Assembly: GCF_014897675.1 (NCBI RefSeq)
Contig: NZ_JABUXU010000001.1
Span: 310,001 to 374,000 of the forward strand
Length of the DNA: 64,000 bases
Direction: 5' to 3'
Source: Advenella sp. FME57
Lineage (GTDB): Bacteria > Pseudomonadota > Gammaproteobacteria > Burkholderiales > Burkholderiaceae_B
Within the stretch, counting starts at the first letter, position 1, and each line of letters opens with the position of its first letter. Below are positions 1 to 64,000 of the stretch, in pieces. A program made the translations under genes and the position numbers. The notes beneath the pieces are model-generated. The model saw only the letters and a program-made list of their open reading frames with translations, was not told where the DNA came from and ran no database searches.

Positions 1-2671
1 TGGTATCCAGATACAGCTGTGCGGCATTGCGCCAACGCGTCGCCACGTCGCTGGCCGGATGCCCGTAACGATTCAGATAACCCGCCTGGGCAAAGGCAAG
101 GGTCGGCTGCATGGCCTGGACCAACGCCATCGACGATGAACTTGCAGAGCCATGGTGCGGCGCCATAATCACATCAGTCGCGGGAATTGGCGAAGGCGCC
201 TGCAGCAACCGGGCTTCAACAGCAGCGCCGATATCACCAGTCAATAACGCAGAATGATGCCTGCCCTGTATCCGCAAAACACAACTGTGGTCATTATCCG
301 CCTTGGCAGGCATCCCCTGGATTTCGGAAGGATGATAGAAACGAAATTGAACGCCATCGTATTCAAAGCTCACATCGCGCCGACAATAATCAAAGGTCGC
401 TTGCGGGTTTTTCACAAGCAAATTCCGCTGCAGGGCATCCTGTTCGCGTTCCAGGTAATGATTAAGCGCAAATGAGGCATAGGCGTGCTTCACATTAACC
501 TGCTGCAGCACGCTGCCCGCTCCTCCGGCATGATCAATATCGGAATGGGAAATGATCAGCTCGTCCAGCGCATCAATGCCCACGGCCCGCAGATATGGAA
601 CGACAACCTGGCTGCCGCTATCGCTATTGGCACTGCTGCGCACGCCCGTATCAAAAAGCAGGTGATGCTGCTGCGTACTGACCAGCACGGCGGCACCCTG
701 CCCGACATCCAGCACGGTCATGAACCAGTCTCCCGCCAATGGTCGGGGCGGCCGAAAAAACAGCACAGGAATCAGCAATACCAACCCCAGCGCACGCCCA
801 GGAATGCCTTTGGGCAGAACGAACACAAACAGCCCGAGCATACCCAGTGCAATCCAGTGGCTGGGTACGGCAGGAAAATCGGGCGTCGCCCATTCGATGC
901 CTGCTAACCCATGTGCCGCAACTAAAACAGTCTCCAGCAGCCGATGCACGCCATCGGCCAACCAGACGGCTGCCGATGGCCACAAGCCGATTGCACACAG
1001 CACGGCCAGCAACAGCGCCAACGGCGTAACCAGTCCGCCGATCACCGGGATGGCAAAGGCATTGACCAGCGGCGAAACAAAAGCATATTGTTGAAACAGG
1101 CCTATGAGCAACGGCGCCAGGGCAACGCTCATGAACAGCTGCATTTTGGCAGCGTCCCACAGCCGCTGCAAACCACTGACTACCAGAGCTGGCGTTGCCG
1201 ACACGTGTTGCTTGCTACGGGATCCCCACAACATGAGACTGGCAATAGCGGCAAAGGACAGGCAGAATCCGATAGACAGCACAGCCCACGGATCCAGCAC
1301 CAGTATGCACAAGGCCGCGAGGGCAAGCAGGGTTACACTTTTTATACGGGCACGCCAGACGACAGACAGCCAGAATATTGCAAGCATCATAAAGGTGCGC
1401 TGCGCCGGGACGCCCCATCCTGCCAGCACCGAATAGGTCGCAGCGACCAGCAAGCCCGCGCTGGCGGCCACGATCTGGGCCGGCCTGCGTTCAGCCAATT
1501 GCTTGCCTTGCAGACGCAGCCGTCGCCACAATCGAAACACGCCCAGGCTGCCCAGTGCAGCGAGCATCGTAATATGCGAGCCGCTGATAGATACCAGATG
1601 CGTGATACCAGTGAGATTGAAGACTTGCCAGTCGTCGTTGCTGATGCCGTTCTGGTCTCCCATGACAAGCGCAATAATCACAGGGCCATAGCGCTTGCCT
1701 TGCAAAACCTGGTCCAATGCACGGCGCAGGGAGAACCGGGCCCGTTCAATACAGGGTCCCCATGCGCCACAGACTTCGTCACGCAGCAGGCGCCCCGCAC
1801 CGATGACCGTACCGCTGGCGCGTACACCCGCAGCAAACAGGAAGGCATCGTAATCGAAGCCATGAAAATTGCGTAATCCATGATTGTGTTTGAGCTTGAC
1901 CGTCATTTGCCATAGTTGCCCGGGGCGAAGATCGGGCAAGCCTGCCGCCGGCCGTTGCGGTGGCGTAAACGGTCCGCTACGCGCGCCGGTATACCAGCGC
2001 AGTAGTACCCTTTCGGGCACGCGCTGCGCAAGCGCACCCGCGACAATGCGCGCCTCGAATGCCCACCCATTGATCAGGTCTCGGGGCAACCCAGTCACTT
2101 GCACCTGCACCGATAGCGGGCGATTTTCCAGTCGCCGATCAAGGCTGTCTGCCAGGCGCCATTGCGCCCGCCAGACCGAATACAACATGCCGCTGAGCAC
2201 GCACAGACCCAGCACACTTAGTGGTAGCGCGACGCGGATGAGGATTGGCATGAACCGGCAAAGGCGTATATCTTTATTGCTATCGGTGCGGTCATCTATG
2301 CAGCTATCGGTATGGTGCCTTGCGTTGCCCTGTGTTGCCCGGTTTGCTGCGCTTACCCGCTGCAATAACGAGACTTGTAGCGGTCGAAATCCCTTTGACG
2401 ACACCCGCGATGAAGCCTTCAACGACCAGCAGATACACAGGCAGGCCAGCCATACAGGGATCAGCACACGCACAGAAGGCAGCACCGGGCACCATTGCAC
2501 AATGGCAATGCCCAACGAGAAGCAGAAAATCCAGACGAACGCAGGTAAATGCAAGCGGTGTGCAACCGGCTCGGGAGCGCTTGCCGCGAACGTGCCGCGC
2601 GCAGGCGAACATTGCGTCGCGCACTCAAGAGGTGAACGGTGAAAAACGGAAAGCGTAGCGCGCGCGTGCAT
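1..2671 (-). CDS. comEC: ComEC/Rec2 family DNA-uptake channel (3' end outside window)
   Basis: Inner-membrane channel for DNA entry in natural transformation. Translating the minus strand gives one open frame from an ATG at 2671 to the window edge, about 890 residues. It has an N-terminal hydrophobic and OB-like region, the Competence domain with the signature TGITHLVSISGSH near 1561-1620, many membrane segments, and a C-terminal metallo-beta-lactamase-like domain (DVGQG near 700, then LLFDTG, then SHSDIDHAGG near 530). The last visible residues (HPASDVATRWRNA) resemble the usual C-terminus, so only a short tail is missing. The start is uncertain because no strong ribosome binding site is seen. 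The gene follows tatD on the same strand after about 240 bases. Confidence 0.9.
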   Translation of the reverse strand, partial: MHARATLSVFHRSPLECATQCSPARGTFAASAPEPVAHRLHLPAFVWIFCFSLGIAIVQWCPVLPSVRVLIPVWLACLCICWSLKASSRVSSKGFRPLQVSLLQRVSAANRATQGNARHHTDSCIDDRTDSNKDIRLCRFMPILIRVALPLSVLGLCVLSGMLYSVWRAQWRLADSLDRRLENRPLSVQVQVTGLPRDLINGWAFEARIVAGALAQRVPERVLLRWYTGARSGPFTPPQRPAAGLPDLRPGQLWQMTVKLKHNHGLRNFHGFDYDAFLFAAGVRASGTVIGAGRLLRDEVCGAWGPCIERARFSLRRALDQVLQGKRYGPVIIALVMGDQNGISNDDWQVFNLTGITHLVSISGSHITMLAALGSLGVFRLWRRLRLQGKQLAERRPAQIVAASAGLLVAATYSVLAGWGVPAQRTFMMLAIFWLSVVWRARIKSVTLLALAALCILVLDPWAVLSIGFCLSFAAIASLMLWGSRSKQHVSATPALVVSGLQRLWDAAKMQLFMSVALAPLLIGLFQQYAFVSPLVNAFAIPVIGGLVTPLALLLAVLCAIGLWPSAAVWLADGVHRLLETVLVAAHGLAGIEWATPDFPAVPSHWIALGMLGLFVFVLPKGIPGRALGLVLLIPVLFFRPPRPLAGDWFMTVLDVGQGAAVLVSTQQHHLLFDTGVRSSANSDSGSQVVVPYLRAVGIDALDELIISHSDIDHAGGAGSVLQQVNVKHAYASFALNHYLEREQDALQRNLLVKNPQATFDYCRRDVSFEYDGVQFRFYHPSEIQGMPAKADNDHSCVLRIQGRHHSALLTGDIGAAVEARLLQAPSPIPATDVIMAPHHGSASSSSMALVQAMQPTLAFAQAGYLNRYGHPASDVATRWRNAAQLYLDT

Positions 2672-2914
2672 AAGGCCGGGTCAGGATCAACAATCTTACT
2701 GCTGTCATTGTTCAACGGCCCGAGCTACACAGCAAGGTGCTCGTGACTGATTTATCAATCAGGCCATACGACAAGCGCCGCCAAGAATGGACTGCGTACC
2801 GCCCGTCCCATCATGGAGCAATCTGGCCTTTGCGATTGCCGCGTACCATGAGGTATAGCCACAGGCTGCAGACTGTACGGCGCCTAAATTTACCATGCCT
2901 GCCTGGTTCGGGCC

Positions 2915-3715
2915 TCAGGACGCTGCCAAGCGAGGCAGAACCTGCAAGGATGTTGCGCCGGTAGCCTGGGCAATCTCATCGACCGACTGGTCGCGCAATT
3001 GAGCCAGCACCTGGGCGATGGCCGCAATCTGCTCCGGTGTATTGCGCGGATGATCCTCATGCAGCCAGGCCGGGGGAATATCCGGAGCGTCGGTTTCCAG
3101 CACGATATTTGCCAGGGGAACGCGGCAGGCCAGCCGACGGATCTGATGCGCACGGGTAAACGTCATTGCGCCACCGAAGCCTAAAGCAAATCCCAGGCCA
3201 ACAAAATGATCAGCCTGCTGATCGCTGCCATTGAAAGCATGGGCAATACCGCCGACGCCCGGGTAGCGACGCAGGTACTTCAAAATAATATCCTGAGAAC
3301 GACGCACATGCAGCAGCACAGGCAAGTCATACTCGCGCGCCAGTTTGAGCTGCTGCTGGTAGAAAAACTCCTGGCGTTCGCGCGGCGGCCCCTGGGCAAT
3401 ATCCTTCACGAAAAAATCCAGGCCGATTTCGCCGATGGCGACAAATCGCGGATCAGCCAAAGACCGCTCTACTTCCTGCGCCAAGATATCCAGATCATCC
3501 TCGGCCGCATGCGCAACGAATAAAGGGTGAATACCAAGTGCATAATAGCCACCGGCAAAAGAATGAGCCAGTTGCCGAACCATGGAAAAATTACTGCGCC
3601 CGATGGCGGGAATGACGATCTGCCTGACTCCGGCGTGTTCAGCACGCGCAATAACAGCATTGCGATCGTCATTGAATTCGGATGCGTCGAGATGACAATG
3701 TGTATCTATGAACAT
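2915..3715 (-). CDS. tatD: TatD family metal-dependent hydrolase/DNase
   Basis: Predicted cytoplasmic TIM-barrel metallohydrolase of the TatD/YcfH/YjjV group, 266 residues, the usual length. The metal-binding HCH motif is at residues 6-8 (THCHLD), with further ligands in HVRRSQ, GIAHAFNGS and the late ETDAPDIPP motif. Family members have 3'-5' DNase activity, but the physiological substrate is not certain. The start is supported by GGAGAGG just upstream of the ATG. It lies 35 bases after lolD on the same strand, in an apparent lolC-lolD-tatD-comEC transcription unit; this arrangement of lolCD, tatD and comEC is common in Burkholderiales. Confidence 0.93.
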   Translation of the reverse strand: MFIDTHCHLDASEFNDDRNAVIARAEHAGVRQIVIPAIGRSNFSMVRQLAHSFAGGYYALGIHPLFVAHAAEDDLDILAQEVERSLADPRFVAIGEIGLDFFVKDIAQGPPRERQEFFYQQQLKLAREYDLPVLLHVRRSQDIILKYLRRYPGVGGIAHAFNGSDQQADHFVGLGFALGFGGAMTFTRAHQIRRLACRVPLANIVLETDAPDIPPAWLHEDHPRNTPEQIAAIAQVLAQLRDQSVDEIAQATGATSLQVLPRLAAS

Positions 3716-3750
3716 GACCTCTCCTTCGCGCGGCAGCGCGTTGCGTGTGA

Positions 3751-4461
3751 TTATGTCGCCTGCAACACGCCCCGTTCCATCAATAGTTGCCGGTCGGCCA
3801 GCGACGCCAGTTTGCCATCATGGGTCACAATCACAAACGCCGTTTTGAATTCCGTGTTCATTTGCTTGAGCAAAGCAAACATGCTGGCCGCCGTTTCACG
3901 ATCCAGGTTCCCTGTAGGTTCATCGGCCAGCACGCACACTGGTCGCGTTACCAGGGCTCGCGCCAATGCCACACGCTGACGCTCACCGCCCGACAGTTGT
4001 CCTGGTGTATGATGGATCCGCTCTTTCAGGCCTACACGTTCAAGTACAGCCTCGGCCTGGGAGCGCGCCTGCTTGCGATCCATTCGTCGCACGATCAATG
4101 GCATGGCCACGTTATCCAGCGCATTGAATTCATTGAGCAGATGATGAAACTGATAGACAAAGCCCAGGCTCTCATTGCGAATACGGCTGATGGCCTTTTC
4201 AGGCAGCGCATGGGTCTGCTGTCCATTGATCAGGATCTGGCCCGAGGTAGGCTTGTCTAACAGACCCAGCATATGCAGCAAGGTACTTTTCCCCGAGCCC
4301 GATGCGCCAATAATGGCGACCATTTCGCCGGCAGAAACCTGCAGCGACACGCCTTTCAGAATATCCAGGCGCGCGTCTCCGTCCTCGTAATATTTGACCA
4401 CATCGCGTGTTTCCAGGGCATAAGAATCCTGTTGCGTGGCGGTATTTTCCGGCTTAATCAT
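3751..4461 (-). CDS. lolD: Lipoprotein-releasing ABC transporter, ATP-binding subunit LolD
   Basis: ATPase of the Lol system that extracts outer-membrane lipoproteins from the inner membrane and passes them to LolA. 236 residues with Walker A GASGSGKST, the ABC signature LSGGERQRVALARAL, Walker B VLADEPTGNLD and an H-loop HD. The LLDKPTSG and YQFHHLLNEFNALDN segments are typical of LolD. Its ATG overlaps the end of the lolC coding sequence by 8 bases, indicating translational coupling of permease and ATPase. Confidence 0.96.
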   Translation of the reverse strand: MIKPENTATQQDSYALETRDVVKYYEDGDARLDILKGVSLQVSAGEMVAIIGASGSGKSTLLHMLGLLDKPTSGQILINGQQTHALPEKAISRIRNESLGFVYQFHHLLNEFNALDNVAMPLIVRRMDRKQARSQAEAVLERVGLKERIHHTPGQLSGGERQRVALARALVTRPVCVLADEPTGNLDRETAASMFALLKQMNTEFKTAFVIVTHDGKLASLADRQLLMERGVLQAT

Positions 4462-5731
4462 GGCGCAGCACCTCTGCAGGTTGCAGGCGGGAAGCCCGCC
4501 AGCTTGGGTAAATAGTAGCCAGCAACGACAGCACCAGCGACGTGATGCCGATCAGGCCGATGTCATCCACTTCGGGGTGCGATGGCAGCGTACTAACGAA
4601 GTAAATGCTGGGATCCAGGAAATGGATGCCGAACAGCCGCTCAATGAAAGGAATCACCACATCGATATTGTAAGCAACCAGACAGCCGCACAATACGCCC
4701 AGGAAGGTTCCGATAAAGCCGATCAACGAACCCTGCACCAGAAAAATCTTGCCGATCTGAAAGGGGCTGACGCCCAGCGTGCGCAAAATCGCAATATCCG
4801 ACTGCTTGTCCTTGACCGCCATCACCAGCGACGATAGCAGGTTGAATGCAGCGACCGCGACAATCAGAACCAGAATCAGGAACATCATGCGCTTTTCGGT
4901 TTTGACCGCAGCAAACCAGGTTCGGTTATCCATGGTCCAGTCACGCGCCACCACCCCTGGCGGCAATGAGTTGGTCAATTGCGTAGCCACTTCGGGCGCA
5001 CCGATCATGTCATGAATTTTCAGCCGAACCCCTGCTGACCCAACATCGCGAAACAGCACGGCCGCATCTTTTACTGCAATAAAGGCCATATTGGAATCAT
5101 ATTCGTAATGGCCGGACGAGAAAATACCGGATACGGTGAACTGACGCATGCGGGGCGAAAAGCCCGACGGATTGATTGAACCCTGGGGTGTCATCAGCAA
5201 CAGCGTGTCGCCAACCGTCACGCCCATATACTGGGCCAGGTTGCTGCCGATCACCAATTTGAAGCTGCCAGGCTCAAGGCTGTCGAGCGCGCCGTTGATC
5301 ATTTGCTGCGGTAATTCCGAAACGTTGCCTTCGTTTTTCGGATCAATGCCGCGTATCTCCACGCCTTTGAGTACATCGCCCCGCGCCAGCATGCCGCCCG
5401 CTGCAACAAAGGCCGAGGCGCCCTCTACTTGCGGATTCTGCTTGGCCTGCTCAGCCAGCTTCTGCCAGTTATCCGTGACCGCAACCGGATCTTCATTGGG
5501 AACGACCAGCTGGATATGAGGCAGCACCGACAACATGCGATCGCGCACATCAACCTGGAAACCATTCATGACCGACAGCACGATAATCAGCGCAGCAACG
5601 CCCAATGCAATCCCGACCATGGAGGTGCCTGCGATAAAAGAGACAAACCGGTCGCCTTTTCTGCCTCGCCCACGCGTGCGTGTCAGGCCGGCGTACCGGG
5701 CACCAATCCATAATTCAAAAGGTATTTTCAC
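4454..5731 (-). CDS. lolC: Lipoprotein-releasing ABC transporter permease LolC/E
   Basis: Inner-membrane permease of the Lol lipoprotein-sorting complex, 425 residues. The N-terminus FELWIGARYAGLTR and the first transmembrane helix with GTSMVGIALGVAALI are characteristic. A large periplasmic domain follows, then three C-terminal helices (MMFLILVLIVAVAAFNLLSSLVM, and the FLGVLCG and LVLSLLATIYPSWRA regions). Only one permease gene is visible, so the complex may be a LolC/E-type homodimer, or the second permease gene may lie elsewhere. First gene of the lolC-lolD-tatD unit. Confidence 0.94.
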   Translation of the reverse strand: MKIPFELWIGARYAGLTRTRGRGRKGDRFVSFIAGTSMVGIALGVAALIIVLSVMNGFQVDVRDRMLSVLPHIQLVVPNEDPVAVTDNWQKLAEQAKQNPQVEGASAFVAAGGMLARGDVLKGVEIRGIDPKNEGNVSELPQQMINGALDSLEPGSFKLVIGSNLAQYMGVTVGDTLLLMTPQGSINPSGFSPRMRQFTVSGIFSSGHYEYDSNMAFIAVKDAAVLFRDVGSAGVRLKIHDMIGAPEVATQLTNSLPPGVVARDWTMDNRTWFAAVKTEKRMMFLILVLIVAVAAFNLLSSLVMAVKDKQSDIAILRTLGVSPFQIGKIFLVQGSLIGFIGTFLGVLCGCLVAYNIDVVIPFIERLFGIHFLDPSIYFVSTLPSHPEVDDIGLIGITSLVLSLLATIYPSWRASRLQPAEVLRHD

Positions 5732-6621
5732 GTATATTGTTCTTTACAAAGATCAGCATTCCAGCATGGAACAACAGAATTAAAAGAAAATTTCATTTAT
5801 CTATCATGCGGTTACCGGATAACCGGCGGATACGGCCATAAACGGCGGGCGCAACAAATAGGGATCAAGCCCCCGATGATATCTGAAAACCCCTATGGCT
5901 GACAGGCAAGCCCAGACTCCTCTATAAGATTGTATTTCAGTGTATTTTGTTCCGTTCAATTTGCATTCCCATACCGACACCCATTACCCTGCACTACAGA
6001 CTCAGCTCCCGGCAGTGCCGGTCACAGCTCTGGCCGGGACACTGGCGAGCGCGGTTTGTGCCGTCACTGCACGTCTACATATCAAGTAATGTCGGATAAT
6101 CGGTGATCGCCATTGTGGTGGCCGAACCTAACCGGTGGCCCAAAAAACAGGGTGCCGGCAAACCCGCAATATTGCAAAAATGAAGCAATGGGTGCGTTAA
6201 CGCACCCTGCCTTTGCACTGGATTCAGCCCTTTTGCCTGCGCCCATTGCCGGGCTGGTCGCGCAAGTTTCGCTACAGCAGTAAATTGTGCTACGACGTCT
6301 GCCTTATGGATCCATGGAACGCGGCCATCACATAACACGTACTTTGTCCACCACCAGCCCGTTGTTCGGCGACAGCAACATTCGAAAAAAAGCGCTGCCA
6401 GAACTGCTCACTGGAAAATGACTATTGAAATAATGCGCAGAAAAAATCCGCCGTCCCTGACCGCTGTCATGCCGACGCCGCTGCATAAATGGCACACATG
6501 GCGTCTTATCTGATTGAAAAACCAGCAGGATGCTCAGCGTGATGTGCATAAAAACAAATGAACATTCTGGAGTAGATCGCAAAAAAAATATAACAGGCGC
6601 CGGGCCCAGGATGAGATATAC
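5732..6621. other. Gene-poor intergenic region
   Basis: About 890 bases between lolC and the ompA-like gene. The ORFs here (for example 6075-6338 and 6328-6582 on the minus strand) have no recognisable domains, no good ribosome binding sites and atypical composition, so I do not call them. The only structure I see is the 18-base perfect palindrome at 6190-6207. The lolC promoter should lie in the first 100 bases. Confidence 0.6.
6190..6207. repeat. 18-base perfect palindrome (possible REP/MITE remnant)
   Basis: GGGTGCGTTAACGCACCC is a perfect inverted repeat in gene-poor DNA. Similar GGTGCGTTA-type palindromes recur as dispersed repeats in many proteobacterial genomes, sometimes associated with REP-type transposases. 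One copy in this window cannot show that it is dispersed. Confidence 0.45.
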
Positions 6622-7260
6622 CTACTTGGGCAGAACGAATTCAACGCGCCGGTTTTTCGCGCGCCCTGACGGGTTATCCTTGCCGTTGATTTCATTTTCG
6701 GCCACGGGTTCGGCTTCTCCCCGACCTTCCGGGGCTATCCTTGATTGCGCCACCCCTTCCCGGACAAGAAACGCCGCCACCAATTGTGCGCGAGTCTTGG
6801 ACAGTTTCAGATTGTAGGCGTCTGTTCCCCTGGCATCCGTATGCCCGATCACTTTGACCACCTTCACCTGGCTATCATGGATGATGGTGCTGATATCCTT
6901 CAATGTTGCCTGAGCCTTTGGCGACAAATCCGCGCTATCGAAAGCAAACAGAATATCACTGGCAACGGAAAGAACCGTGCCGCCATCGGCCTTGCGCACG
7001 GAGATGCGGCCATTTTCTTCGATAAGCTTTTTCGCACTCTCGGACAGCTCGCTGGTTGCCGCATTCAAATCCGATGAAGCTACCTGTAAATCAGAGGAAG
7101 TGGCCTGCAAATCAAGTACCTGAGGTACCAGGTCCAGAACGTACTGGTCAGGGTCATAATCGCTTTGCGCGATCGCCAGGCCTGACAGCCCCAGCGCCAG
7201 CAGCATCCAGGATAACCGCGCCATGCGGATAAGATAACCGCGCTGCATTGGCTCATTCAT
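6622..7260 (-). CDS. OmpA-family peptidoglycan-binding protein
   Basis: Secreted envelope protein with an N-terminal signal peptide (hydrophobic stretch LSWMLLALGLSGLAIA, cleavage near AQS) and a C-terminal OmpA domain. Signature residues are VIGHTDARGTDAYNLKLSKTRAQLV and GRGEAEPVAEN...RAKNRRVEF, the region that binds diaminopimelate of peptidoglycan. The middle is a short heptad-like stretch (LQATSSDLQVASSDLNAATSEL), so it may form a coiled coil. The start is chosen at the ATG whose ATGA overlaps the stop of the upstream gene; ATGs at 7248 and 7224 are also possible and keep the signal peptide. Probably co-transcribed with the secreted protein at 7253-7735. Confidence 0.88.
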   Translation of the reverse strand: MNEPMQRGYLIRMARLSWMLLALGLSGLAIAQSDYDPDQYVLDLVPQVLDLQATSSDLQVASSDLNAATSELSESAKKLIEENGRISVRKADGGTVLSVASDILFAFDSADLSPKAQATLKDISTIIHDSQVKVVKVIGHTDARGTDAYNLKLSKTRAQLVAAFLVREGVAQSRIAPEGRGEAEPVAENEINGKDNPSGRAKNRRVEFVLPK

Positions 7261-7735
7261 CCGTGGTTGTGAACGGGCCAAGCGGCTCGATATTCGGCAG
7301 AAATAACATCAGGCTTTCACCTGCGGGCGGCGCGGGAAACGTGCCGTACCAGATGCCGCGCAATTTCCCCTTGCCGGCCAATACCAGTTTTTCGGGAGCC
7401 AATGGCTTGCCTGCGGAGTCTTTCAATAAAAGGTACTTTTTATCTCCAGCCAGAAGGTAAAAGTCGTTTTCGTACGCCGATTTGTCCAGACGCGAATACA
7501 GTACACTGATCTTGTTTATTTCCGGGTCCGTTTCTATGAAACGCACTTTGATCGTCACGCGATTACCCGTTTTTACGACTGAAGTCAGCTCTGCCGATGC
7601 GCCGCCATCGGCCACCAGACCGCTTGCCAGAGAACTTTGCTGGGCGTCTGCCGCTCCCGTCTGTGAAAAACAAGATAACGGAAGCATGGCAGCAATAAGC
7701 AAAGACAGCGAGGTAACGGTAGTGCGAAGTTTCAT
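7253..7735 (-). CDS. Secreted protein of unknown function, upstream of OmpA-like gene
   Basis: 160 residues with a clear Sec signal peptide (MKLRTTVTSLSLLIAAMLPLSCFSQ). The mature part looks beta-rich (ELTSVVKTGNRVTIKVRF and FYLLAGDKKYLLLKD). I recognise no named family. It overlaps the start of the OmpA-domain gene, so the two products probably act together in the periplasm or outer membrane; that is inference from operon structure only. A Cys within the signal region (LSCFS) is not a convincing lipobox. Confidence 0.8.
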   Translation of the reverse strand: MKLRTTVTSLSLLIAAMLPLSCFSQTGAADAQQSSLASGLVADGGASAELTSVVKTGNRVTIKVRFIETDPEINKISVLYSRLDKSAYENDFYLLAGDKKYLLLKDSAGKPLAPEKLVLAGKGKLRGIWYGTFPAPPAGESLMLFLPNIEPLGPFTTTDE

Positions 7736-8140
7736 CTGATTTTAGTCCTGGTTGGTCAGTCTGGTGGATCAGGGTATGGGGATATTTCCAGCATGAAAGG
7801 TAAGCGGCAAGAACTCGCCACGACCACTATGCCGATTATATTGACGCGACTATTTCCCTATATCGTTAAGGCAACAGAGTGACAATTATTACATTTGTAT
7901 ACAACCCACCAGGGCGACTCATGCAAGCGCGCTGGCCTTGCTCTGGGCGCCTATTTCCCTGAATACGTCGCGAGTACGGCGTTTCGTTGCCAATCATCAT
8001 TTTCATTAGCATCCCAGGCGCCTGTGGGCTGTGCATCAGGTGCAGCACGATCAACAGACCCATGGAGCGCATGGCCGTTTCACGGCTCGCCCCTGCCGGG
8101 TATGGCTCTGAAGCCGGCTGCTGTCCAGACACAGCAAAAA

Positions 8141-8174
8141 GATGGCGCCAATGACAGTTGTCATGGGCGCCATC
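8141..8174. terminator. 34-base hairpin, possible terminator or operator
   Basis: The arms GATGGCGCC (8141-8149) and GGCGCCATC (8166-8174), plus inner arms ATGACA and TGTCAT, form a near-perfect stem with a two-base loop and one A/G mismatch. Read on the minus strand it is followed by TTTTT, like an intrinsic terminator, but no minus-strand gene runs into it. It sits just upstream of the cupin promoter, so an operator role is an alternative. Confidence 0.45.
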
Positions 8175-8213
8175 CTGGTCACATATATTTGATAAAAAAT
8201 GCAATGGCTGGGC

Positions 8214-8219
8214 TATAAT
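8214..8219 (+). promoter_or_regulatory. Probable -10 box of the cupin gene
   Basis: TATAAT at 8214-8219, with a possible TTGATA-like -35 about 19 bases upstream (8190-8195). This places the transcript start near 8226 and leaves a leader of about 30 bases with AAAGG ahead of the TTG start at 8255. Confidence 0.5.
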
Positions 8220-8254
8220 TGCGGGCATACAACTATTTTGCGCAAAGGTTTACT

Positions 8255-8587
8255 TTGAAGATACCTGCCCTGGCCTTTACCGTCACCGATTGGGACAAAA
8301 TACCGGCTACCGAACATCCGGGCGAGCAAGGCAAGGCATTATGGCGTACGCTCAATATCGGCGACGTTCGCGTGCGGATGGTTCAATACACGCCAGGCTA
8401 TCTGGCAGATCATTGGTGCGATCGCGGGCATATTCTGTATGTGCTGGAAGGAGAGCTGGAATCACAACTGAAAGACGGCCGCACATTCACACTCACAGCG
8501 GGCATGAGCTATCAGGTCTCGGATTTCGGCGATGCAGCCCACCGTTCTTTCACACGCACCGGCGTCAAACTGTTTATTGTGGACTGA
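8255..8587 (+). CDS. DHCW-motif cupin-fold protein
   Basis: Small single-domain cupin of 110 residues. The segment ADHWCDRGHILYVLEGELES carries the variant DHWC of the DHCW motif that names this family, followed by a second half GMSYQVSDFGDAAHRSFT with a conserved His. Function is unknown; the fold usually binds a metal. I chose the TTG at 8255 because AAAGG lies 6 bases upstream, and because the TATAAT box overlaps the longer frame beginning at 8219. The longer TTG start would lie at the transcription start itself and is unlikely. Confidence 0.82.
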   Translation: MKIPALAFTVTDWDKIPATEHPGEQGKALWRTLNIGDVRVRMVQYTPGYLADHWCDRGHILYVLEGELESQLKDGRTFTLTAGMSYQVSDFGDAAHRSFTRTGVKLFIVD

Positions 8588-8856
8588 CAGTATAAAAACA
8601 CGATCATCAATCGCGCATCAGATCAGCGTTCCTGTCCACTTCTTTTATAGTCTCATCACAAAAGGCACTGGACGTCCAGAGCAGGTGACCGGTGATATTT
8701 CATGGCGACATCCCCGTATCACAACGGGCCGTAGTATCATTACAGAATACTATTACTTAACCGCCAACCGTCATGGCGCAACAACACAGATCGCTCAGGT
8801 CACTTTGCCCTGGTCGATCAAACCGGGAACGAACCGATAGCGTGGCTTGAACGTTG

Positions 8857-9054
8857 TCACCCTTCTTTGAGTGCTTCGTCAAAATCCCCTTGAGGCAGAT
8901 CCGGCAGCTTGGTCCATTCGGACCATTTGTCACTTGATGAAGAAGTGTTTTGCCTGTTCGATTGCCAGATCGAACCGTCATTGGCCACAGTGATTAACAC
9001 GACGCCACCTGCGTTTAGCGGTGCTGTGGCGATTTGCATGGCTTTTCTGTTCAT
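8857..9054 (-). CDS. Small protein with a single tachylectin-like repeat
   Basis: About 65 residues from the ATG at 9054 (MNRKAMQIATAPLN). The sequence VLITVANDGSIWQSN followed by KWSEWTKLP resembles one blade of the lectin-like beta-propellers in which DGxxW and WSxWxxL motifs repeat. A complete propeller needs several blades, so this is a minimal member or a remnant. ATGs at 9081 and 9114 could extend it; 9081 has GGGG upstream. No neighbour on the same strand suggests a role. Confidence 0.55.
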   Translation of the reverse strand: MNRKAMQIATAPLNAGGVVLITVANDGSIWQSNRQNTSSSSDKWSEWTKLPDLPQGDFDEALKEG

Positions 9055-9217
9055 GGCGTACCCATTTGATAGTTGACTAACCATTATGCCCCTGTGAGCC
9101 CGGATTAATGCCATAAACCCTGTAAAAGCAAAAACGGTTCTTCATAAAAGGCCAATACCTGACCCAAGAAGGCAAATGATAGGTAAGATCTCTAGCTTAT
9201 CTAAATGAGGACAACCA

Positions 9218-9604
9218 ATGAGTATCGATAGTGTATTAATTATTGCAGGTATAGCTGCGTTCCTCATTTTTAATTATTTTTTCCGTTCCAACAACAATAC
9301 CGAAGAGCAGATCTGGAAACTGATTTCCCGGGATCGTATCTGTCGTGATGCTCAGGTTGACCAGAAAGATCTGAGGATATCGGTCACCAGCTACTACGAA
9401 GTGGGTGCGAGCAAGAGCCGCCTTCCGGCGCAAAGCCAATACAATTTCAAGGTATCCTGCAAAATGCCGAGCTCAGGCAGCAGGCGCAGAAAATGGGTGA
9501 CGATTGGCAACGGATACAGCGTTAACATCACCTCCGACGCCGAGTTGATCGAAGATAGTATCATCCAGGATATCAAGCGCGCACAGGATGAACGCACAGG
9601 ATAA
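9218..9604 (+). CDS. Membrane-anchored protein of unknown function
   Basis: 128 residues with an N-terminal transmembrane helix (VLIIAGIAAFLIFNYFF) and a soluble basic domain of about 100 residues containing IWKLISRDRICRDAQVDQKDL. No family recognised. GAGGA lies upstream of the ATG, and the codon use looks like real coding sequence. It is separated from both neighbours, so context does not help. Confidence 0.7.
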   Translation: MSIDSVLIIAGIAAFLIFNYFFRSNNNTEEQIWKLISRDRICRDAQVDQKDLRISVTSYYEVGASKSRLPAQSQYNFKVSCKMPSSGSRRRKWVTIGNGYSVNITSDAELIEDSIIQDIKRAQDERTG

Positions 9605-10087
9605 GTTCATGCGGCCCGGGAAAGATCCGTGCAAACCAGAACGTGCCTGCCTGACCGCCCTCTTGCCCGCCTGACGGCCCTATAGTGTTAAAGCGTCTTT
9701 CCCCATCAGTTGCCCGGTGCCTGGCCGCACTATCGTGGCAGCGCTTGCACGCGTTGTCCGCAGGCCACGCTGTTGTTTACAGCCAAAATGCAACACCGGA
9801 CATTGCCCGTACCCAGGAGCACGCCCGTCGCCGTCCTGTTGCAGATACGCTTGCTGCCGAGACTTAGCCGTTATAATCCCCTGATCGGTCACTTAAATTG
9901 AAGCCATCTGAGCGCGCTGCACGCCTTCCTGCACAAAGGTCCCGCACTGGGACCGCGATGCACCAGCAATGAATGGCGCCTCATGCGAATCCATGTCCCA
10001 AACTCTTTCATTTTCAATATTTCTCAATAAACCAGAATCCCTGGCACTGCATAGAACCTGGGTTTTGATTATGCGCACCTGTCCAGC
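9605..10087. other. Intergenic region upstream of the rpfE-recJ operon
   Basis: About 480 bases without a convincing gene. A TATAAT element occurs at about 9872 but has no good -35 partner. The short ORFs in this stretch have no recognisable content and overlap one another on both strands. Confidence 0.5.
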
Positions 10088-11047
10088 ATGGAACTGATCA
10101 TTCCCGGGGCGCTGCCCCCGCATTCCGTGGCGGCCGAAACCGCCATCCATTTGGAAAAAACCGCGCCGCTACTGCGACGCTTGTTCGAATACGCCACCCC
10201 GCATATTCACCTGGCCGATCCAGACCTGACAGGCTGCACGCCATACGAAGCCTGGCTGGTGCAGCATTATCAATTTACGCCCACGCCTGGCCAGGCACCC
10301 TGTGCCGCCCTGGCACCAATTCTGGTGCCGCAAGCGCAGAGCGCTGAACCCGTCTGGCTGTTTCAGCTTGCACACTTTGGTCTGAGCAACAGCGGCGCGC
10401 ACATGCTGACCGCGAGCGACATTGCTGTGACAGAGCAGGAAAGCATGGCGCTTTATGAAAGTGCGGCTGATATATTTACCGATACCCCGTTCACCTTGAC
10501 CGGCCACACCGCTGAAGGCTGGACAGTCGCCGTACCGGACGGTTTCAGTTTGCCGTCATGCAGCCCGACGCTGATTGCCAGCGCCGATCTGGCACACGCC
10601 TGGCCCCAGGAGGATGCCTTCAAACCCTTGCGCCGCCTGCTCAGTGAACTGCAGATTGCGTGGCATCATCACCCCGTAAATGAGACGCGACGCGACAGGC
10701 AAATGCCGTTGATCAATGGCGGCTGGCTGTTTGGCGGCGCCGCGCCGGCGCAATTGGCCGCACCATCAACGACAATGCCGATCATGATACGCGACCTGGA
10801 AACGCCTCATCGCCAGCGCCAATGGGGCCACTGGCTGGCGCGGTTGCCGGCAGTGGAGCGCACACTTACACTTGAACTGGCGGCAGCCCTTAAAACCCAA
10901 TCTAGGGGCAACCCTGTTACCATGCCAGTCAGCCTGATCCTGACCGGCGACGACCGATGGGTCACGCTTACCCTGGAACCTACACCGGTGCTGCTCAAGT
11001 GGCTGCCCGGTCAACGCAAGCAATGGAAGCAATGGTGGTCTCAGTAA
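10088..11047 (+). CDS. RpfE-type protein (phosphoglycerate mutase-like family), upstream of recJ
   Basis: 319-residue cytoplasmic protein of the family annotated as RpfE or cofactor-independent phosphoglycerate mutase-like. The conserved signature is visible at about residues 185-220: LLSELQIAWHHHPVNETRR followed by LINGGWLFGG. In Xanthomonas rpfE lies beside recJ in the rpf region; the biochemical function is unproven and I see no clear catalytic motif. It overlaps the start of recJ by about 15 bases, so translation is probably coupled. No strong ribosome binding site precedes the ATG. Confidence 0.72.
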   Translation: MELIIPGALPPHSVAAETAIHLEKTAPLLRRLFEYATPHIHLADPDLTGCTPYEAWLVQHYQFTPTPGQAPCAALAPILVPQAQSAEPVWLFQLAHFGLSNSGAHMLTASDIAVTEQESMALYESAADIFTDTPFTLTGHTAEGWTVAVPDGFSLPSCSPTLIASADLAHAWPQEDAFKPLRRLLSELQIAWHHHPVNETRRDRQMPLINGGWLFGGAAPAQLAAPSTTMPIMIRDLETPHRQRQWGHWLARLPAVERTLTLELAAALKTQSRGNPVTMPVSLILTGDDRWVTLTLEPTPVLLKWLPGQRKQWKQWWSQ

Positions 11048-12747
11048 AAATCACAGCCCGTCTGGTGAATCCGGACTATGAAAAACAATTGCAGGAAAGT
11101 GGCATTCACACGCTGCTGGCCCGTCTGTGGGCCGCGCGCGGCGTGGCCTCGTCCGAGCAAACGCGCCTGTCCTGGAGCGACCTGATCAACCCGTCTGAAC
11201 TCAATCAGGCCGACAAGGCTGCGGCCATTCTTGCCGATGCCATCGCCGCCAAGAAAAAACTGCTGATTATTGCCGATTACGACTGTGATGGCGCCACCGC
11301 ATGCGCTGTCGCCCTGCGTGGTTTGCGCGCCTTTGGCGCCGATGTGGATTTTCTGGTGCCAAACCGATTCGAAACCGGCTATGGCCTGTCGCCCGCAGTG
11401 GTGGAGCTGGCCAGCCGACACCATGCCGGCAAGCCGGATATGCTGATTACGGTGGACAACGGCATTGCCAGTATCGATGGCGTACAAGCGGCCAACGACC
11501 TTGGCATGCAGGTACTGGTCACAGACCATCACCTGCCTGGCGATGCGCTGCCCGAAGCCATCGCGATCGTGAATCCCAACCATCCCGAATGCCAATTTCC
11601 TTCCAAGAACCTGGCCGGCGTGGGTGTGATCTTTTATGTCTTGTTGGCGCTGCGCGCGGAGTTCCGCCGCCGTGGCTGGGTTGATGCCAAGGCGGGCCCC
11701 AGGCTTGACGCGCTGGCCGATCTGGTCGCGCTGGGAACTGTGGCCGATGTGGTGCGGCTGGACCCCAACAATCGCCTGCTGGTATCGCAGGGATTGAAAA
11801 AGATCCGTAATAATCAGTTGCAGCCCGGCCTCAAAGCCCTGTTCCTGGTCGCCAGTTGCGACAACCGTGAAGCAACAGCACTGGATCTGGGTTTTCGCAT
11901 CGGCCCGCGCATCAATGCCGCTGGCCGTCTGGCCGACATGAGCATCGGGATCCGCTGCCTTACGACGGATGACGAGGCTGAAGCGCTGGCGCTGGCCCGC
12001 GAACTGGATACGATGAACCATCGGCGCCGAACGATCGAACAGGATATGAGCGAGCAAGCCCAGGCCAGCCTGGAAGCGCCTGAAAAGGCCCGCAATGCCA
12101 CTGTCTGCGTTTTTCATCCAGACTGGCATCAGGGCGTGGTGGGGATTGTAGCGTCACGGCTGAAGGAAAAATTCTGGAAACCCACCCTGGCCTTTGCCCC
12201 GGGCGACCCCGGCGAGCTACGCGGCTCGGGCCGGTCGGTCCCTGATGTGCATTTGCGCGATGTACTGGATCTGGTGTCCAAAACCCATTCGGGCATGATT
12301 CTGAAGTTCGGGGGGCACGCCATGGCCGCAGGACTGACACTGCGTCAAGAGGCTTTTGCCGAATTCGAAGAGGCCTTTGACCTGGCGGTACGCCGCATCA
12401 GCGGCAAAGACAGCTTTGAGCCGCTGATCGAGACCGATGGGTCGCTGGATCCCCTTTTTACGACAGCAGAAGTGGCCGGCATGTTGCACGAGCATGTGTG
12501 GGGTGCTGGTTTCCCTCCCCCGCTTTTCCGGGACACGTTCAGAGTCCTTAATCAGCGTCTGCTCAAGGAAAAACACCTCAAATTGCGCCTGGAACGCATG
12601 AACCAGCAATACGATGCGATCTGGTTCAATCATGCCGAAGCATTGCCTGAATATACCGATCTTATCTATGAAATTGCACCCAATGCCTGGAATGGCGTTG
12701 TAAATGTGCAACTGATGGTGCGTCACGCCGAGCCTGCTGCCTTCTAG
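11032..12747 (+). CDS. recJ: Single-stranded-DNA-specific exonuclease RecJ
   Basis: 5'-3' exonuclease for single-stranded DNA in RecF-pathway recombination and mismatch repair. About 571 residues, the normal length. DHH-family motifs are present: IIADYDCDGATA, ITVDNGIAS, VTDHHLPGD and LGTVADVV. The DHHA1 domain contains HQGVVGIVASRLKEKF and the glycine-rich GSGRSVPDVHLRD and KFGGHAMAAG, and an OB-fold C-terminus follows. I start at the ATG at 11032 (GGAA a few bases upstream); a GTG at 11035 and an ATG at 11023 are alternatives. It overlaps the rpfE-like gene. Confidence 0.96.
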   Translation: MVVSVKITARLVNPDYEKQLQESGIHTLLARLWAARGVASSEQTRLSWSDLINPSELNQADKAAAILADAIAAKKKLLIIADYDCDGATACAVALRGLRAFGADVDFLVPNRFETGYGLSPAVVELASRHHAGKPDMLITVDNGIASIDGVQAANDLGMQVLVTDHHLPGDALPEAIAIVNPNHPECQFPSKNLAGVGVIFYVLLALRAEFRRRGWVDAKAGPRLDALADLVALGTVADVVRLDPNNRLLVSQGLKKIRNNQLQPGLKALFLVASCDNREATALDLGFRIGPRINAAGRLADMSIGIRCLTTDDEAEALALARELDTMNHRRRTIEQDMSEQAQASLEAPEKARNATVCVFHPDWHQGVVGIVASRLKEKFWKPTLAFAPGDPGELRGSGRSVPDVHLRDVLDLVSKTHSGMILKFGGHAMAAGLTLRQEAFAEFEEAFDLAVRRISGKDSFEPLIETDGSLDPLFTTAEVAGMLHEHVWGAGFPPPLFRDTFRVLNQRLLKEKHLKLRLERMNQQYDAIWFNHAEALPEYTDLIYEIAPNAWNGVVNVQLMVRHAEPAAF

Positions 12748-12887
12748 GGGTATCGCGGCGGCGTGCCATTTATTACGATCGCTATCAAACGGGCCGTTTT
12801 CAGGTATTCTTGTTACAACGTTTACCGTCCCGACAAGGCAAGCAGACGGCAATTTGTTACGCTGCCCTTTTATTTCCCAAGAAAATT

Positions 12888-13034
12888 ATGAAACTTACCA
12901 GCGCCCTTCTTTTTACCCTTCTGACTTTGACCGCCTGCACGACGACCGGCACACCCGGACAGCATATTGATGGCGTGGTTGGCACGGTCGGCGGCGCCTT
13001 CGGCAACGTATCCGGCCAGCAACCTGCACGCTGA
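12888..13034 (+). CDS. Small lipoprotein
   Basis: 48-residue predicted lipoprotein. The signal peptide MKLTSALLFTLLTLTAC ends in a good lipobox (LTAC), so the mature peptide is only about 32 residues, Gly/Thr-rich (GVVGTVGGAFGNVSGQQ). No family recognised; the size and composition are entericidin-like but that is only resemblance. It lies between recJ and prfB on the same strand. Confidence 0.6.
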   Translation: MKLTSALLFTLLTLTACTTTGTPGQHIDGVVGTVGGAFGNVSGQQPAR

Positions 13035-13175
13035 TAGCTGCAGCTTCAGTTCTAAATCGCGTGTACAAGCGCTGGTCAAGTTTTGCAGCCGAATGTCGGC
13101 ATTCGGCCAGCCATGGCGCGTGGGTGCGCTAAAATAATGGGTTAAGCAAAATTACTCAGCAAGGGAATAACACGC

Positions 13176-14280
13176 ATGGAAGCAGAACGTCAAAACCAAC
13201 TCGCCGCCCGTCTCGAAGACTACGCTGAGCGCGAGGACGCGCTTCGGAGGTATCTTTGACGTCGAATCTAAATCGGAACGACTGCAGGTAGTCAATCTGG
13301 AGTTGGAAAATCCAGACGTCTGGAACGATCCCGAGAAAGCCCAGGAGCTAGGCCGGGAGAAAAAGACACTGGAAAACGTCGTCCTTGTCCTGGATGAACT
13401 CCAGCAAAACATCCGCGATACGCAAGAACTGTTCGAACTGGCCAGTGCCGACGATGACGATGCGACCCTGCTTGCCATCGAAGAAGATACCGACGGCTTT
13501 GGCAAGATCATAGACGGCTTCGAGTTTCGCCGCATGTTCTCCAACCCGGCCGACCCCCTCAATTGCTTTGTCGACATCCAGGCCGGCGCCGGTGGCACCG
13601 AAGCCCAGGACTGGGCCTCCATGCTTTTGCGCCAATACCTCAGATATTGCGAACGCAAGGACTTCAAAACCGAAGTGCTGGAAGAGTCAGATGGCGACGT
13701 AGCCGGCATCAAATCGGCAACCATCAAGGTAGAAGGCGAATACGCATTCGGCTATCTGCGCACGGAAAGCGGTGTACACCGACTGGTGCGCAAAAGCCCG
13801 TTCGACTCCTCCAATGGTCGTCACACATCCTTTGCCAGTGTTTACGTCTACCCCGAAATCGATGACTCCATCGAGATCGACATCAACCCTGCGGATTTAC
13901 GGGTCGATACTTACCGCGCCAGTGGCGCAGGGGGGCAGCACATCAACAAAACCGATTCGGCCGTGCGTATCACCCACGCGCCCACTGGTATTGTTGTACA
14001 GTGCCAGAATGACCGTTCGCAACATCGCAACCGGACCGAAGCCATGTCCATGTTGCGCTCCAAATTGTACGAGCTGGAAATGCGCAACCGCCTGGCTGAA
14101 CAGCAGAAACTGGAAGACGCCAAGACCGAAGTGGGCTGGGGTCACCAGATCCGTTCCTATGTGCTGGACAATAGCCGCATCAAGGATCTGCGAACCAATG
14201 TCGAAATATCCAATACCCAAAAGGTGCTGGACGGCGATCTTGACCCGTTTATCGAAGCCAGCTTAAAGCAGGGAGTCTGA
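13176..14280 (+). CDS. prfB: Peptide chain release factor 2, with programmed +1 frameshift
   Basis: Releases completed proteins at UGA and UAA codons. The first 27 codons run from the ATG at 13176 to an in-frame TGA at 13257-13259. Translation continues in the +1 frame at the slippery CTT-TGA-C, preceded by an AGG internal Shine-Dalgarno, exactly as in the autoregulated prfB genes of most bacteria. The second frame supplies the rest, with the SPF anticodon-like motif ([14 protein letters not shown]) and the GGQ catalytic motif ([15 protein letters not shown]). Total about 367 residues, the normal length. RF2 shortage promotes the shift, giving feedback control. Confidence 0.96.
13254..13260 (+). 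promoter_or_regulatory. prfB programmed frameshift site
   Basis: The sequence CTTTGAC holds the slippery CTT codon (read with a one-base slip) and the UGA stop at 13257-13259. The purine-rich AGG three bases upstream (13248-13250) is the stimulatory Shine-Dalgarno-like element. Confidence 0.93.
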
Positions 14281-14281
14281 T

Positions 14282-15034
14282 ATGAGTGGAACCATCGCTA
14301 TCGTTACCGGTGCCTCGCGTGGCCTGGGGGCAGCACTGGCCCGCAATCTGGCGGGCAGCGCGCGCCAGCTCATTACCGTATCGCGCAACAGCGACCAGCA
14401 AACGCAGCGGCTGGCCGAAGCATCCGGGTGCCAGCATGTTCATTATGGTCATGACCTGTCAGATGTGCAGCATATCGAAGCGGCTGCATTGGGTATTTTT
14501 GCCCAGCTGGATCAGACCGCAGACCAGTATCTGCTGATCAACAACGCCGGTTCGCTGGGCCCGGTCGCCCAGTACGATACGCTCGACGACGCCCATGCCA
14601 TATCCAGCACTTTCAATCTGAATGTGACCAGCGCCATGCTGCTGACCACCGCCCTGCTACGCGCCACCCGCGCGCTGAGCGCCGATGTACGGGTCGTCAA
14701 CATCTCCTCGGGCGCCGGACGCTCTCCCACAGCCGGCTGGGGCGTGTACTGCGCTACCAAGGCTGCGCTGGACATGTATACACGCGTCGCCCGTCTTGAA
14801 GCGCCGCACGCCAGGCTGGTTTCGCTTGCCCCCGGCGTCATCGACACTACCATGCAGGCCACTATCAGGTCCGGCAACACAGACGATTTTCCCGATCTGG
14901 CGCGCTTTAACGCGATGAACGAAACGGGTGTGCTGCGCAGCCCCCAGGCAGTGGCAGAAAATCTTATCCGGTATATCAATAGCGAGCACTTTGCGAGCAA
15001 AGAGCTTGATGATATACGCCAGTACAGCCAGTAA
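14282..15034 (+). CDS. Short-chain dehydrogenase/reductase (sepiapterin/benzil reductase-like)
   Basis: 250-residue NAD(P)-dependent SDR. The nucleotide-binding TGASRGLG motif is at residues 9-16, NNAG at about residue 83, and the catalytic Ser (VNISSGAG) and YxxxK (YCATK) follow. The C-terminal half with PGVIDTTMQ and the RFNAMNETGVLRSPQAVAE region resembles YueD/sepiapterin-reductase-like enzymes that reduce diketones or pterins; the substrate is not known. It begins one base after the prfB stop, so it is probably translated from the same message. Confidence 0.88.
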   Translation: MSGTIAIVTGASRGLGAALARNLAGSARQLITVSRNSDQQTQRLAEASGCQHVHYGHDLSDVQHIEAAALGIFAQLDQTADQYLLINNAGSLGPVAQYDTLDDAHAISSTFNLNVTSAMLLTTALLRATRALSADVRVVNISSGAGRSPTAGWGVYCATKAALDMYTRVARLEAPHARLVSLAPGVIDTTMQATIRSGNTDDFPDLARFNAMNETGVLRSPQAVAENLIRYINSEHFASKELDDIRQYSQ

Positions 15035-15149
15035 GCAGGCAATAGCGGTGTCGTAGCCCTGTCTGGGCAGCGCACCGCAATGTTGTAACCCCATTCACCC
15101 TGACATGTCAGATGTGCCTGACATGCCAAGCTAAACATCAGTAAACTCT

Positions 15150-16676
15150 ATGAACGACATCCAGAAAGACGCGCCCGCTACCGAAGTGGACGAAAACAAA
15201 CTCATTGCTGAAAGGCGAGGAAAACTGTCACGCCTGCGCTCGGCAGGCGTAGCTTATCCCAACAGCTTCAAACCCGAACACAAGGCGCAGGCGCTGCACG
15301 AGCAGTTTGGCCAATTCGACAAAGAAACCCTGGACCCTCAGGCCAATCCAGCCTGCGTTGCCGGCCGCATGATGCTCAAGCGCGTCATGGGCAAAGCCAG
15401 TTTTGCCACCATCCAGGATGCCAGCGGACGTATTCAGATTTATCTGGACAAAAAAGGCGTGGGTGAAGAGGTTTACGAACAATTCAAAACCTGGGACATT
15501 GGTGACATTATCGGCGTCAGTGGGCGCGTATTCAAGACCAACAAGGGCGAGCTCTCTATTCACGCGGCATCAATCAATCTGATTTCCAAATCCCTGCGGC
15601 CCCTGCCCGACAAATTTCACGGCATTGCCGACCAGGAACTACGCTATCGCCAGCGTTACGTCGATCTGATCATGACTGAAGAATCACGCAACACCTTCAA
15701 GGTGCGCAGCAAGGCCATTGCTGCCATGCGCTCGATCATGAACGACTCTGGCTTTCTGGAAGTGGAAACGCCCATGCTGCACCCCATTCCCGGCGGCGCT
15801 GCGGCCAAGCCGTTTGTGACGCATCACAACGCGCTGGATATGCAGATGTTCCTGCGTATCGCACCGGAACTATATCTGAAACGGCTTGTCGTGGGTGGTT
15901 TCGAACGCGTCTTCGAAATCAACCGCAACTTTCGCAACGAAGGCGTCAGCCCGCGGCACAATCCTGAATTTACGATGATGGAGTTCTACGCAGCCTATAC
16001 CGACTATCAGTGGCTCATGGACTTTACCGAACAATTGCTGCGCGATGTCGCTGTACAAGCCACCGGCACTGCCGTTCTGACCCATCAGGGCAAACCACTG
16101 GACCTGAGCCAGCCGTTCGATCGCCTGACAATCACCCAAGCCATCATGAAGTACGCCCAGGGTTATACAGAACCACAATTGAATGACATCGAGTTCCTGC
16201 GCACGCAATTGCGCAAGCTGGGCGCAGAAGTAGATGGCCCGGTATTGGCGCGTGCCGGTATTGGTGCATTGCAACTGGCGTTGTTCGAAGAAACGGCCGA
16301 ATCACAATTGTGGAACCCGACCTTCATCATTGACTATCCGGTGGAAGTCTCTCCGCTGGCTCGCGCCTCGGACAGCAACCCGCAAATCACTGAACGCTTT
16401 GAACTGTTTATTACCGGCCGCGAAATTGCCAACGGTTTCTCCGAGCTAAATGATCCCGAAGACCAGGCGGCACGCTTTCAGGCACAGGTGGTTGCCAAGG
16501 ATGCCGGCGACGAAGAAGCCATGTATTACGACGCCGATTATATTCGTGCGCTCGAATACGGCATGCCACCTGCCGGTGGCTGCGGCATCGGCATTGACCG
16601 GTACATTATGCTGTTGACTGACAGCCCGACCATTCGTGACGTACTGCTCTTTCCGCATCTGCGCAAGGAAGACTGA
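15150..16676 (+). CDS. lysS: Lysyl-tRNA synthetase, class II
   Basis: Charges tRNA-Lys in the cytoplasm. 508 residues, the normal length. It has the N-terminal OB-fold anticodon-binding domain ([21 protein letters not shown] and [17 protein letters not shown]) and the class II core with motif 1 (RQRYVDLI), motif 2 ([20 protein letters not shown]) and motif 3 ([15 protein letters not shown]). The prfB-lysS linkage is a conserved proteobacterial arrangement, here with an SDR gene inserted. An intrinsic terminator follows at 16734-16762. Confidence 0.97.
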
Positions 16677-16733
16677 TCCGTTAGTAATAAGCGACGCAAA
16701 TCCGACAGTAGTAAGCAACGCAATGTTGCACGG

Positions 16734-16762
16734 AAAAGGTGGCAATCATGCCACCTTTTTTA
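16734..16762 (+). terminator. Intrinsic terminator after lysS
   Basis: AAAAGGTGGC (16734-16743) pairs with GCCACCTTTT around a six-base loop and is followed by a T run. The hairpin overlaps the last codons and stop of the convergent amidohydrolase gene, whose coding sequence ends at 16746. Confidence 0.85.
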
Positions 16763-18008
16763 TTTTTTGCGCATCGTCGAATCGCTCGACCGCATCGATC
16801 AGCACGCTGACTCCCTGGGCGAGTTCTTGAGCCGACGTCCACTCCTGCGCGCAATGGCTTTTACCCTCTTTGCTGGGCACGAAAATCATTGCTGATGGAC
16901 TGATATGGCTTAAAAACGCGGCGTCATGGCCAGCACCGCTGGGCATGACTTTGTACGGCAAACCCAGGCCGTCGCTGGCATCACGTATATGCGCCATCAG
17001 TTGCGGTGCACAAACGACGGGCTGGGTATCGGTGACCGTCTCACAGGCTAGCAGCGTAACCTGATTCATTGCTGCCGCCTGCGCGGCAATCTGCTCAAGT
17101 TTCCTGTTCAAAGCCTCCATGCTTGGTCGATGGTCCGAGCGCATTTCGACTGAAATTTCGGCAAACCCTGGCACGACATTGCTGGCATTGGGTCTGACAT
17201 TGAACTGGCCACAAGTGGCAACAACGTAATGTTCCGGCTTCTCGCTGGCCATCTGAGCTGCAATATGGCGAATGTCACAGGCCGTTTGTGCTGCCGCAAG
17301 CAGTGCATCGCTACGCATATGCATGGGCGTCGTTCCCGCATGTGCGGACTGTCCTTTAAATTTCAGACGCACCCTGATAATGCCGACAATGGCGCTGACA
17401 ACGCCGATCGGCAACGCCTCGTTTTCCAGCACGCACCCTTGCTCAATATGAATTTCAAAAAAAGCCTTAATGTCTTTTCGTTTGGCCAGATCATATGGCC
17501 TGCCGCCCATACGGACAATCGCATCGGCGAGCAGTTCCCCGGTCTGCGGGTGGGCGCAACGCAGAATATCCTCTGACAAATGACCGCTGATGCCCCTGCT
17601 GCCAATGCATGACTGGCCCCACTCACTGGGCTCTTCCGCCAGAAAATCAATGACCTCAAGCGTATGGTTCAACTGAATATTGCGTTCCTGCAGCGAGGCC
17701 ACGCATTCCAGTCCGGCAACAACGCCGGCAACGCCATCAAAGCGTCCGCCACCTGGCACCGTATCGCTATGTGAACCGATAGCGATCACCCCATTATTTT
17801 TGTCTGTACCGGACAGTCTTCCCACGAGATTGCCGGCCGCATCCACATGCACCACCATACCCAATTGCTGCATACGCTCAGTGATCCACAGGCGCCCCTT
17901 CAGGAAAATCTCGCTAAAGGATCGCCTTGTATAAGGCTGCGCCGCATCTGTCATGGTGCCCAGTTCCATCAGAGCATCCCAATAACGCTGCTCATTAGCT
18001 TTCATCAT
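16746..18008 (-). CDS. M20 family Zn-dependent hydrolase (allantoate/N-carbamoyl-amino-acid amidohydrolase type)
   Basis: Hydrolyses the amide of an N-carbamoyl or ureido compound; members include allantoate deiminase and N-carbamoyl-L-amino acid hydrolase, and the substrate cannot be told apart here. About 420 residues. Metal ligands are in GSHSDTVPGGGRFDG, DFLAEEPSEW and EIHIEQG; the lid domain has GQSAHAGTTPM; the C-terminal ligand is in SGAGHDAAFL. The start is the first of two adjacent ATGs, with AGGA eight bases upstream; an upstream extension has no ribosome binding site. No purine or hydantoin genes adjoin it. Confidence 0.87.
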   Translation of the reverse strand: MMKANEQRYWDALMELGTMTDAAQPYTRRSFSEIFLKGRLWITERMQQLGMVVHVDAAGNLVGRLSGTDKNNGVIAIGSHSDTVPGGGRFDGVAGVVAGLECVASLQERNIQLNHTLEVIDFLAEEPSEWGQSCIGSRGISGHLSEDILRCAHPQTGELLADAIVRMGGRPYDLAKRKDIKAFFEIHIEQGCVLENEALPIGVVSAIVGIIRVRLKFKGQSAHAGTTPMHMRSDALLAAAQTACDIRHIAAQMASEKPEHYVVATCGQFNVRPNASNVVPGFAEISVEMRSDHRPSMEALNRKLEQIAAQAAAMNQVTLLACETVTDTQPVVCAPQLMAHIRDASDGLGLPYKVMPSGAGHDAAFLSHISPSAMIFVPSKEGKSHCAQEWTSAQELAQGVSVLIDAVERFDDAQKIKKVA

Positions 18009-18316
18009 AAAAATAATCCTGATGTTGATAAGAGGCAAATAAACCGAACGGCACCGGGCTTCCTAGTAACATTACTATCGCCGACTACCCTGTTGCTACA
18101 CGCCCTGATTTTATTCATTCTACAGTCGATCGTACCATCAATGCACAGACTCCAATTCGAAAGTTGTGTCTACTGCTTGCGCAGCATAAGCGTACGGATT
18201 TTTCATTTATTCCGCCGATTTCTCTGTACCCGACTGAAATTTAGCTTACAACTGAGCAATACACATCAAAGTTAATCCTGTTTACTATATCGGCAAAATA
18301 AATAGGGAGCACTTTA
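18009..18316. other. Divergent intergenic region
   Basis: About 310 bases between the amidohydrolase and the His-rich lipoprotein gene, which face away from each other, so both promoters must be here. I see no clear operator or RNA element. AGGGAG precedes the lipoprotein ATG. Confidence 0.5.
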
Positions 18317-18556
18317 ATGAAAAAACTGCTTGTAATTATCGGTTTTCTGGCCATTTTTCTGACCGGTTGCGTGGTGCATGATCGCCATTATGGGTATCGC
18401 GATGGTTATCGCAACGGCGGACCAAAGTATGAAAGAAAATACAACCATTACAGTCGTCATCGATACCACCGCCCTCGGTCCTACCACAGAAAATATCGCA
18501 GTCATCGGGACTATCGCGGCCATCGGTCTCATCACGGGCATCACCGCCGCCATTAA
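18317..18556 (+). CDS. Histidine/arginine/tyrosine-rich small lipoprotein
   Basis: 79 residues. The signal peptide MKKLLVIIGFLAIFLTGC ends in a clean lipobox (LTGC), so the product should be lipid-anchored. The mature part is dominated by His, Arg and Tyr (for example YRDGYRNGG and a C-terminal RSHHGHHRRH). Such composition could bind metal ions or polyanions, but no family is recognised. AGGGAG lies upstream of the ATG. An overlapping hydrophobic ORF in another frame (18378-18569) is a shadow of the biased composition. Confidence 0.7.
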   Translation: MKKLLVIIGFLAIFLTGCVVHDRHYGYRDGYRNGGPKYERKYNHYSRHRYHRPRSYHRKYRSHRDYRGHRSHHGHHRRH

Positions 18557-18636
18557 TGCGCTTTGCTAACAGGCCGGCTCCGACGGGTTTTATTTTGGCC
18601 TTACGAGTGGTTGACACCCATTATTGGGATCTATGA

Positions 18637-18825
18637 TCATTCCTTAAAGATGGTTTCAATAGTCTTGTTAAACACTCGTGCAATTGTAAATGCCAGCGGC
18701 AGACTGGGATCATATCGCTCGTTTTCGATCGCGTTCACAGTTTGCCTGGATACTTCGAGCAACGCAGCCAAATCGGCCTGAGACCAGCCGTTCTCAGCTC
18801 GAAGCTGCTTAATGATATTCTTCAT
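18637..18825 (-). CDS. Short XRE-family transcriptional regulator
   Basis: 62 residues, almost exactly one Cro/CI-type helix-turn-helix: ENGWSQADLAALLEVSRQTVNAIENERYDPSLPLAFTIARVFNKTIETIF. This is the small type often paired with a membrane protein. Its ATG overlaps the stop of the upstream membrane protein gene by 4 bases, so the pair is translationally coupled. Two identical inverted repeats ahead of the pair (19216-19231 and 19255-19270) are the likely operator, suggesting autoregulation. Confidence 0.9.
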   Translation of the reverse strand: MKNIIKQLRAENGWSQADLAALLEVSRQTVNAIENERYDPSLPLAFTIARVFNKTIETIFKE

Positions 18826-19193
18826 GAATATCGCCTGATGCTAACGACAATTCCAGTTATCCAAAGCACTGCCATTAATGGCCAGATAAAGAAATAGGAC
18901 AATTTCGGATATCCCACTGTTTCAAGAAATCCATAGCTGAATGTGGCCACCGCTGTTAAGCCGAACGCCCAGCTTAACGCTTCGAATTGGATTTTTCGCT
19001 GTAGTTCATCTAACCGTCTAAGTTGTCGAATTACCACCCAACATATACCAACCGCCGGAACCATGGGAATAAGCGCAACTATCGGGCGTATCGGCGAAGC
19101 GCCGTCAATAGTACCCAATAGGTGCCCTGAGGCAAAAATGGCGATCATATAGATAACTATGCTCGACCCCAATTCTAGCAAATAGCGTTTCAT
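18822..19193 (-). CDS. Four-helix membrane protein paired with XRE regulator
   Basis: 123 residues with four predicted transmembrane helices: IVIYMIAIFASGHLLG, IVALIPMVPAVGICWVVI, LSWAFGLTAVATFSYGFL and FFIWPLMAVLWITGIVV. The short loop RQLRRLDELQRKIQFEA between helices 2 and 3 is conserved in a group of small inner-membrane proteins encoded beside short XRE regulators. Function unknown; it could sense a membrane state and control the regulator, but nothing here shows that. Confidence 0.82.
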   Translation of the reverse strand: MKRYLLELGSSIVIYMIAIFASGHLLGTIDGASPIRPIVALIPMVPAVGICWVVIRQLRRLDELQRKIQFEALSWAFGLTAVATFSYGFLETVGYPKLSYFFIWPLMAVLWITGIVVSIRRYS

Positions 19194-19215
19194 AAATAAT
19201 AGTCCCAGCCGTCAT

Positions 19216-19270
19216 GTAAAGGAAGCTTTACTATAACATTCAATTAAATCTAATGTAAAGCATACTTTAC
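19216..19270 (-). promoter_or_regulatory. Promoter with two identical operator-like inverted repeats
   Basis: GTAAAG-N4-CTTTAC occurs twice, at 19216-19231 and 19255-19270, 39 bases apart. Between them, on the minus strand, TTTACA and TATAGT form a -35/-10 pair with an 18-base spacer. The distal repeat covers the -35 and the proximal one lies just beyond the -10, over the start region. This is a classic layout for repression by the small XRE protein encoded downstream. Confidence 0.75.
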
Positions 19271-19538
19271 GCCATTGAAGTTCTTCTGCATTCCATTCTG
19301 GCCGCGGTCATTTTCCTCAGCAGCTGTCACAGGCGTATGGGTTCCGGTAATTCAAAGTGATTTTACGACCCATCAATGTGCTTTCTGATCGAAAATCAGA
19401 ATGCTCCTGCCTCTGCCTTCAGAAGTCGACAGGGTTTTACAAAAAGCAAAGCGAGCGCCCCCCGAAAATTGGATTAGTGCCCACTTATGTAGTGGCAAAT
19501 CCAAGCCAAAGTACCCTAATTGCAGGAAGCAGAGACAT

Positions 19539-20303
19539 TCAATAAAAGCGTGTCGTATCAAACACGGTATCAGGAAAACTGCAGGACAGGCGCTCTTTGC
19601 CCGATCCGAGACTTTTGCGTTTCACCACCAGCCGGCCAACAGGCCCGGTACAGTTCAAATGGGTGCCGCCGCAGGCAATCTGGTATTGTTCGCAATGCCA
19701 ACTGCGCAAATCCGGTTCTTGCGGGTGTGCACTCATGGTAATGGCCGCATTGCGTAAAACCAGGTCATTGGCACAGGCTTCGATCTGACTGACCTGTTCC
19801 GGTGTAAAGCGCGCATTTATGCCAAAGTCAAACCGCGCCCCGTCTATCCGAATATGGCAGCCCAAGGTGGCCTGCACGGCGTCCGGCCGGATCATATCGA
19901 CAGCCACGTAAAGTATATGGGAGGCCGTATGGCTGAGCATCAATCGCGCTCTTCGATCCGTATCAATACGCACCGTGACGCTATCGCCAATATGCAGATC
20001 GCTCAAAAGTGACACCTCATCCGGATGCACTTTGTGCCAGATGACGCCACCCACCTGGACATCAGGAAAACCATCAATCCCGGGCGAATGCCCGTACATT
20101 TTCCTTGCGTCGATAAACCTCAGAACGCGACCATTGTCCAGCGTGATCGTGCCATGGTCCGCTTCCTGCCCCCCTCCTTCAGGAAAAGCCACCGTGACAT
20201 CAAGCTCAACCATGTCGGCTTCAATTTTGATAATGCTGGCCTGGCAGTGGCTGAGATAGTTATCCTCATAATAACGCTTGCGGGTTTGTCTGTGGAATTT
20301 CAT
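19539..20303 (-). CDS. Free-standing alanyl-tRNA editing protein (AlaX-like)
   Basis: Trans-editing hydrolase that removes serine or glycine from mischarged tRNA-Ala. 254 residues with the AlaRS-type N-terminal segment (VAFPEGGGQEADHGTI) and the editing site: HTASHIL supplying HxxxH, then CGGTHLN supplying the Cys and His zinc ligands. No catalytic synthetase core is present, so it is a stand-alone domain. It backs up the AlaS encoded at 43265-45880. No co-transcribed partner is visible. Confidence 0.9.
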   Translation of the reverse strand: MKFHRQTRKRYYEDNYLSHCQASIIKIEADMVELDVTVAFPEGGGQEADHGTITLDNGRVLRFIDARKMYGHSPGIDGFPDVQVGGVIWHKVHPDEVSLLSDLHIGDSVTVRIDTDRRARLMLSHTASHILYVAVDMIRPDAVQATLGCHIRIDGARFDFGINARFTPEQVSQIEACANDLVLRNAAITMSAHPQEPDLRSWHCEQYQIACGGTHLNCTGPVGRLVVKRKSLGSGKERLSCSFPDTVFDTTRFY

Positions 20304-20464
20304 GGTGTCTTGCTTCCAGATATGGATACACGCAAAGTTATCGCAGCATACCGAATATAGTCATGGATTTCATTGATACGAAATAAGCGTATGCATTCAT
20401 TCCGTTTGCAAAATCGCTACTCACTAAGTACGGGACCACAAGCCGAAATCGTTGAACCACATCA

Positions 20465-20719
20465 ATGAAAAAAATTGAAATATCAGTATCCTATACGAGC
20501 TCACCCCTTCGGCTAATCTGCATTCGGACAATGAACATGGCGTATTATTATGCTCTGAGTATTGCCATTCTATTATCGATCAACAAACTACACTTCTGCC
20601 TAACCAAAAGAAAATACAATTTGGAAGGTGAGAATAAGTTCATACCCTTCATTCTATGTAATGCACTTACTCTACTTATTGCCCTTATCCATAACGTGTA
20701 TCTAAAATATTTTTGCTAA
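20465..20719 (+). CDS. AT-rich small ORF, possible membrane protein
   Basis: 84 codons, clearly richer in A+T than the neighbouring genes, with two hydrophobic stretches (YYYALSIAILLSI and IPFILCNALTLLIALIHNVYL). No ribosome binding site is convincing for the first ATG; an ATG at 20531 is an alternative. No family recognised. The composition suggests acquired DNA or non-coding sequence. Confidence 0.35.
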   Translation: MKKIEISVSYTSSPLRLICIRTMNMAYYYALSIAILLSINKLHFCLTKRKYNLEGENKFIPFILCNALTLLIALIHNVYLKYFC

Positions 20720-20930
20720 ATGTCGACGTGTTGAAACGCTGAACCACATTTACTAACAGTGCCCAGAGCCTTCGGGCAACTTGACGCTCTATTACGCGCC
20801 ATGGGGTTGCGAAATTGAGTCACACGAATGATGCACGCCTTCGCTGACTGCCGCTTACCCGCCAACGTACAAATTCCTGTCATATTAAACCTGTAACATC
20901 TGTGCATTATCGTCAACAGGATCACGTAAT

Positions 20931-22880
20931 ATGAAATCCGCTCAATTCTCTCCTTCCCGTCGTCGCAGCCTGATGGCCCTGGCCAGTGCACCCATGTTGC
21001 CGCTCACCACTGGCTTTCTGGGTAGCTTTGCCGGCTTTGCCACCGCCCAGACAGCCGACGCTGTGAAAAAAGCGTTTGCGTCTGCCGAGTTTATCGGCAT
21101 GGCCGCGCCCACGCTGGATAATCCTGCCGCGCTGGCTGACACCACAGTGGGCTCTTCCTTGAAAATACACTGGGCCGACAAGACCGACACCACGTTTGAA
21201 CTGGCTTACAAGCCGTTTTTTCTGACCGGCGATAAAGTGCCCGACGGCAAAGGCGGCCAGGTCATTGCTGGCGGATACTTCGATATCAACAACAAGCCTA
21301 TTATGGACACGTCCGTTGCCGGCAAAGAGCGCCAGATTTTCTCCGACAGCCCCGATGGCACGTCGCTGCTCAAGCTGGACAATGCCAAAGTCGAGGGCGT
21401 CAAAGGCAATACGGTATTTGCAGTGGTACAGTTCGAATACACCACCCGCAATCTGAATGGCGACGATATGTACGGCAAGCTGCCCTCTCCCATCGCCGTG
21501 CTCACCCTGGACCAGGATCCTGATACAGGGCACCTGTCGCTGGTAAAATATCACAATGTCGATACCTCTGGTGTCCATGGCCTGTGGATTACCTGTGGCG
21601 CGTCGCTCTCTCCATGGAACACGCATCTGTCCAGCGAAGAGTATGAACCGGATGCCTTCAAAGTGGCCCAGAACGACGAATTCAAAGGCTTCAGCAAGGC
21701 GCTGTTCGGCGACGAGAAAAAAGCCAATCCGTATCATTACGGCCATATGCCTGAAGTCACGGTCAACCCCGACGGCACTGCCACCATCAAGAAACATTAC
21801 AACCTGGGCCGTATTTCTCATGAATTGATTCAGGTGATGCCGGACAAACGTACCGCATTGATGGGCGACGATACCAACCACGGTGGCTTGTTCATGTTTG
21901 TTGCAGACAAAGAGGAAGACCTGTCTGCCGGTAACCTCTATGTTGCAAAATGGCACCAGACCAGCGGCGAAGGCCCAGGCTCGGCCGATCTGACCTGGAT
22001 TCATCTGGGTCATGCGAGCAGCGACGAAATTGAAGCGCTGGCTGACAAGCTGGCGCCCGAAGACATCATGGAAGTGAAAACCGAAGACCCTAATGATGAT
22101 TCCTTCAAGAAAATCGTCTTTGACAAGAAGGTCAACTGGGTCAAGCTCAAACCCGGCATGGAAAAAGCAGCCACTTTCCTGGAAACCCACCGTCACGCCG
22201 CAGTCGCCGGCGGCAGCATGGGCTTTTCAAAAATGGAAGGCACGACAGTTAACGCCAAAGACAAAATTGCCTACTCGGCCATGTCCTATGTGCGCGATTC
22301 CATGCTCGATGGCTCCAGCGATATCAAGGTTCAAGGCCCTTTTGCCGGTGCCGTCTATGCGTTGAATCTGAAAGCCGGGCAGAAAGACAGCAATGGCAAA
22401 GAGATCAACAGCGAATGGGTTCCGGTCGACATGAAACCGCCCGCAGAACTGGTTGGTGAAGACCTGCAAACACCGGACGCGCTGGGCAATCTGGCCAATG
22501 CCGATAAAATCGCCAATCCGGACAATATCAAGTTTTCAGAGAAATTGCGCACCCTGTTCATTGGCGAGGACAGCGGCACGCATGTTAACAATTTCCTGTG
22601 GGCCTACAACGTAGATACCAAGCAACTGACACGCCTGCTGTCCTGTCCTGCTGGTGCCGAATCAACAGGCCTGCAATCGGTGGACGAGCTCAATGGCTGG
22701 ACTTACATCATGAGCAACTTCCAGCACCCCGGTGACTGGGAAAAAGGCAAAGGCGGTAAACCTGGCCTGCACGACGTGGTCAAGGACAAGGTCGCCCCGC
22801 TGATTGATGAAAAATATCATGATCGTTTCAGCGCCGCAGTAGGCTATCTGACTGGCAAGGAAAAAGCCGTCAAGCTTTAA
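20931..22880 (+). CDS. phoX: PhoX family alkaline phosphatase, Tat-exported
   Basis: Periplasmic phosphatase of the PhoX (DUF839) family, which uses calcium and iron and cleaves phosphate monoesters. 649 residues. The N-terminus has a twin-arginine signal (SRRRSLMALASAP) and a hydrophobic segment ending near ATAQT. Typical blocks are DQDPDTGHLSLVKYHN, ISHELIQVMPDKRTALMGDD, FSKMEGTTVNAKDKIAYSAM and LFIGEDSGTHVNNFLWAYN. It is a single-gene unit closed by a strong terminator. No Pho box was identified by eye. Confidence 0.93.
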   Translation: MKSAQFSPSRRRSLMALASAPMLPLTTGFLGSFAGFATAQTADAVKKAFASAEFIGMAAPTLDNPAALADTTVGSSLKIHWADKTDTTFELAYKPFFLTGDKVPDGKGGQVIAGGYFDINNKPIMDTSVAGKERQIFSDSPDGTSLLKLDNAKVEGVKGNTVFAVVQFEYTTRNLNGDDMYGKLPSPIAVLTLDQDPDTGHLSLVKYHNVDTSGVHGLWITCGASLSPWNTHLSSEEYEPDAFKVAQNDEFKGFSKALFGDEKKANPYHYGHMPEVTVNPDGTATIKKHYNLGRISHELIQVMPDKRTALMGDDTNHGGLFMFVADKEEDLSAGNLYVAKWHQTSGEGPGSADLTWIHLGHASSDEIEALADKLAPEDIMEVKTEDPNDDSFKKIVFDKKVNWVKLKPGMEKAATFLETHRHAAVAGGSMGFSKMEGTTVNAKDKIAYSAMSYVRDSMLDGSSDIKVQGPFAGAVYALNLKAGQKDSNGKEINSEWVPVDMKPPAELVGEDLQTPDALGNLANADKIANPDNIKFSEKLRTLFIGEDSGTHVNNFLWAYNVDTKQLTRLLSCPAGAESTGLQSVDELNGWTYIMSNFQHPGDWEKGKGGKPGLHDVVKDKVAPLIDEKYHDRFSAAVGYLTGKEKAVKL

Positions 22881-22900
22881 TTGCAAAGCAACCGGTTCGA

Positions 22901-22950
22901 AGCCGGCCATCGGAGCCTGTGCAATGCAGGTTTTGATGGCCGGCTTTTTT
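22901..22950 (+). terminator. Intrinsic terminator after phoX
   Basis: AGCCGGCCATC (22901-22911) pairs perfectly with GATGGCCGGCT (22935-22945), followed by a run of six T. Confidence 0.92.
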
Positions 22951-23031
22951 GCTGGCGATGACGGAAATGGCCGGTTTGCTAACGATTGATCAGCGTCGTT
23001 TTTTTGCTTACAGCACTTACTGATTAAGCGC

Positions 23032-23814
23032 TCACAAACCAAGCGTATTTTGCACACTGTTGATCAGTACCTGCAGCCGTTTTGGGATTTGCCTGTTGCG
23101 CTCGGCAAATGATCCATCAGTGATTGGGACACCGCAGTTTAGGACAAAAATATTGCCATCTATCGGCTTCGCAAAGGGAACCGCAAAGCCGAACGAATGC
23201 GGTACCCATTGCTGGTTATTCGAGCAATAACCATAGCGCTCGAATTCTCGATAAGTCGCGGCCAGACTGTGATGATGCGCCTTGTAGTGGTCTGGCTGCT
23301 CCACCCGAATGCGATTCAGGGCTGCATTGCGCTCTTCTGCGCAGGCGCGGCAAAGCCAGGCCTTGCCGGCAGCGGTTGACATCATGGGCAATGCGGCGCC
23401 AATATCGGGATGAGCTTGCAGGGTTTCGTTGGCGCGCGATGTTTCCACATAAACCATATTACAACGATCCCGAATAACCAGTGAGACAGCCCCGTTGATC
23501 TCCAGCGCCAGCCGCAACATCAGAGGACGAGCAATCTGCCTTAACTGCAAGCTCGCAAGAAGTGGATAGCTCAATGTCAGTAGCGCCGGTCCCAGCAAAT
23601 AGCGCCTGCCCTGCGGTGCGCGCCGCAAATATCCGAGCTGAACAAGCGTATGGGTCAGTCTGGCAATCGTGCTCGGAGACAGGCCGGTACGCACCGAAAT
23701 CTGCTTATTTCCCAGCGTCGGCTCTCCTGATCTGAAGCAGGCAAGCACGTCAATTGCCTGAGCCAGCGTCGAGGCAAATTGCGGATCAGTGACTTTGCTA
23801 TCGGGGTCAGTCAT
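23032..23814 (-). CDS. IclR family transcriptional regulator (second of pair)
   Basis: 260 residues with an N-terminal winged helix (NKQISVRTGLSPSTIARLTHTLVQLGYLRR) and a C-terminal GAF-like effector domain (SLVIRDRCNMVYVETSRANE, LPMMSTAAGKAWL, FGFAVPFAKP and FVLNCGVPITDGSF). Its start overlaps the end of the upstream IclR gene by 8 bases. The two proteins share the same layout and many positions, so they look like an old tandem duplication. They are divergent from the acyl-CoA dehydrogenase operon and are likely to regulate it. Confidence 0.92.
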   Translation of the reverse strand: MTDPDSKVTDPQFASTLAQAIDVLACFRSGEPTLGNKQISVRTGLSPSTIARLTHTLVQLGYLRRAPQGRRYLLGPALLTLSYPLLASLQLRQIARPLMLRLALEINGAVSLVIRDRCNMVYVETSRANETLQAHPDIGAALPMMSTAAGKAWLCRACAEERNAALNRIRVEQPDHYKAHHHSLAATYREFERYGYCSNNQQWVPHSFGFAVPFAKPIDGNIFVLNCGVPITDGSFAERNRQIPKRLQVLINSVQNTLGL

Positions 23815-24601
23815 TATGTGCCTCCTGAAGCCGGCATTTATTTATTTCATCTACCATAGCAAGCAACGGTCGGGCTGCGACCGTCTCAATGGTTCTATCT
23901 TTCAGCCTTGATACTGGCACCCCGCAATTGAAGACCAGGTAGTCGCCGCCTACCGGATCGCGCAACGCCACCGCAACCGCGTGGACATCAGCCTGCCAGT
24001 CGCCATAAGAGAGGCAATAACCTTTTGTGTTCCAGTCATGTCGGGCCCGCTCCCAGGCAGCACCATGCATCTGCAACTGCGACGCATCTTCGCTACGAAT
24101 CTGATCCAGCACGCGTTCACGTATTTCCGAGGACGCATTCGCCAGCCAGGCGCGCCCCATTGCTGAGGCCAGCAATGGCAGGCGAGCGCCGATATCCGGC
24201 CTATAGCCGATCACCTCGTGACCTCGACTGGTTTCGATGTACACCATATGCAGCTTGTCATTCAGACCAAGCGACACAGATCCTTCGCAATGATCAGCCA
24301 GCGCCCGCATGTAGGGTCTTGCCATTTGACGCAAGCGAATACCGCTAAGCATGGGATGTGCCAGCGACAGAATACCGGCCCCCAGACGGTATCGTCGCAA
24401 CTGCACGTCGTACAGCAATAGCCCCTTGAGCGCAAGGGTATAGGTCAGCCGCGAGATGGTCGCTTTGGACAGGCCCGTCCGTTCAGCCAGCTCTTTGTTG
24501 CTGAGCGCGGGCTCTGCCATCCGGAAACACTGCAAGACCGACATGCCATGCGCTACGGTTGTCGCAAAACGGGGATCGCTGTGTCTATCTGTGTCTTTCA
24601 T
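23807..24601 (-). CDS. IclR family transcriptional regulator (first of pair)
   Basis: 264 residues; winged helix SNKELAERTGLSKATISRLTYTLALKGLL and effector domain with SLGLNDKLHMVYIETSRGHE, LPLLASAMGRAWLA and YLVFNCGVPVSRLK. It is transcribed away from the catabolic operon that starts at 24763, with a 160-base AT-rich gap between them holding an imperfect palindrome at 24639-24660. The ligand is unknown; IclR proteins next to such clusters usually bind the substrate or an intermediate. Confidence 0.92.
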   Translation of the reverse strand: MKDTDRHSDPRFATTVAHGMSVLQCFRMAEPALSNKELAERTGLSKATISRLTYTLALKGLLLYDVQLRRYRLGAGILSLAHPMLSGIRLRQMARPYMRALADHCEGSVSLGLNDKLHMVYIETSRGHEVIGYRPDIGARLPLLASAMGRAWLANASSEIRERVLDQIRSEDASQLQMHGAAWERARHDWNTKGYCLSYGDWQADVHAVAVALRDPVGGDYLVFNCGVPVSRLKDRTIETVAARPLLAMVDEINKCRLQEAHND

Positions 24602-24638
24602 GCCGACTGCCCAAAAAAAAACGGTTCACAATCGAAGT

Positions 24639-24660
24639 ATATTAACTTTAAATTCAATAT
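24639..24660. promoter_or_regulatory. Candidate IclR operator in divergent promoter region
   Basis: 22-base imperfect palindrome centred on TTTAAA, with 9 of 11 positions matching between arms (ATATTAACTTT against AAATTCAATAT). It lies between the iclR pair and the acyl-CoA dehydrogenase operon, where a shared operator would be expected. Confidence 0.4.
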
Positions 24661-24762
24661 ATCAAAACAATAATATCGCTATTAAATATAAATTGCTATG
24701 CTTTTACAACGTTAGCACTATAGCCATCGCACCACCAACCAAAGCAGACAAGGAGCATCAAT

Positions 24763-25929
24763 ATGCTGCGGGATCCCGAGTCGTTCACCATGTTTTTAGA
24801 TTCACTGCGACGTTTTGTACAAGAACGCCTGGTGCCACAGGAGAAGCACGTTGCACAATCCGACGAGGTTCCTGACGATGTTGTCAGGGACATGGCAAAG
24901 CAGAATATGTTCGGCTACTCGATACCCGAGGAATACGGCGGACTCGGCATGACAACGGAAGAACTGGTCCTTGCCGCGATGGAGCTATCCCAATGCTCAG
25001 TCGCATTTCGAGCACGTGTAGGCACCAATACCGGTATCGGATCCGAAGGGCTGGTGGCCGATGGCACACCGGAACAGAAGCAGCGTTATCTGCCCGAACT
25101 GGCCAGCGGACGAATGACTGGTTCTTTTGCCTTGACTGAACCCGAAGCCGGTTCAGATGCCACTGCATTGCAGACCACTGCAAGACGCGAAGGCGATCAT
25201 TATGTGCTTAACGGCACAAAATGCTTTATTACCAATGCCCCGCTGGCCGACCTATTTACCGTGATGGCTCGCACCGATCCAGATAACCGCAAAGCAGGCG
25301 GTATTTCCGCATTTCTGGTAGAACGCAGCATGCCAGGCCTGACTACCGGGCAACCATACGAGAAAATGGGACAGGCCGGTTCACCCGTGTCGGAAGTGCA
25401 TTTTGACAACTGCCGCGTTCCCGCGTCCAACCTGATTGGCGGCATAGAAGGCATGGGTTTCAAAACCGCCATGAAAGTATTGAACAAACAGCGTATCCAT
25501 CTGGCGGCGCTGTGTATTGGTCCGGCAATCCGCATGCTGGACGAAGCCATGCAGTTTGTGGGCAAACGCTCTCAATTCGGTCAGCCTCTGATGAATTTTC
25601 AATTGATCCAGGCAATGATCGCCGATTGTAAAACTGACATTGAAACGGCAAAAGCGCTTGTGCTGCAAACGGCTCGAGAGCGCGACGAAGGCAAGGACGT
25701 CACCATGAACGCATCCATTTGCAAATACTTTTGCTCGGAGATGTGCGGGCGGGTCGCCGATCGTTGCGTACAGATGTTTGGCGGCTATGGCTATATCGCG
25801 GACTTTGGCATAGAACGCTTCTACCGCGATGTACGGCTGTTCCGCCTGTATGAAGGAACCAGCCAGATTCACCAACTCAATATTGCCCGCCTGACATTGA
25901 AAAGCGCCGGCTTCGAACCCGCACGTTAA
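24763..25929 (+). CDS. Acyl-CoA dehydrogenase
   Basis: Flavoprotein that introduces an alpha,beta double bond into an acyl-CoA and passes electrons to ETF. 388 residues with the family signatures FALTEPEAGSDATALQTTA and DRCVQMFGGYGYIADFGIERFYRDVRLFRLYEGTSQIH. The Glu in RLYEGTSQIH is at the usual catalytic-base position of short-chain members. GGAG precedes the ATG. First gene of the catabolic operon; the substrate is not deducible from sequence alone. Confidence 0.93.
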   Translation: MLRDPESFTMFLDSLRRFVQERLVPQEKHVAQSDEVPDDVVRDMAKQNMFGYSIPEEYGGLGMTTEELVLAAMELSQCSVAFRARVGTNTGIGSEGLVADGTPEQKQRYLPELASGRMTGSFALTEPEAGSDATALQTTARREGDHYVLNGTKCFITNAPLADLFTVMARTDPDNRKAGGISAFLVERSMPGLTTGQPYEKMGQAGSPVSEVHFDNCRVPASNLIGGIEGMGFKTAMKVLNKQRIHLAALCIGPAIRMLDEAMQFVGKRSQFGQPLMNFQLIQAMIADCKTDIETAKALVLQTARERDEGKDVTMNASICKYFCSEMCGRVADRCVQMFGGYGYIADFGIERFYRDVRLFRLYEGTSQIHQLNIARLTLKSAGFEPAR

Positions 25930-25999
25930 GGGCCCTGTTATTTTTCCATCGCAGTACCGCATTGCCTCGTCAGAAGGCACATTAACAACGGAGACTATC

Positions 26000-26973
26000 A
26001 TGTTGAAAAGAACCATTGCCACGATTATTGCAACTGCCATATTCGGTATCGCGCCCGGCTTAGCCAGTGCCGCGTATCCCGACCAGCCGATCAGGCTGAT
26101 TGTCCCATTTGCGCCAGGTGGATCAACCGATATTTTGGGCCGGCTGCTTGCCGAAGCCATGCGTCCTGTTCTGGGCCAGGTGATCGTGGTCGAAAACAAA
26201 CCTGGGGCAGGCGGCAATATTGGGGGGCATTTTTTGTCGCCAAGGCAAAGCCGGATGGCTATACGGTCCTTCTGGCAGCAGCGGGCCCAACGGTCATCAA
26301 TCCCAGCCTGTACAAAGAGATGAACTACAGCCCCGGCAAGGATCTTGTGCCCGTAACTGCATTGACCCGAGAACACAACCTGATGGTCGTCAATCCGGAA
26401 ATCCCCGCCAAAAATCTCAAGGAGTTCATTACTTACGCAAAGAACCACCCGCAGACCCTGTCCATCGGCTCTCCAGGCGCGGGAAGTCCGGCACATCTGG
26501 CAGGCGAACTCCTGAATAAAATGGCGGGTCTGAAAATGCAGCATGTGCCCTACAAGGGGTCGGGCCCGGCGATTAGTGACCTGTTGGCCAACCATATCAG
26601 TGTGATGATTGACAATATGCCGCCGCTATTGCCCCATGTGCTTAGCGGAAAGCTTCACGCACTGGGCGTGCCCAGTTCAAAAAGAGCCGAGGCCCTGCCC
26701 AATGTTCCTACATTTGAAGAACAGGGACTTAACGGTTATGTCATCATGGCCTGGAAGGGCTTGATGGTATCCAAAGGCACTCCGGAGCCCATTGTCCGGG
26801 CTCTGCATGATGCGGCAATACAAGTGTTAAAGCGTCCCGACATTCGCAAGCGCCTGACCGAACTGGGGGCAGAGCCCGAAGGCAATACGCCAGAAGCCTT
26901 TGCGAAGCAGATCAGTGAAGAAACACGTTGGTGGGCCGATATGATCAAACAGACCAATGTCAGCGTCAATTAA
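26000..26973 (+). pseudogene. Bug/TctC-type solute receptor gene with a frameshift
   Basis: Periplasmic receptor of tripartite tricarboxylate-type transport. The frame from 26000 gives a signal peptide (IATAIFGIAPGLASA) and the N-terminal lobe through VVENKPGAGGNIGG. It then loses register at the adjoining G6 and T6 runs (about 26220-26236). The rest (FVAKAKPDGYTVLLAAAGPTVINPSLY, then MNYSPGKDLVPVTA to the end at 26973) is in another frame. One extra base in the G run would restore a normal protein of about 324 residues. A sequencing error, phase variation or a recent mutation are all possible; the rest is undamaged. Confidence 0.85.
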
Positions 26974-26993
26974 CAGGCCACCGGAGTAATGAT

Positions 26994-27956
26994 ATGAAAA
27001 ACACGATTCTCCTCGTCGCCCTATCTGCAGCGACCGGGCTTCCTGCATTGGTGCAGGCCAATGACTATCCGAACAAACCAATCACACTTGTTGTTCCGTA
27101 CGCCGCCGGCGGCGGTACGGATACGGCGGCACGTATCATAGCCAAAAAGCTCGCCAGGAAACTGAAGCAGCCGGTTGTTGTCGAAAACAAGGCAGGTGGT
27201 GCGACGCAGATCGGCACCAGCTACGTGGTCCGTGCCAAGCCCGATGGTTATACCCTGCTAATGGGCACTGCAAACCTGGCTACCAATCCTGCATTTTATA
27301 AAACGCTACCCTATAACGTAAAAACAGATCTGACACCGGTCGTGCTGGCAACCGATGTGCCGGTTTACATATTTACCAGCCCCAATGCCAGCGTCAAAAA
27401 GGTTCAAGACATTCGGACCCAAAGCAAACAAGGCAGGGCTTTATCTTATGCCACCGCGGGGGTTGGCAGCATTCCACATATGGCAGCTGAAATCTTCAAT
27501 CGCAAAACAGGCCTGCATTTACAACATGTGCCATACAAGGGTAGCGCCGAAGCCGTCGTTGCGGCCGCCGGCAATCAGGTTCCCTTGAGTTTTGACAATC
27601 TGGCACCCGCTTACGGACAGGTGAAGGCAGGCCGCCTGGTGCCATTGGCCATCGCCGCCGACAAACGCAGCCCTGCCCTGCCGGATATACCAACGCTCAA
27701 GGAACTGGGCATCCCCGTGGTCGCGGCATCCTGGTGGGGCGTCCTTGCGCCGGCCGGCACCCCGCCAGCGGTGATCCGCAAGTTGAATACACAGATTAAC
27801 GACGTGGTCAAAGATAAATCGGTACAAGACTTTCTGCTTCAACAAGGTATTCACACCGTCGGCGGGACACCAGAACAATTTACGCAGTACATCCACGAGG
27901 AATCCGAAAAATGGCAAGCCATTGTTCGTGAGGCCGATCTGCATCTAGAAAATTGA
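26994..27956 (+). CDS. Bug/TctC family tripartite tricarboxylate transporter receptor
   Basis: Periplasmic substrate-binding protein of 320 residues. Signal peptide MKNTILLVALSAATGLPALVQA, then the family blocks YPNKPITLVVPYAAGGGTDTAARI, VVVENKAGGATQIG, AKPDGYTLLMGT, HVPYKGSAEAV and SWWGVLAPAGTPPAVI. GGAG lies 10 bases upstream of the ATG. It is a divergent paralogue of the frameshifted receptor 20 bases upstream. No TctA/TctB membrane genes lie in the window, so it must work with a transporter encoded elsewhere, as is usual for Bug proteins. Confidence 0.93.
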   Translation: MKNTILLVALSAATGLPALVQANDYPNKPITLVVPYAAGGGTDTAARIIAKKLARKLKQPVVVENKAGGATQIGTSYVVRAKPDGYTLLMGTANLATNPAFYKTLPYNVKTDLTPVVLATDVPVYIFTSPNASVKKVQDIRTQSKQGRALSYATAGVGSIPHMAAEIFNRKTGLHLQHVPYKGSAEAVVAAAGNQVPLSFDNLAPAYGQVKAGRLVPLAIAADKRSPALPDIPTLKELGIPVVAASWWGVLAPAGTPPAVIRKLNTQINDVVKDKSVQDFLLQQGIHTVGGTPEQFTQYIHEESEKWQAIVREADLHLEN

Positions 27957-27974
27957 ACCAGGACATATTGACTT

Positions 27975-29132
27975 ATGTTGGATGAAAAAACAGAATCCCT
28001 CAAGGATAAAGTCAGGCACTTTATCGATACGGTAGCGATACCCCTTGAGCACCCAGCGCTGGAAAAAGATGTTGCTCAACTGGATGCCGCCTGCAGGCAA
28101 CTGCGTGCACAAGCCACGATAGCAGGTATCTACGGCCCGCAGTTACCCCGCGAATGGGGTGGGCTCGGCTTGAACTGGATCGAATGCGCCGAGGTTTTTG
28201 AAGAGGCGGGTCGCGGCATGCTCGGTCCGCTTGCGCTCAATTGCGCGCCACCGGATCAGCCGAATATGCTGACCCTGCTACATCTTGGCACCGAAGAACA
28301 AAAACAGGCCTATCTCGGCCCGCTGACCCGCGGTGAAAAACGTGCGTGTTTTGCCATGACCGAGCCGGCGCCCGGCGCAGGTTCTGATCCCAATATGTTG
28401 CAAACCAAGGCAACACGGAGCACAAACGGCTGGCTGATCAATGGGCACAAAAAATTCATCAGTGGCGGCGTTGCTGCCGATTTCGCCATTGTCCCCGCAA
28501 AAACGAACGAGGGTGTGACGCTGTTTATCGTTCCCACTAACACGCCTGGCTATCGTGTCACCCGGGATATCGCGACCGTCACCGGTTACCAAATTGGCGG
28601 TCATGCAGAAATCCAGCTTGAAAACTGCCATGTCCCTGATAGCGCCGTGCTGGGCCAGATTGGCATGGGGATGAAGCACATTCAACTGCGCCTGGAACCG
28701 GCTCGTCTTTCACATTGCATGCGATTTATCGGCCGGGCCAGGCGTGCCCTGGAAGTTGCGCAAGACTATGTGCAGACAAGAGACGCCTTTGGTAACCGTT
28801 TATCGGACCTGCAGCAGATTCAAGCCATGATTGCCGACTCCCATATAGATCTGCATGCGAGCCGGCTCATGACACGGGAATGCGCCACGCTAATGGATCA
28901 GCATACGTCGGTAAAAAATGAATCTGCAATGACAAAGATATTCGTATCGGAAGCTGTCGGCCGGGTTGCCGATCGATGCGTACAGATGATGGGCGCGCTT
29001 GGCGTATCGGATGACACCATTGTCTCGTGCATTTGGCGCGAAGCACGTCCGTTTCGCATTTACGATGGTGCCAATGAGCTGCACCGGGCGTTCCTGGCAC
29101 GGCGTATTTTACAGTCCTCCACCACTCCATAA
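27975..29132 (+). CDS. Acyl-CoA dehydrogenase (ACAD10/11-like type)
   Basis: 385-residue flavoprotein. Family signatures are FAMTEPAPGAGSDPNMLQT, KKFISGGVAADFAIV and DRCVQMMGALGVSDDTIVSCIWREARPFRIYDGANELHRAFLARRIL. The catalytic position reads IYDGANELHR, with Asp where short-chain enzymes have Glu, as in the ACAD10/11-like group. It is only distantly similar to the dehydrogenase at 24763 and probably acts on a different intermediate. It lies 18 bases after the second Bug gene. Confidence 0.9.
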   Translation: MLDEKTESLKDKVRHFIDTVAIPLEHPALEKDVAQLDAACRQLRAQATIAGIYGPQLPREWGGLGLNWIECAEVFEEAGRGMLGPLALNCAPPDQPNMLTLLHLGTEEQKQAYLGPLTRGEKRACFAMTEPAPGAGSDPNMLQTKATRSTNGWLINGHKKFISGGVAADFAIVPAKTNEGVTLFIVPTNTPGYRVTRDIATVTGYQIGGHAEIQLENCHVPDSAVLGQIGMGMKHIQLRLEPARLSHCMRFIGRARRALEVAQDYVQTRDAFGNRLSDLQQIQAMIADSHIDLHASRLMTRECATLMDQHTSVKNESAMTKIFVSEAVGRVADRCVQMMGALGVSDDTIVSCIWREARPFRIYDGANELHRAFLARRILQSSTTP

Positions 29133-29141
29133 GGAAACAGC

Positions 29142-30131
29142 ATGACTTCATTCTCAGCCTTTCGCCTGGAGATTCCGGGTGCGCAGACGCCGCCCGAAAG
29201 TCATATCCGGCAACTGCAGGTTGATGACCTGTCGCCAGGCGACACCCTCATCAAAGTGGCTTTCGCCGGGGTGAACTATAAAGATGCACTCGCTGCAAAC
29301 GGTCAGGGAAAAATTGTCCGGGATTATCCACGCATCAGTGGCATTGATTTGAGCGGGCACATCGTCTCGTCTGCGAACGGCCAACTGAAAGAAGGAGATC
29401 CTGTGGTTGTCCACGGGTTCGGACTGGGTGTCGAGCACGACGGCGGGCATGCACAGTATGCGCGTGTGTCGTCCGACTGGGTTCTGCCCTTGCCTGCCGG
29501 ACTCAGCCTGCGCGAGGCAGCGACGCTTGGCGCTGCCGGATACACTGCGGCACTGGCACTGCACTGGATGGAGATGTGCGGATTATGCCCCGATCAAGGC
29601 GAAATCGCTGTCACCGGTGCGACAGGTGGCGTCGCCAGCATTGCGATTGACATATTGAATCATTGCGGCTATCAGGCGGTCGCCATCACCGGCAAGCACG
29701 CGGCGCATGATTATCTCAAAAAGCTTGGCGCGGCCAGAGTGATGGCGGTTCCCGATCTTGCACCGAACGGACCGCTTGCTTCCGGCCAGTGGGCCGGTGC
29801 CATTGACTCGGTGGGCGGCCCGGTCCTGGCCTGGCTGCTCCGGACAACAAAACCGGAAGGCATTATCACCGCCTTCGGCAACGCTGGTGGTGCCAGCCTT
29901 TCTACCAGCGTATTTCCTTTCATTCTGCGAGGAGTCAAGCTGCTGGGTATCAACGCGGGCGGCCCGATGGCGCTGCGCAGGAAAATCTGGGACAAGCTGG
30001 CTACGGTCTATCGTCCCGATCATCTGGATGATATCTGCCAGGTGGTATCACTGCGCAGCCTGCCACAGGTTACGAAACAAATGCTGGAACGCAAGACAAC
30101 CGGTCGCAATGTCATTGACATGGCACTTTGA
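29142..30131 (+). CDS. Acrylyl-CoA reductase/quinone oxidoreductase-like MDR enzyme (AcuI/YhdH type)
   Basis: 329-residue zinc-free medium-chain reductase. The YhdH/AcuI hallmarks are FAGVNYKDALAANGQGKIVRDYPRISGIDLSG, VHGFGLGVEHDGGHAQYA, GTAGYTAALAL-type segment (LGAAGYTAALALHWME) and the cofactor loop VTGATGGVASIAIDIL. Characterised members reduce acryloyl-CoA to propionyl-CoA with NADPH. In this operon it could saturate an enoyl-CoA intermediate. AAGGAA precedes the ATG. Confidence 0.88.
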   Translation: MTSFSAFRLEIPGAQTPPESHIRQLQVDDLSPGDTLIKVAFAGVNYKDALAANGQGKIVRDYPRISGIDLSGHIVSSANGQLKEGDPVVVHGFGLGVEHDGGHAQYARVSSDWVLPLPAGLSLREAATLGAAGYTAALALHWMEMCGLCPDQGEIAVTGATGGVASIAIDILNHCGYQAVAITGKHAAHDYLKKLGAARVMAVPDLAPNGPLASGQWAGAIDSVGGPVLAWLLRTTKPEGIITAFGNAGGASLSTSVFPFILRGVKLLGINAGGPMALRRKIWDKLATVYRPDHLDDICQVVSLRSLPQVTKQMLERKTTGRNVIDMAL

Positions 30132-30145
30132 AACCCCTAGTTGAT

Positions 30146-32269
30146 ATGCTTAATATGAATACATGCCAGACACTGAACTCTCTGTTTTCGCCCAAGAGCA
30201 TTGCCATTCTGGGCGCGTCCAATACGGCCGGTCAATCGGGGGCCGTACCCATTGCGCTTCTTCTTGAGGCCGGATATGCCGGAAAAATTTATCCGGTCAA
30301 CCCCAGGCAGAATACGATTTACGGCCTGCCCTGCCATGCCTGTCTGAGCGATATCGACGATGCGATTGACCTTGTCATTGTTGCCGTCCCCGCCGCCCAT
30401 GTACTTGCTGCTCTTGAAAAATCCCGGCCTGGGCAGATTAGCAACGCAGTGATCTTCAGCTCCGGATTTGCCGAGGTGGGAGATACCGGCTTTCAATTGC
30501 AACAACAGCTTCGTGCCTTTGCGCAGGAGCGGCACATACGGTTGCTGGGACCGAACTGTCTTGGCTTTATCAATGTTCGCACTCATACCTATGCAACCTT
30601 CTCCCCTGCTCCGCTCAACGGCCGGTTGCCGGCGGGCGACGTCGGCATGGTCACTCAAAGCGGCGCTTTCGGCGCGTATGCCTATTGCCTGGCACGCGAA
30701 CGCCATCTCGGCCTGTCATGCTGGATCAGTACCGGAAACGAAAGCGATCTTGATGTTGCCGACTGCATCCAATGGCTGGTCGACGACCCCGATACCAACG
30801 TTATCATGGCCTATATCGAAGGCTGCAAAAATGGCGACAAACTCAAGCGTGCACTGGCGGCAGCAAATAATGCCAGCAAGCCTGTGGTTGTGACCAAAAT
30901 CGGCAGGACAAACTCGGGGGCTCTGGCTGCCGCCTCGCATACCGCGGCGCTCGCCGGTGATGATGCGGTTTATGACGCGCTGTTCAAACAGTACGGCGCA
31001 ATTCGGGCCTACACAATTGAAGAATTTTTCAACGTGGGACAGGCGCTGAGCAAATGGCCTCGCCGTTCGGCCAACCATAACCTGGCCATTATTTCCATAT
31101 CCGGCGGTGTCGGCGCACTGATGGCCGATGAAGCAGATGAACATAGGCTGAACCTGCCAACGCCGCCTGATGAAGTGAAAGCCAGGCTACTGGCCCGTAT
31201 TCCGTTTGCTGGTGCGAATAATCCTGTCGATGTGACCGGCCATGCACTGACCGACCTGTCTATCCTTCTGGATACCAGCCGCGATCTGCTTTCGACTGGC
31301 AACTACGGCGCCCTGGCCATTTTTCTGGCGGCAGCTGGATCTTCGGAAACACTGTGGCCCTATTTGCAGGAATTGGTCAGCGTGCTTCATACTGAGTACC
31401 CTGATATACCGCTGACGATCAGCGCCCTGCTACCACCCGAACGCAAAAACGTGCTGCAACAAAGCGGGTCGATGGTGTTTGCTGATCCAAGCGTGGCAAT
31501 CCGTACCCTTTCCAGAATCATGCGTCACCGGCCGGCAATGATCCCGGCAGTGACTGACGGACAGTCTTCTGTGAGTCCGCCCGAAGGCGTCGGCGCGCTC
31601 AATGAAGCAGACTCATTGGCACTGCTGAACAATGCCACAATCCCGGTCATCCCGTTTGCCGTTGCAAACTCAGCGTCTGAAGCCCAAGCCATTGCCCGCC
31701 GGTGGAATAGTCCGGCCGTGATGAAAATTGTATCGGCCGACATCCTGCACAAAAGTGATGTGGGCGGCGTCAAGCTTGGCATCAAAGGCGACCAAGCAGT
31801 CTCACACGCCTACGACGACATATTATCGTCTGTGCAATCCAAAATGCCGCAGGCGAAAATTGACGGCGTACTGGTTGCACCCATGCGCAATGGGGGTATC
31901 GAGTGCATTATGGGCGTGCATCGCGACGCTGTTTTCGGCCCCGTCGTCATGTTCGGGCTGGGAGGCATTTTTGTAGAAATCCTGAAAGATGTCAGTTTTC
32001 GCCTTGCTCCGTTCGACCGTGGGCAAGCCCTTTCAATGATTCAGGAAATTCGGGCAACAGCATTGCTTTCTGGCGCCAGAGGTCAGGGCCCGGCAGATAT
32101 TCCGGCACTTGCCGACACACTGGTCGCTCTCTCTAGATTAGCTTATGAGCAACGTGAGTATATTGAGTCAATCGATATCAATCCGATTCTTGCATTACCT
32201 GAAGGACAAGGGGTACTGGCACTGGATGGCGTCATTATTCGCAATCGAACTGCTCAACCGGTGAACTGA
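30146..32269 (+). CDS. Acetate--CoA ligase family protein (ADP-forming acyl-CoA synthetase)
   Basis: About 707 residues: an N-terminal CoA-binding domain (FSPKSIAILGASNTAGQSG), succinyl-CoA-ligase-like domains with LLGPNCLGFIN, GMVTQSGAFGAYAY, STGNESDLDVADCIQWL and SHTAALAGDD (His is the likely phosphorylated residue), and a C-terminal ATP-grasp domain (SADILHKSDVGGVKLGIKG, GVLVAPMRNGGIECIMGV and IDINPILALPEGQG). Such enzymes make acyl-CoA from free acids reversibly. It probably activates or releases the acid handled by this cluster. The start is uncertain: a TTG at 30128 overlaps the previous stop, and ATGs are at 30146 and 30155. Confidence 0.88.
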   Translation: MLNMNTCQTLNSLFSPKSIAILGASNTAGQSGAVPIALLLEAGYAGKIYPVNPRQNTIYGLPCHACLSDIDDAIDLVIVAVPAAHVLAALEKSRPGQISNAVIFSSGFAEVGDTGFQLQQQLRAFAQERHIRLLGPNCLGFINVRTHTYATFSPAPLNGRLPAGDVGMVTQSGAFGAYAYCLARERHLGLSCWISTGNESDLDVADCIQWLVDDPDTNVIMAYIEGCKNGDKLKRALAAANNASKPVVVTKIGRTNSGALAAASHTAALAGDDAVYDALFKQYGAIRAYTIEEFFNVGQALSKWPRRSANHNLAIISISGGVGALMADEADEHRLNLPTPPDEVKARLLARIPFAGANNPVDVTGHALTDLSILLDTSRDLLSTGNYGALAIFLAAAGSSETLWPYLQELVSVLHTEYPDIPLTISALLPPERKNVLQQSGSMVFADPSVAIRTLSRIMRHRPAMIPAVTDGQSSVSPPEGVGALNEADSLALLNNATIPVIPFAVANSASEAQAIARRWNSPAVMKIVSADILHKSDVGGVKLGIKGDQAVSHAYDDILSSVQSKMPQAKIDGVLVAPMRNGGIECIMGVHRDAVFGPVVMFGLGGIFVEILKDVSFRLAPFDRGQALSMIQEIRATALLSGARGQGPADIPALADTLVALSRLAYEQREYIESIDINPILALPEGQGVLALDGVIIRNRTAQPVN

Positions 32270-32792
32270 GTCGGACTGCGCTACGCCGGCCGAAGGTCCA
32301 TCCAGAAGCGCTCAATTGCATGCCTGCTTCGGCTGTTTAGAAGGACACTGGTTCATTGAATGCAAAAATGCCGAGCCCTGCATTCGTGAACCGACATTGG
32401 CATGCCATCCAGGCTCGTCCTGCATGGCTGATATCTGGCATTCGGCAGCGTCGGCACTCGTTGCCAGCCTCTCCAATCGTGCCACGAGGCTGACTGCTAA
32501 AATTTTCACCTGCGGTGGCCTTTTTCTTGATCCGTGTCAATTCGATTTCGCATCACATGCGTCATACTTGGGTACTTGCAGCATGGTCATTTCGGCCTGC
32601 ACTTGCCGCAACTTAATTGTCTTGCCAACGCACAAGCCAAGACCGTTTTCGGATTTTTAATCAAACGCTGCATAGGACGCTGTCCCGGCAAGACAGGTGC
32701 ATCCTTCACATCAACGTTGAGAGAAAAAGACGACTATATGAGCCCGAATCAACCCAACAGGAATGTGAGTAAACACGGCTCAGGGGTGACCC

Positions 32793-32987
32793 ATGAGGTT
32801 TAGAGCGCGGGCTATGTTTGTATTACTGCTGTTTGTGATTTGCCGGGCATTGGCCACCACTACGCCTCCGCCTCCAGTCCGCACAAATCCGCAGGTGCTC
32901 CCGCCTACAATGGTCACAGGCCTGCTGGGCGTCATCTACCCCCATATCATTTTGAAGGAACCCGCTTTTGAAATGATCCTCTTATGA
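32793..32987 (+). CDS. Possible small secreted peptide
   Basis: 64 codons with AGGGG seven bases upstream of the ATG and a signal-peptide-like N-terminus (RARAMFVLLLFVICRALA), then a Pro/Thr-rich stretch (TTTPPPPVRTNPQ). No family recognised. Its last codons run into the tandem repeat at 32973. It may be a chance ORF. Confidence 0.3.
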   Translation: MRFRARAMFVLLLFVICRALATTTPPPPVRTNPQVLPPTMVTGLLGVIYPHIILKEPAFEMILL

Positions 32988-33036
32988 GGTGATTCATTTT
33001 CAAAATGATCCGCTTCTGAAGCAATCCATTTTTGAA
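32973..33036. repeat. Two imperfect 32-base tandem repeats
   Basis: Copies at 32973-33004 and 33005-33036 both begin ATGATCC and match at about 24 of 32 positions. Each contains a small inverted repeat (CCTCTTATGAGG in the first). A more degenerate partial copy may precede them. Confidence 0.6.
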
Positions 33037-33204
33037 ATAATCACCCAGAGTCCGCTATGCAGCTGGCGCCGCTGGTCATGTCATGATCTTGCCAAAAATC
33101 AACATTCTTCGACACTACGACTGACGTTGAACGCCATGGAATCACCTTGCGCGACCCTACAGGCAAGTCACCATGCCAAGGCGCGGCACCGCGCGTCCTG
33201 AATC

Positions 33205-33244
33205 AAAAACGCCCCTGAAAATCACAAATGGATTCAGGGGCGTT
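33205..33244 (-). terminator. Intrinsic terminator of the isc operon
   Basis: On the minus strand AACGCCCCTGAA (33233-33244) pairs perfectly with its complement at 33208-33219, followed by a T run. It lies about 35 bases beyond the fdx stop. Confidence 0.88.
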
Positions 33245-33279
33245 CCTGGTCAGCTGGCAAGGCAGCTAGCGGCTACCTG

Positions 33280-33621
33280 TCAGTGGTTTTCCTTGGCATG
33301 ATTGATAGTGTACTTGGGAATTTCCACAATCAGATCCTGATCGGCCACCATTGCCTGACATGACAATCGCGATACCGGGGTCAACCCCCAGGCTTTATCC
33401 AGCAAGTCTTCCTCGTCGTCAGTGGCTTCTTCCATTGAATTGAAACCTTCCTTGATCACGACGTGGCAGGTGGTGCAGGCACAGGACAGTTCGCAGGCGT
33501 GTTCGATCTCAATATGATTGTCTAGCAAAATCCTGCAAATGGATGTGCCTTCTGGTGCATCGTTAATGACGGCGCCTTCCGGGCAGACATCGGGATGCGG
33601 CAATACGGTAATCTTGGGCAT
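33280..33621 (-). CDS. fdx: ISC-type 2Fe-2S ferredoxin
   Basis: Electron carrier for iron-sulfur cluster assembly, 113 residues. The cluster ligands are in CELSCACTTC (C-x5-C-x2-C) and the distant SCQA. The EGAVINDAPEGTSICRILLDNHIEIEHA segment is typical of isc ferredoxins. Last gene of the isc operon, followed directly by the terminator; no iscX follows it. Confidence 0.96.
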   Translation of the reverse strand: MPKITVLPHPDVCPEGAVINDAPEGTSICRILLDNHIEIEHACELSCACTTCHVVIKEGFNSMEEATDDEEDLLDKAWGLTPVSRLSCQAMVADQDLIVEIPKYTINHAKENH

Positions 33622-33645
33622 AAACTTGGGTCCGTTATGAGATCG

Positions 33646-35508
33646 TTAAGCGATATCGTTAAGCGATTTGCCGGCGAGCGCATCGCGAATGCTTCTGTCC
33701 ATGCGACGAGCAGCAAAATCTTCGGTGACCTTGGCCAACCGGTCAGTGGCGTCACGCCAATCGACTATATCATCGGTATCGGACAGACCCGATAGCGATT
33801 GAATGTGCTCGGTAATGTCGCGAATTTCCTCTTCGCTCAACAGGTCACGGTCTTTTTCCATGGCGGCCTTGACTGAGTCGATCAACTGGCGTGCATCTAC
33901 CTGCTGTTCGCGCAGCATGCGCTGCTCTGAATCTTCGCCGGCGTTCTGCATGCTTTCCTGCAACATGGCGGTAATCTGTTCGTCGGTCAAACCATAAGAG
34001 GGTTTGACGGTAATCTGCGATTCTTTGCCGGTGCTTTGCTCAGCGGCAGTGACACTGAGCAGTCCATCCGCATCCACCTGGAAAGTCACGCGGATGCGCG
34101 CTGCACCGGCCACCATCGGTGGGATGTCCCGCAGTTCAAAACGCGCCAATGAGCGACAATCGGTGACCAGGTCGCGTTCGCCCTGCAACACATGGATGCT
34201 CATGGCGGTCTGCCCATCCTTGTAGGTCGTAAATTCCTGTGCGCGGGCTACCGGAATGGTGCTGTTGCGTGGAATGATTGTCTCGACCAGGCCGCCCATG
34301 GTTTCCAAACCCAACGACAGCGGCGTCACGTCCAGCAGCAGCCAATCTTCGCCAGGGGCGCGGTTGCCTGCCAGCAAATGCGCCTGGCGCGCTGCGCCAA
34401 GCGCCACGACTTTGTCCGGATCCAGATCAGTCAACGGTTGCTGATTGAAATACTCGCGCACGCGGTTACGCACCACCGGCATACGGGTCGCACCACCAAC
34501 CAGCACCACGCCATTGATCTGTTGCAGGGCCAGCCCGGCACTGTGCAGCACGTCGTCTACCAGCGTCAGCGTCCGTGTAATCAGATGACGGCTGATGTTT
34601 TCGAAATGGTTTTGGGGGAACATCTGGTCAATATTCAGGCCATTGGACAATGACACCTCAAAGGCAGCCTTGGTGGCGCCGGAGAGTTTTTCCCGCATCT
34701 GACGCGCGCGGCTGAGCAAAAGCCGGCGATCCGCGACAGTCAGTTGCTCCTGGCTGTGGTGCTTCATGATATCGGCCACTATGGCTTCGTCAAAATCGTC
34801 GCCACCCAGTTGCGTGTCACCACCAGTGGCTACCACTTCAAACACGCCTTTGCTCAGGCGCAGTATGGATATATCAAATGTGCCGCCGCCCAGATCGTAT
34901 ACAGCGAACATCCCTTCGGAGGCATTATCCAGCCCATAGGCAATCGCTGCCGCTGTCGGTTCGTTCAGCAGGCGCAATACGTTCAGGCCCGCCACGCGAG
35001 CGGCATCGCGGGTTGCCTGACGCTGTGTATCGTCAAAATAAGCCGGCACGGTGATGACCGCACCCACCAGATCGTCGCCCAGCACATCTTCGGCACGCTG
35101 ACGCAATTTGGCCAGGATCTGCGCCGAGACATCTACCGGTGTTTTGTCGCCCTGGCGAGTACGAATGCGCACTGTACCCTCGCCTGGCGAAAACTCATAG
35201 GGCAATTTCATGCTGATCGCTTCGTCATAGGAGCGGCCCATAAGCCGTTTGACGGAAACCAGTGTGTTCAACGGATCGGTGTTTTGCTTGCGAACGGCCG
35301 GGTAGCCAATTTCCACGCCCTGGTCATCCAGGTATCGCACAACAGACGGCAACAGTTCCTTGCCGTTCTCGTCGGCCAGGACTTCGGGAATGCTGTTGCG
35401 CACTGCGGCAACCAGCGAGTGGGTCGTGCCCAGATCAATACCAACAGCGAAACGACGTTGATGGGGGACCGGAGAGTCTCCGGGTTCGGAAATCTGTAAG
35501 AGTGCCAT
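33646..35508 (-). CDS. hscA: Fe-S assembly chaperone HscA (Hsp70 family)
   Basis: Specialised Hsp70 that binds the LPPVK motif of IscU and promotes cluster transfer. 620 residues. The nucleotide-binding domain has [46 protein letters not shown] and [14 protein letters not shown]; the substrate domain has [17 protein letters not shown] and a helical lid. Its last codons come from a 13-base perfect tandem duplication (33642-33667) that supplies the stop codon. Between hscB and fdx, as usual. Confidence 0.97.
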
Positions 35509-35520
35509 GCTTTGAAAATT

Positions 35521-36048
35521 CTATTTAGGTTGACGCAACAACGCTTTGGCGTCCTGATGGATTTTCGAAATGAACATGCCTTCGCGCACTTTTGCGGTTG
35601 CCGCCGGGATGTCCTTCTGGACATCGAGCAGCGTTTGCAGCTGCGCATACAAGTCGGTCTCGGCCTGCTCCAGTGTGTGCAAAAATTCGCGCACGCGCTG
35701 TGCATCAGGCCGGTCGCGTAACTCATCCAGCGCTTCGTGCCACTCCATCTGTGCCATCAGAAATTGCGGGGCCATGGCCGTATTGTTTTCGGCGCCAATG
35801 TCGGCCCCTGCCCGTTCACACAAATAGCGTGCCCGCGCCAGCGGATTTTTGAGGACCTGATAGGCTTCGTTGATGCGCGATGACCATTGCATGGCGATCC
35901 GTTTCTCGGCAGCCGATGCTGTGGAGTAACGGTCGGGATGCACCCTGGCAGACACGGTTTTCCATGTCTGTTCCAGGTCGGGCAATGACACGGCGAACTG
36001 CTCAGGTAAACCGAATAACGAGAAATGCGATGCTGCCTGCTCTGCCAC
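35521..36048 (-). CDS. hscB: Fe-S assembly co-chaperone HscB
   Basis: J-domain partner of HscA that brings it IscU. 175 residues with the J-domain HPD (VHPDRYSTASAAEKRIAMQ) near residue 40 and a C-terminal helical IscU-binding domain (LMAQMEWHEALDELRDR). Located 12 bases upstream of hscA and 2 bases downstream of the iscA coding sequence. Confidence 0.96.
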   Translation of the reverse strand: MAEQAASHFSLFGLPEQFAVSLPDLEQTWKTVSARVHPDRYSTASAAEKRIAMQWSSRINEAYQVLKNPLARARYLCERAGADIGAENNTAMAPQFLMAQMEWHEALDELRDRPDAQRVREFLHTLEQAETDLYAQLQTLLDVQKDIPAATAKVREGMFISKIHQDAKALLRQPK

Positions 36049-36050
36049 GT

Positions 36051-36374
36051 TTACACCGTAAATGATTCGCCGCAGCCGCAGGCTGCTTTTTCATTGGGAT
36101 TGGTGAATTTAAAACCTTCATTCAATCCCTCACGGGCATAATCAAGCTCGGTGCCGTCGATATAGGGCAGGCTTTTCGCTTCTACGAAGACCTTCACGCC
36201 GTGGCTTTCAAATACTTCGTCAGCCGCATCCGGTTCGTCAACATATTCAAGTTTGTACGCCATACCGGAACAGCCGGTAGTGCGTACACCCAGGCGCAGA
36301 CCAATCCCCTTACCACGCTTTTGGAGGTAGCGTTCAATGTGTTGCGCCGCTTTCGGAGATAAGGTAATTGCCAT
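36051..36374 (-). CDS. iscA: Iron-sulfur assembly protein IscA
   Basis: A-type carrier that receives clusters or iron, 107 residues. The three ligand cysteines are visible: [12 protein letters not shown] and the C-terminal ACGCGESF. Tightly packed between iscU and hscB in the isc operon. Confidence 0.97.
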
Positions 36375-36379
36375 TGTGC

Positions 36380-36763
36380 TTAACCTGTATGTTTGTCTTT
36401 GTAATCCTGAACTGCCGCCTTGATGGCGTCTTCAGCCAGAATAGAGCAGTGAATTTTCACCGGTGGCAGTGCCAGTTCTTCGGCAATTTGCTTATTGCGA
36501 ATGTCCAGCGCCTGATCCAGCGTCTTGCCTTTTACCCATTCGGTAACCAGCGAACTGGAGGCAATGGCAGAACCGCAGCCATAGGTTTTAAAGCGTGCGT
36601 CTTCGATCACGCCGTCCTGGCTGACCTTGATCTGCAGTTTCATCACATCGCCACAAGCCGGAGCGCCAACCATACCGGTACCGATAGACTCGTCGCCTTT
36701 CTCGAACGAACCTACGTTACGAGGATTTTCATAGTGATCAAGAACTTTGTTGCTGTATGCCAT
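36380..36763 (-). CDS. iscU: Iron-sulfur cluster scaffold IscU
   Basis: Scaffold on which IscS builds the 2Fe-2S cluster. 127 residues from [16 protein letters not shown]. Cluster ligands are in [21 protein letters not shown] and [11 protein letters not shown], and the HscA recognition motif LPPVK precedes the last one. The longer upstream frame is rejected because it has no homology to IscU N-termini; the ATG at 36763 has AGGAGA upstream. Confidence 0.97.
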
Positions 36764-36783
36764 GATAATTTCTCCTGAAACTG

Positions 36784-37995
36784 TTAATGCGCTGCCCACT
36801 GAACACTGTCCAGATCGATGCCTTCCTTGGCCATTTCCCACAGGGGAGACATATCGCGCAGTTTGTCGACCCGGGACTTGATGAGTTCGACAGCGTAATC
36901 GATTTCTTCTTCGGTTGTGAAGCGACCGATGGTAAACCGGATGGAACTGTGTGCCAATTCGTCATTGCGACCCAGCGCACGCAGTACATAAGATGGCTCA
37001 AGGCTGGCAGAGGTACAGGCAGAACCACTGGATACGGCCAGCTCCTTGATTGCCATGATGAGCGACTCACCTTCCACGTAATTGAAGCTGACGTTCAGAT
37101 TATGCGGCACGCGTTTTTCCATATCGCCGTTCAGATACACTTCTTCAATCGAGGACAACCCATTCCACAAGCGATCACGCAACGCACGAATACGTTCGCT
37201 TTCGGTATGGCTTTTTTCCTTGGCCAGGCGGAACGCTTCACCCATGCCCACGATCTGGTGGGTCGCGAGCGTGCCGGAACGGAATCCTCGTTCATGACCG
37301 CCACCATGGATTTGCGCTTCAATGCGAATGCGCGGTTTGCGACGGATGTACAGGGCGCCGATACCTTTGGGGCCGTTTGTTTTGTGCGCTGAAAAGGACA
37401 TCAGGTCCACTTTCAGCGTGGCCAGATCAATATCTACCTTGCCGGTAGCCTGGGCTGCATCCACGTGGAAAATGATGCCTTTTTCACGGCACAGCTCGCC
37501 GATGGCCGGAATGTCCTGGATGACGCCAACTTCGTTATTCACGAACATGACTGAAATCAGTATGGTATCGGGGCGAATGGCCGCCTTCAGAACGTCCATA
37601 TCGATCAGGCCGTTGTCCTGGACGTTCAGGTAGGTCACTTCAAACCCCTGGCGCTCCAGTTCCCGCATCGTATCGAGCACAGCCTTGTGCTCGGTTTTCA
37701 CCGTAATCAGGTGCTTGCCACGTTCTTTGTAGAAATTGGCAGCGCCCTTGATCGCCAGGTTATTTGATTCTGTTGCGCCGGACGTCCACACGATTTCACG
37801 TGGATCGGCGTTGACCAGATCAGCTACCTGCTTTCTGGCGTTTTCGACAGCCTCTTCTGCTGTCCAGCCAAAAGAGTGACTGCGCGAGGCGGGGTTGCCA
37901 AACTCTTCATAAAGCCATGGCACCATTTTCTCAACTACCTCAGGATCTACCGGGGTGGTCGCTGAATAGTCCAGATAAACGGGTAATTTAAGCAT
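36784..37995 (-). CDS. iscS: Cysteine desulfurase IscS
   Basis: PLP enzyme that takes sulfur from cysteine for Fe-S clusters, tRNA thiolation and other uses. 403 residues from [21 protein letters not shown]. The PLP lysine is in [11 protein letters not shown] and the mobile active-site Cys in [18 protein letters not shown] precedes the ATG at 37995. Second gene of the operon, just after iscR. Confidence 0.97.
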
Positions 37996-38010
37996 TCTAT
38001 ACTCCACTGA

Positions 38011-38514
38011 TTAAGCGATAACAGATGCCAGGGCATCAGGTGTCTTTTTCATTTGTACAACCGGGGAATCGGTCTGGTGCTCAAGCTGGCGCATGCGCTG
38101 CTGATCGACCAGATCCTGCAGGGAAACCGAGTCCAGATAATCCACAACAGTACGATTCAATCGGGTCCACAGGTCGTGCGTCATGCATTTGCCGCTGAGT
38201 GACCCGTTCTTGCCGGTTGAACAGTCTGTCTTGCTGCCACAGCTGGTGGCGTCGATGGGCTCGTCAACCGCAAAAATAATGTCTGCAATGGTGATTTCGC
38301 GGGCGAACTTGGCCAGGGTGTAACCCCCCCCGGGTCCGCGCACACTGTCGACCAGTTCGTGACGACGCAGCTTGCCAAACAACTGTTCCAGATAGGACAG
38401 GGAAATATTCTGCCGCTGGCTGATTGCCGCAAGGGTAATAGGCCCGCCATTCTGGCGCAGAGCGAGATCAATCATGGCGGTAACAGCGAAACGACCTTTT
38501 GTAGTAAGACGCAT
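38011..38514 (-). CDS. iscR: Fe-S cluster-sensing regulator IscR
   Basis: Rrf2-family repressor that senses cellular Fe-S status by carrying a 2Fe-2S cluster. 167 residues: winged helix MRLTTKGRFAVTAMIDLAL through LSYLEQLFGKLRRHELV and VRGPGGGYTLA, then the three cluster cysteines in TSCGSKTDCSTGKNGSLSGKCMTHDLW. First gene of the isc operon, with candidate IscR sites directly upstream, so it should repress its own operon when clusters are plentiful. Confidence 0.97.
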   Translation of the reverse strand: MRLTTKGRFAVTAMIDLALRQNGGPITLAAISQRQNISLSYLEQLFGKLRRHELVDSVRGPGGGYTLAKFAREITIADIIFAVDEPIDATSCGSKTDCSTGKNGSLSGKCMTHDLWTRLNRTVVDYLDSVSLQDLVDQQRMRQLEHQTDSPVVQMKKTPDALASVIA

Positions 38515-38534
38515 AGCGAATCCTTTGCCAATAA

Positions 38535-38586
38535 ACCTAGTAATTTACTCAAGTATAGCAAAATCCCTAGTAAATTACTAGGGATT
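38535..38586 (-). promoter_or_regulatory. IscR-type operator and isc promoter
   Basis: A 25-base perfect palindrome around a central A (38562-38586; core CCCTAGTAAATTACTAGGG) and a second imperfect site at 38535-38553 with the same half-site CCTAGTAA. TATACT between them, on the minus strand, is a likely -10. The half-sites resemble Rrf2/IscR type 1 sites. Confidence 0.8.
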
Positions 38587-38835
38587 AATGCGATGCAATA
38601 AAAAGGTGTTGCGAAATGCCCGTACAGGGAGAGGAAATGCCGGCTGGGGAGTCAGTAGACAGGAAGACAAACAGGTTGAAACTGCTTTTTCCCGTCGTTG
38701 AGTAACCGGGCATAAAACCGGGGGATGTCAGATTGACTGCTTACCCCCTGGACCGCAAGCGCTACCGGTTCGGTGCTCGGCGCGAGACGGCCCGTATGCA
38801 AGGTGTCAGAGCCCTGAGCGTGCAGTGATACTACA
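38587..38835. other. Intergenic stretch between isc operon and phosphatase
   Basis: About 250 bases with no gene seen. It leads into the heptanucleotide tandem repeat that borders the phosphatase gene. Confidence 0.45.
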
Positions 38836-38882
38836 TAAGCCTTAAGCCTTAAGCCTTAAGCCTTAAGCCTTAAGCCTTAAGC
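38836..38882. repeat. Heptanucleotide tandem repeat (CTTAAGC, 6 full copies)
   Basis: Six perfect copies of CTTAAGC at 38841-38882 plus a partial copy at 38836-38840. The stop codon of the phosphatase gene (38877-38879) lies in the copy nearest the gene, so changes in copy number would not alter the protein. Confidence 0.95.
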
Positions 38883-39368
38883 CGCCTGATATTGCTTGAC
38901 GCGCTTGCTGATGATCTCGAACACGCCCTGACAGGCGTCTTCGAGGTAGTCGAGCATACGTGTGAAGCTGTCCAGACCACCATAATAGGGATCCGGCACC
39001 GTCGCCTCTTCGTAGTCGTTGGCAAATCGCATCAGCAGCATCAGCTTGTGCTGTTGCGGCTTCGGACAAAGTTGCTGCAAATACGACAGATTATCCCAAT
39101 CCATTGCAAGAATCAGATCGAACTCCTTGAAATCATTGGGAGTGACCTGTCGGGCGCGGCATTGGGAAATATCGTAGCCGCGTTTTCTTGACACCAATTG
39201 GGCACGACCGTCCGGAGGATCACCAATATGGTAGTCCTGAGTTCCGGCCGAATCTGTCGTGATGGAGTCCTGTAAGCCCGCCTCTTCGACAAGGCGACGA
39301 AAGACCCCCTCCGCAGCGGGAGAGCGACAAATATTGCCCATGCATACAAAAAGAACTTTAGTGACCAT
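38877..39368 (-). CDS. Low-molecular-weight protein-tyrosine-phosphatase
   Basis: Cytoplasmic phosphatase, about 163 residues. The catalytic P-loop is VCMGNICRSP near the N-terminus, and the general-acid Asp is in VPDPYYGG. In other bacteria members dephosphorylate autokinases of polysaccharide export, but no such genes are nearby. The position upstream of iscR is conserved in related genomes. An ATG two codons earlier (39374) is equally possible. The last codon and stop lie in a heptanucleotide repeat. Confidence 0.93.
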   Translation of the reverse strand: MVTKVLFVCMGNICRSPAAEGVFRRLVEEAGLQDSITTDSAGTQDYHIGDPPDGRAQLVSRKRGYDISQCRARQVTPNDFKEFDLILAMDWDNLSYLQQLCPKPQQHKLMLLMRFANDYEEATVPDPYYGGLDSFTRMLDYLEDACQGVFEIISKRVKQYQAA

Positions 39369-39669
39369 AGCCATATAGTGTGATGGAAAACCCTAAGAAA
39401 GGCAAGAGTTATTTACGTTTCAATACGAGTTATATAGAGATTTTTTCTTAAAAATCAAGATGCTAAGACCCATGAATCGAATTGCATGAGGATACCTAAA
39501 TCATACACGCTTTAAATTCAAGTGAAAATAGCCCAAAGCCAAATATTTAGTGCGCAGCACAACTTTCATGCAATCTTTGCATCAAAATAGCGCATAGATG
39601 GAAAACAGTTGTTGCAAGGCACACAAATTGCCGGTTTCGCTTGCATGCGGCGAGCCCAATGAGTCGAAC

Positions 39670-40674
39670 TCAGGCGTTTATATTGACATTTGGGTTGAAT
39701 ATAGGCGCCGTCAGGGCCAGGGAGGTCAGCCTGGCCTGCACGTCATATATGCGCGACGTGATCATCAGCTCATTGACGCCGGTGGCCTCAATGAAGCGCT
39801 CTACGCCATGCTGTACAGTGGCGGGCGATCCGACCATGGAATAAGCCAGCTTCTGCTCGACACTGGCCTTTTCCATAGGCGTGACCAGCGCATCGATATT
39901 GTCAACCGGAGGCGGCATTTTGCCCGGCTTGCCCCGGAACAACTGAATCGACGCCAATTGCATAGAGGTATAGTGATACCGGGCCTCTTCGTCCGTATCG
40001 GCGGCAATGACGTTGATACAGGCCACCGCATACGGCTTTTCCAGATAGGCAGATGGCTGGAACATGGTCCGGTAGACCGACAATGCGGGCATCAGATCGG
40101 TAGGCGCAAAATGCGATGCAAATGCAAAGGGTAGGCCCAGGTGCGCCGCCAGTTGGGCGCTATACAGACTGGAGCCCAGCAGCCACAAGGGGACTCGCAA
40201 TCCGGTGCCCGGCACCGCCCGCACAGCCTGTCCTGGTCGCGCATCTTCAAAATAGGCCTGCAACTCCTGAACATCTTCAGGAAATCGCTCTGCGGCAGCA
40301 TGGATGTCGCGCCGCAATGCCCGGGCCGTTGTCATATCCGTACCGGGCGCACGACCAAGCCCCAGATCGATACGATCTGGATACAGCGATGCCAGCGTAC
40401 CAAATTGCTCGGCAATCACCAGCGGCGAATGATTCGGCAACATGACGCCGCCCGATCCAACCCGGATCGATTGCGTGCCACCCGCAATAAACCCGAGCGC
40501 AACCGAGGTCGCCGCACTGGCAATCCCCGGCATATTGTGGTGTTCGGCCATCCAGAAGCGGCGATAACCCAGCTTTTCGGCGGTCTGCGCCAGCTTCAGG
40601 GAATGATGTAGCGCTTCGCGGGTGGTTTCGCCTTCATTGACGGGAGATAAATCTAATACTGAAAATGGAATCAC
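39670..40674 (-). CDS. LLM class flavin-dependent oxidoreductase
   Basis: Luciferase-like monooxygenase of the YhbW type, 334 residues, presumably FMN-dependent. Recognisable segments are [70 protein letters not shown] and [13 protein letters not shown]. Substrate unknown. The gene stands alone, 200 bases downstream of trmD, and the DNA between it and the phosphatase gene (39375-39669) is AT-rich without a visible gene. Confidence 0.92.
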
Positions 40675-40868
40675 AACGGCCTCGCAAAAATCAGACAGCA
40701 GGCACCTTTGACAGGCCTGAAGGTATAAGTACAGACGATCAGCGCGCTACGCCGGGCAAGCGACGCAAATGTGCAGCACATGGGCTGATCGGAACGATCC
40801 GCACGAAAAATTAGTTGACTAAGCAATAGTAATACAGGCAAAGACCCGAAGCGACAAAAACCCTTTCC

Positions 40869-41651
40869 TTAGCATGACTGTCCATTACATGCCGAGGACA
40901 GCGTTCGCAAAAATGCCTCATCCTCGCCGGTCAGCCAGCCCTTTTGTCGGGCAGCATCGATCAGATCCGGGCGACGGCTGGCAGTGAGCGCAAGCGAGGC
41001 CTCTCGCCTCCAGCGTGCAATATTTTTATGATGACCCGAGGACAGCACCGAGGGTACCGATACGCCATTAAATACCTCCGGGCGCGTGTAATGAGGACTG
41101 TCCAGCAGACCGGACAATGACGGCTGAAAAGAATCCTGAATAGCAGAATCGGCCGTATGCAATACCTCGGGCAGCAACCTGACAACGGCATCCATGATTG
41201 CCATGGCGGCAATTTCTCCGCCCGAGAGCACAAAATCACCCAAAGACAGTTCATCGTCTACATACTGCTCGACAAAGCGCTGATCAATACCTTCGTAGCG
41301 GCCACAAAGCAGAATCGCACCCGGCGTGGCGGCGAGCGACTGGGCGACAGCCTGGTCAAAACGACGCCCTACGGGGCTCATCAGAATAACAGGTAACGGT
41401 GATACCCCCTGAGCCTGCTGATGCGAGCGCACCGCCATCAGCGCACGCTCAAGCGGCTGACTGAGCATAACCATACCGGGCCCACCACCATAGGGACGAT
41501 CATCGACCGTATGATGCACATCTGTGGTGTAGCTTCTGGGGTTCCAGGTATTGACCGACCAGATGCCCTGCCGATGTGCCCTGCCCGTGACGCCTGAATC
41601 GCTCACCGCCGTGAACAATTCAGGAAACAGGGTAATCACATCAAACCGCAT
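40869..41651 (-). CDS. trmD: tRNA (guanine-N1)-methyltransferase TrmD
   Basis: Methylates G37 of tRNAs with SAM, protecting the reading frame. 260 residues from [13 protein letters not shown]. Motifs are [39 protein letters not shown] and [10 protein letters not shown], the trefoil-knot SPOUT signature. Its ATG shares one base with the rimM stop (TAATG). The usual downstream rplS is not found after it. Confidence 0.97.
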
Positions 41652-42241
41652 TAGAAATCCAGGGGAAAACGGGTCACAATACGGCGAGCCGCCACATCCA
41701 CTTCCGGCACATGTTCGCTGACAAAAGGCACCAGCCATTCCTGAACGCGCCCTTTGGCGTCGAGCATAGGCGCCGGCTCGCCCCGTTCATCGGCCTGGTG
41801 CCGGGCAACCCGCAACACACCGTGCGCGCCATTGTCCATCACTTCCAGGACAATACCGGCTAGCTGGCCGCCATCCTCAAGATAGACCCGGCTGCCGATC
41901 AGATCAACCCAGTAATATTCATCGTCTGGCGCCGAAGGAAACAGGCTGCGGGACGCAAAAATCGACGTGCCTTTCATGGCCTCGGCCTGATCGCGATCAG
42001 TAACGCCCTCCAGCGCGGCCACCAGATCGGCGCCCTGCTCCCGCACCCGCTGCACATGAATAGGCGTATGCGCAGACAACAGCGCGCCGTTACGAGGCGA
42101 TACACGGGCCAGCCACCACTGCTCAATATCCAGCAACGCGCTGCGGTCGTCTGAATAGGGCTGGATTTTTACCATTCCCTTGACGCCATAGGCAGACACA
42201 ATGCGGCCTAGCTCAACCAGATCCTCGGGTAGCGTGCTCAT
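41651..42241 (-). CDS. rimM: Ribosome maturation factor RimM
   Basis: Assists assembly of the 30S head. About 196 residues from [31 protein letters not shown], the usual RimM N-terminal domain, followed by the PRC-barrel domain ([21 protein letters not shown] and [11 protein letters not shown]). The longer frame upstream of this ATG has no homology; GGAG lies 5 bases before 42241. It overlaps trmD by one base. Confidence 0.95.
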
Positions 42242-42566
42242 TCCAGCTCCAGGCAATGAAAATTCAAATGATGATAAAACAAAATAGGAGTGCCAGGCTA
42301 GGTGCGTTCGCAGGCTGATTTCAGCCACAAATGCGACTATTAGATGATTTATCGGACAGTAATATCGAACGATCTATTTTACGTTAAATCGATTTACCCA
42401 ATGGCTACAGCGCAAATGGCAAAGCCCCGGCATGAAGCCAGGGCCAGAGCCAGAGCCAGTACTTTTTACCCGTTTGACACAGGCACAAGCAACGCCGACG
42501 CTTGATTCAGAAGCAAACCTTAAGCAAAATCCGCTTTTGAATAAAGCTGCTTTGAACGCTTTGAAT
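42242..42566. other. Long spacer between rpsP and rimM
   Basis: 325 bases within an otherwise tight operon. I see no ORF with support, no clear terminator and no promoter I trust. It contains the short simple repeat GGGCCAGAGCCAGAGCC near 42444. Confidence 0.5.
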
Positions 42567-42824
42567 TTAAGCTTTGGTTACTTTTGCCGAGTGTTCTTTA
42601 ACCAGACGAGCAACAGCGGGAGACAGCTGAGCGCCGTTATCGACCCAGTATGTAACGCGGTCAGATGCGATCCGCAGGGCTTCTGTGCCTTCTTTGGCCA
42701 CAGGATTGTAAAAGCCGACGCGCTCAATGAAACGACCGTCACGACGGTTGCGCGAATCGGCAGCAACCAGATTATAGAACGGGCGTTTTTTTGAGCCACC
42801 GCGGGCAAGACGAATAACCACCAT
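42567..42824 (-). CDS. rpsP: 30S ribosomal protein S16
   Basis: Structural protein of the small ribosomal subunit, 85 residues. The sequence [22 protein letters not shown] is the S16 signature, followed by [15 protein letters not shown]. The ATG at 42824 is the conserved start; the longer frame upstream has no S16 homology. First gene of rpsP-rimM-trmD. Confidence 0.97.
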
Positions 42825-42944
42825 AGGTAGACCTTTGTGAATGAGTTCAGGAATTCTTAAAACAGAAGATGATAGCACCAATTTCCACCGCCTGCCAACA
42901 AAATTCCACGAATTGATCTGAAAAACCGAATTAAAACAACAGAC

Positions 42945-43184
42945 TTAGCGTCTCTGAAGGTAATGGACGGCTCCCGTCTCGGTTTCTTCCTGAGATAAAA
43001 GCGGGTTGTGCGTCTGCTTGGAAAACGCCTGGAAATCACGAATCGCATTGCGGTCTGTGGTAATGATCTTCAACACCTCACCGCTTTGTATGGTTGCCAG
43101 CGCTTTTTTTGCACGCAATATGGGCAGCGGGCAAGTTAATCCCGACGCATCAACCACCTGAACAAACGCAACATCTTCTGACAT
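42945..43184 (-). CDS. TusA-family sulfurtransferase
   Basis: Small sulfur carrier of 79 residues. The conserved CPLPILRAKKAL near residue 17 carries the active Cys. TusA relays sulfur from IscS to tRNA thiolation; other members serve other sulfur paths. AGGAAAA lies upstream of the ATG at 43184. It is about 80 bases downstream of alaS on the same strand. Confidence 0.92.
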   Translation of the reverse strand: MSEDVAFVQVVDASGLTCPLPILRAKKALATIQSGEVLKIITTDRNAIRDFQAFSKQTHNPLLSQEETETGAVHYLQRR

Positions 43185-43264
43185 AGCTATTTTCCTAAGA
43201 TTAGCCAGCTCCCGCCCTGCAAATGATTGCAGGACCGGGACACAGCCGGATCCTCTGCGGCTGT

Positions 43265-45880
43265 TTACAGCCGCGATTCCACCCATTCTTGGACGCCGGC
43301 CACAGCACCAGGCAAGGCCGCAGCATCGGTGCCGCCGCCCATGGCCATATCGGGGCGACCACCACCTTTGCCGCCGATTTGCGCAGACACATGGGACACC
43401 AGATCCCCCGCCTTCACTTTACCGGTCAGGTCCTGTGTGACACCAGCCGCCACGCTGACTTTACCATCGCTTTCGGTAGCCAGCAGCACAATTGCGCTCT
43501 TGAGGGTGTTCTTCAGATTATCAATGAGACCGCGCAGCGACTTCGGATCGGCATTTGGAATGACCAGGGCCAGCAACTGCACTCCCTTGACCGACACTGC
43601 CTGAGATGACAAATCGGCACTGGACGCTGCTGCCAGTTTGGCCTTGATGCGATCCATTTCTTTTTCCGCCGCACGCAGCTGTTCCTGCTGCAACCTGGCT
43701 CTTTCCACCAAATCGGCAGGATTGCTCTTGAGAATGGCAGCGACCTGCTGGACCGAAGCATTGAGGTTCTGTACCCAGTCAAAAGCGTTGTGCCCGGTAA
43801 TGGCTTCCACACGCCGCAGGCCCTCACCCACACCACTCTCGGAAACGATTTTGAACAGGCCAATATCTCCGGTGCGCGCCACGTGCGTTCCGCCGCACAG
43901 TTCGCGCGAAAAACCGATATCCAGGACTCTTACGCTGTCGCCATATTTCTCGCCGAACAACGCCATGGCCCCGTCCGCCACGGCCTCATCAAAGGACATC
44001 ACGCGCGCAGCCACGTCATTATTGGCCAACACCTCGTTATTGACTATCGCTTCCACATCCCGGATCTGCGCGGCAGTAACCGGCGAGCCGTGGGAAAAGT
44101 CAAAGCGGGTTTTATCGGGATCAACCAGCGAACCTCGCTGCTGCACATGCTCGCCCAGGACCTGCTTGAGCGCCTTGTGCAACAGGTGCGTGGCCGAGTG
44201 GTTGCGCACGGTGGCAGCACGCCGCCCAGCGTCTACCTGAGCCTGGACCTGATCGCCGACCTTGAGACAGCCCAGGCTGACCGTACCGTGATGGCCAAAT
44301 ACATTGGCCTGGATTTTTTGTGTATCTACAACATCAAAAGTCGACCCGAAACCGACTAGGGTCCCGCTGTCGCCAACCTGGCCGCCGGATTCGGCATAAA
44401 ACGGCGTATTGTCCAGCACAACAATGGCATCCTGACCTTCCTGAACCAGGTCGACCATCGTACCGTCCACATAGAGTGCCTGTACGGTTGCAGTGGTTTG
44501 CAGATGCTCATAGCCTTCGAAGCGAGTTTGCGCACCGTCGTACTGCAGGTTCGTCGCCATCTTGAACTTGCCGCTGGCTTTGGCCTGGGCCTTCTGGCGC
44601 GCCATGGCTTGCTCGTAACCCGCCTGATCAACGCCGAAATCGCGCTCACGACACACGTCGGCGGTCAGATCGAATGGGAAACCGAATGTATCGTACAAAC
44701 GGAAGGCAGTCTGGCCATCAAGCACGCCACCCTTGCCCAGCGCAGCCAGCTCATCGTTCAGTATGCGCATCCCGTTGACCAGGGTTTCCTGGAAGCGCAC
44801 CTCTTCCTGACGGATCACGGACGTCACGCGTTCAGCCGATTTGGCCAATTCAGGATAGGCCTCGCCCATCTGCTCCACCAGATCGGTCACCAGCTGGTGG
44901 AAAAACGGTGTTGTCTTGCCCAACTGATGACCGTGACGCAGGGCGCGGCGAACAATACGGCGCAACACATAGCCGCGACCAACGTTACCGGGAATGACGC
45001 CGTCTACAATCATAAAGCTGCAGGCACGAATATGGTCGGCAATGACCTTGAGCGAATTATTGGACAAGTCGCTGGTGCCGGTCTCGCGTGCCGCAGCCTT
45101 GATCAGGCTTTGGAAAAGATCGATTTCGTAGTTGGAATGCACATGCTGCAACACCGCAGCGATACGCTCCAGGCCCATGCCGGTATCGACACAGGGCCGT
45201 GGCAGCGGCGTCATATTGCCCTGCTGGTCGCGCTCGAACTGCATGAACACCAGGTTCCAGACCTCGATGTATCGGTCGCCATCCTCTTCGGGCGATCCCG
45301 GTGGACCACCCCAGACATCGGGCCCGTGATCATAGAAAATCTCCGAGCATGGACCGCAAGGGCCGGTATCTGCCATTTGCCAGAAATTGTCGGACGCATA
45401 GCGTGCGCCCTTGTTGTCGCCAATGCGGATAATGCGTTCTGCCGGAACGCCAATTTCCTTGAGCCAGATATCATAGGCTTCGTCGTCTTCCTGGTAGACC
45501 GTGACCCACAGTTTATCGGCCGGCAGGCCGTAGACGGTGGTCAGCAATTGCCAGGCGTAGCGAATGGCATCCTGCTTGAAATAGTCGCCAAAGCTGAAAT
45601 TACCCAGCATTTCGAAAAACGTATGATGCCTGGCGGTATAACCGACATTTTCCAAGTCATTATGCTTGCCGCCGGCACGCAGGCAACGCTGCGAGGTGGT
45701 GGCACGCGAATAGGGCCGCGCCTCCTTGCCAGTGAATACATCCTTGAACTGCACCATACCGGAGTTGGTGAACAGCAAAGTGGGGTCGTTTCCCGGCACC
45801 AATGAAGAAGACGGCACAATGGTGTGGCCCTTCGATTCAAAAAAGTGCAGGAATTTCTGGCGGATGTCAGCGACTTTCAT
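43265..45880 (-). CDS. alaS: Alanyl-tRNA synthetase
   Basis: Charges tRNA-Ala and edits mischarged Ser or Gly. About 871 residues from [19 protein letters not shown]. The class II core has [18 protein letters not shown] and [19 protein letters not shown]; the editing domain has [12 protein letters not shown] and [12 protein letters not shown]; the C-terminal domain ends with [15 protein letters not shown]. The 41-residue upstream extension is rejected because homologues start at MKVADIR. No good ribosome binding site precedes it. Confidence 0.97.
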
Positions 45881-46032
45881 TGTAAGAAATGGAAGAAAAA
45901 TTTGGTAACCCGTTATTATAAGATGACTTTCGACGATTGCGCGCATCAGCACTGCAAATGTCGAAGTAATGTGTCGCTTCCTGACCTCGACAGACTGCGA
46001 CATACTGAATATAACTCGCCCAAATGCACAAA

Positions 46033-46061
46033 AGCCGGTGCGTCACTGCGACACTCCGGCT
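46033..46061 (-). terminator. Intrinsic terminator after the flavin reductase gene
   Basis: AGCCGG and CCGGCT arms close a hairpin, followed on the minus strand by TTTTG. It lies about 25 bases beyond the stop at 46085. Confidence 0.65.
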
Positions 46062-46084
46062 TCAGATCATTACCACGCGCTGTG

Positions 46085-47125
46085 TCAGTTATGAATGGCG
46101 TCCGCTTCCGATGTAAACGAATCGGCAAAAAAATCATCCTCGGGCAATCCGCAAAAGCTGGTGTATTCGGTGCGGGCACTGTTGACCACGATGGGCGCGC
46201 CGCAGGCATATACCTGGTGTCCGGACAAATCAGGATAATCCTGAATCACTGCCTTATGCACAAAACCGATTCTGCCCGTCCACGCATCTTGCTCGGTGGC
46301 GTCAGAAATGACCGGAACGTACGTGAAAAAAGGCAGATCGCGCGCCCACTGCTGGGCCAGATCGTTCATGTACAGATCCTGCGGGCGGCGCCCGCCCCAG
46401 TAAAGCGTGACCGGACGGGTAATGCCCTTGGCAATAATGTGTTCCATCATCGCCTTGATGGGCGCAAACCCGGTTCCACTGGCCAGGAAAATAATTGGCT
46501 TATCGCTGTCGTCGCGCAAAAAGAACGAGCCCAGCGGACCTTCTACCCGCACAATTTCACGCACCTTCATTTGTGTGGCGCCGGCGCCAAAAACATGGTC
46601 TGTGAACACCCCACCGGGCAGATGACGGATATGCAGCTCTACTGGTTCCGTGCCGTTGGGCGCGGTCGCCATGGAAAAGCTGCGCCGCTTGCCATCCTTC
46701 AAAATGAACTCGATATATTGTCCGGCATAATATCGAAACGGTTCAGTGGCAGGCAGCTGCAAGCTCATGACCATCACATCATCGGCTTTTTTGTCCAGCG
46801 CCATGACCCGGGCCGGCATCTTGCGGATTTGAATGTCGCTGGCCATACGTACTTCGCGCACCTCAATATCCATATCGCTGGTCGCGTGTGCCTGACAGAA
46901 CAGCGTATAGCCGGCGCTGATGTCTTCGGCCGACAGAATCTGCGCTGGAGCCGGACCGGCTTCGAATGTACCGCTCAGCACCTTACCCTTGCAGGTAGAG
47001 CAGGAACCGCTGCGACAACTATAGGGCAGCACGTAGCCCGCACCGAGTGCTGCGTCCAGAATGGTCTGCCCTTCTGCTGTTTCAAATTGATGGTTGCTGG
47101 GATGCACCGTCACTTTATATCCCAC
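46085..47125 (-). CDS. 2Fe-2S flavoprotein reductase (CDP-6-deoxyglucose reductase E3-like)
   Basis: 346 residues: an N-terminal plant-type ferredoxin domain (CRSGSCSTCKGKVLSG and FCQAHA), then an FNR-like FAD domain (RYYAGQYIEFILKDGKRRSFSMA) and an NAD domain (IIFLASGTGFAPIKAMMEHI and YACGAP). The family is often annotated as CDP-6-deoxy-delta-3,4-glucoseen reductase, but in Burkholderiales it is usually an electron-transfer component of unknown partner. GTG start with GGAG seven bases upstream. It begins 4 bases after the parC stop and is probably transcribed with parE-parC. Confidence 0.9.
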   Translation of the reverse strand: MGYKVTVHPSNHQFETAEGQTILDAALGAGYVLPYSCRSGSCSTCKGKVLSGTFEAGPAPAQILSAEDISAGYTLFCQAHATSDMDIEVREVRMASDIQIRKMPARVMALDKKADDVMVMSLQLPATEPFRYYAGQYIEFILKDGKRRSFSMATAPNGTEPVELHIRHLPGGVFTDHVFGAGATQMKVREIVRVEGPLGSFFLRDDSDKPIIFLASGTGFAPIKAMMEHIIAKGITRPVTLYWGGRRPQDLYMNDLAQQWARDLPFFTYVPVISDATEQDAWTGRIGFVHKAVIQDYPDLSGHQVYACGAPIVVNSARTEYTSFCGLPEDDFFADSFTSEADAIHN

Positions 47126-47129
47126 GACT

Positions 47130-49457
47130 CTACTCCTTGTTTGCTGCCATGACCGGCAACAATGTAATGTTTTTCATGCGCACCACGAATAGGCGTCCCT
47201 TGCGGGCACGTTTGCCAATGTACTCGGCCAGCGCCTGCAACGATAGCGTATCCTCGGTCTGTTTGTTGCGATAGATGCCCGACACCATGATGCCGCCCTC
47301 GCCCACGGGAATGATCTGGGCCAGACTGTCGCTGGCGTCAAGCGTCATCAATTGGGTTCCTCGGCCGCCGCCTGCAAGCGATTTCACTTCGCCCAGGCCA
47401 ACGATCAGGATTTTCCCTTTGGCGGTATACATCGCCAGATGGGTACTATTATTGAACACCGGTATGGGGCGCAGCAAATGCTGCTCGGCCTCGACCGTGA
47501 CGAACTGCTTGCCGGCTTTCTGACGGCTGATCATATTCGACAGTTTTGCGGTAAAGCCCAACCCGTTGCTTTGCATAAGCAACCAGCGACTGTCTGCGGC
47601 ACCCGCGATAAACTGGGTAACCTGGGTGCCGCGCTCCAGATCGACCATGCTGGTGATGGGCTGGCCATCCCCCCGCGCCGACGGAAGCGTAGACACTGCT
47701 ACGGAATAGACGCGGCCGTTGCTGCCCAGCGCGATCAAGGTATCGGTGCTCTGGCATTCGTAGGCTGCATACATGCGATCGCCGGTTTTGAAGCCGAACT
47801 GAGTGTGGTCATGACCATGACCCTGACGCGAACGCAACCAGCCCTTTTCCGACACGATGACGGTAACAGGCTCCTGCACGATACGGGTTTCCAGTACAGC
47901 TCTTTCGGCCTCCTGGATAATTGTGCGGCGCGGGTCACCGTATTTTTTGGCATCGGCTTCAATTTCCTTGCCAATCATCCGCTTGAGCACCGACGGGTTG
48001 TCCAGCAGCTCCTGCAGTTTTTTCTCTTCATCACGCTTGTCATTGAGTTCCTGCTCAATCTTGAACCCTTCGAGCTTTGCCAACTGGCGCAGCCGCATTT
48101 CAAGAATATCTTCGGCCTGTCTTTCCGTCAGTGAAAATCGTTCCATCAGGGCCGCGCGCGGTTCGTCGGACTCGCGTATGGTCTGGATCACTTCATCCAC
48201 GTTCAGATACACCAGCATGCGGCCTTCCAGCACATGGATGCGATCAATGACCTTATCCAGACGGTATCGCGTACGTCGGGTAACCGTCTGGGTACGGAAC
48301 TGCAGCCATTCCTCAAGCACGGTACGCAAATTGCGTTGCCGCGGACGGCCGTCGATACCAATGCAGACCAGGTTGACCGATACCGTGCCTTCCATGCTAG
48401 TCTGAGCCAGCAGCAGATTGACAAATTCGTTGCGATCAATGCGCGAGGACTTGGGCTCGAAAACCAGTCGCACCGCCGCTTCCCGTCCGGACTCATCGCG
48501 CACGGCATCAAGCATTCCCAGCATGGCAGACTTGTTTGCCTGCTGATCGGGTGTCAGCGCTTTCTTGCCTGTCCGCACCTTGGGATTGGTGATCTCCTCA
48601 ATTTCCTCCAGCACTTTCTGGCCCGAGGTATTGGGCGGCAGTTCCGTGATAACCAGTTGCCACTGTCCACGCGCCATCTCTTCAAATTCCCAGCGCGCTC
48701 GCGCCTTGAGCGAGCCACGACCTGATGAATAGATGGCCGCGATATCGCTGGCCGGTGTAATGATCTGCGCGCCGCCGGCAAAATCCGGTCCAGGGATCAG
48801 CGTATACAGCTCTTCATCGCTCATGCGCGGATGACGCAACAAACCCAGAGCGGCAACCGCCACTTCCTGCAGATTATGCGAAGGAATTTCAGTTGCCATT
48901 CCCACAGCAATACCCGAGGCACCATTGAGCAGCATGACAGGCAGGCGCGCAGGCAACATTTGCGGCTCCTGCTGGCTGCCATCGTAATTGGGAACGAAGT
49001 CTACCGTGCCCTCATCAATTTCACCGAGCAGCACATCCGCTATGGGCGTCAAGCGCGCTTCGGTATATCGCATGGCTGCAGCGCCATCGCCGTCGCGCGA
49101 GCCGAAATTGCCCTGGCCATCAATAAGCGGATAGCGCAAGGTGAAATCCTGGGCCATCCGCACCAACGCGTCATACGCAGCCTGGTCGCCATGCGGGTGA
49201 AACTTGCCCAGCACATCGCCGACAACCCTGGCCGACTTGACCGGCTTGGCGCCGGCGCGCAGGCCCATTTCACTCATCGAATACAAAATGCGCCGCTGCA
49301 CGGGCTTTTGTCCGTCGCCCACGTCGGGCAAGGCCCGCCCGCGCACGACAGATACCGCATAGTCCAGATACGCCTGCTCGGCATACAAACCCAGGGTGAT
49401 GGTTTCGTCTTCGGGAGGCGCTGCTTCAAACAGGTCCGTCTGGTCTTGATCACTCAT
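47130..49457 (-). CDS. parC: DNA topoisomerase IV subunit A
   Basis: Cuts and rejoins DNA to decatenate daughter chromosomes. 775 residues. The active Tyr is in [10 protein letters not shown]. The quinolone-determining region reads [17 protein letters not shown]. The C-terminal part carries the beta-pinwheel blades. Its ATG shares one base with the parE stop, so the subunits are made in a coupled way. The Gln and Asp at the positions equal to E. coli Ser80 and Glu84 are discussed as a finding. Confidence 0.95.
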
Positions 49458-51463
49458 TACACATCCACTTCCGCTAAATTACCTTTGTCTTCGAGCCAAC
49501 TGCGTCGCTGCGCAGACTCACCTTTACCCATCAGCATATTGAACATTTTTTTCGTCTCTTCGGACGTCAGTTCGCCATACCCCACGGGCAGCAAACGCCG
49601 GGTGTCCGGATTCATTGTCGTTTCCCACAGCTGTTCAGCACTCATTTCGCCCAAGCCTTTAAAGCGGCTGATACCCAGGCTGGCAGGTTTCACGCCATCC
49701 TTCTGCACCAACTTGTCCTGGATGGCCTCCAGTTCCGATTCATCCAGGCAATACAACTTGCGCGCCGGGCGCTTGCCCTGGGCCGGGACGTCCACCCTGA
49801 ACAATGGCGGCTTGGCAATAAATACAAAGCCGTTTTCCACCAGTCTTGGGAAATGACGATAGAACAACGTGAGCAACAGCACCTGAATGTGCGAGCCGTC
49901 AACGTCGGCATCGGAAAGAATGCAGATACGCCGATAGCGCAGCCCGGAAAGGTCTGGATTGTCATTGGCGCCATGCGGGTCTACGCCAATGGCAACGGCG
50001 ATGTCGTGAATCTCGTTGTTGGCAAACAGGCGATCTTTTTCCACTTCCCATGCATTGAGCACCTTGCCTCGCAGCGGCAGGACTGCCTGAAATTCCTTAT
50101 TACGGCCCATCTTCGCAGAGCCGCCCGCAGAATCGCCCTCGACCAGGAACACTTCGGTGCGGGTACTGTCGGACGATTCACAATCGGTCAGCTTGCCCGG
50201 CAGGACCGCAACACCCGAACTCTTGCGCTTTTCCACTTTCTGCGCAGAACGGGTGCGCACCTGTGCCTGGCGGATAGCCAGCTCGGCCAGTTTTCTGCCG
50301 GCTTCCACATTACTATTGAGACGCAATTCAAACGAGGTTTTGGCAAAACCGCCAACCAGCCTGACGGCATCGCGGTTGTTCAGTCGCTCTTTAATCTGCC
50401 CCTGGAACTGCGGATCCAGCACCTTGGCCGAGAGCACGAAACTGGCCCGGGAGAAAACGTCTTCGGGTAGCAGCTTGATGCCTTTGGGCAGCAGATTGTG
50501 CATTTCGATGAAACTCTTGAGCGCCGTATACAAGCCTTCACGCAAGCCGGCTTCGTGCGTGCCGCCTGCCGAGGTGGGAATCAGGTTGACATAGGATTCG
50601 CGCACCACCTGCCCTTCGGCAGTCCAGGCTACGGCCCATTCTGCACCCTCGCCATCGGCAAAATACTCATGCGACTTATCTGCATACTGACTATCGGCAA
50701 ACACCGGCACCAGCAACTCTTCCCCCGCCAGCGATTCGGTCAGATAGCCGGTCAGCCCGCGCTCATACAGCCATTTTTTCTGTTCGCCGGTTTTTTCATT
50801 ATTCAGGACAACGGTGACGCCGGGCATGAGCACGGCCTTGCTGCGCAGCAAACGCAGCAGCTCGTTCATTGGAATCTGGGCGGTATCAAAATATTTGGGA
50901 TCAGGCCAGATGCGCACCCGTGTGCCGGTTTTCTTGCGTGGAACGGCATCGCCCAGCCGGGTCAACGGGGCCTCTACCACACCACCTTTGGCAAATACCA
51001 GCTGGTACTCACTACTGTCGCGCCAGACGGTCACTTCCATTCGGGTTGACAGCGCATTGGTCACGGACACCCCCACGCCATGCAGACCGCCCGAGAATGC
51101 ATAAGCGCCGCCGGCTTTCTTATCGAACTTGCCACCGGCATGCAGCCGGGTAAAGACAATTTCAACAACCGGCGCTTTCTCCTCGGGGTGCATACCGACG
51201 GGAATGCCTCGTCCGTCGTCTTCGACCGTTATACTGCTGTCTGTATTGACCGTAACGGTAATCTGTCTGCCGAAACCCGCCAGGGATTCGTCGGCAGCGT
51301 TGTCGATCACTTCCTGAATAATATGCAGCGGATTTTCCGTGCGGGTGTACATGCCCGGGCGCTCGCGCACGGGCTCCAGGCCCTTGAGGACTCGGATTGA
51401 TGCTTCGTCATAGCTTTGCTTGGCGGCCACGTGTTTCTCAATACTGTTCAAAAAAACAGACAT
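49457..51463 (-). CDS. parE: DNA topoisomerase IV subunit B
   Basis: ATPase subunit of topoisomerase IV, 668 residues. GHKL ATPase motifs are [26 protein letters not shown] and [16 protein letters not shown]; the TOPRIM domain has [29 protein letters not shown] and [16 protein letters not shown]. It is upstream of parC. Trx and parE are divergent, so the parE promoter lies in 51464-51759. Confidence 0.95.
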
Positions 51464-51759
51464 TTTACGTGCTCAAGGCGTTTTTTGTCGCCTAATAATC
51501 ACGCTTTTCGACAATCTTTATCGATAAATGGTATTCTTACATTTAACCACAGACGCATTTGGCTGCTGTTTGCCTTTCAGGAGTATCCTTTCCTTGACTG
51601 GCCCGGGCTTCATACGCCGGCTTCGGAATTCAAACTGAAAAATCCATTCCGTTGCAGCTCACATCAAACCTATCCGCTTTGATCGACCTCAAATCGAGGC
51701 ATCCCAAATACGTTATATTCCATTTCCGATTATCCTTGACCACTGTCACCTGAAACATT
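51464..51759. other. Divergent promoter region of parE and trxA
   Basis: About 300 bases with both promoters expected. I see TTATAT at 51711-51716 as a possible trxA -10, but no consensus -35. No operator recognised. Confidence 0.4.
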
Positions 51760-52086
51760 ATGAGCGATCTGATCAAACACGCAACCGAGAAATCATTTGA
51801 AGCCGAAGTGCTCAAGTCGGAGCTGCCGGTGCTGGTAGACTACTGGGCCCCCTGGTGTGGCCCGTGCAAGGCGATTGCTCCGCTGCTGGAAGAGGCATCC
51901 CGCGACTACGAAGGCCGTATCCAGGTAGTCAAGGTCGACGTCCAGGACCACCCGGAAGTCGCTGCCAAGTTCGGCATTCGCGGCATTCCAACACTGATGC
52001 TTTTCAAAAACGGCGAAGCTGTGGCGACCAAAGTCGGCGCAGTCAACAAAACCCAGCTTACCGGGTTCATTGACGAATCCATTTAA
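51760..52086 (+). CDS. trxA: Thioredoxin
   Basis: Cytoplasmic dithiol reductase, 108 residues, the normal length. The active site is WAPWCGPCKAI and the cis-Pro segment is FGIRGIPTLMLFKNGE. The trxA-rho linkage is conserved in proteobacteria. Confidence 0.97.
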   Translation: MSDLIKHATEKSFEAEVLKSELPVLVDYWAPWCGPCKAIAPLLEEASRDYEGRIQVVKVDVQDHPEVAAKFGIRGIPTLMLFKNGEAVATKVGAVNKTQLTGFIDESI

Positions 52087-52167
52087 GTTATTTTTTCGCG
52101 CGGGCTCATTCGTCAGCCCGCCGCCATGACTCTTATTTCAATCCTTATCTATCCTTACTAATAAATA

Positions 52168-53424
52168 ATGCACCTTAATGAATTAAAGGCACTGCATGTG
52201 TCGCAGCTGCTCGAAATGGCTGCTGGCCTGGAAATCGAAAACGCCAACCGCTTCCGCAAGCAGGAATTGATGTTTGCCATCATGAAGCGTCGCGCAAAAA
52301 TGGGGGAACAAATCTTCGGCGATGGTGTGCTGGAAGTACTGCCCGATGGCTTTGGCTTTCTTCGCTCCCCCGAAACCTCCTACCTCGCCAGCACCGACGA
52401 CATCTACATTTCCCCTTCGCAAATCCGCCGCTTCAATCTTCACACAGGTGACTCGATCGAAGGTGAAGTACGTGTGCCCAAAGACGGCGAACGCTATTTT
52501 GCCCTGGTCAAAGTGGAAAACGTCAATGGCGTATCTCCGGAACTGATGAAACACCGCATCATGTTCGAGAACCTGACGCCTCTGCACCCGGACGACCCCC
52601 TGATTCTTGAACGCGACATCAAAAGCGAAGAAAACAACACCGGCCGTATCCTGGATATTTTTTCACCCATCGGCAAAGGCCAGCGCGCCCTGATCGTCGC
52701 CAGCCCGAAGTCGGGTAAAACGGTCATGATGCAGCATATCGCGCATTCCATTACCACCAACTATCCCGATGCGACACTGATCGTCCTGCTGGTTGATGAG
52801 CGTCCCGAAGAAGTGACAGAGATGACCCGTACCGTGCGCGGTGAGGTGGTCGCCTCTACTTTCGATGAGCCGGCCACCCGTCACGTACAGGTTGCCGAAA
52901 TGGTTATCGAAAAGGCCAAACGTCTGGTCGAGCTGAAAAAAGACGTGGTCATTGTGCTGGACTCCATCACCCGTCTGGCCCGCGCCTACAATACCGTCGT
53001 GCCCTCTTCAGGCAAGGTCCTGACCGGCGGTGTTGACGCCAATGCGCTGCAACGCCCCAAACGGTTCTTTGGTGCAGCCCGGAATATAGAGGAAGGCGGT
53101 TCCCTGACGATTATCGGTACCGCCTTGATTGAAACCGGCAGCCGCATGGATGAAGTCATTTATGAAGAATTCAAGGGCACTGGCAACTGCGAGGTTCATC
53201 TTGAACGCCGCCTGGCAGAAAAACGGATTTACCCCGCTATCAATCTGAACAAATCAGGCACCCGCCGTGAAGAACTGCTGATGAAGCCAGAGAAACTGCA
53301 ACGCGTCTGGGTACTGCGCAAATTCATTCACGATATGGACGAAGTCGAGTCAATGGAATTCATTCTGGACAAGATCAAATCCACGAAAAACAATGACCAG
53401 TTCTTCGATATGATGAAAAAATAA
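52168..53424 (+). CDS. rho: Transcription termination factor Rho
   Basis: Hexameric RNA helicase that ends transcription. 418 residues. The N-terminal RNA-binding domain has [12 protein letters not shown] and [12 protein letters not shown]; Walker A is [13 protein letters not shown]; Walker B is [17 protein letters not shown]; the Q-loop and R-loop lie in [31 protein letters not shown] strong intrinsic terminator closes the gene. Confidence 0.98.
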
Positions 53425-53443
53425 ACAACCTGCATTCCTGATG

Positions 53444-53477
53444 AAAAAATACCTTCGGCTGCGAAGGTATTTTTTTG
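53444..53477 (+). terminator. Intrinsic terminator after rho
   Basis: AAAAAATACCTTCG pairs with CGAAGGTATTTTTT around a four-base loop, with a run of seven T ending at 53476. Confidence 0.92.
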
Positions 53478-53645
53478 GTCATTCGCGCAGAGACGACAGC
53501 ACTGCAATTTTCCACGCATTGAGCCAATGTCTGAACCGGAATTTGCGAAAATTTGCTCGCCAGATTTTATGGCTTGTGCGTATGCGATGCGCCAGCATGA
53601 CTACCCGATAATGCCGTTTTTTTATCCTGTTCACAAGGAATGAAA

Positions 53646-53940
53646 ATGAACAAAATCAGCAAATTAACCTGCGCTGCAGCGATCGCTGCAAGCCTGTTGT
53701 GCACGACCGGCCTGGCGCAAACCGCAGCACCGGCGAAAAAATAAAACAGCCTGCAAAGTCGCATGACAACCTGCAACGCAGAGGCCAAAACAAAAAAATC
53801 GGCAGAAAGACGCTCGCAAGCGCTTTATGCAGGAATGCCCGAGCAATCACAGCAAAAGCAGGCAGCTAGTCTTTAACCAGTTCGCAGCAGCCGATGGCCA
53901 ATTGCAACTGGGATGCAAAAGCCCAATCCCTGATTGGTGA
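53646..53940 (+). pseudogene. psiF: Decayed psiF-family gene
   Basis: PsiF proteins are small phosphate-starvation-inducible secreted proteins with CNxxA...KGDARKxxMSxCLK repeats. Here a signal peptide (MNKISKLTCAAAIAASLLC...GLA) is followed after 32 codons by a TAA (53742-53744). The same frame then continues MTTCNAEAKTKK, and after an A7 run (53792-53798) the match moves to another frame with KDARKRFMQECPSN. Removing one A from the run restores a gap-free PsiF repeat. One nonsense change and one frameshift therefore separate it from an intact gene. Confidence 0.78.
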
Positions 53941-54044
53941 GGCGCGTAGATCCTTTCTAAGTAGTTGCCTGAAAAAGTCCTGACGCCAAGTCGCGACCGC
54001 AAGCACAACAGCCACGCGCATCACAGCCGCTGCCGTTTTTTGAT

Positions 54045-54080
54045 AAAAAAAAGCGACCAACAATGTTATTGTCGAGTCGC
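54045..54080 (-). terminator. Intrinsic terminator of the lipoprotein operon
   Basis: On the minus strand GCGAC (54076-54080) pairs with GTCGC (54053-54057), with a weaker inner CAAT/ATTG pairing, followed by a T run of eight. It lies about 90 bases beyond the DUF5339 lipoprotein gene. Confidence 0.7.
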
Positions 54081-54167
54081 CCAGAGAGAGTAATCATGAT
54101 GGAGAGATTTCGCAAAAACTCCATCGTTATTTTAGCGTCGCAAGCCCCAGAGGGATACCTGCAGAAT

Positions 54168-54650
54168 TTATTGTGGCATTTGTTGCTGCTGCTGATCCAG
54201 CATATCCAACGCCTGTTTGCAACTGGACTCCAGCTGCGCCTGATCATCGATGGCAGCCATTTGCGAGCGCTGCTCATCAAGCATCTGCTTCATCTGCTCA
54301 GCAGATCCACCTGCCTTCACAACCATGTCCTCGGCTTTTTTGAAGTAATCCTGGCAAGTTTGCGGCAGACTGCTGTCAGCACTGGCAGAAGCGTCGGCAG
54401 CCGGAGCCGGTGCCTCACCCGAAGTGGATGAAGACTCGGCCCCCGGTGCCGCATCCGCATCGGCTGGTGCGGTTGAGGATTCTGCCGGTGCAGCCGGTTC
54501 TGCAGCCGGTGCGGAAGTGGCAGGCGCTTCGGACGTCGCCGCTGGCGTTTCGGGCGTCGTGGAATCGGCTCCCTTATCGCAACCAGCCAGACCGAACAAT
54601 CCTGCCATCACAGCAACCAGAATCGCGGAACGTGTCGTATTCAAATTCAT
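54168..54650 (-). CDS. Lipoprotein with Ala/Pro-rich linker and DUF5339-like domain
   Basis: 160 residues. Signal peptide with lipobox LAGC (GLFGLAGCDKG), then a linker of about 75 residues made of Ala, Pro, Ser, Thr and Glu, and a C-terminal domain (SLPQTCQDYFKKAEDMV...SCKQALDMLDQQQQQMPQ) with a paired-Cys helical layout resembling DUF5339. It is the last and only full-length member of three tandem paralogues sharing the leader and linker. AAGGGAA precedes the ATG. Confidence 0.85.
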   Translation of the reverse strand: MNLNTTRSAILVAVMAGLFGLAGCDKGADSTTPETPAATSEAPATSAPAAEPAAPAESSTAPADADAAPGAESSSTSGEAPAPAADASASADSSLPQTCQDYFKKAEDMVVKAGGSAEQMKQMLDEQRSQMAAIDDQAQLESSCKQALDMLDQQQQQMPQ

Positions 54651-54664
54651 GCGTTCCCTTTCAG

Positions 54665-54898
54665 TTATTGTGGCTGGCTGCCGCCAGAAGCCGGCGCCTC
54701 GCCAGCAGGCGCAGGTGTTGTGCCGGAATCAGCAGGCGCTGCAGGCTCAGCAGCAGGTGCCGATGTGGCCGGCGCTTCGGATGATGCCGGCGGTGTTTCC
54801 GGTGCTGACGAATCTGCACCGTTGTCGCATCCGGCCAATCCCAACAAGCCTGCCAGAGTCGCCGCCAAGGCCGCTGAGCGTATCGTATGAAGTTTCAT
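54665..54898 (-). CDS. Short Ala/Pro-rich lipoprotein, paralogue 2
   Basis: 77 residues: signal peptide with LAGC (GLLGLAGCDNG) and a low-complexity tail (SEAPATSAPAAEPAAPADSG...) ending GGSQPQ. It has the leader and linker of its neighbour but no C-terminal domain. GAGGAG precedes the ATG. Exactly 14 bases separate it from each neighbour, and all three genes must be co-transcribed. Confidence 0.82.
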   Translation of the reverse strand: MKLHTIRSAALAATLAGLLGLAGCDNGADSSAPETPPASSEAPATSAPAAEPAAPADSGTTPAPAGEAPASGGSQPQ

Positions 54899-54912
54899 GA
54901 TATCTCCTCGTC

Positions 54913-55164
54913 TTATTGTGGCTGGCTGCCACCAGAGGCAGGTGCTTCGCCTGAGGCAGGCGCTTCGCCAGACGGCGCTGGTGTGGTAGTGGAATCGGCT
55001 GGCGCGGCTGGTTCAGCCGCCGGAGCCGGTGCTGCCGGCGCTTCCGACGTTGTTCCCGGCGCTTTGGGCTCAGTCGAATCGCCACCGTTGTCGCATCCGG
55101 CCAGACCTAACAAGCCAGCGAATACCGCTGTCAAAACCATTGATCGTGTCGTATTGAATTTCAT
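54913..55164 (-). CDS. Short Ala/Pro-rich lipoprotein, paralogue 1
   Basis: 83 residues: signal peptide with LAGC (GLLGLAGCDNGGDS) and an Ala/Pro/Thr/Ser tail with an internal duplication (GEAPASGEAPASGG) ending GGSQPQ, identical to the end of paralogue 2. No folded domain is visible. AAGAGG precedes the ATG. First gene of the lipoprotein operon. Confidence 0.82.
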   Translation of the reverse strand: MKFNTTRSMVLTAVFAGLLGLAGCDNGGDSTEPKAPGTTSEAPAAPAPAAEPAAPADSTTTPAPSGEAPASGEAPASGGSQPQ

Positions 55165-55504
55165 GACTTAACCTCTTTATTTGAATTGCGAAATCAGTAC
55201 AAACCATTATTCGCACTTTCACGCCAAAGGTCATTACAGAACGACTATAAAGTGCTTGTATTTGTAACATTTGCAATTTTTTGGGCCGCGATCAATTTGG
55301 CTATCTGCTTGATTTGGCTTGCAAAAGGCTGAATAATGCGCTTTGCCGATGTCTTAATATTTAACGTTTTGCACCGGCAACAGGCAGCCTGATTATGTGC
55401 AGATGCGACTGAAAGTGGCTTTCAGCAGGCACCTGCGTTCGCGAAAGAGGCGTATGTCATTCCTGGCCGCGCGTTTTTTGCGGCAGGAACGACTACTACG
55501 ACGA
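55165..55504. other. Intergenic region upstream of the lipoprotein operon
   Basis: About 340 bases with no gene seen. The lipoprotein operon promoter should lie here; I could not identify a convincing -35/-10 pair. A TTATAG at about 55245-55250 on the minus strand is one candidate. Confidence 0.4.
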
Positions 55505-56200
55505 TCAGACGATGCGTACATTCAACTGGCCCAGCCCGTCCACTTTGCCGACCAATTCATCGCCGACCGTGACCGCGCCCACCCCTTCCGGCGTGCCAGA
55601 GAAAATCAGATCGCCAGGTTGCAGCTCAAACAATCCCGACAAATAGGCAATGGATTCAGGAATAGACCAGATCAGCGACGCAATTGTGCTGCGCTGACGA
55701 GTCTGGCCATTGACATCCAGCGAGATGGCAGCCGAGTCAATGCCCTTGACCATCGCCGCCGGATGTACAGGTCCGATCGGACCCGACAGATCGAAGGCCT
55801 TGCCCACTTCCCAGGGCCTGCCCTGCTTCTTGGCCTCGCCCTGCAAATCGCGACGAGTCATGTCCAGGCCCAGTGCATAACCGAAAACCATCTGCGCCGC
55901 CTGCTCTACCGACACGTCCTTGCCTCCTTTACCAATAGCGACGACCAATTCCATTTCATAATGCAGGTTGGCCGTTTTGGAAGGATACGGCATTTGCCCT
56001 GTCTGACCGTCGGAGACAGGCAGCAATGCATCAGCTGGCTTGCAGAAAAAGAAAGGATCTTCACGGCCTGTAAAACCCATTTCCTTTGCATGCTCGGCGT
56101 AATTGCGTCCTACGCAGTAAACACGGCGCACCGGAAAGCGCGCATCGCTACCTGCGACAGCAAGGGAAACAATCTCGGGGGCAGGAAATACATATGTCAT
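55505..56200 (-). CDS. Fumarylacetoacetate hydrolase family protein
   Basis: 231 residues of the FAH fold, which hydrolyses or decarboxylates acylpyruvate-type substrates. Signature segments are VYCVGRNYAEHAKEMGF, FFFCKPADALLPV, LHYEMELVVAIGKGG, GYALGLDMTRRDLQ and DLIFSGTPEGVGAV, including the acidic metal ligands. The length fits the fumarylpyruvate or acylpyruvate hydrolase subgroup; the substrate is not determined. It is 140 bases downstream of ppa, beyond a terminator. Confidence 0.92.
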   Translation of the reverse strand: MTYVFPAPEIVSLAVAGSDARFPVRRVYCVGRNYAEHAKEMGFTGREDPFFFCKPADALLPVSDGQTGQMPYPSKTANLHYEMELVVAIGKGGKDVSVEQAAQMVFGYALGLDMTRRDLQGEAKKQGRPWEVGKAFDLSGPIGPVHPAAMVKGIDSAAISLDVNGQTRQRSTIASLIWSIPESIAYLSGLFELQPGDLIFSGTPEGVGAVTVGDELVGKVDGLGQLNVRIV

Positions 56201-56282
56201 AGCAGTCTCTTAAATGGTCTTGGTTATCATGATCAATAGAACGTTGCGGCAGGCTAGCGTGAATCGCTTTGTGCTCGCCATC

Positions 56283-56325
56283 AAAAAAAGGGCCCGGTCG
56301 TGTACTGCCGTGCCCTTTTTAAAAG
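56283..56325 (-). terminator. Intrinsic terminator after ppa
   Basis: On the minus strand AAAAAGGGC and GCCCTTTTT arms flank a loop of about 20 bases that can itself pair, followed by T residues. It ends the hemC-to-ppa transcript. Confidence 0.75.
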
Positions 56326-56343
56326 TCGTTGGAAACCAGCGGA

Positions 56344-56877
56344 TTATTTACCTTTCTGGAATCGCTCGATACTGCTGGTTATCTCCGTATGCGCCGCTTC
56401 GATCCCCTCCCAGCCTTTGATCTTGACCCACTTGCCTTTTTCAAGATCTTTGTAATGCTCGAAAAAGTGTTGAATGCGCTGCAGGTCCTGCTCTGGCAAA
56501 TCAGTATGCGCATTCAAGTTGCTATAGGGAGGGTAGAGCTTGTCGACCGGGCGGGCCAGCAATTTGGCGTCACCACCGGCTTCATCATCCATTTGCAACA
56601 CGCCCAGGGCGCGGCATTTGATAACCGATCCGACCGCAACAGGAAACGGCGTCATGACCAGCACATCGACCGGATCTCCATCATCAGACAGTGTGTCCGG
56701 AATATAGCCATAGTTGCACGGGTAGTGCATGGCCGTCATCATGAAGCGATCTACAAACACCGCCCCGGTGTCTTTATCCACTTCGTATTTAACCGGATCG
56801 GCATTCATCGGAATTTCAATTACAACATTGAATTCTTCCGGCGTCTTGGAACCGGCCGGGACATTTTTCAAGCTCAT
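56344..56877 (-). CDS. ppa: Inorganic pyrophosphatase
   Basis: Hydrolyses pyrophosphate from biosynthesis, 177 residues of family I. The signature [14 protein letters not shown] is present, with [27 protein letters not shown] and KLYPPYSN...[16 protein letters not shown]. The ATG at 56877 has AGAAGAG upstream; a TTG two codons earlier is less likely. It is the last gene of the hem operon. Confidence 0.96.
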
Positions 56878-56901
56878 AGTCAACTCTTCTGGTTACTGTG
56901 G

Positions 56902-58314
56902 TTACGATTTTTCATTCAATTCATCCGTCCTGATACCGGGGATGGGTGCACTGTCAAAGTACTCATCATCGGCTTCCGGCCGTTTGGCATAGATCGTTTT
57001 CTCGGACGCCTCATCTGCGCGCTCCTGCTCAATTTGCTGTTCGGCACGCTTGCGGTCAGGCGGGCCGTCTGGATCCATTCGCGTATCCGCCGCAGGCAGG
57101 TATTTTTCTCCAGCGACTGTGGGCAGCATGGAGATGGAGGCCGAGGCAAAACGCCAGTGCTTGACTGCCTCGGCAGGCTTGCCCAAGCGGTCGTAGAGCG
57201 CACCAAGCAAAGTGTGCGTGCGTGGATCTTCACGCAACTTCAGGCTACGTGTCAGATAACGTTCGGCCTGTCCCCACAACTGCGCGGCCAGGCATAAGAA
57301 ACCGAGCGCATTGAGCAGATCAGGATTATTTTCGTCTTTCTCGAGCCATTGCTGCGCTTTGGTCAGGCGTGCATTGACCTGTTCGGCCGGGCACTGGACA
57401 TAGGCATTAAGCAGTCGCGGGTCAATATGTTCCCGCAACGAGGCTTCCAGTATTTGCCCGGCAGTGTCGGGATGGCCGGCGGCCTGCGCTTTCTCGGCAG
57501 CAGCCAGCGCGATCAGTGGCATGGCCTTTTCAGCCGTGCTGAATGACTTCCAGGTATTGGCCCAACTATCCCGGGTGGTCGCTTTCATGACCGCCGCGCC
57601 GGCATGCTCAATGAGACGCTGGCCTTCGAAACTATCGATGGTTCCTTTCCTGTTCAGCGCACGCGCTACCTGCAGCAATTTATCCTGGTTACCAATTTGC
57701 TTGTAACCGCGCAACAGCAGTTTCTGGATATGGTCCTGATTGGCACCTCCAGCTTTTGCCAGTGGCTCGAGCAATGCCAGCGCCTGTTTGGATTCGCCTT
57801 GCTCCAGCAGCATTTCCGCACGGATGGTAGTGGCGGCATCCTGCATCCTGGGGTTACCCTGCGCCTTGGACTGTGCAGTCAGAAGCAACGCATCCCGTTC
57901 GGCATAGCGCGACTGGTTGTGCGCCGCCTTGGCCGCCGCCAGACTGGCCAGCGCCTGCCTGCCACTGTCACGACTGCGATTGAGCAGGCGGGTCAAATCC
58001 TTTTCCGCCGGGCTGCTTCGCCCTTCCAGCAATTCGACCCAGCCCCGCTCCAGCAGATCATAGTCCTTGCGAGTGTGCCGGCGCTGATTCCAGTTGCGCC
58101 ATCGCGTTGGCGCATCCATTAGAACACCGATAAAACGAAAGATGAGGTAAAAAACGAAAAAGGCAATGACAATGAAGACCAGGCCAGAAGCCAGCGACAC
58201 CGTACGGCGCTCATCGCCGGTCACAACCATGAAATAGCCGCTGGAATCACGCAACAAGAGTGCGGCAGCAACAGCAACAGCAAACAGGACGAGTAATTTC
58301 AAACTGGTTCGCAT
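56902..58314 (-). CDS. hemY: HemY-like membrane protein with TPR repeats
   Basis: 470-residue inner-membrane protein of the proteobacterial HemY type, encoded with hemCDX but of unproven role in tetrapyrrole metabolism. Two N-terminal membrane helices (LKLLVLFAVAVAAALLLR and GLVFIVIAFFVFYLIFRFIG) are followed by TPR-like helices (QALALLEPLAKAG, NPDLLNALGFLCLAAQLWGQAERYL). The C-terminal charged tail of about 80 residues is longer than in enterobacterial HemY. It starts 3 bases after the hemX coding region. Confidence 0.88.
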   Translation of the reverse strand: MRTSLKLLVLFAVAVAAALLLRDSSGYFMVVTGDERRTVSLASGLVFIVIAFFVFYLIFRFIGVLMDAPTRWRNWNQRRHTRKDYDLLERGWVELLEGRSSPAEKDLTRLLNRSRDSGRQALASLAAAKAAHNQSRYAERDALLLTAQSKAQGNPRMQDAATTIRAEMLLEQGESKQALALLEPLAKAGGANQDHIQKLLLRGYKQIGNQDKLLQVARALNRKGTIDSFEGQRLIEHAGAAVMKATTRDSWANTWKSFSTAEKAMPLIALAAAEKAQAAGHPDTAGQILEASLREHIDPRLLNAYVQCPAEQVNARLTKAQQWLEKDENNPDLLNALGFLCLAAQLWGQAERYLTRSLKLREDPRTHTLLGALYDRLGKPAEAVKHWRFASASISMLPTVAGEKYLPAADTRMDPDGPPDRKRAEQQIEQERADEASEKTIYAKRPEADDEYFDSAPIPGIRTDELNEKS

Positions 58315-58317
58315 GCA

Positions 58318-60162
58318 TTACTCCTGTCCGGGATTCATGGATTTAAGCTGCTTGCGGGTTTCCTGAACCGCCTTCACGCTCTGCGTAATGGGCGGTAACT
58401 GCTGCCTGACACCAGCCTTGAGCAGTTGCTGAAGCTGGCCCAGCACCTGTTGCGTCTCAACCGAATCCTGATTGAAACTTTGTCTGACACCGTTGACGAC
58501 GGTTTCAAGCGATGAAGTCCAAATACCCTGCTGTCTATTGAGCAATGCCTGCTGGGCAAAATGCAAATGCTGCTTCAGATTTGTCCGCAACTGGGCGGCC
58601 TGATCAACCGTGAGCAACATTTGATTCGGATCGGCCAGCTTTTCCACTCGCACAATCCCGCCAAGATCGGAACGCAAGCCTTCCCAGGCAGCAACCGGCC
58701 AGGTTTTCACCTCGTTCCAGGCACGCTCATACCAGACATCCGAGGATGCGACCGCGTTCGTATCGTTCGCGCCTCCCGCAGGGGAAGTCACCTCCGAAGG
58801 CTGTCCGGCCATGGGTTTGGCTCCCGCCTGATCGGGAGCCAGCATTGGCAGCGCATCAATTTTTTCGGACAATGCCGCTACTTGGGTAAATTGCGCATCC
58901 ACGCCAATGGCAGGCGCAGACTTCAGGGTAACGATATCGGCCGCCAAAGCGCCACGCAACCCTGCCAGCACCGGCGCATCAGCCTGATCTATGGCCTTGA
59001 TTGCTGTTTCCAGCGAAGCCAAGGCATTTTCAAGGTTGCCGGCGATAGCAAGCTCATTCTGTGCCATGGTGACTAGACGACTCACGTCATTGACCACAAA
59101 CAGGGTTGTCTCATCACGCGAGGCTTGCAAACGGGTTGTTTGCAGCTGCTGCAGTTGCTTTTGTGAAGACTCCAGCTGATCGCGCAGCGCAATAATCTGT
59201 GCCGACTGCCGATCAAGCTGATCGCGAATGTCGGCCGGCAATGAACCGGTAAAACCGCCCGTGCCTGACCCTGCGGCGGATGGGGCACCGGACGCATGAG
59301 GCGCATCTACGGCCGTTGCCGGCGTGCCTGCGGCGGACGTGGGCGTAGTAGCAGTATCTTGTTCTGAAGCGCCAGCTGTGTCTGTCGCATCGACCGACGC
59401 ATCGCTGGATGTGTTCTCTGTGGTCACAGTACTGGATGATTGCGCCGTTGAGTTACCGGCGGCCTCAGCCCCCGGCTGCGTTGGTTCGCTATTGCTTGCT
59501 GTCGGACCCATGGGCGTACTGCTGTTGCTGCCGCTTGCCTCATCCTGAGCAGTCGTCGCAGAATCGCCAGGCGACGCACCCTCTCCTGCAACGTCTGCAT
59601 CAACCTGGGCATCGCCACTTGTCGTGACTGGCGTTGTATCGGCACTCTGGGCCGATTCTGCATTGCCCGCTGCGTCTGATTGTGAAGAATCTGATGAATC
59701 TGATGTAGCATCTGCGGCAGGCGTCTGGTCCGGTTGCGCGGCCCCGGATGTCGGCGCCTCTGCAGGTGTGGAAGAGTCAGACTCGCTGGAAGTCTGACTG
59801 CCGCTTTCGAGCTCGGACTGATTATTCTGAGCGTAGTAGTAACCGCCAGCGGCGATGGCCGCCACGACCACAAGCGCCGCAATCAATGGCCCTTTGGTGC
59901 CTTTACCTGCATTGCTATCGTTCTTGCCCGTCTCAAGGGGAGGAATGGCGCCACCTGCAGCTCCAGAAACAGGCTTTTCCCCAGCTGTCGTATCGGCCTT
60001 GCCAACATGCGCTGCCGTTTTCTCAGCCGTGGTGTTCTCTTTTGCCAGCTCTGCATCCGTCACTGTATCCGGCGCTGCGCTCCCTTGCTGCGCGTGATGG
60101 CCAGCCGCTTCCGGTTTTTTTTCATTTTCCGTATTTCGCGCGTCGTCCTGTTTTTTTTCCAT
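58318..60162 (-). CDS. hemX: HemX-like protein with a long acidic low-complexity region
   Basis: About 614 residues. Short cytoplasmic N-terminus, one membrane helix (GPLIAALVVVAAIAAGGYYYA), then about 200 residues of Ser/Ala/Thr/Asp/Glu/Gly-rich sequence, and a C-terminal HemX domain with coiled-coil stretches (LRDQLESSQKQLQQLQTTRLQA) and the conserved VRVEKLADPNQMLLTVDQAAQLRTNLKQHLHFAQQALL. Although annotated as a uroporphyrinogen methyltransferase, it has no methyltransferase motifs. ATG at 60162 with AGGA upstream; an alternative TTG at 60171. Confidence 0.88.
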   Translation of the reverse strand: MEKKQDDARNTENEKKPEAAGHHAQQGSAAPDTVTDAELAKENTTAEKTAAHVGKADTTAGEKPVSGAAGGAIPPLETGKNDSNAGKGTKGPLIAALVVVAAIAAGGYYYAQNNQSELESGSQTSSESDSSTPAEAPTSGAAQPDQTPAADATSDSSDSSQSDAAGNAESAQSADTTPVTTSGDAQVDADVAGEGASPGDSATTAQDEASGSNSSTPMGPTASNSEPTQPGAEAAGNSTAQSSSTVTTENTSSDASVDATDTAGASEQDTATTPTSAAGTPATAVDAPHASGAPSAAGSGTGGFTGSLPADIRDQLDRQSAQIIALRDQLESSQKQLQQLQTTRLQASRDETTLFVVNDVSRLVTMAQNELAIAGNLENALASLETAIKAIDQADAPVLAGLRGALAADIVTLKSAPAIGVDAQFTQVAALSEKIDALPMLAPDQAGAKPMAGQPSEVTSPAGGANDTNAVASSDVWYERAWNEVKTWPVAAWEGLRSDLGGIVRVEKLADPNQMLLTVDQAAQLRTNLKQHLHFAQQALLNRQQGIWTSSLETVVNGVRQSFNQDSVETQQVLGQLQQLLKAGVRQQLPPITQSVKAVQETRKQLKSMNPGQE

Positions 60163-60255
60163 GTTTTTCAATTCCTTACTATCCAGAAAACCAATACACC
60201 GCTTGGCGATACGTTCGTGAAAGATTTGTACATTGTAGTGGATTACAGCAGGCTT

Positions 60256-61071
60256 TTAATCCGAGATTGTAACGATGTGGAAAATTGCGTCTTCCTGCGG
60301 CAATGCCCGTACGATGCGCAGTGTGCCGGCGTTCCCTGCTGGCAGTTTTTGCTGCCAGGCATGCTTCAGACTATCGACCTGTCCTTCATGGGTGACCACA
60401 AAGGTCGTAGATTCGGCAAGCGGATCCGGGTCTATCTGGGCCGTGGCCAGATTATCGACAAACGCCTCTATCCCCTGAGGGCTGGTCAGCACGACATATT
60501 TTTTTTCCATCGGATCGGCAAGCAGGCTGCTCATTTGGCGCTGCTGCTGCCTATCCCATTGCCTGGCATCCCGCCTATACAAGGGCAGGCGCTTGACTTG
60601 AAGCGATAGTTCCTGCAATTGCCGGGCAAGCCACGGGTTGCCTGTGGTGCCACACACAATCAGCACCGAGCTGAGGCACGCAAAAACGGCACTGGCCTTC
60701 AACCGTGCCAAAAAACCACTGGAGTCGTAGGGCTGATCGCCGACAGGACACAGGATCTGCTGTTGTGCAACGCCCTGGTGTTGCAGCGCCTGGACGGTTC
60801 CCGGGCCCACGCAGCCGGCACGCTGCCCTTGCGGCCATCGCATGCCTTGTTCAGCCAACAGATCAAAAAAGCGATCGACTGCAAAACCACTGACAAAAAA
60901 TATCAGATCAAATGTGGCTGGATCAGGAACCGGGTCTGTGACGGCGATTGGCTGCAACGTTAGGGCCGGCAGTGTGGCAACGCGCAACCCTGCCTGTTCA
61001 AAACGCAGTTGCAGCGCCTGGTTTTTTCCTTGTGGTCGTGTGAGAACGACCGTTGCGCGCGAATGGTGCAC
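60256..61071 (-). CDS. hemD: Uroporphyrinogen-III synthase
   Basis: Cyclises hydroxymethylbilane to uroporphyrinogen III, 271 residues. Sequence conservation in this family is low; I call it from VVLTRPQGKNQALQLRFEQAGLRV, FFVSGFAVDRFF, VGPGTVQAL and VLTSPQGIEAFVDNL, and from its place after hemC. GTG start just after the hemC stop. Confidence 0.9.
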   Translation of the reverse strand: MHHSRATVVLTRPQGKNQALQLRFEQAGLRVATLPALTLQPIAVTDPVPDPATFDLIFFVSGFAVDRFFDLLAEQGMRWPQGQRAGCVGPGTVQALQHQGVAQQQILCPVGDQPYDSSGFLARLKASAVFACLSSVLIVCGTTGNPWLARQLQELSLQVKRLPLYRRDARQWDRQQQRQMSSLLADPMEKKYVVLTSPQGIEAFVDNLATAQIDPDPLAESTTFVVTHEGQVDSLKHAWQQKLPAGNAGTLRIVRALPQEDAIFHIVTISD

Positions 61072-61080
61072 GACCTGGGC

Positions 61081-62037
61081 TCACGCCTTGTCGGCGTCGT
61101 TCTGTGATGCCTCGTGCAGTGCCGCCAGTATCTCGTCGGCACCCTGCTCCCGAAGCGCTTGCGCCACCTCAACCCCCAACTGATCGGCGCCTTCGGCACT
61201 GGATGTCCGGGTACTACGCAATACTCGCGAGCCGTCGGGCGTTGCCACCAGCGCGTTGAGCGTGACTGCATTGTCTGTCAGTGTAGCGTAGGCAGCAATC
61301 GGCACCTGGCAGGATCCGCCCAGCGTCCTGGATACGGCCCGCTCCGCCGTGACACAGGCGGTGGTTGCCGGATTGGCCAGGTCGGCCAGGATCTCCAGCA
61401 GCTCCGTGCGCGCTTCCAGCACCTCAATACCCAGCGCTCCCTGCCCCGCTGCGGGCAAACTCTCGGAGACGTCCAGTCGCGATGCAATGCGGTCACCGAG
61501 TCCCAGACGCTGCAACCCCGCAGTGGCCAGTACGATGGCATCATAATCGCCGTTATCTAGCTTGGACAAACGGGTGTCCAGGTTGCCGCGCAGAGGCTTG
61601 ACCACCAGAGATGGATAGGCCGCCCGAATCTGCGATTCACGGCGCAGGCTGGATGTGCCAACCACGGCGCCAGCCGGCAATTGGCTAAGTTGATGATAGG
61701 TGGACGATACAAAGGCGTCGGTCGGATCGGCCCGTTCCAGGATCGCCGCCAGTGCAAAAGGAGACTGCAGATCAACTGGCACATCTTTGAGCGAGTGCAC
61801 GGCCAGGTCTGCCCTGCCGTCTACCAACGCTGCTTCCAGTTCCTTGATAAACAGCCCCTTGCCACCTATCTTTGACAATGTACGATCCAGAATCTGGTCG
61901 CCCTTTGTGGTCAGTTCCAGAAGTTCGACCTGCAACTGCGGGTAATGGGCCAGGAGCAGTTCACGAACGTGATGCGCCTGCCAAAGGGCAAGGCGGCTCG
62001 CACGGGTTGCGATGGTCAGTTTTTTAAGTTCGGTCAC
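61081..62037 (-). CDS. hemC: Porphobilinogen deaminase
   Basis: Polymerises four porphobilinogens to hydroxymethylbilane, 318 residues. Signatures are [55 protein letters not shown] and the dipyrromethane cofactor Cys in [15 protein letters not shown] start with AGGAA six bases upstream. First gene of hemC-hemD-hemX-hemY-ppa. Confidence 0.96.
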
Positions 62038-62181
62038 GCGGGGTTCCTGCTAAATATATTTAAAATCACGAATCAGGGGAAAAGGCGGGCAGTCATGGCC
62101 AGAAGCAATGGGCACAACCTGGCCGGCGCCCACCCAACACATGGCCAGGAGCACGGGTGTCGGGCCTTTGGCCCCCCTGCG

Positions 62182-62277
62182 CTAACGCAAATAGTTAATG
62201 GCTACGGTAACGGCTATACCGATTACCGCCAGAATAAGCAGACCTTGCAAGATACTGCGTTTGGGTTTTTCTTCCAT
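62182..62277 (-). CDS. 31-residue single-helix membrane microprotein
   Basis: Begins MEEKPKRSILQGLL and ends INYLR. A charged N-terminus (EEKPKR) precedes one hydrophobic helix of about 17 residues (LLILAVIGIAVTVA). GAAGG lies eight bases upstream of the ATG. No family recognised. It lies between terC and hemC on the same strand, about 145 bases upstream of hemC. Confidence 0.6.
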   Translation of the reverse strand: MEEKPKRSILQGLLILAVIGIAVTVAINYLR

Positions 62278-62331
62278 AGTGTCAGACCTTCATACGAGTG
62301 GCAGACCTGGCGTCTGCGGACATGTAAAACA

Positions 62332-62366
62332 ACAAACCCCGCCGGGGCGAAAAGCCTGGCGGGGTT
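62332..62366 (-). terminator. Probable terminator after terC
   Basis: AACCCCGCC (62334-62342) and GGCGGGGTT (62356-62364) are perfect inverted arms 65 bases beyond the terC stop. The T-rich tract beyond it (TTTGTTGTTTT) is interrupted. Confidence 0.6.
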
Positions 62367-62429
62367 GCCTTCCGGCGCAACCGGATCAGGACAGCATCCG
62401 GGTTGTCTCGGACTATCGGTCAACTCGGG

Positions 62430-63152
62430 TTAGTGCGTTTCAGTTACCTGCGACTTGCCCTTGCGGGAAGCCAGCCATTTACCCAGACCAACAACCAGAA
62501 TTATGCCAATGACTTCTACCGCAATCTTAACAGTTTGCGGTGCTGGTCCGCCATTGAAGAATGTTCTTTCGGTAAATACGTCAGTAATCAACATGCCGCC
62601 GGCCAGCCAGCCCAACAGACCTGCACCCAGCGTAATCACCAACGGATACTTGTCGATCAGCTTGAGCACGAGGGTGCTGCCCCAGATAATAATTGGCACG
62701 CTGACAATCAGACCGAAGGCCACATAGGCCACTTCATGGCCTGGCGTGGTTTTCTGTGCAGCAGCGGCGATGGCAATGACATTGTCCAGGCTCATGACAA
62801 AGTCGGCAATCAGGATGGTTTTGACCGCGGTCCACACTGAAGTGCCCCCGGACACATTACCATGCTCATCCTCTTCGGGAATCAGCAGCTTAATGCCGAT
62901 CCAGATCAGCAATGCGCCACCTACAATTTTCAGATAAGGAATCTCCAGCAACTTTAGGGCAAATGCAATCAGGATCACCCGCATAATGATGGCACCGAAA
63001 GTGCCCCAAAGAATGCCCTTCATGCGTTGCGCTTTTTCCAGATTGCGGCATGCCAAGGCAATGATGACGGCGTTGTCACCACCTAAAAGTATGTCAATGA
63101 GAATAATCTGGAATATTGCGGTCCAGCTCAGGGTCTGAAAAAACTCAAGCAT
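62430..63152 (-). CDS. TerC-family (YjbE-type) integral membrane protein
   Basis: 240 residues, about seven membrane helices. Family motifs with conserved acidic residues in the membrane are IDILLGGDNAVIIALACRNL and ILIADFVMSLDNVIAIAAAA. TerC proteins are linked to tellurite resistance and manganese export; the role here is unknown. A GAGGTGA lies upstream of the ATG. Beside a second terC, and separated from it by 260 bases with potential secondary structure. Confidence 0.92.
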   Translation of the reverse strand: MLEFFQTLSWTAIFQIILIDILLGGDNAVIIALACRNLEKAQRMKGILWGTFGAIIMRVILIAFALKLLEIPYLKIVGGALLIWIGIKLLIPEEDEHGNVSGGTSVWTAVKTILIADFVMSLDNVIAIAAAAQKTTPGHEVAYVAFGLIVSVPIIIWGSTLVLKLIDKYPLVITLGAGLLGWLAGGMLITDVFTERTFFNGGPAPQTVKIAVEVIGIILVVGLGKWLASRKGKSQVTETH

Positions 63153-63336
63153 AATGAAAGATCACCTCTGTTAGATTTGTATGATATGCAGGTGGGCCTG
63201 GCGACTGCCGAATGCCCTCTGATGTGCCGGCACCTGCATCGTATCGCGCCGCGCATTGGGCGCGCGGCAACACAATGGACACGACCTGCTCGACCACCCA
63301 ATCAGCTACGGCTCGGTGTGATTGGCGAGAAGGTAT
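63153..63336 (-). promoter_or_regulatory. Structured leader region of terC
   Basis: Between the upstream terminator and the terC start, the arms ATGCAGGTG (63186-63194) and CACCTGCAT (63231-63239) can close a stem, and a GC-rich hairpin (CCGCGC/GCGCGG) lies about 15 bases further on. Mn riboswitches (yybP-ykoY) often precede terC genes, but I do not see their conserved loop sequence, so this is only a candidate. Confidence 0.3.
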
Positions 63337-63361
63337 AAAAAAAGGGCACTTGAGCGCCCTT
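63337..63361 (-). terminator. Intrinsic terminator after the upstream terC gene
   Basis: On the minus strand AGGGC...GCCCT forms a short stem followed by a run of seven T, about 50 bases beyond the 63411 stop. Confidence 0.75.
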
Positions 63362-63410
63362 TCCTGCTCCAGACTGCGAGCAATTATAAAACAGAGTGTT
63401 CAGTGCTACG

Positions 63411-64000
63411 TCAGTTTTTTGTACGAGCCACAAAAATTTTGCCCAGCACAACAACTAGAAGTGCACCTGCAATACCCATGGTAACGGCCAGTTGATGGTG
63501 CGTCATGTGCGCCAGCGCCGCCCAGCTCTCGGTACGGGGCTCAATCACAGGATCGCCGACAAACATTTCACCTGCAATATAGCCGAGCAGCGCCGCGCCC
63601 AGCCATACGATGAGCGGAAACTTTTCAATGACGCTCAGCAGCAAGGTACTGCCGAAAATTACAAGCGGAATACTCAGTGCGAGGCCGATGACCAGCAGCG
63701 TGGTATCGCCATGGGCTGCAGCAGCAACCGCAACTACGTTATCCAGGCTCATTACCAGATCAGCAACCAGAATGGTTCGAATCGCGCTCATCAGAGTGGC
63801 ATGGGACTTTTCATGCCCGCCCTGCTCGTCATCCGAGTTGACCAGAGAAACGCCGATATAGACCAGCAGCACGGCGCCGATGATTTTCAGATAAGGAAGC
63901 ATCAGCAGTTTGGCTGCGACCAGTGTGAGAATAATCCTCATTACGATGGCCGCGCCCGAGCCGATCACAATTGCCTTTTTCTGCTGATTTTCCGGCAACG
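63411..64000 (-). CDS. TerC-family integral membrane protein (5' end outside window)
   Basis: C-terminal 195 residues visible, with VLVADLVMSLDNVVAVAAAAHG and helices around it. The first conserved half (the GGDNA-type motif) lies outside the window. The protein is a diverged paralogue of the TerC protein at 62430, suggesting a tandem duplication. Confidence 0.9.
   Translation of the reverse strand, partial: LPENQQKKAIVIGSGAAIVMRIILTLVAAKLLMLPYLKIIGAVLLVYIGVSLVNSDDEQGGHEKSHATLMSAIRTILVADLVMSLDNVVAVAAAAHGDTTLLVIGLALSIPLVIFGSTLLLSVIEKFPLIVWLGAALLGYIAGEMFVGDPVIEPRTESWAALAHMTHHQLAVTMGIAGALLVVVLGKIFVARTKN

Follow-up and report, generated by a model that had tools for sequence, protein, structure and literature searches.

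A CylR2-like repressor and a small membrane protein behind two operator-like dyads: a probable CylR1/CylR2-type switch in Advenella and other Proteobacteria

Introduction

The closest described counterpart of the gene pair analysed here is the cytolysin switch of Enterococcus faecalis, in which CylR2 is a repressor that binds the promoter and CylR1 is a suspected membrane protein. CylR1 is required for induction, and how it signals to CylR2 is reported to be not understood (PMC3709268). A further paper states that this quorum system had earlier been described for cytolysin alone, and reports similar genes beside bibacillin (PMC11343131). The targets of CylR1/CylR2 are divergent biosynthetic (lantibiotic) genes. 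Among solved structures, the one closest to the XRE protein of the present locus is DR_2454 from Deinococcus radiodurans (PDB 9k3w, labelled 'PbsX family'), for which no paper was found in the open-access literature. Here the locus, its operators and its relatives are compared with these systems.

Results

The window, a stretch of 64,000 nucleotides from Advenella sp. FME57, carries a small membrane protein gene followed by an XRE gene, with an ATGA common to the stop of the former and the start of the latter (Table 1). The open reading frames thereby confirmed an initial annotation of this DNA, which had described a 62-residue XRE protein overlapping a membrane protein gene by 4 bases. By sequence and fold the XRE protein is a CylR2-like regulator, a short single-domain helix-turn-helix protein with terminal beta strands. 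A phmmer search against PDB sequences matched DR_2454 (9k3w, E 8e-19, 62% identity) and the 66-residue CylR2 (1utx, E 3e-13, 52% identity), and Foldseek comparison of the predicted structure gave TM scores of 0.96 to 9k3w and 0.92 to 1utx (E 8.6e-6 for the latter). The structure model (pLDDT 96.9) consists of five helices and terminal beta strands, and neither it nor a Pfam search revealed any part beyond the DNA-binding fold. Several helix-turn-helix models in PADLOC matched weakly (best HTH_VI, E 1e-9), as is expected for any XRE protein. In its own genome the protein has one match at E<=1e-3 and no second.

The membrane protein was modelled by AlphaFold2 with a mean pLDDT of 93.3 and helices at residues 2-28, 44-60, 63-91 and 100-122. 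The four helices named in the initial annotation are supported by this model, whereas hydropathy gave only three. No family was assigned by Pfam, NCBIfam, PHROG or PADLOC; against Pfam there was no match at E<=1, and hence none to the DUF2178 or DUF6442 models (gathering score). The best fold matches were at E 2.2 in Foldseek and Z 6.9 in VIA, values that are no proof of a new fold. Matches of related membrane proteins to DUF6350, NMN_transporter and other Pfam families were below cut-off and were rejected. The nearest named relative is Advenella incenata, whose membrane protein is 87% identical.

The arrangement resembles CylR1/CylR2 in pairing an XRE protein alike in size and fold with a small membrane protein encoded alongside, and CylR1 too has an Asp-Glu (DE) motif, KKDER, after its first helix. 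CylR1 differs in its length of 94 residues and its three predicted helices, and the one CylR1 sequence compared could not be convincingly aligned to the four-helix family (hhalign probability 0.04%), with which it shares only the DE motif. A dyad a short distance upstream of cylR1, TGTCAAG-N5-CTTGACA, was noticed by eye and resembles those in the window, but it has a 5-base centre; under a score built for a 4-base centre it reaches 8 of 16, no higher than background.

Two copies of GTAAAG-N4-CTTTAC lie upstream of the membrane gene, with perfect arms and 39 bp between their starts, as first reported. They had also been called identical, which is incorrect because the central four bases differ between the two copies. 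No other perfect copy occurs in the window or in the whole genome. Allowing one mismatch added three further single sites in the genome, and the two of these that were read (L129 and L004) both fall within a mechanical reading frame. With two mismatches the window holds 3 matches, a number reached by 12 of 100 shuffles, so that a loose count is no evidence by itself; the evidence comes from comparing relatives. The repeats had been said to flank a good -35/-10 promoter. The promoter is present, but mere flanking understates the layout, in which the minus strand reads from a distal operator ending in the -35, through 18 bp, to a -10 that enters the proximal operator. With the -35 inside one site and the -10 touching the other, a bound repressor should block RNA polymerase.

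Table 1. Features of the predicted switch and of a second gene with its own operator pair
Feature	Position	Strand	Description or evidence
XRE (Cro/CI-type) DNA-binding protein, 62 aa, CylR2-like, putative autorepressor	18637..18825	-	HTH_3 E 1.5e-16
Membrane protein, 123 aa, four-helix, D62-E63 between helices 2 and 3, putative sensor/anti-repressor	18822..19193	-	AlphaFold2, alignments
Proximal operator GTAAAG-N4-CTTTAC	19216..19231	-	Perfect arms; touches -10 and expected transcription start
-10 element TATAGT	19230..19235	-	5/6 match to TATAAT; 18-bp spacer to -35; overlaps proximal operator by 2 bases
-35 element TTTACA	19254..19259	-	Within distal operator
Distal operator GTAAAG-N4-CTTTAC	19255..19270	-	Perfect arms; downstream arm holds -35
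Two-helix protein, 84 aa, behind own operator pair	L108:1576-1827	+	Alphaproteobacterium

The membrane protein has relatives in 12 of 200 genomes from its family, own genome included; by eye, each of these 12 stretches carries a pair of similar dyads upstream, and the membrane gene is followed by an XRE gene. When one genome per species was scanned with a profile, across 84,980 species, 295 relatives were returned. The best 80 of these, assigned by record title to the alpha-, beta- and gammaproteobacteria, were kept and with the window make up 81 loci; these include many close relatives (many of them Pseudomonas) and are not 81 independent events. An XRE gene adjoins the membrane gene in 81 of the 81 (tblastn), in most with the ATGA overlap. 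An operator pair, defined as two sites each scoring at least 10 of 12 with starts 30-50 bp apart, precedes 77 of them with starts 35-45 bp apart, against counts of 0 among 1,620 shuffles and 0 among 474 control stretches taken elsewhere in these loci, which rules out chance repeats. The initial annotation had staked its proposal on finding the repeats upstream of homologous pairs, and in these 77 loci they are present. Of the four loci without a pair, L033, L056 and L082 have a single good site and L036 has two weak ones. The operator consensus over related loci is ATGTAAAGCATGCTTTACAT.

Among the 77 loci, one arm base of the distal site varies between T (40 loci) and G (37 loci, with CTTGAC, of the TTGACA type, replacing CTTTAC), whereas its counterpart in the proximal site is T in all 77 and G in none. 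That the variation is confined to the distal site is best explained by the distal arm doubling as the -35. A scan for the -10 reached 4 of 6 matches in 32% of the 77 loci against 16% of shuffles; the promoter is thus well supported in the window and only modestly over the 77-locus set. Around the 81 loci no conserved gene cluster was found beyond synteny among related species such as Pseudomonas, in a neighbour survey that used crude ORF calling and in which the 40 largest clusters, those present in 5 or more loci, were viewed; a LysR-type family recurs in 15 of the 81 loci, at scattered places. The operon differs in this respect from CylR1/CylR2 with their divergent biosynthetic targets, and the nearest scanned genes in the window, encoding an N-carbamyl-glutamate amidohydrolase and an AlaX-like protein, both lie on the operon's strand.

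Blind scanning of 398 genomes of the phylum for the pair pattern turned up 12 places, spread over 11 genomes and including that of the window, and 0 for the reversed control; 11 of the 12 places adjoin an XRE gene. The twelfth, L108, precedes the two-helix protein gene of Table 1 in a genome that has the module elsewhere (L098), and a relative of this protein, with 41% identity over 80 residues, is encoded between the operators and the module in L097. The two-helix protein was rejected as a general output, having weak relatives in only 2 of 249 genomes. In 49 genomes chosen for holding the membrane or XRE gene, the 18-base pattern TGTAAAG-N4-CTTKACA was found at 31 places in 19 of these module-bearing genomes (1 for the reversed control), and the remaining 30 have none, the Advenella genome being among them because its outer bases differ. 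All 31 exact sites are at an XRE module, as determined by a comparison of positions in which one misfit place proved on reading to be a further XRE gene.

When up to one mismatch to the 18-base operator was allowed, the own genome showed two sites only, both before the membrane gene. Elsewhere in that genome, sites with 2 mismatches number five, all single, and those with 3 about 80, bringing the total to 87 places; the reversed control pattern gave 217, more than the real pattern, and the weak sites are therefore at background level. Six of the weaker sites were read, of which L126 and L127 look intergenic and four are within mechanical reading frames. A wider regulon in the own genome was rejected on these grounds. 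A prophage origin was likewise rejected: of 13 viral contigs with the pair pattern, only two yielded a relative of the membrane protein (L109 and L111, in the latter at the contig's end) and none yielded an XRE relative, and by eye the remaining pair patterns look like tandem repeats or unrelated dyads.

Two adjacent residues, D62 and E63, are the sole invariant positions in an alignment of 56 membrane-protein sequences, and they are among the 12 invariant residues of 66 closer relatives. In the AlphaFold2 model they occupy the turn that joins helix 2 to helix 3, and the positive residues around this turn suggest that it is cytoplasmic. The module was also approached from its repressor. At E<=1e-14, relatives of the XRE protein were found at 52 places, distributed over 38 of 249 genomes (a set partly shared with the earlier draw), and 30 of the 52 places were read, window included. 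A small membrane gene adjoins the XRE gene in all 30, directly upstream in 29 and downstream in one (L159). The DE motif lies between hydrophobic stretches in 27 of the 29 upstream partners, compared with any DE at all in 11% of shuffled partner sequences. One of the two exceptions, L141, has the motif but lost the preceding helix to a 140-residue cut; the other, L152, is without DE. Near these 30 XRE relatives, strict operators number two in 9 cases, one in 5 and none in 16, and 14 of the last 16 have a relaxed candidate operator, a raw count that may include chance matches. Over 48 pairs, membrane and XRE distances correlate with r 0.45, a value as high as which occurred in 0 of 1,000 permutations; as the comparison covered these two genes only, this may reflect common descent alone.

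Similar pairs outside the Proteobacteria were viewed in a small sample of nine plasmid loci, eight of them non-proteobacterial, hand-picked from 60 listed of 467 records. In Haladaptatus a gene annotated as DUF2178 overlaps an XRE gene by 4 bases behind two dyads with perfect arms, which score 14 and 13 of 16 and start 17 bp apart. Lactiplantibacillus has a DUF6442 gene and an XRE gene behind two related dyads, scoring 13 and 13. Stretches from two Streptomyces, Priestia and Haloferax contain a membrane gene with DE and a dyad scoring 14-15, and those of Halobacterium and the alphaproteobacterium Qipengyuania score only 12; the best dyad in the rest of each plasmid locus scores 7-12, highest in the AT-rich loci. 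The plasmid L178 of Staphylococcus carnosus carries a CylR2-like XRE gene, one perfect ATGTAAAATATATTTTACAT dyad scoring 14 and then a peptide deformylase gene, and no membrane partner of the XRE gene was found in the stretch read.

The pairs with a DUF2178-annotated partner (Haladaptatus, Streptomyces) or a DUF6442 partner (Lactiplantibacillus) are like that of the window in their overlapping genes, CylR2-like XRE protein and DE motif, and in upstream dyads close to ATGTAAAG-N4-CTTTACAT. They differ in belonging to other Pfam families, gene order is reversed in one Priestia and one Streptomyces record, and in the DUF6442 partner the DE precedes the first helix, at residue 5. Around the DE, one Streptomyces partner shows a clear relationship to the membrane family of the window (E 2.5e-10 over 54 columns). 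The hhalign probabilities of the DUF2178 partner (0.24%) and the Priestia partner (6.6%) are, like that of CylR1, unconvincing, and the DE common to these partners could therefore be convergent. No mention of DUF2178 or DUF6442 was found in the open-access papers that were scanned for these names. On the 2.9-kb plasmid pMF1298-13 of Lactiplantibacillus plantarum (L170), the gene table, which is possibly incomplete, lists only rep, the DUF6442 membrane protein and the CylR2-like XRE protein, a gene content suggesting that the pair itself may benefit the plasmid.

Discussion

The pair is probably a self-contained transmembrane switch of the CylR1/CylR2 type, in which an autorepressor would be released under the control of its membrane partner. 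Its two genes overlap, and the predicted promoter is built into two operator-like dyads. XRE dimers very likely occupy both dyads, masking the -35 and -10 and repressing the operon that encodes them; in the own genome no other promoter with a comparable operator pair was found. The membrane protein, whose termini are both predicted from charge to lie inside, may present its Asp-Glu turn to the cytoplasm and may bind or release the XRE protein on sensing a change in or near the membrane. Lifting of repression would then yield more of both proteins, making the membrane protein both the sensor and the main product, with an amphipathic peptide, a lipid or other envelope stress as candidate signals. 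Judged from the sequences, autoregulation through two sites is very likely. The tight autoregulated switch foreseen in the initial annotation is strongly supported, inasmuch as operator pairs precede homologous pairs in alpha-, beta- and gammaproteobacteria and every exact site in the 49 genomes belongs to a module. A sensor role for the membrane protein is plausible by analogy with CylR1/CylR2 and from the recurring DE motif.

The conservation of that motif also bears on an alternative that we regard as unlikely, in which the membrane protein is an output only, for immunity or envelope protection, and the XRE protein is its private repressor, holding the level constant with no signalling between the two. 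The restriction of the own genome's near-exact 18-base sites to the membrane gene would suit such an arrangement, as would the alphaproteobacterium in which a second operator pair precedes the two-helix gene and the 41% relative of that gene inside another genome's operon. Against it, the best conserved residues lie in the predicted cytoplasmic turn, the membrane gene is never without the XRE gene in the 81 loci, and the studied counterpart CylR1 is required for induction, as PMC3709268 reports. It is still less probable that the pair is an addiction module, in which an XRE antitoxin holds a membrane toxin in check and represses the promoter of both. Two small overlapping genes under autoregulation are what such a module would look like, the spread is patchy (the 12 of 200 family genomes, own included, with neighbours unconserved beyond related species), and on the 2.9-kb plasmid a related pair is the only listed content apart from rep, if its gene table is complete. 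The XRE protein also matches the Y4mF antitoxin model TIGR03070, but scores 39.9 bits where the cut-off is 71.65, and with a partner left unmatched by PADLOC, Pfam, NCBIfam and PHROGs the locus does not classify as a type II toxin-antitoxin system of the HipB/Y4mF type; the XRE protein moreover has no part besides its DNA-binding fold.

Very improbable is a wider regulator, for which the operon would be one target among many genes elsewhere. The weak 2- and 3-mismatch sites, two of which look intergenic, would be its other targets; one extra operator pair occurs in another genome (G575), and two genomes have a divergent amidohydrolase gene next to the operators. The larger yield of the reversed pattern, the position of four of the six weak sites read within reading frames and the presence of all 31 exact sites at modules speak against it.

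With the CylR1/CylR2-type switch as the preferred reading, the same trio of repressor, membrane partner and operators recurs in many proteobacteria and, on few records, in other bacteria and in archaea. The initial annotation had proposed a previously undescribed regulatory pair. CylR1/CylR2 already exemplify the kind, and the XRE protein is related to CylR2; what stands of the proposal is that the open-access literature, outside which most subscription papers lie, yielded only the CylR1/CylR2 and bibacillin papers on such pairs and no description of this branch or its operator. The module is best regarded as a wide, little described branch and not as a wholly new kind. More tentatively, and with chances that we put just short of even, CylR1/CylR2 may be one branch of an ancient bacterial and archaeal signalling class composed of a CylR2-like repressor, a highly diverse membrane partner with the cytoplasmic DE motif and a near-constant operator, ATGTAAAG-N4-CTTTACAT, that carries the -35. 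If so, repressor and operator would be constant and the sensor free to change, an arrangement amounting to a plug-in membrane switch that operates without phosphorylation. Many relatives outside toxin clusters, a near-fixed operator and a conserved cytoplasmic motif would make the question of how CylR1 signals to CylR2 directly testable. The module gives a rule by which gene pairs annotated as a hypothetical membrane protein plus HTH can be found and classified, and its modular layout could serve synthetic biology as a ready-made membrane sensor.

Several neighbouring genes merit mention in their own right. In two alphaproteobacteria an amidohydrolase-family gene (Pfam Amidohydro_1; L097:1571-3010 and L098:1577-3004, plus strand) lies divergently beside the operator pair, placed like the biosynthetic genes beside cylR1/cylR2, and is a candidate second target. 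In the window, the amidohydrolase gene at 16746-18038 (minus strand) encodes an M20-type enzyme above the NF058540 cut-off (ErtE, N-carbamyl-L-glutamate amidohydrolase), and the AlaX-like alanyl-tRNA editing protein encoded at 19539-20303 (minus strand) scores 116.8 bits, well below the AlaXM cut-off of 300. Convergent to the XRE gene, at 18317-18556 (plus strand), is a gene for a 79-residue lipoprotein-like protein, rich in Arg, His and Tyr, with a signal ending in LTGC and no family above cut-off. Just past the distal operator, on the opposite strand at about 19271-19360 (plus), a frame without a usual start codon encodes a lipobox-like LSSC and a short tail; by eye we take it to be entericidin-like, and it is perhaps a remnant. 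Further along, at 20931-22880 (plus) and 23032-24601 (minus), a PhoX-type alkaline phosphatase gene has two IclR-type regulator genes in tandem nearby (Pfam above cut-off).
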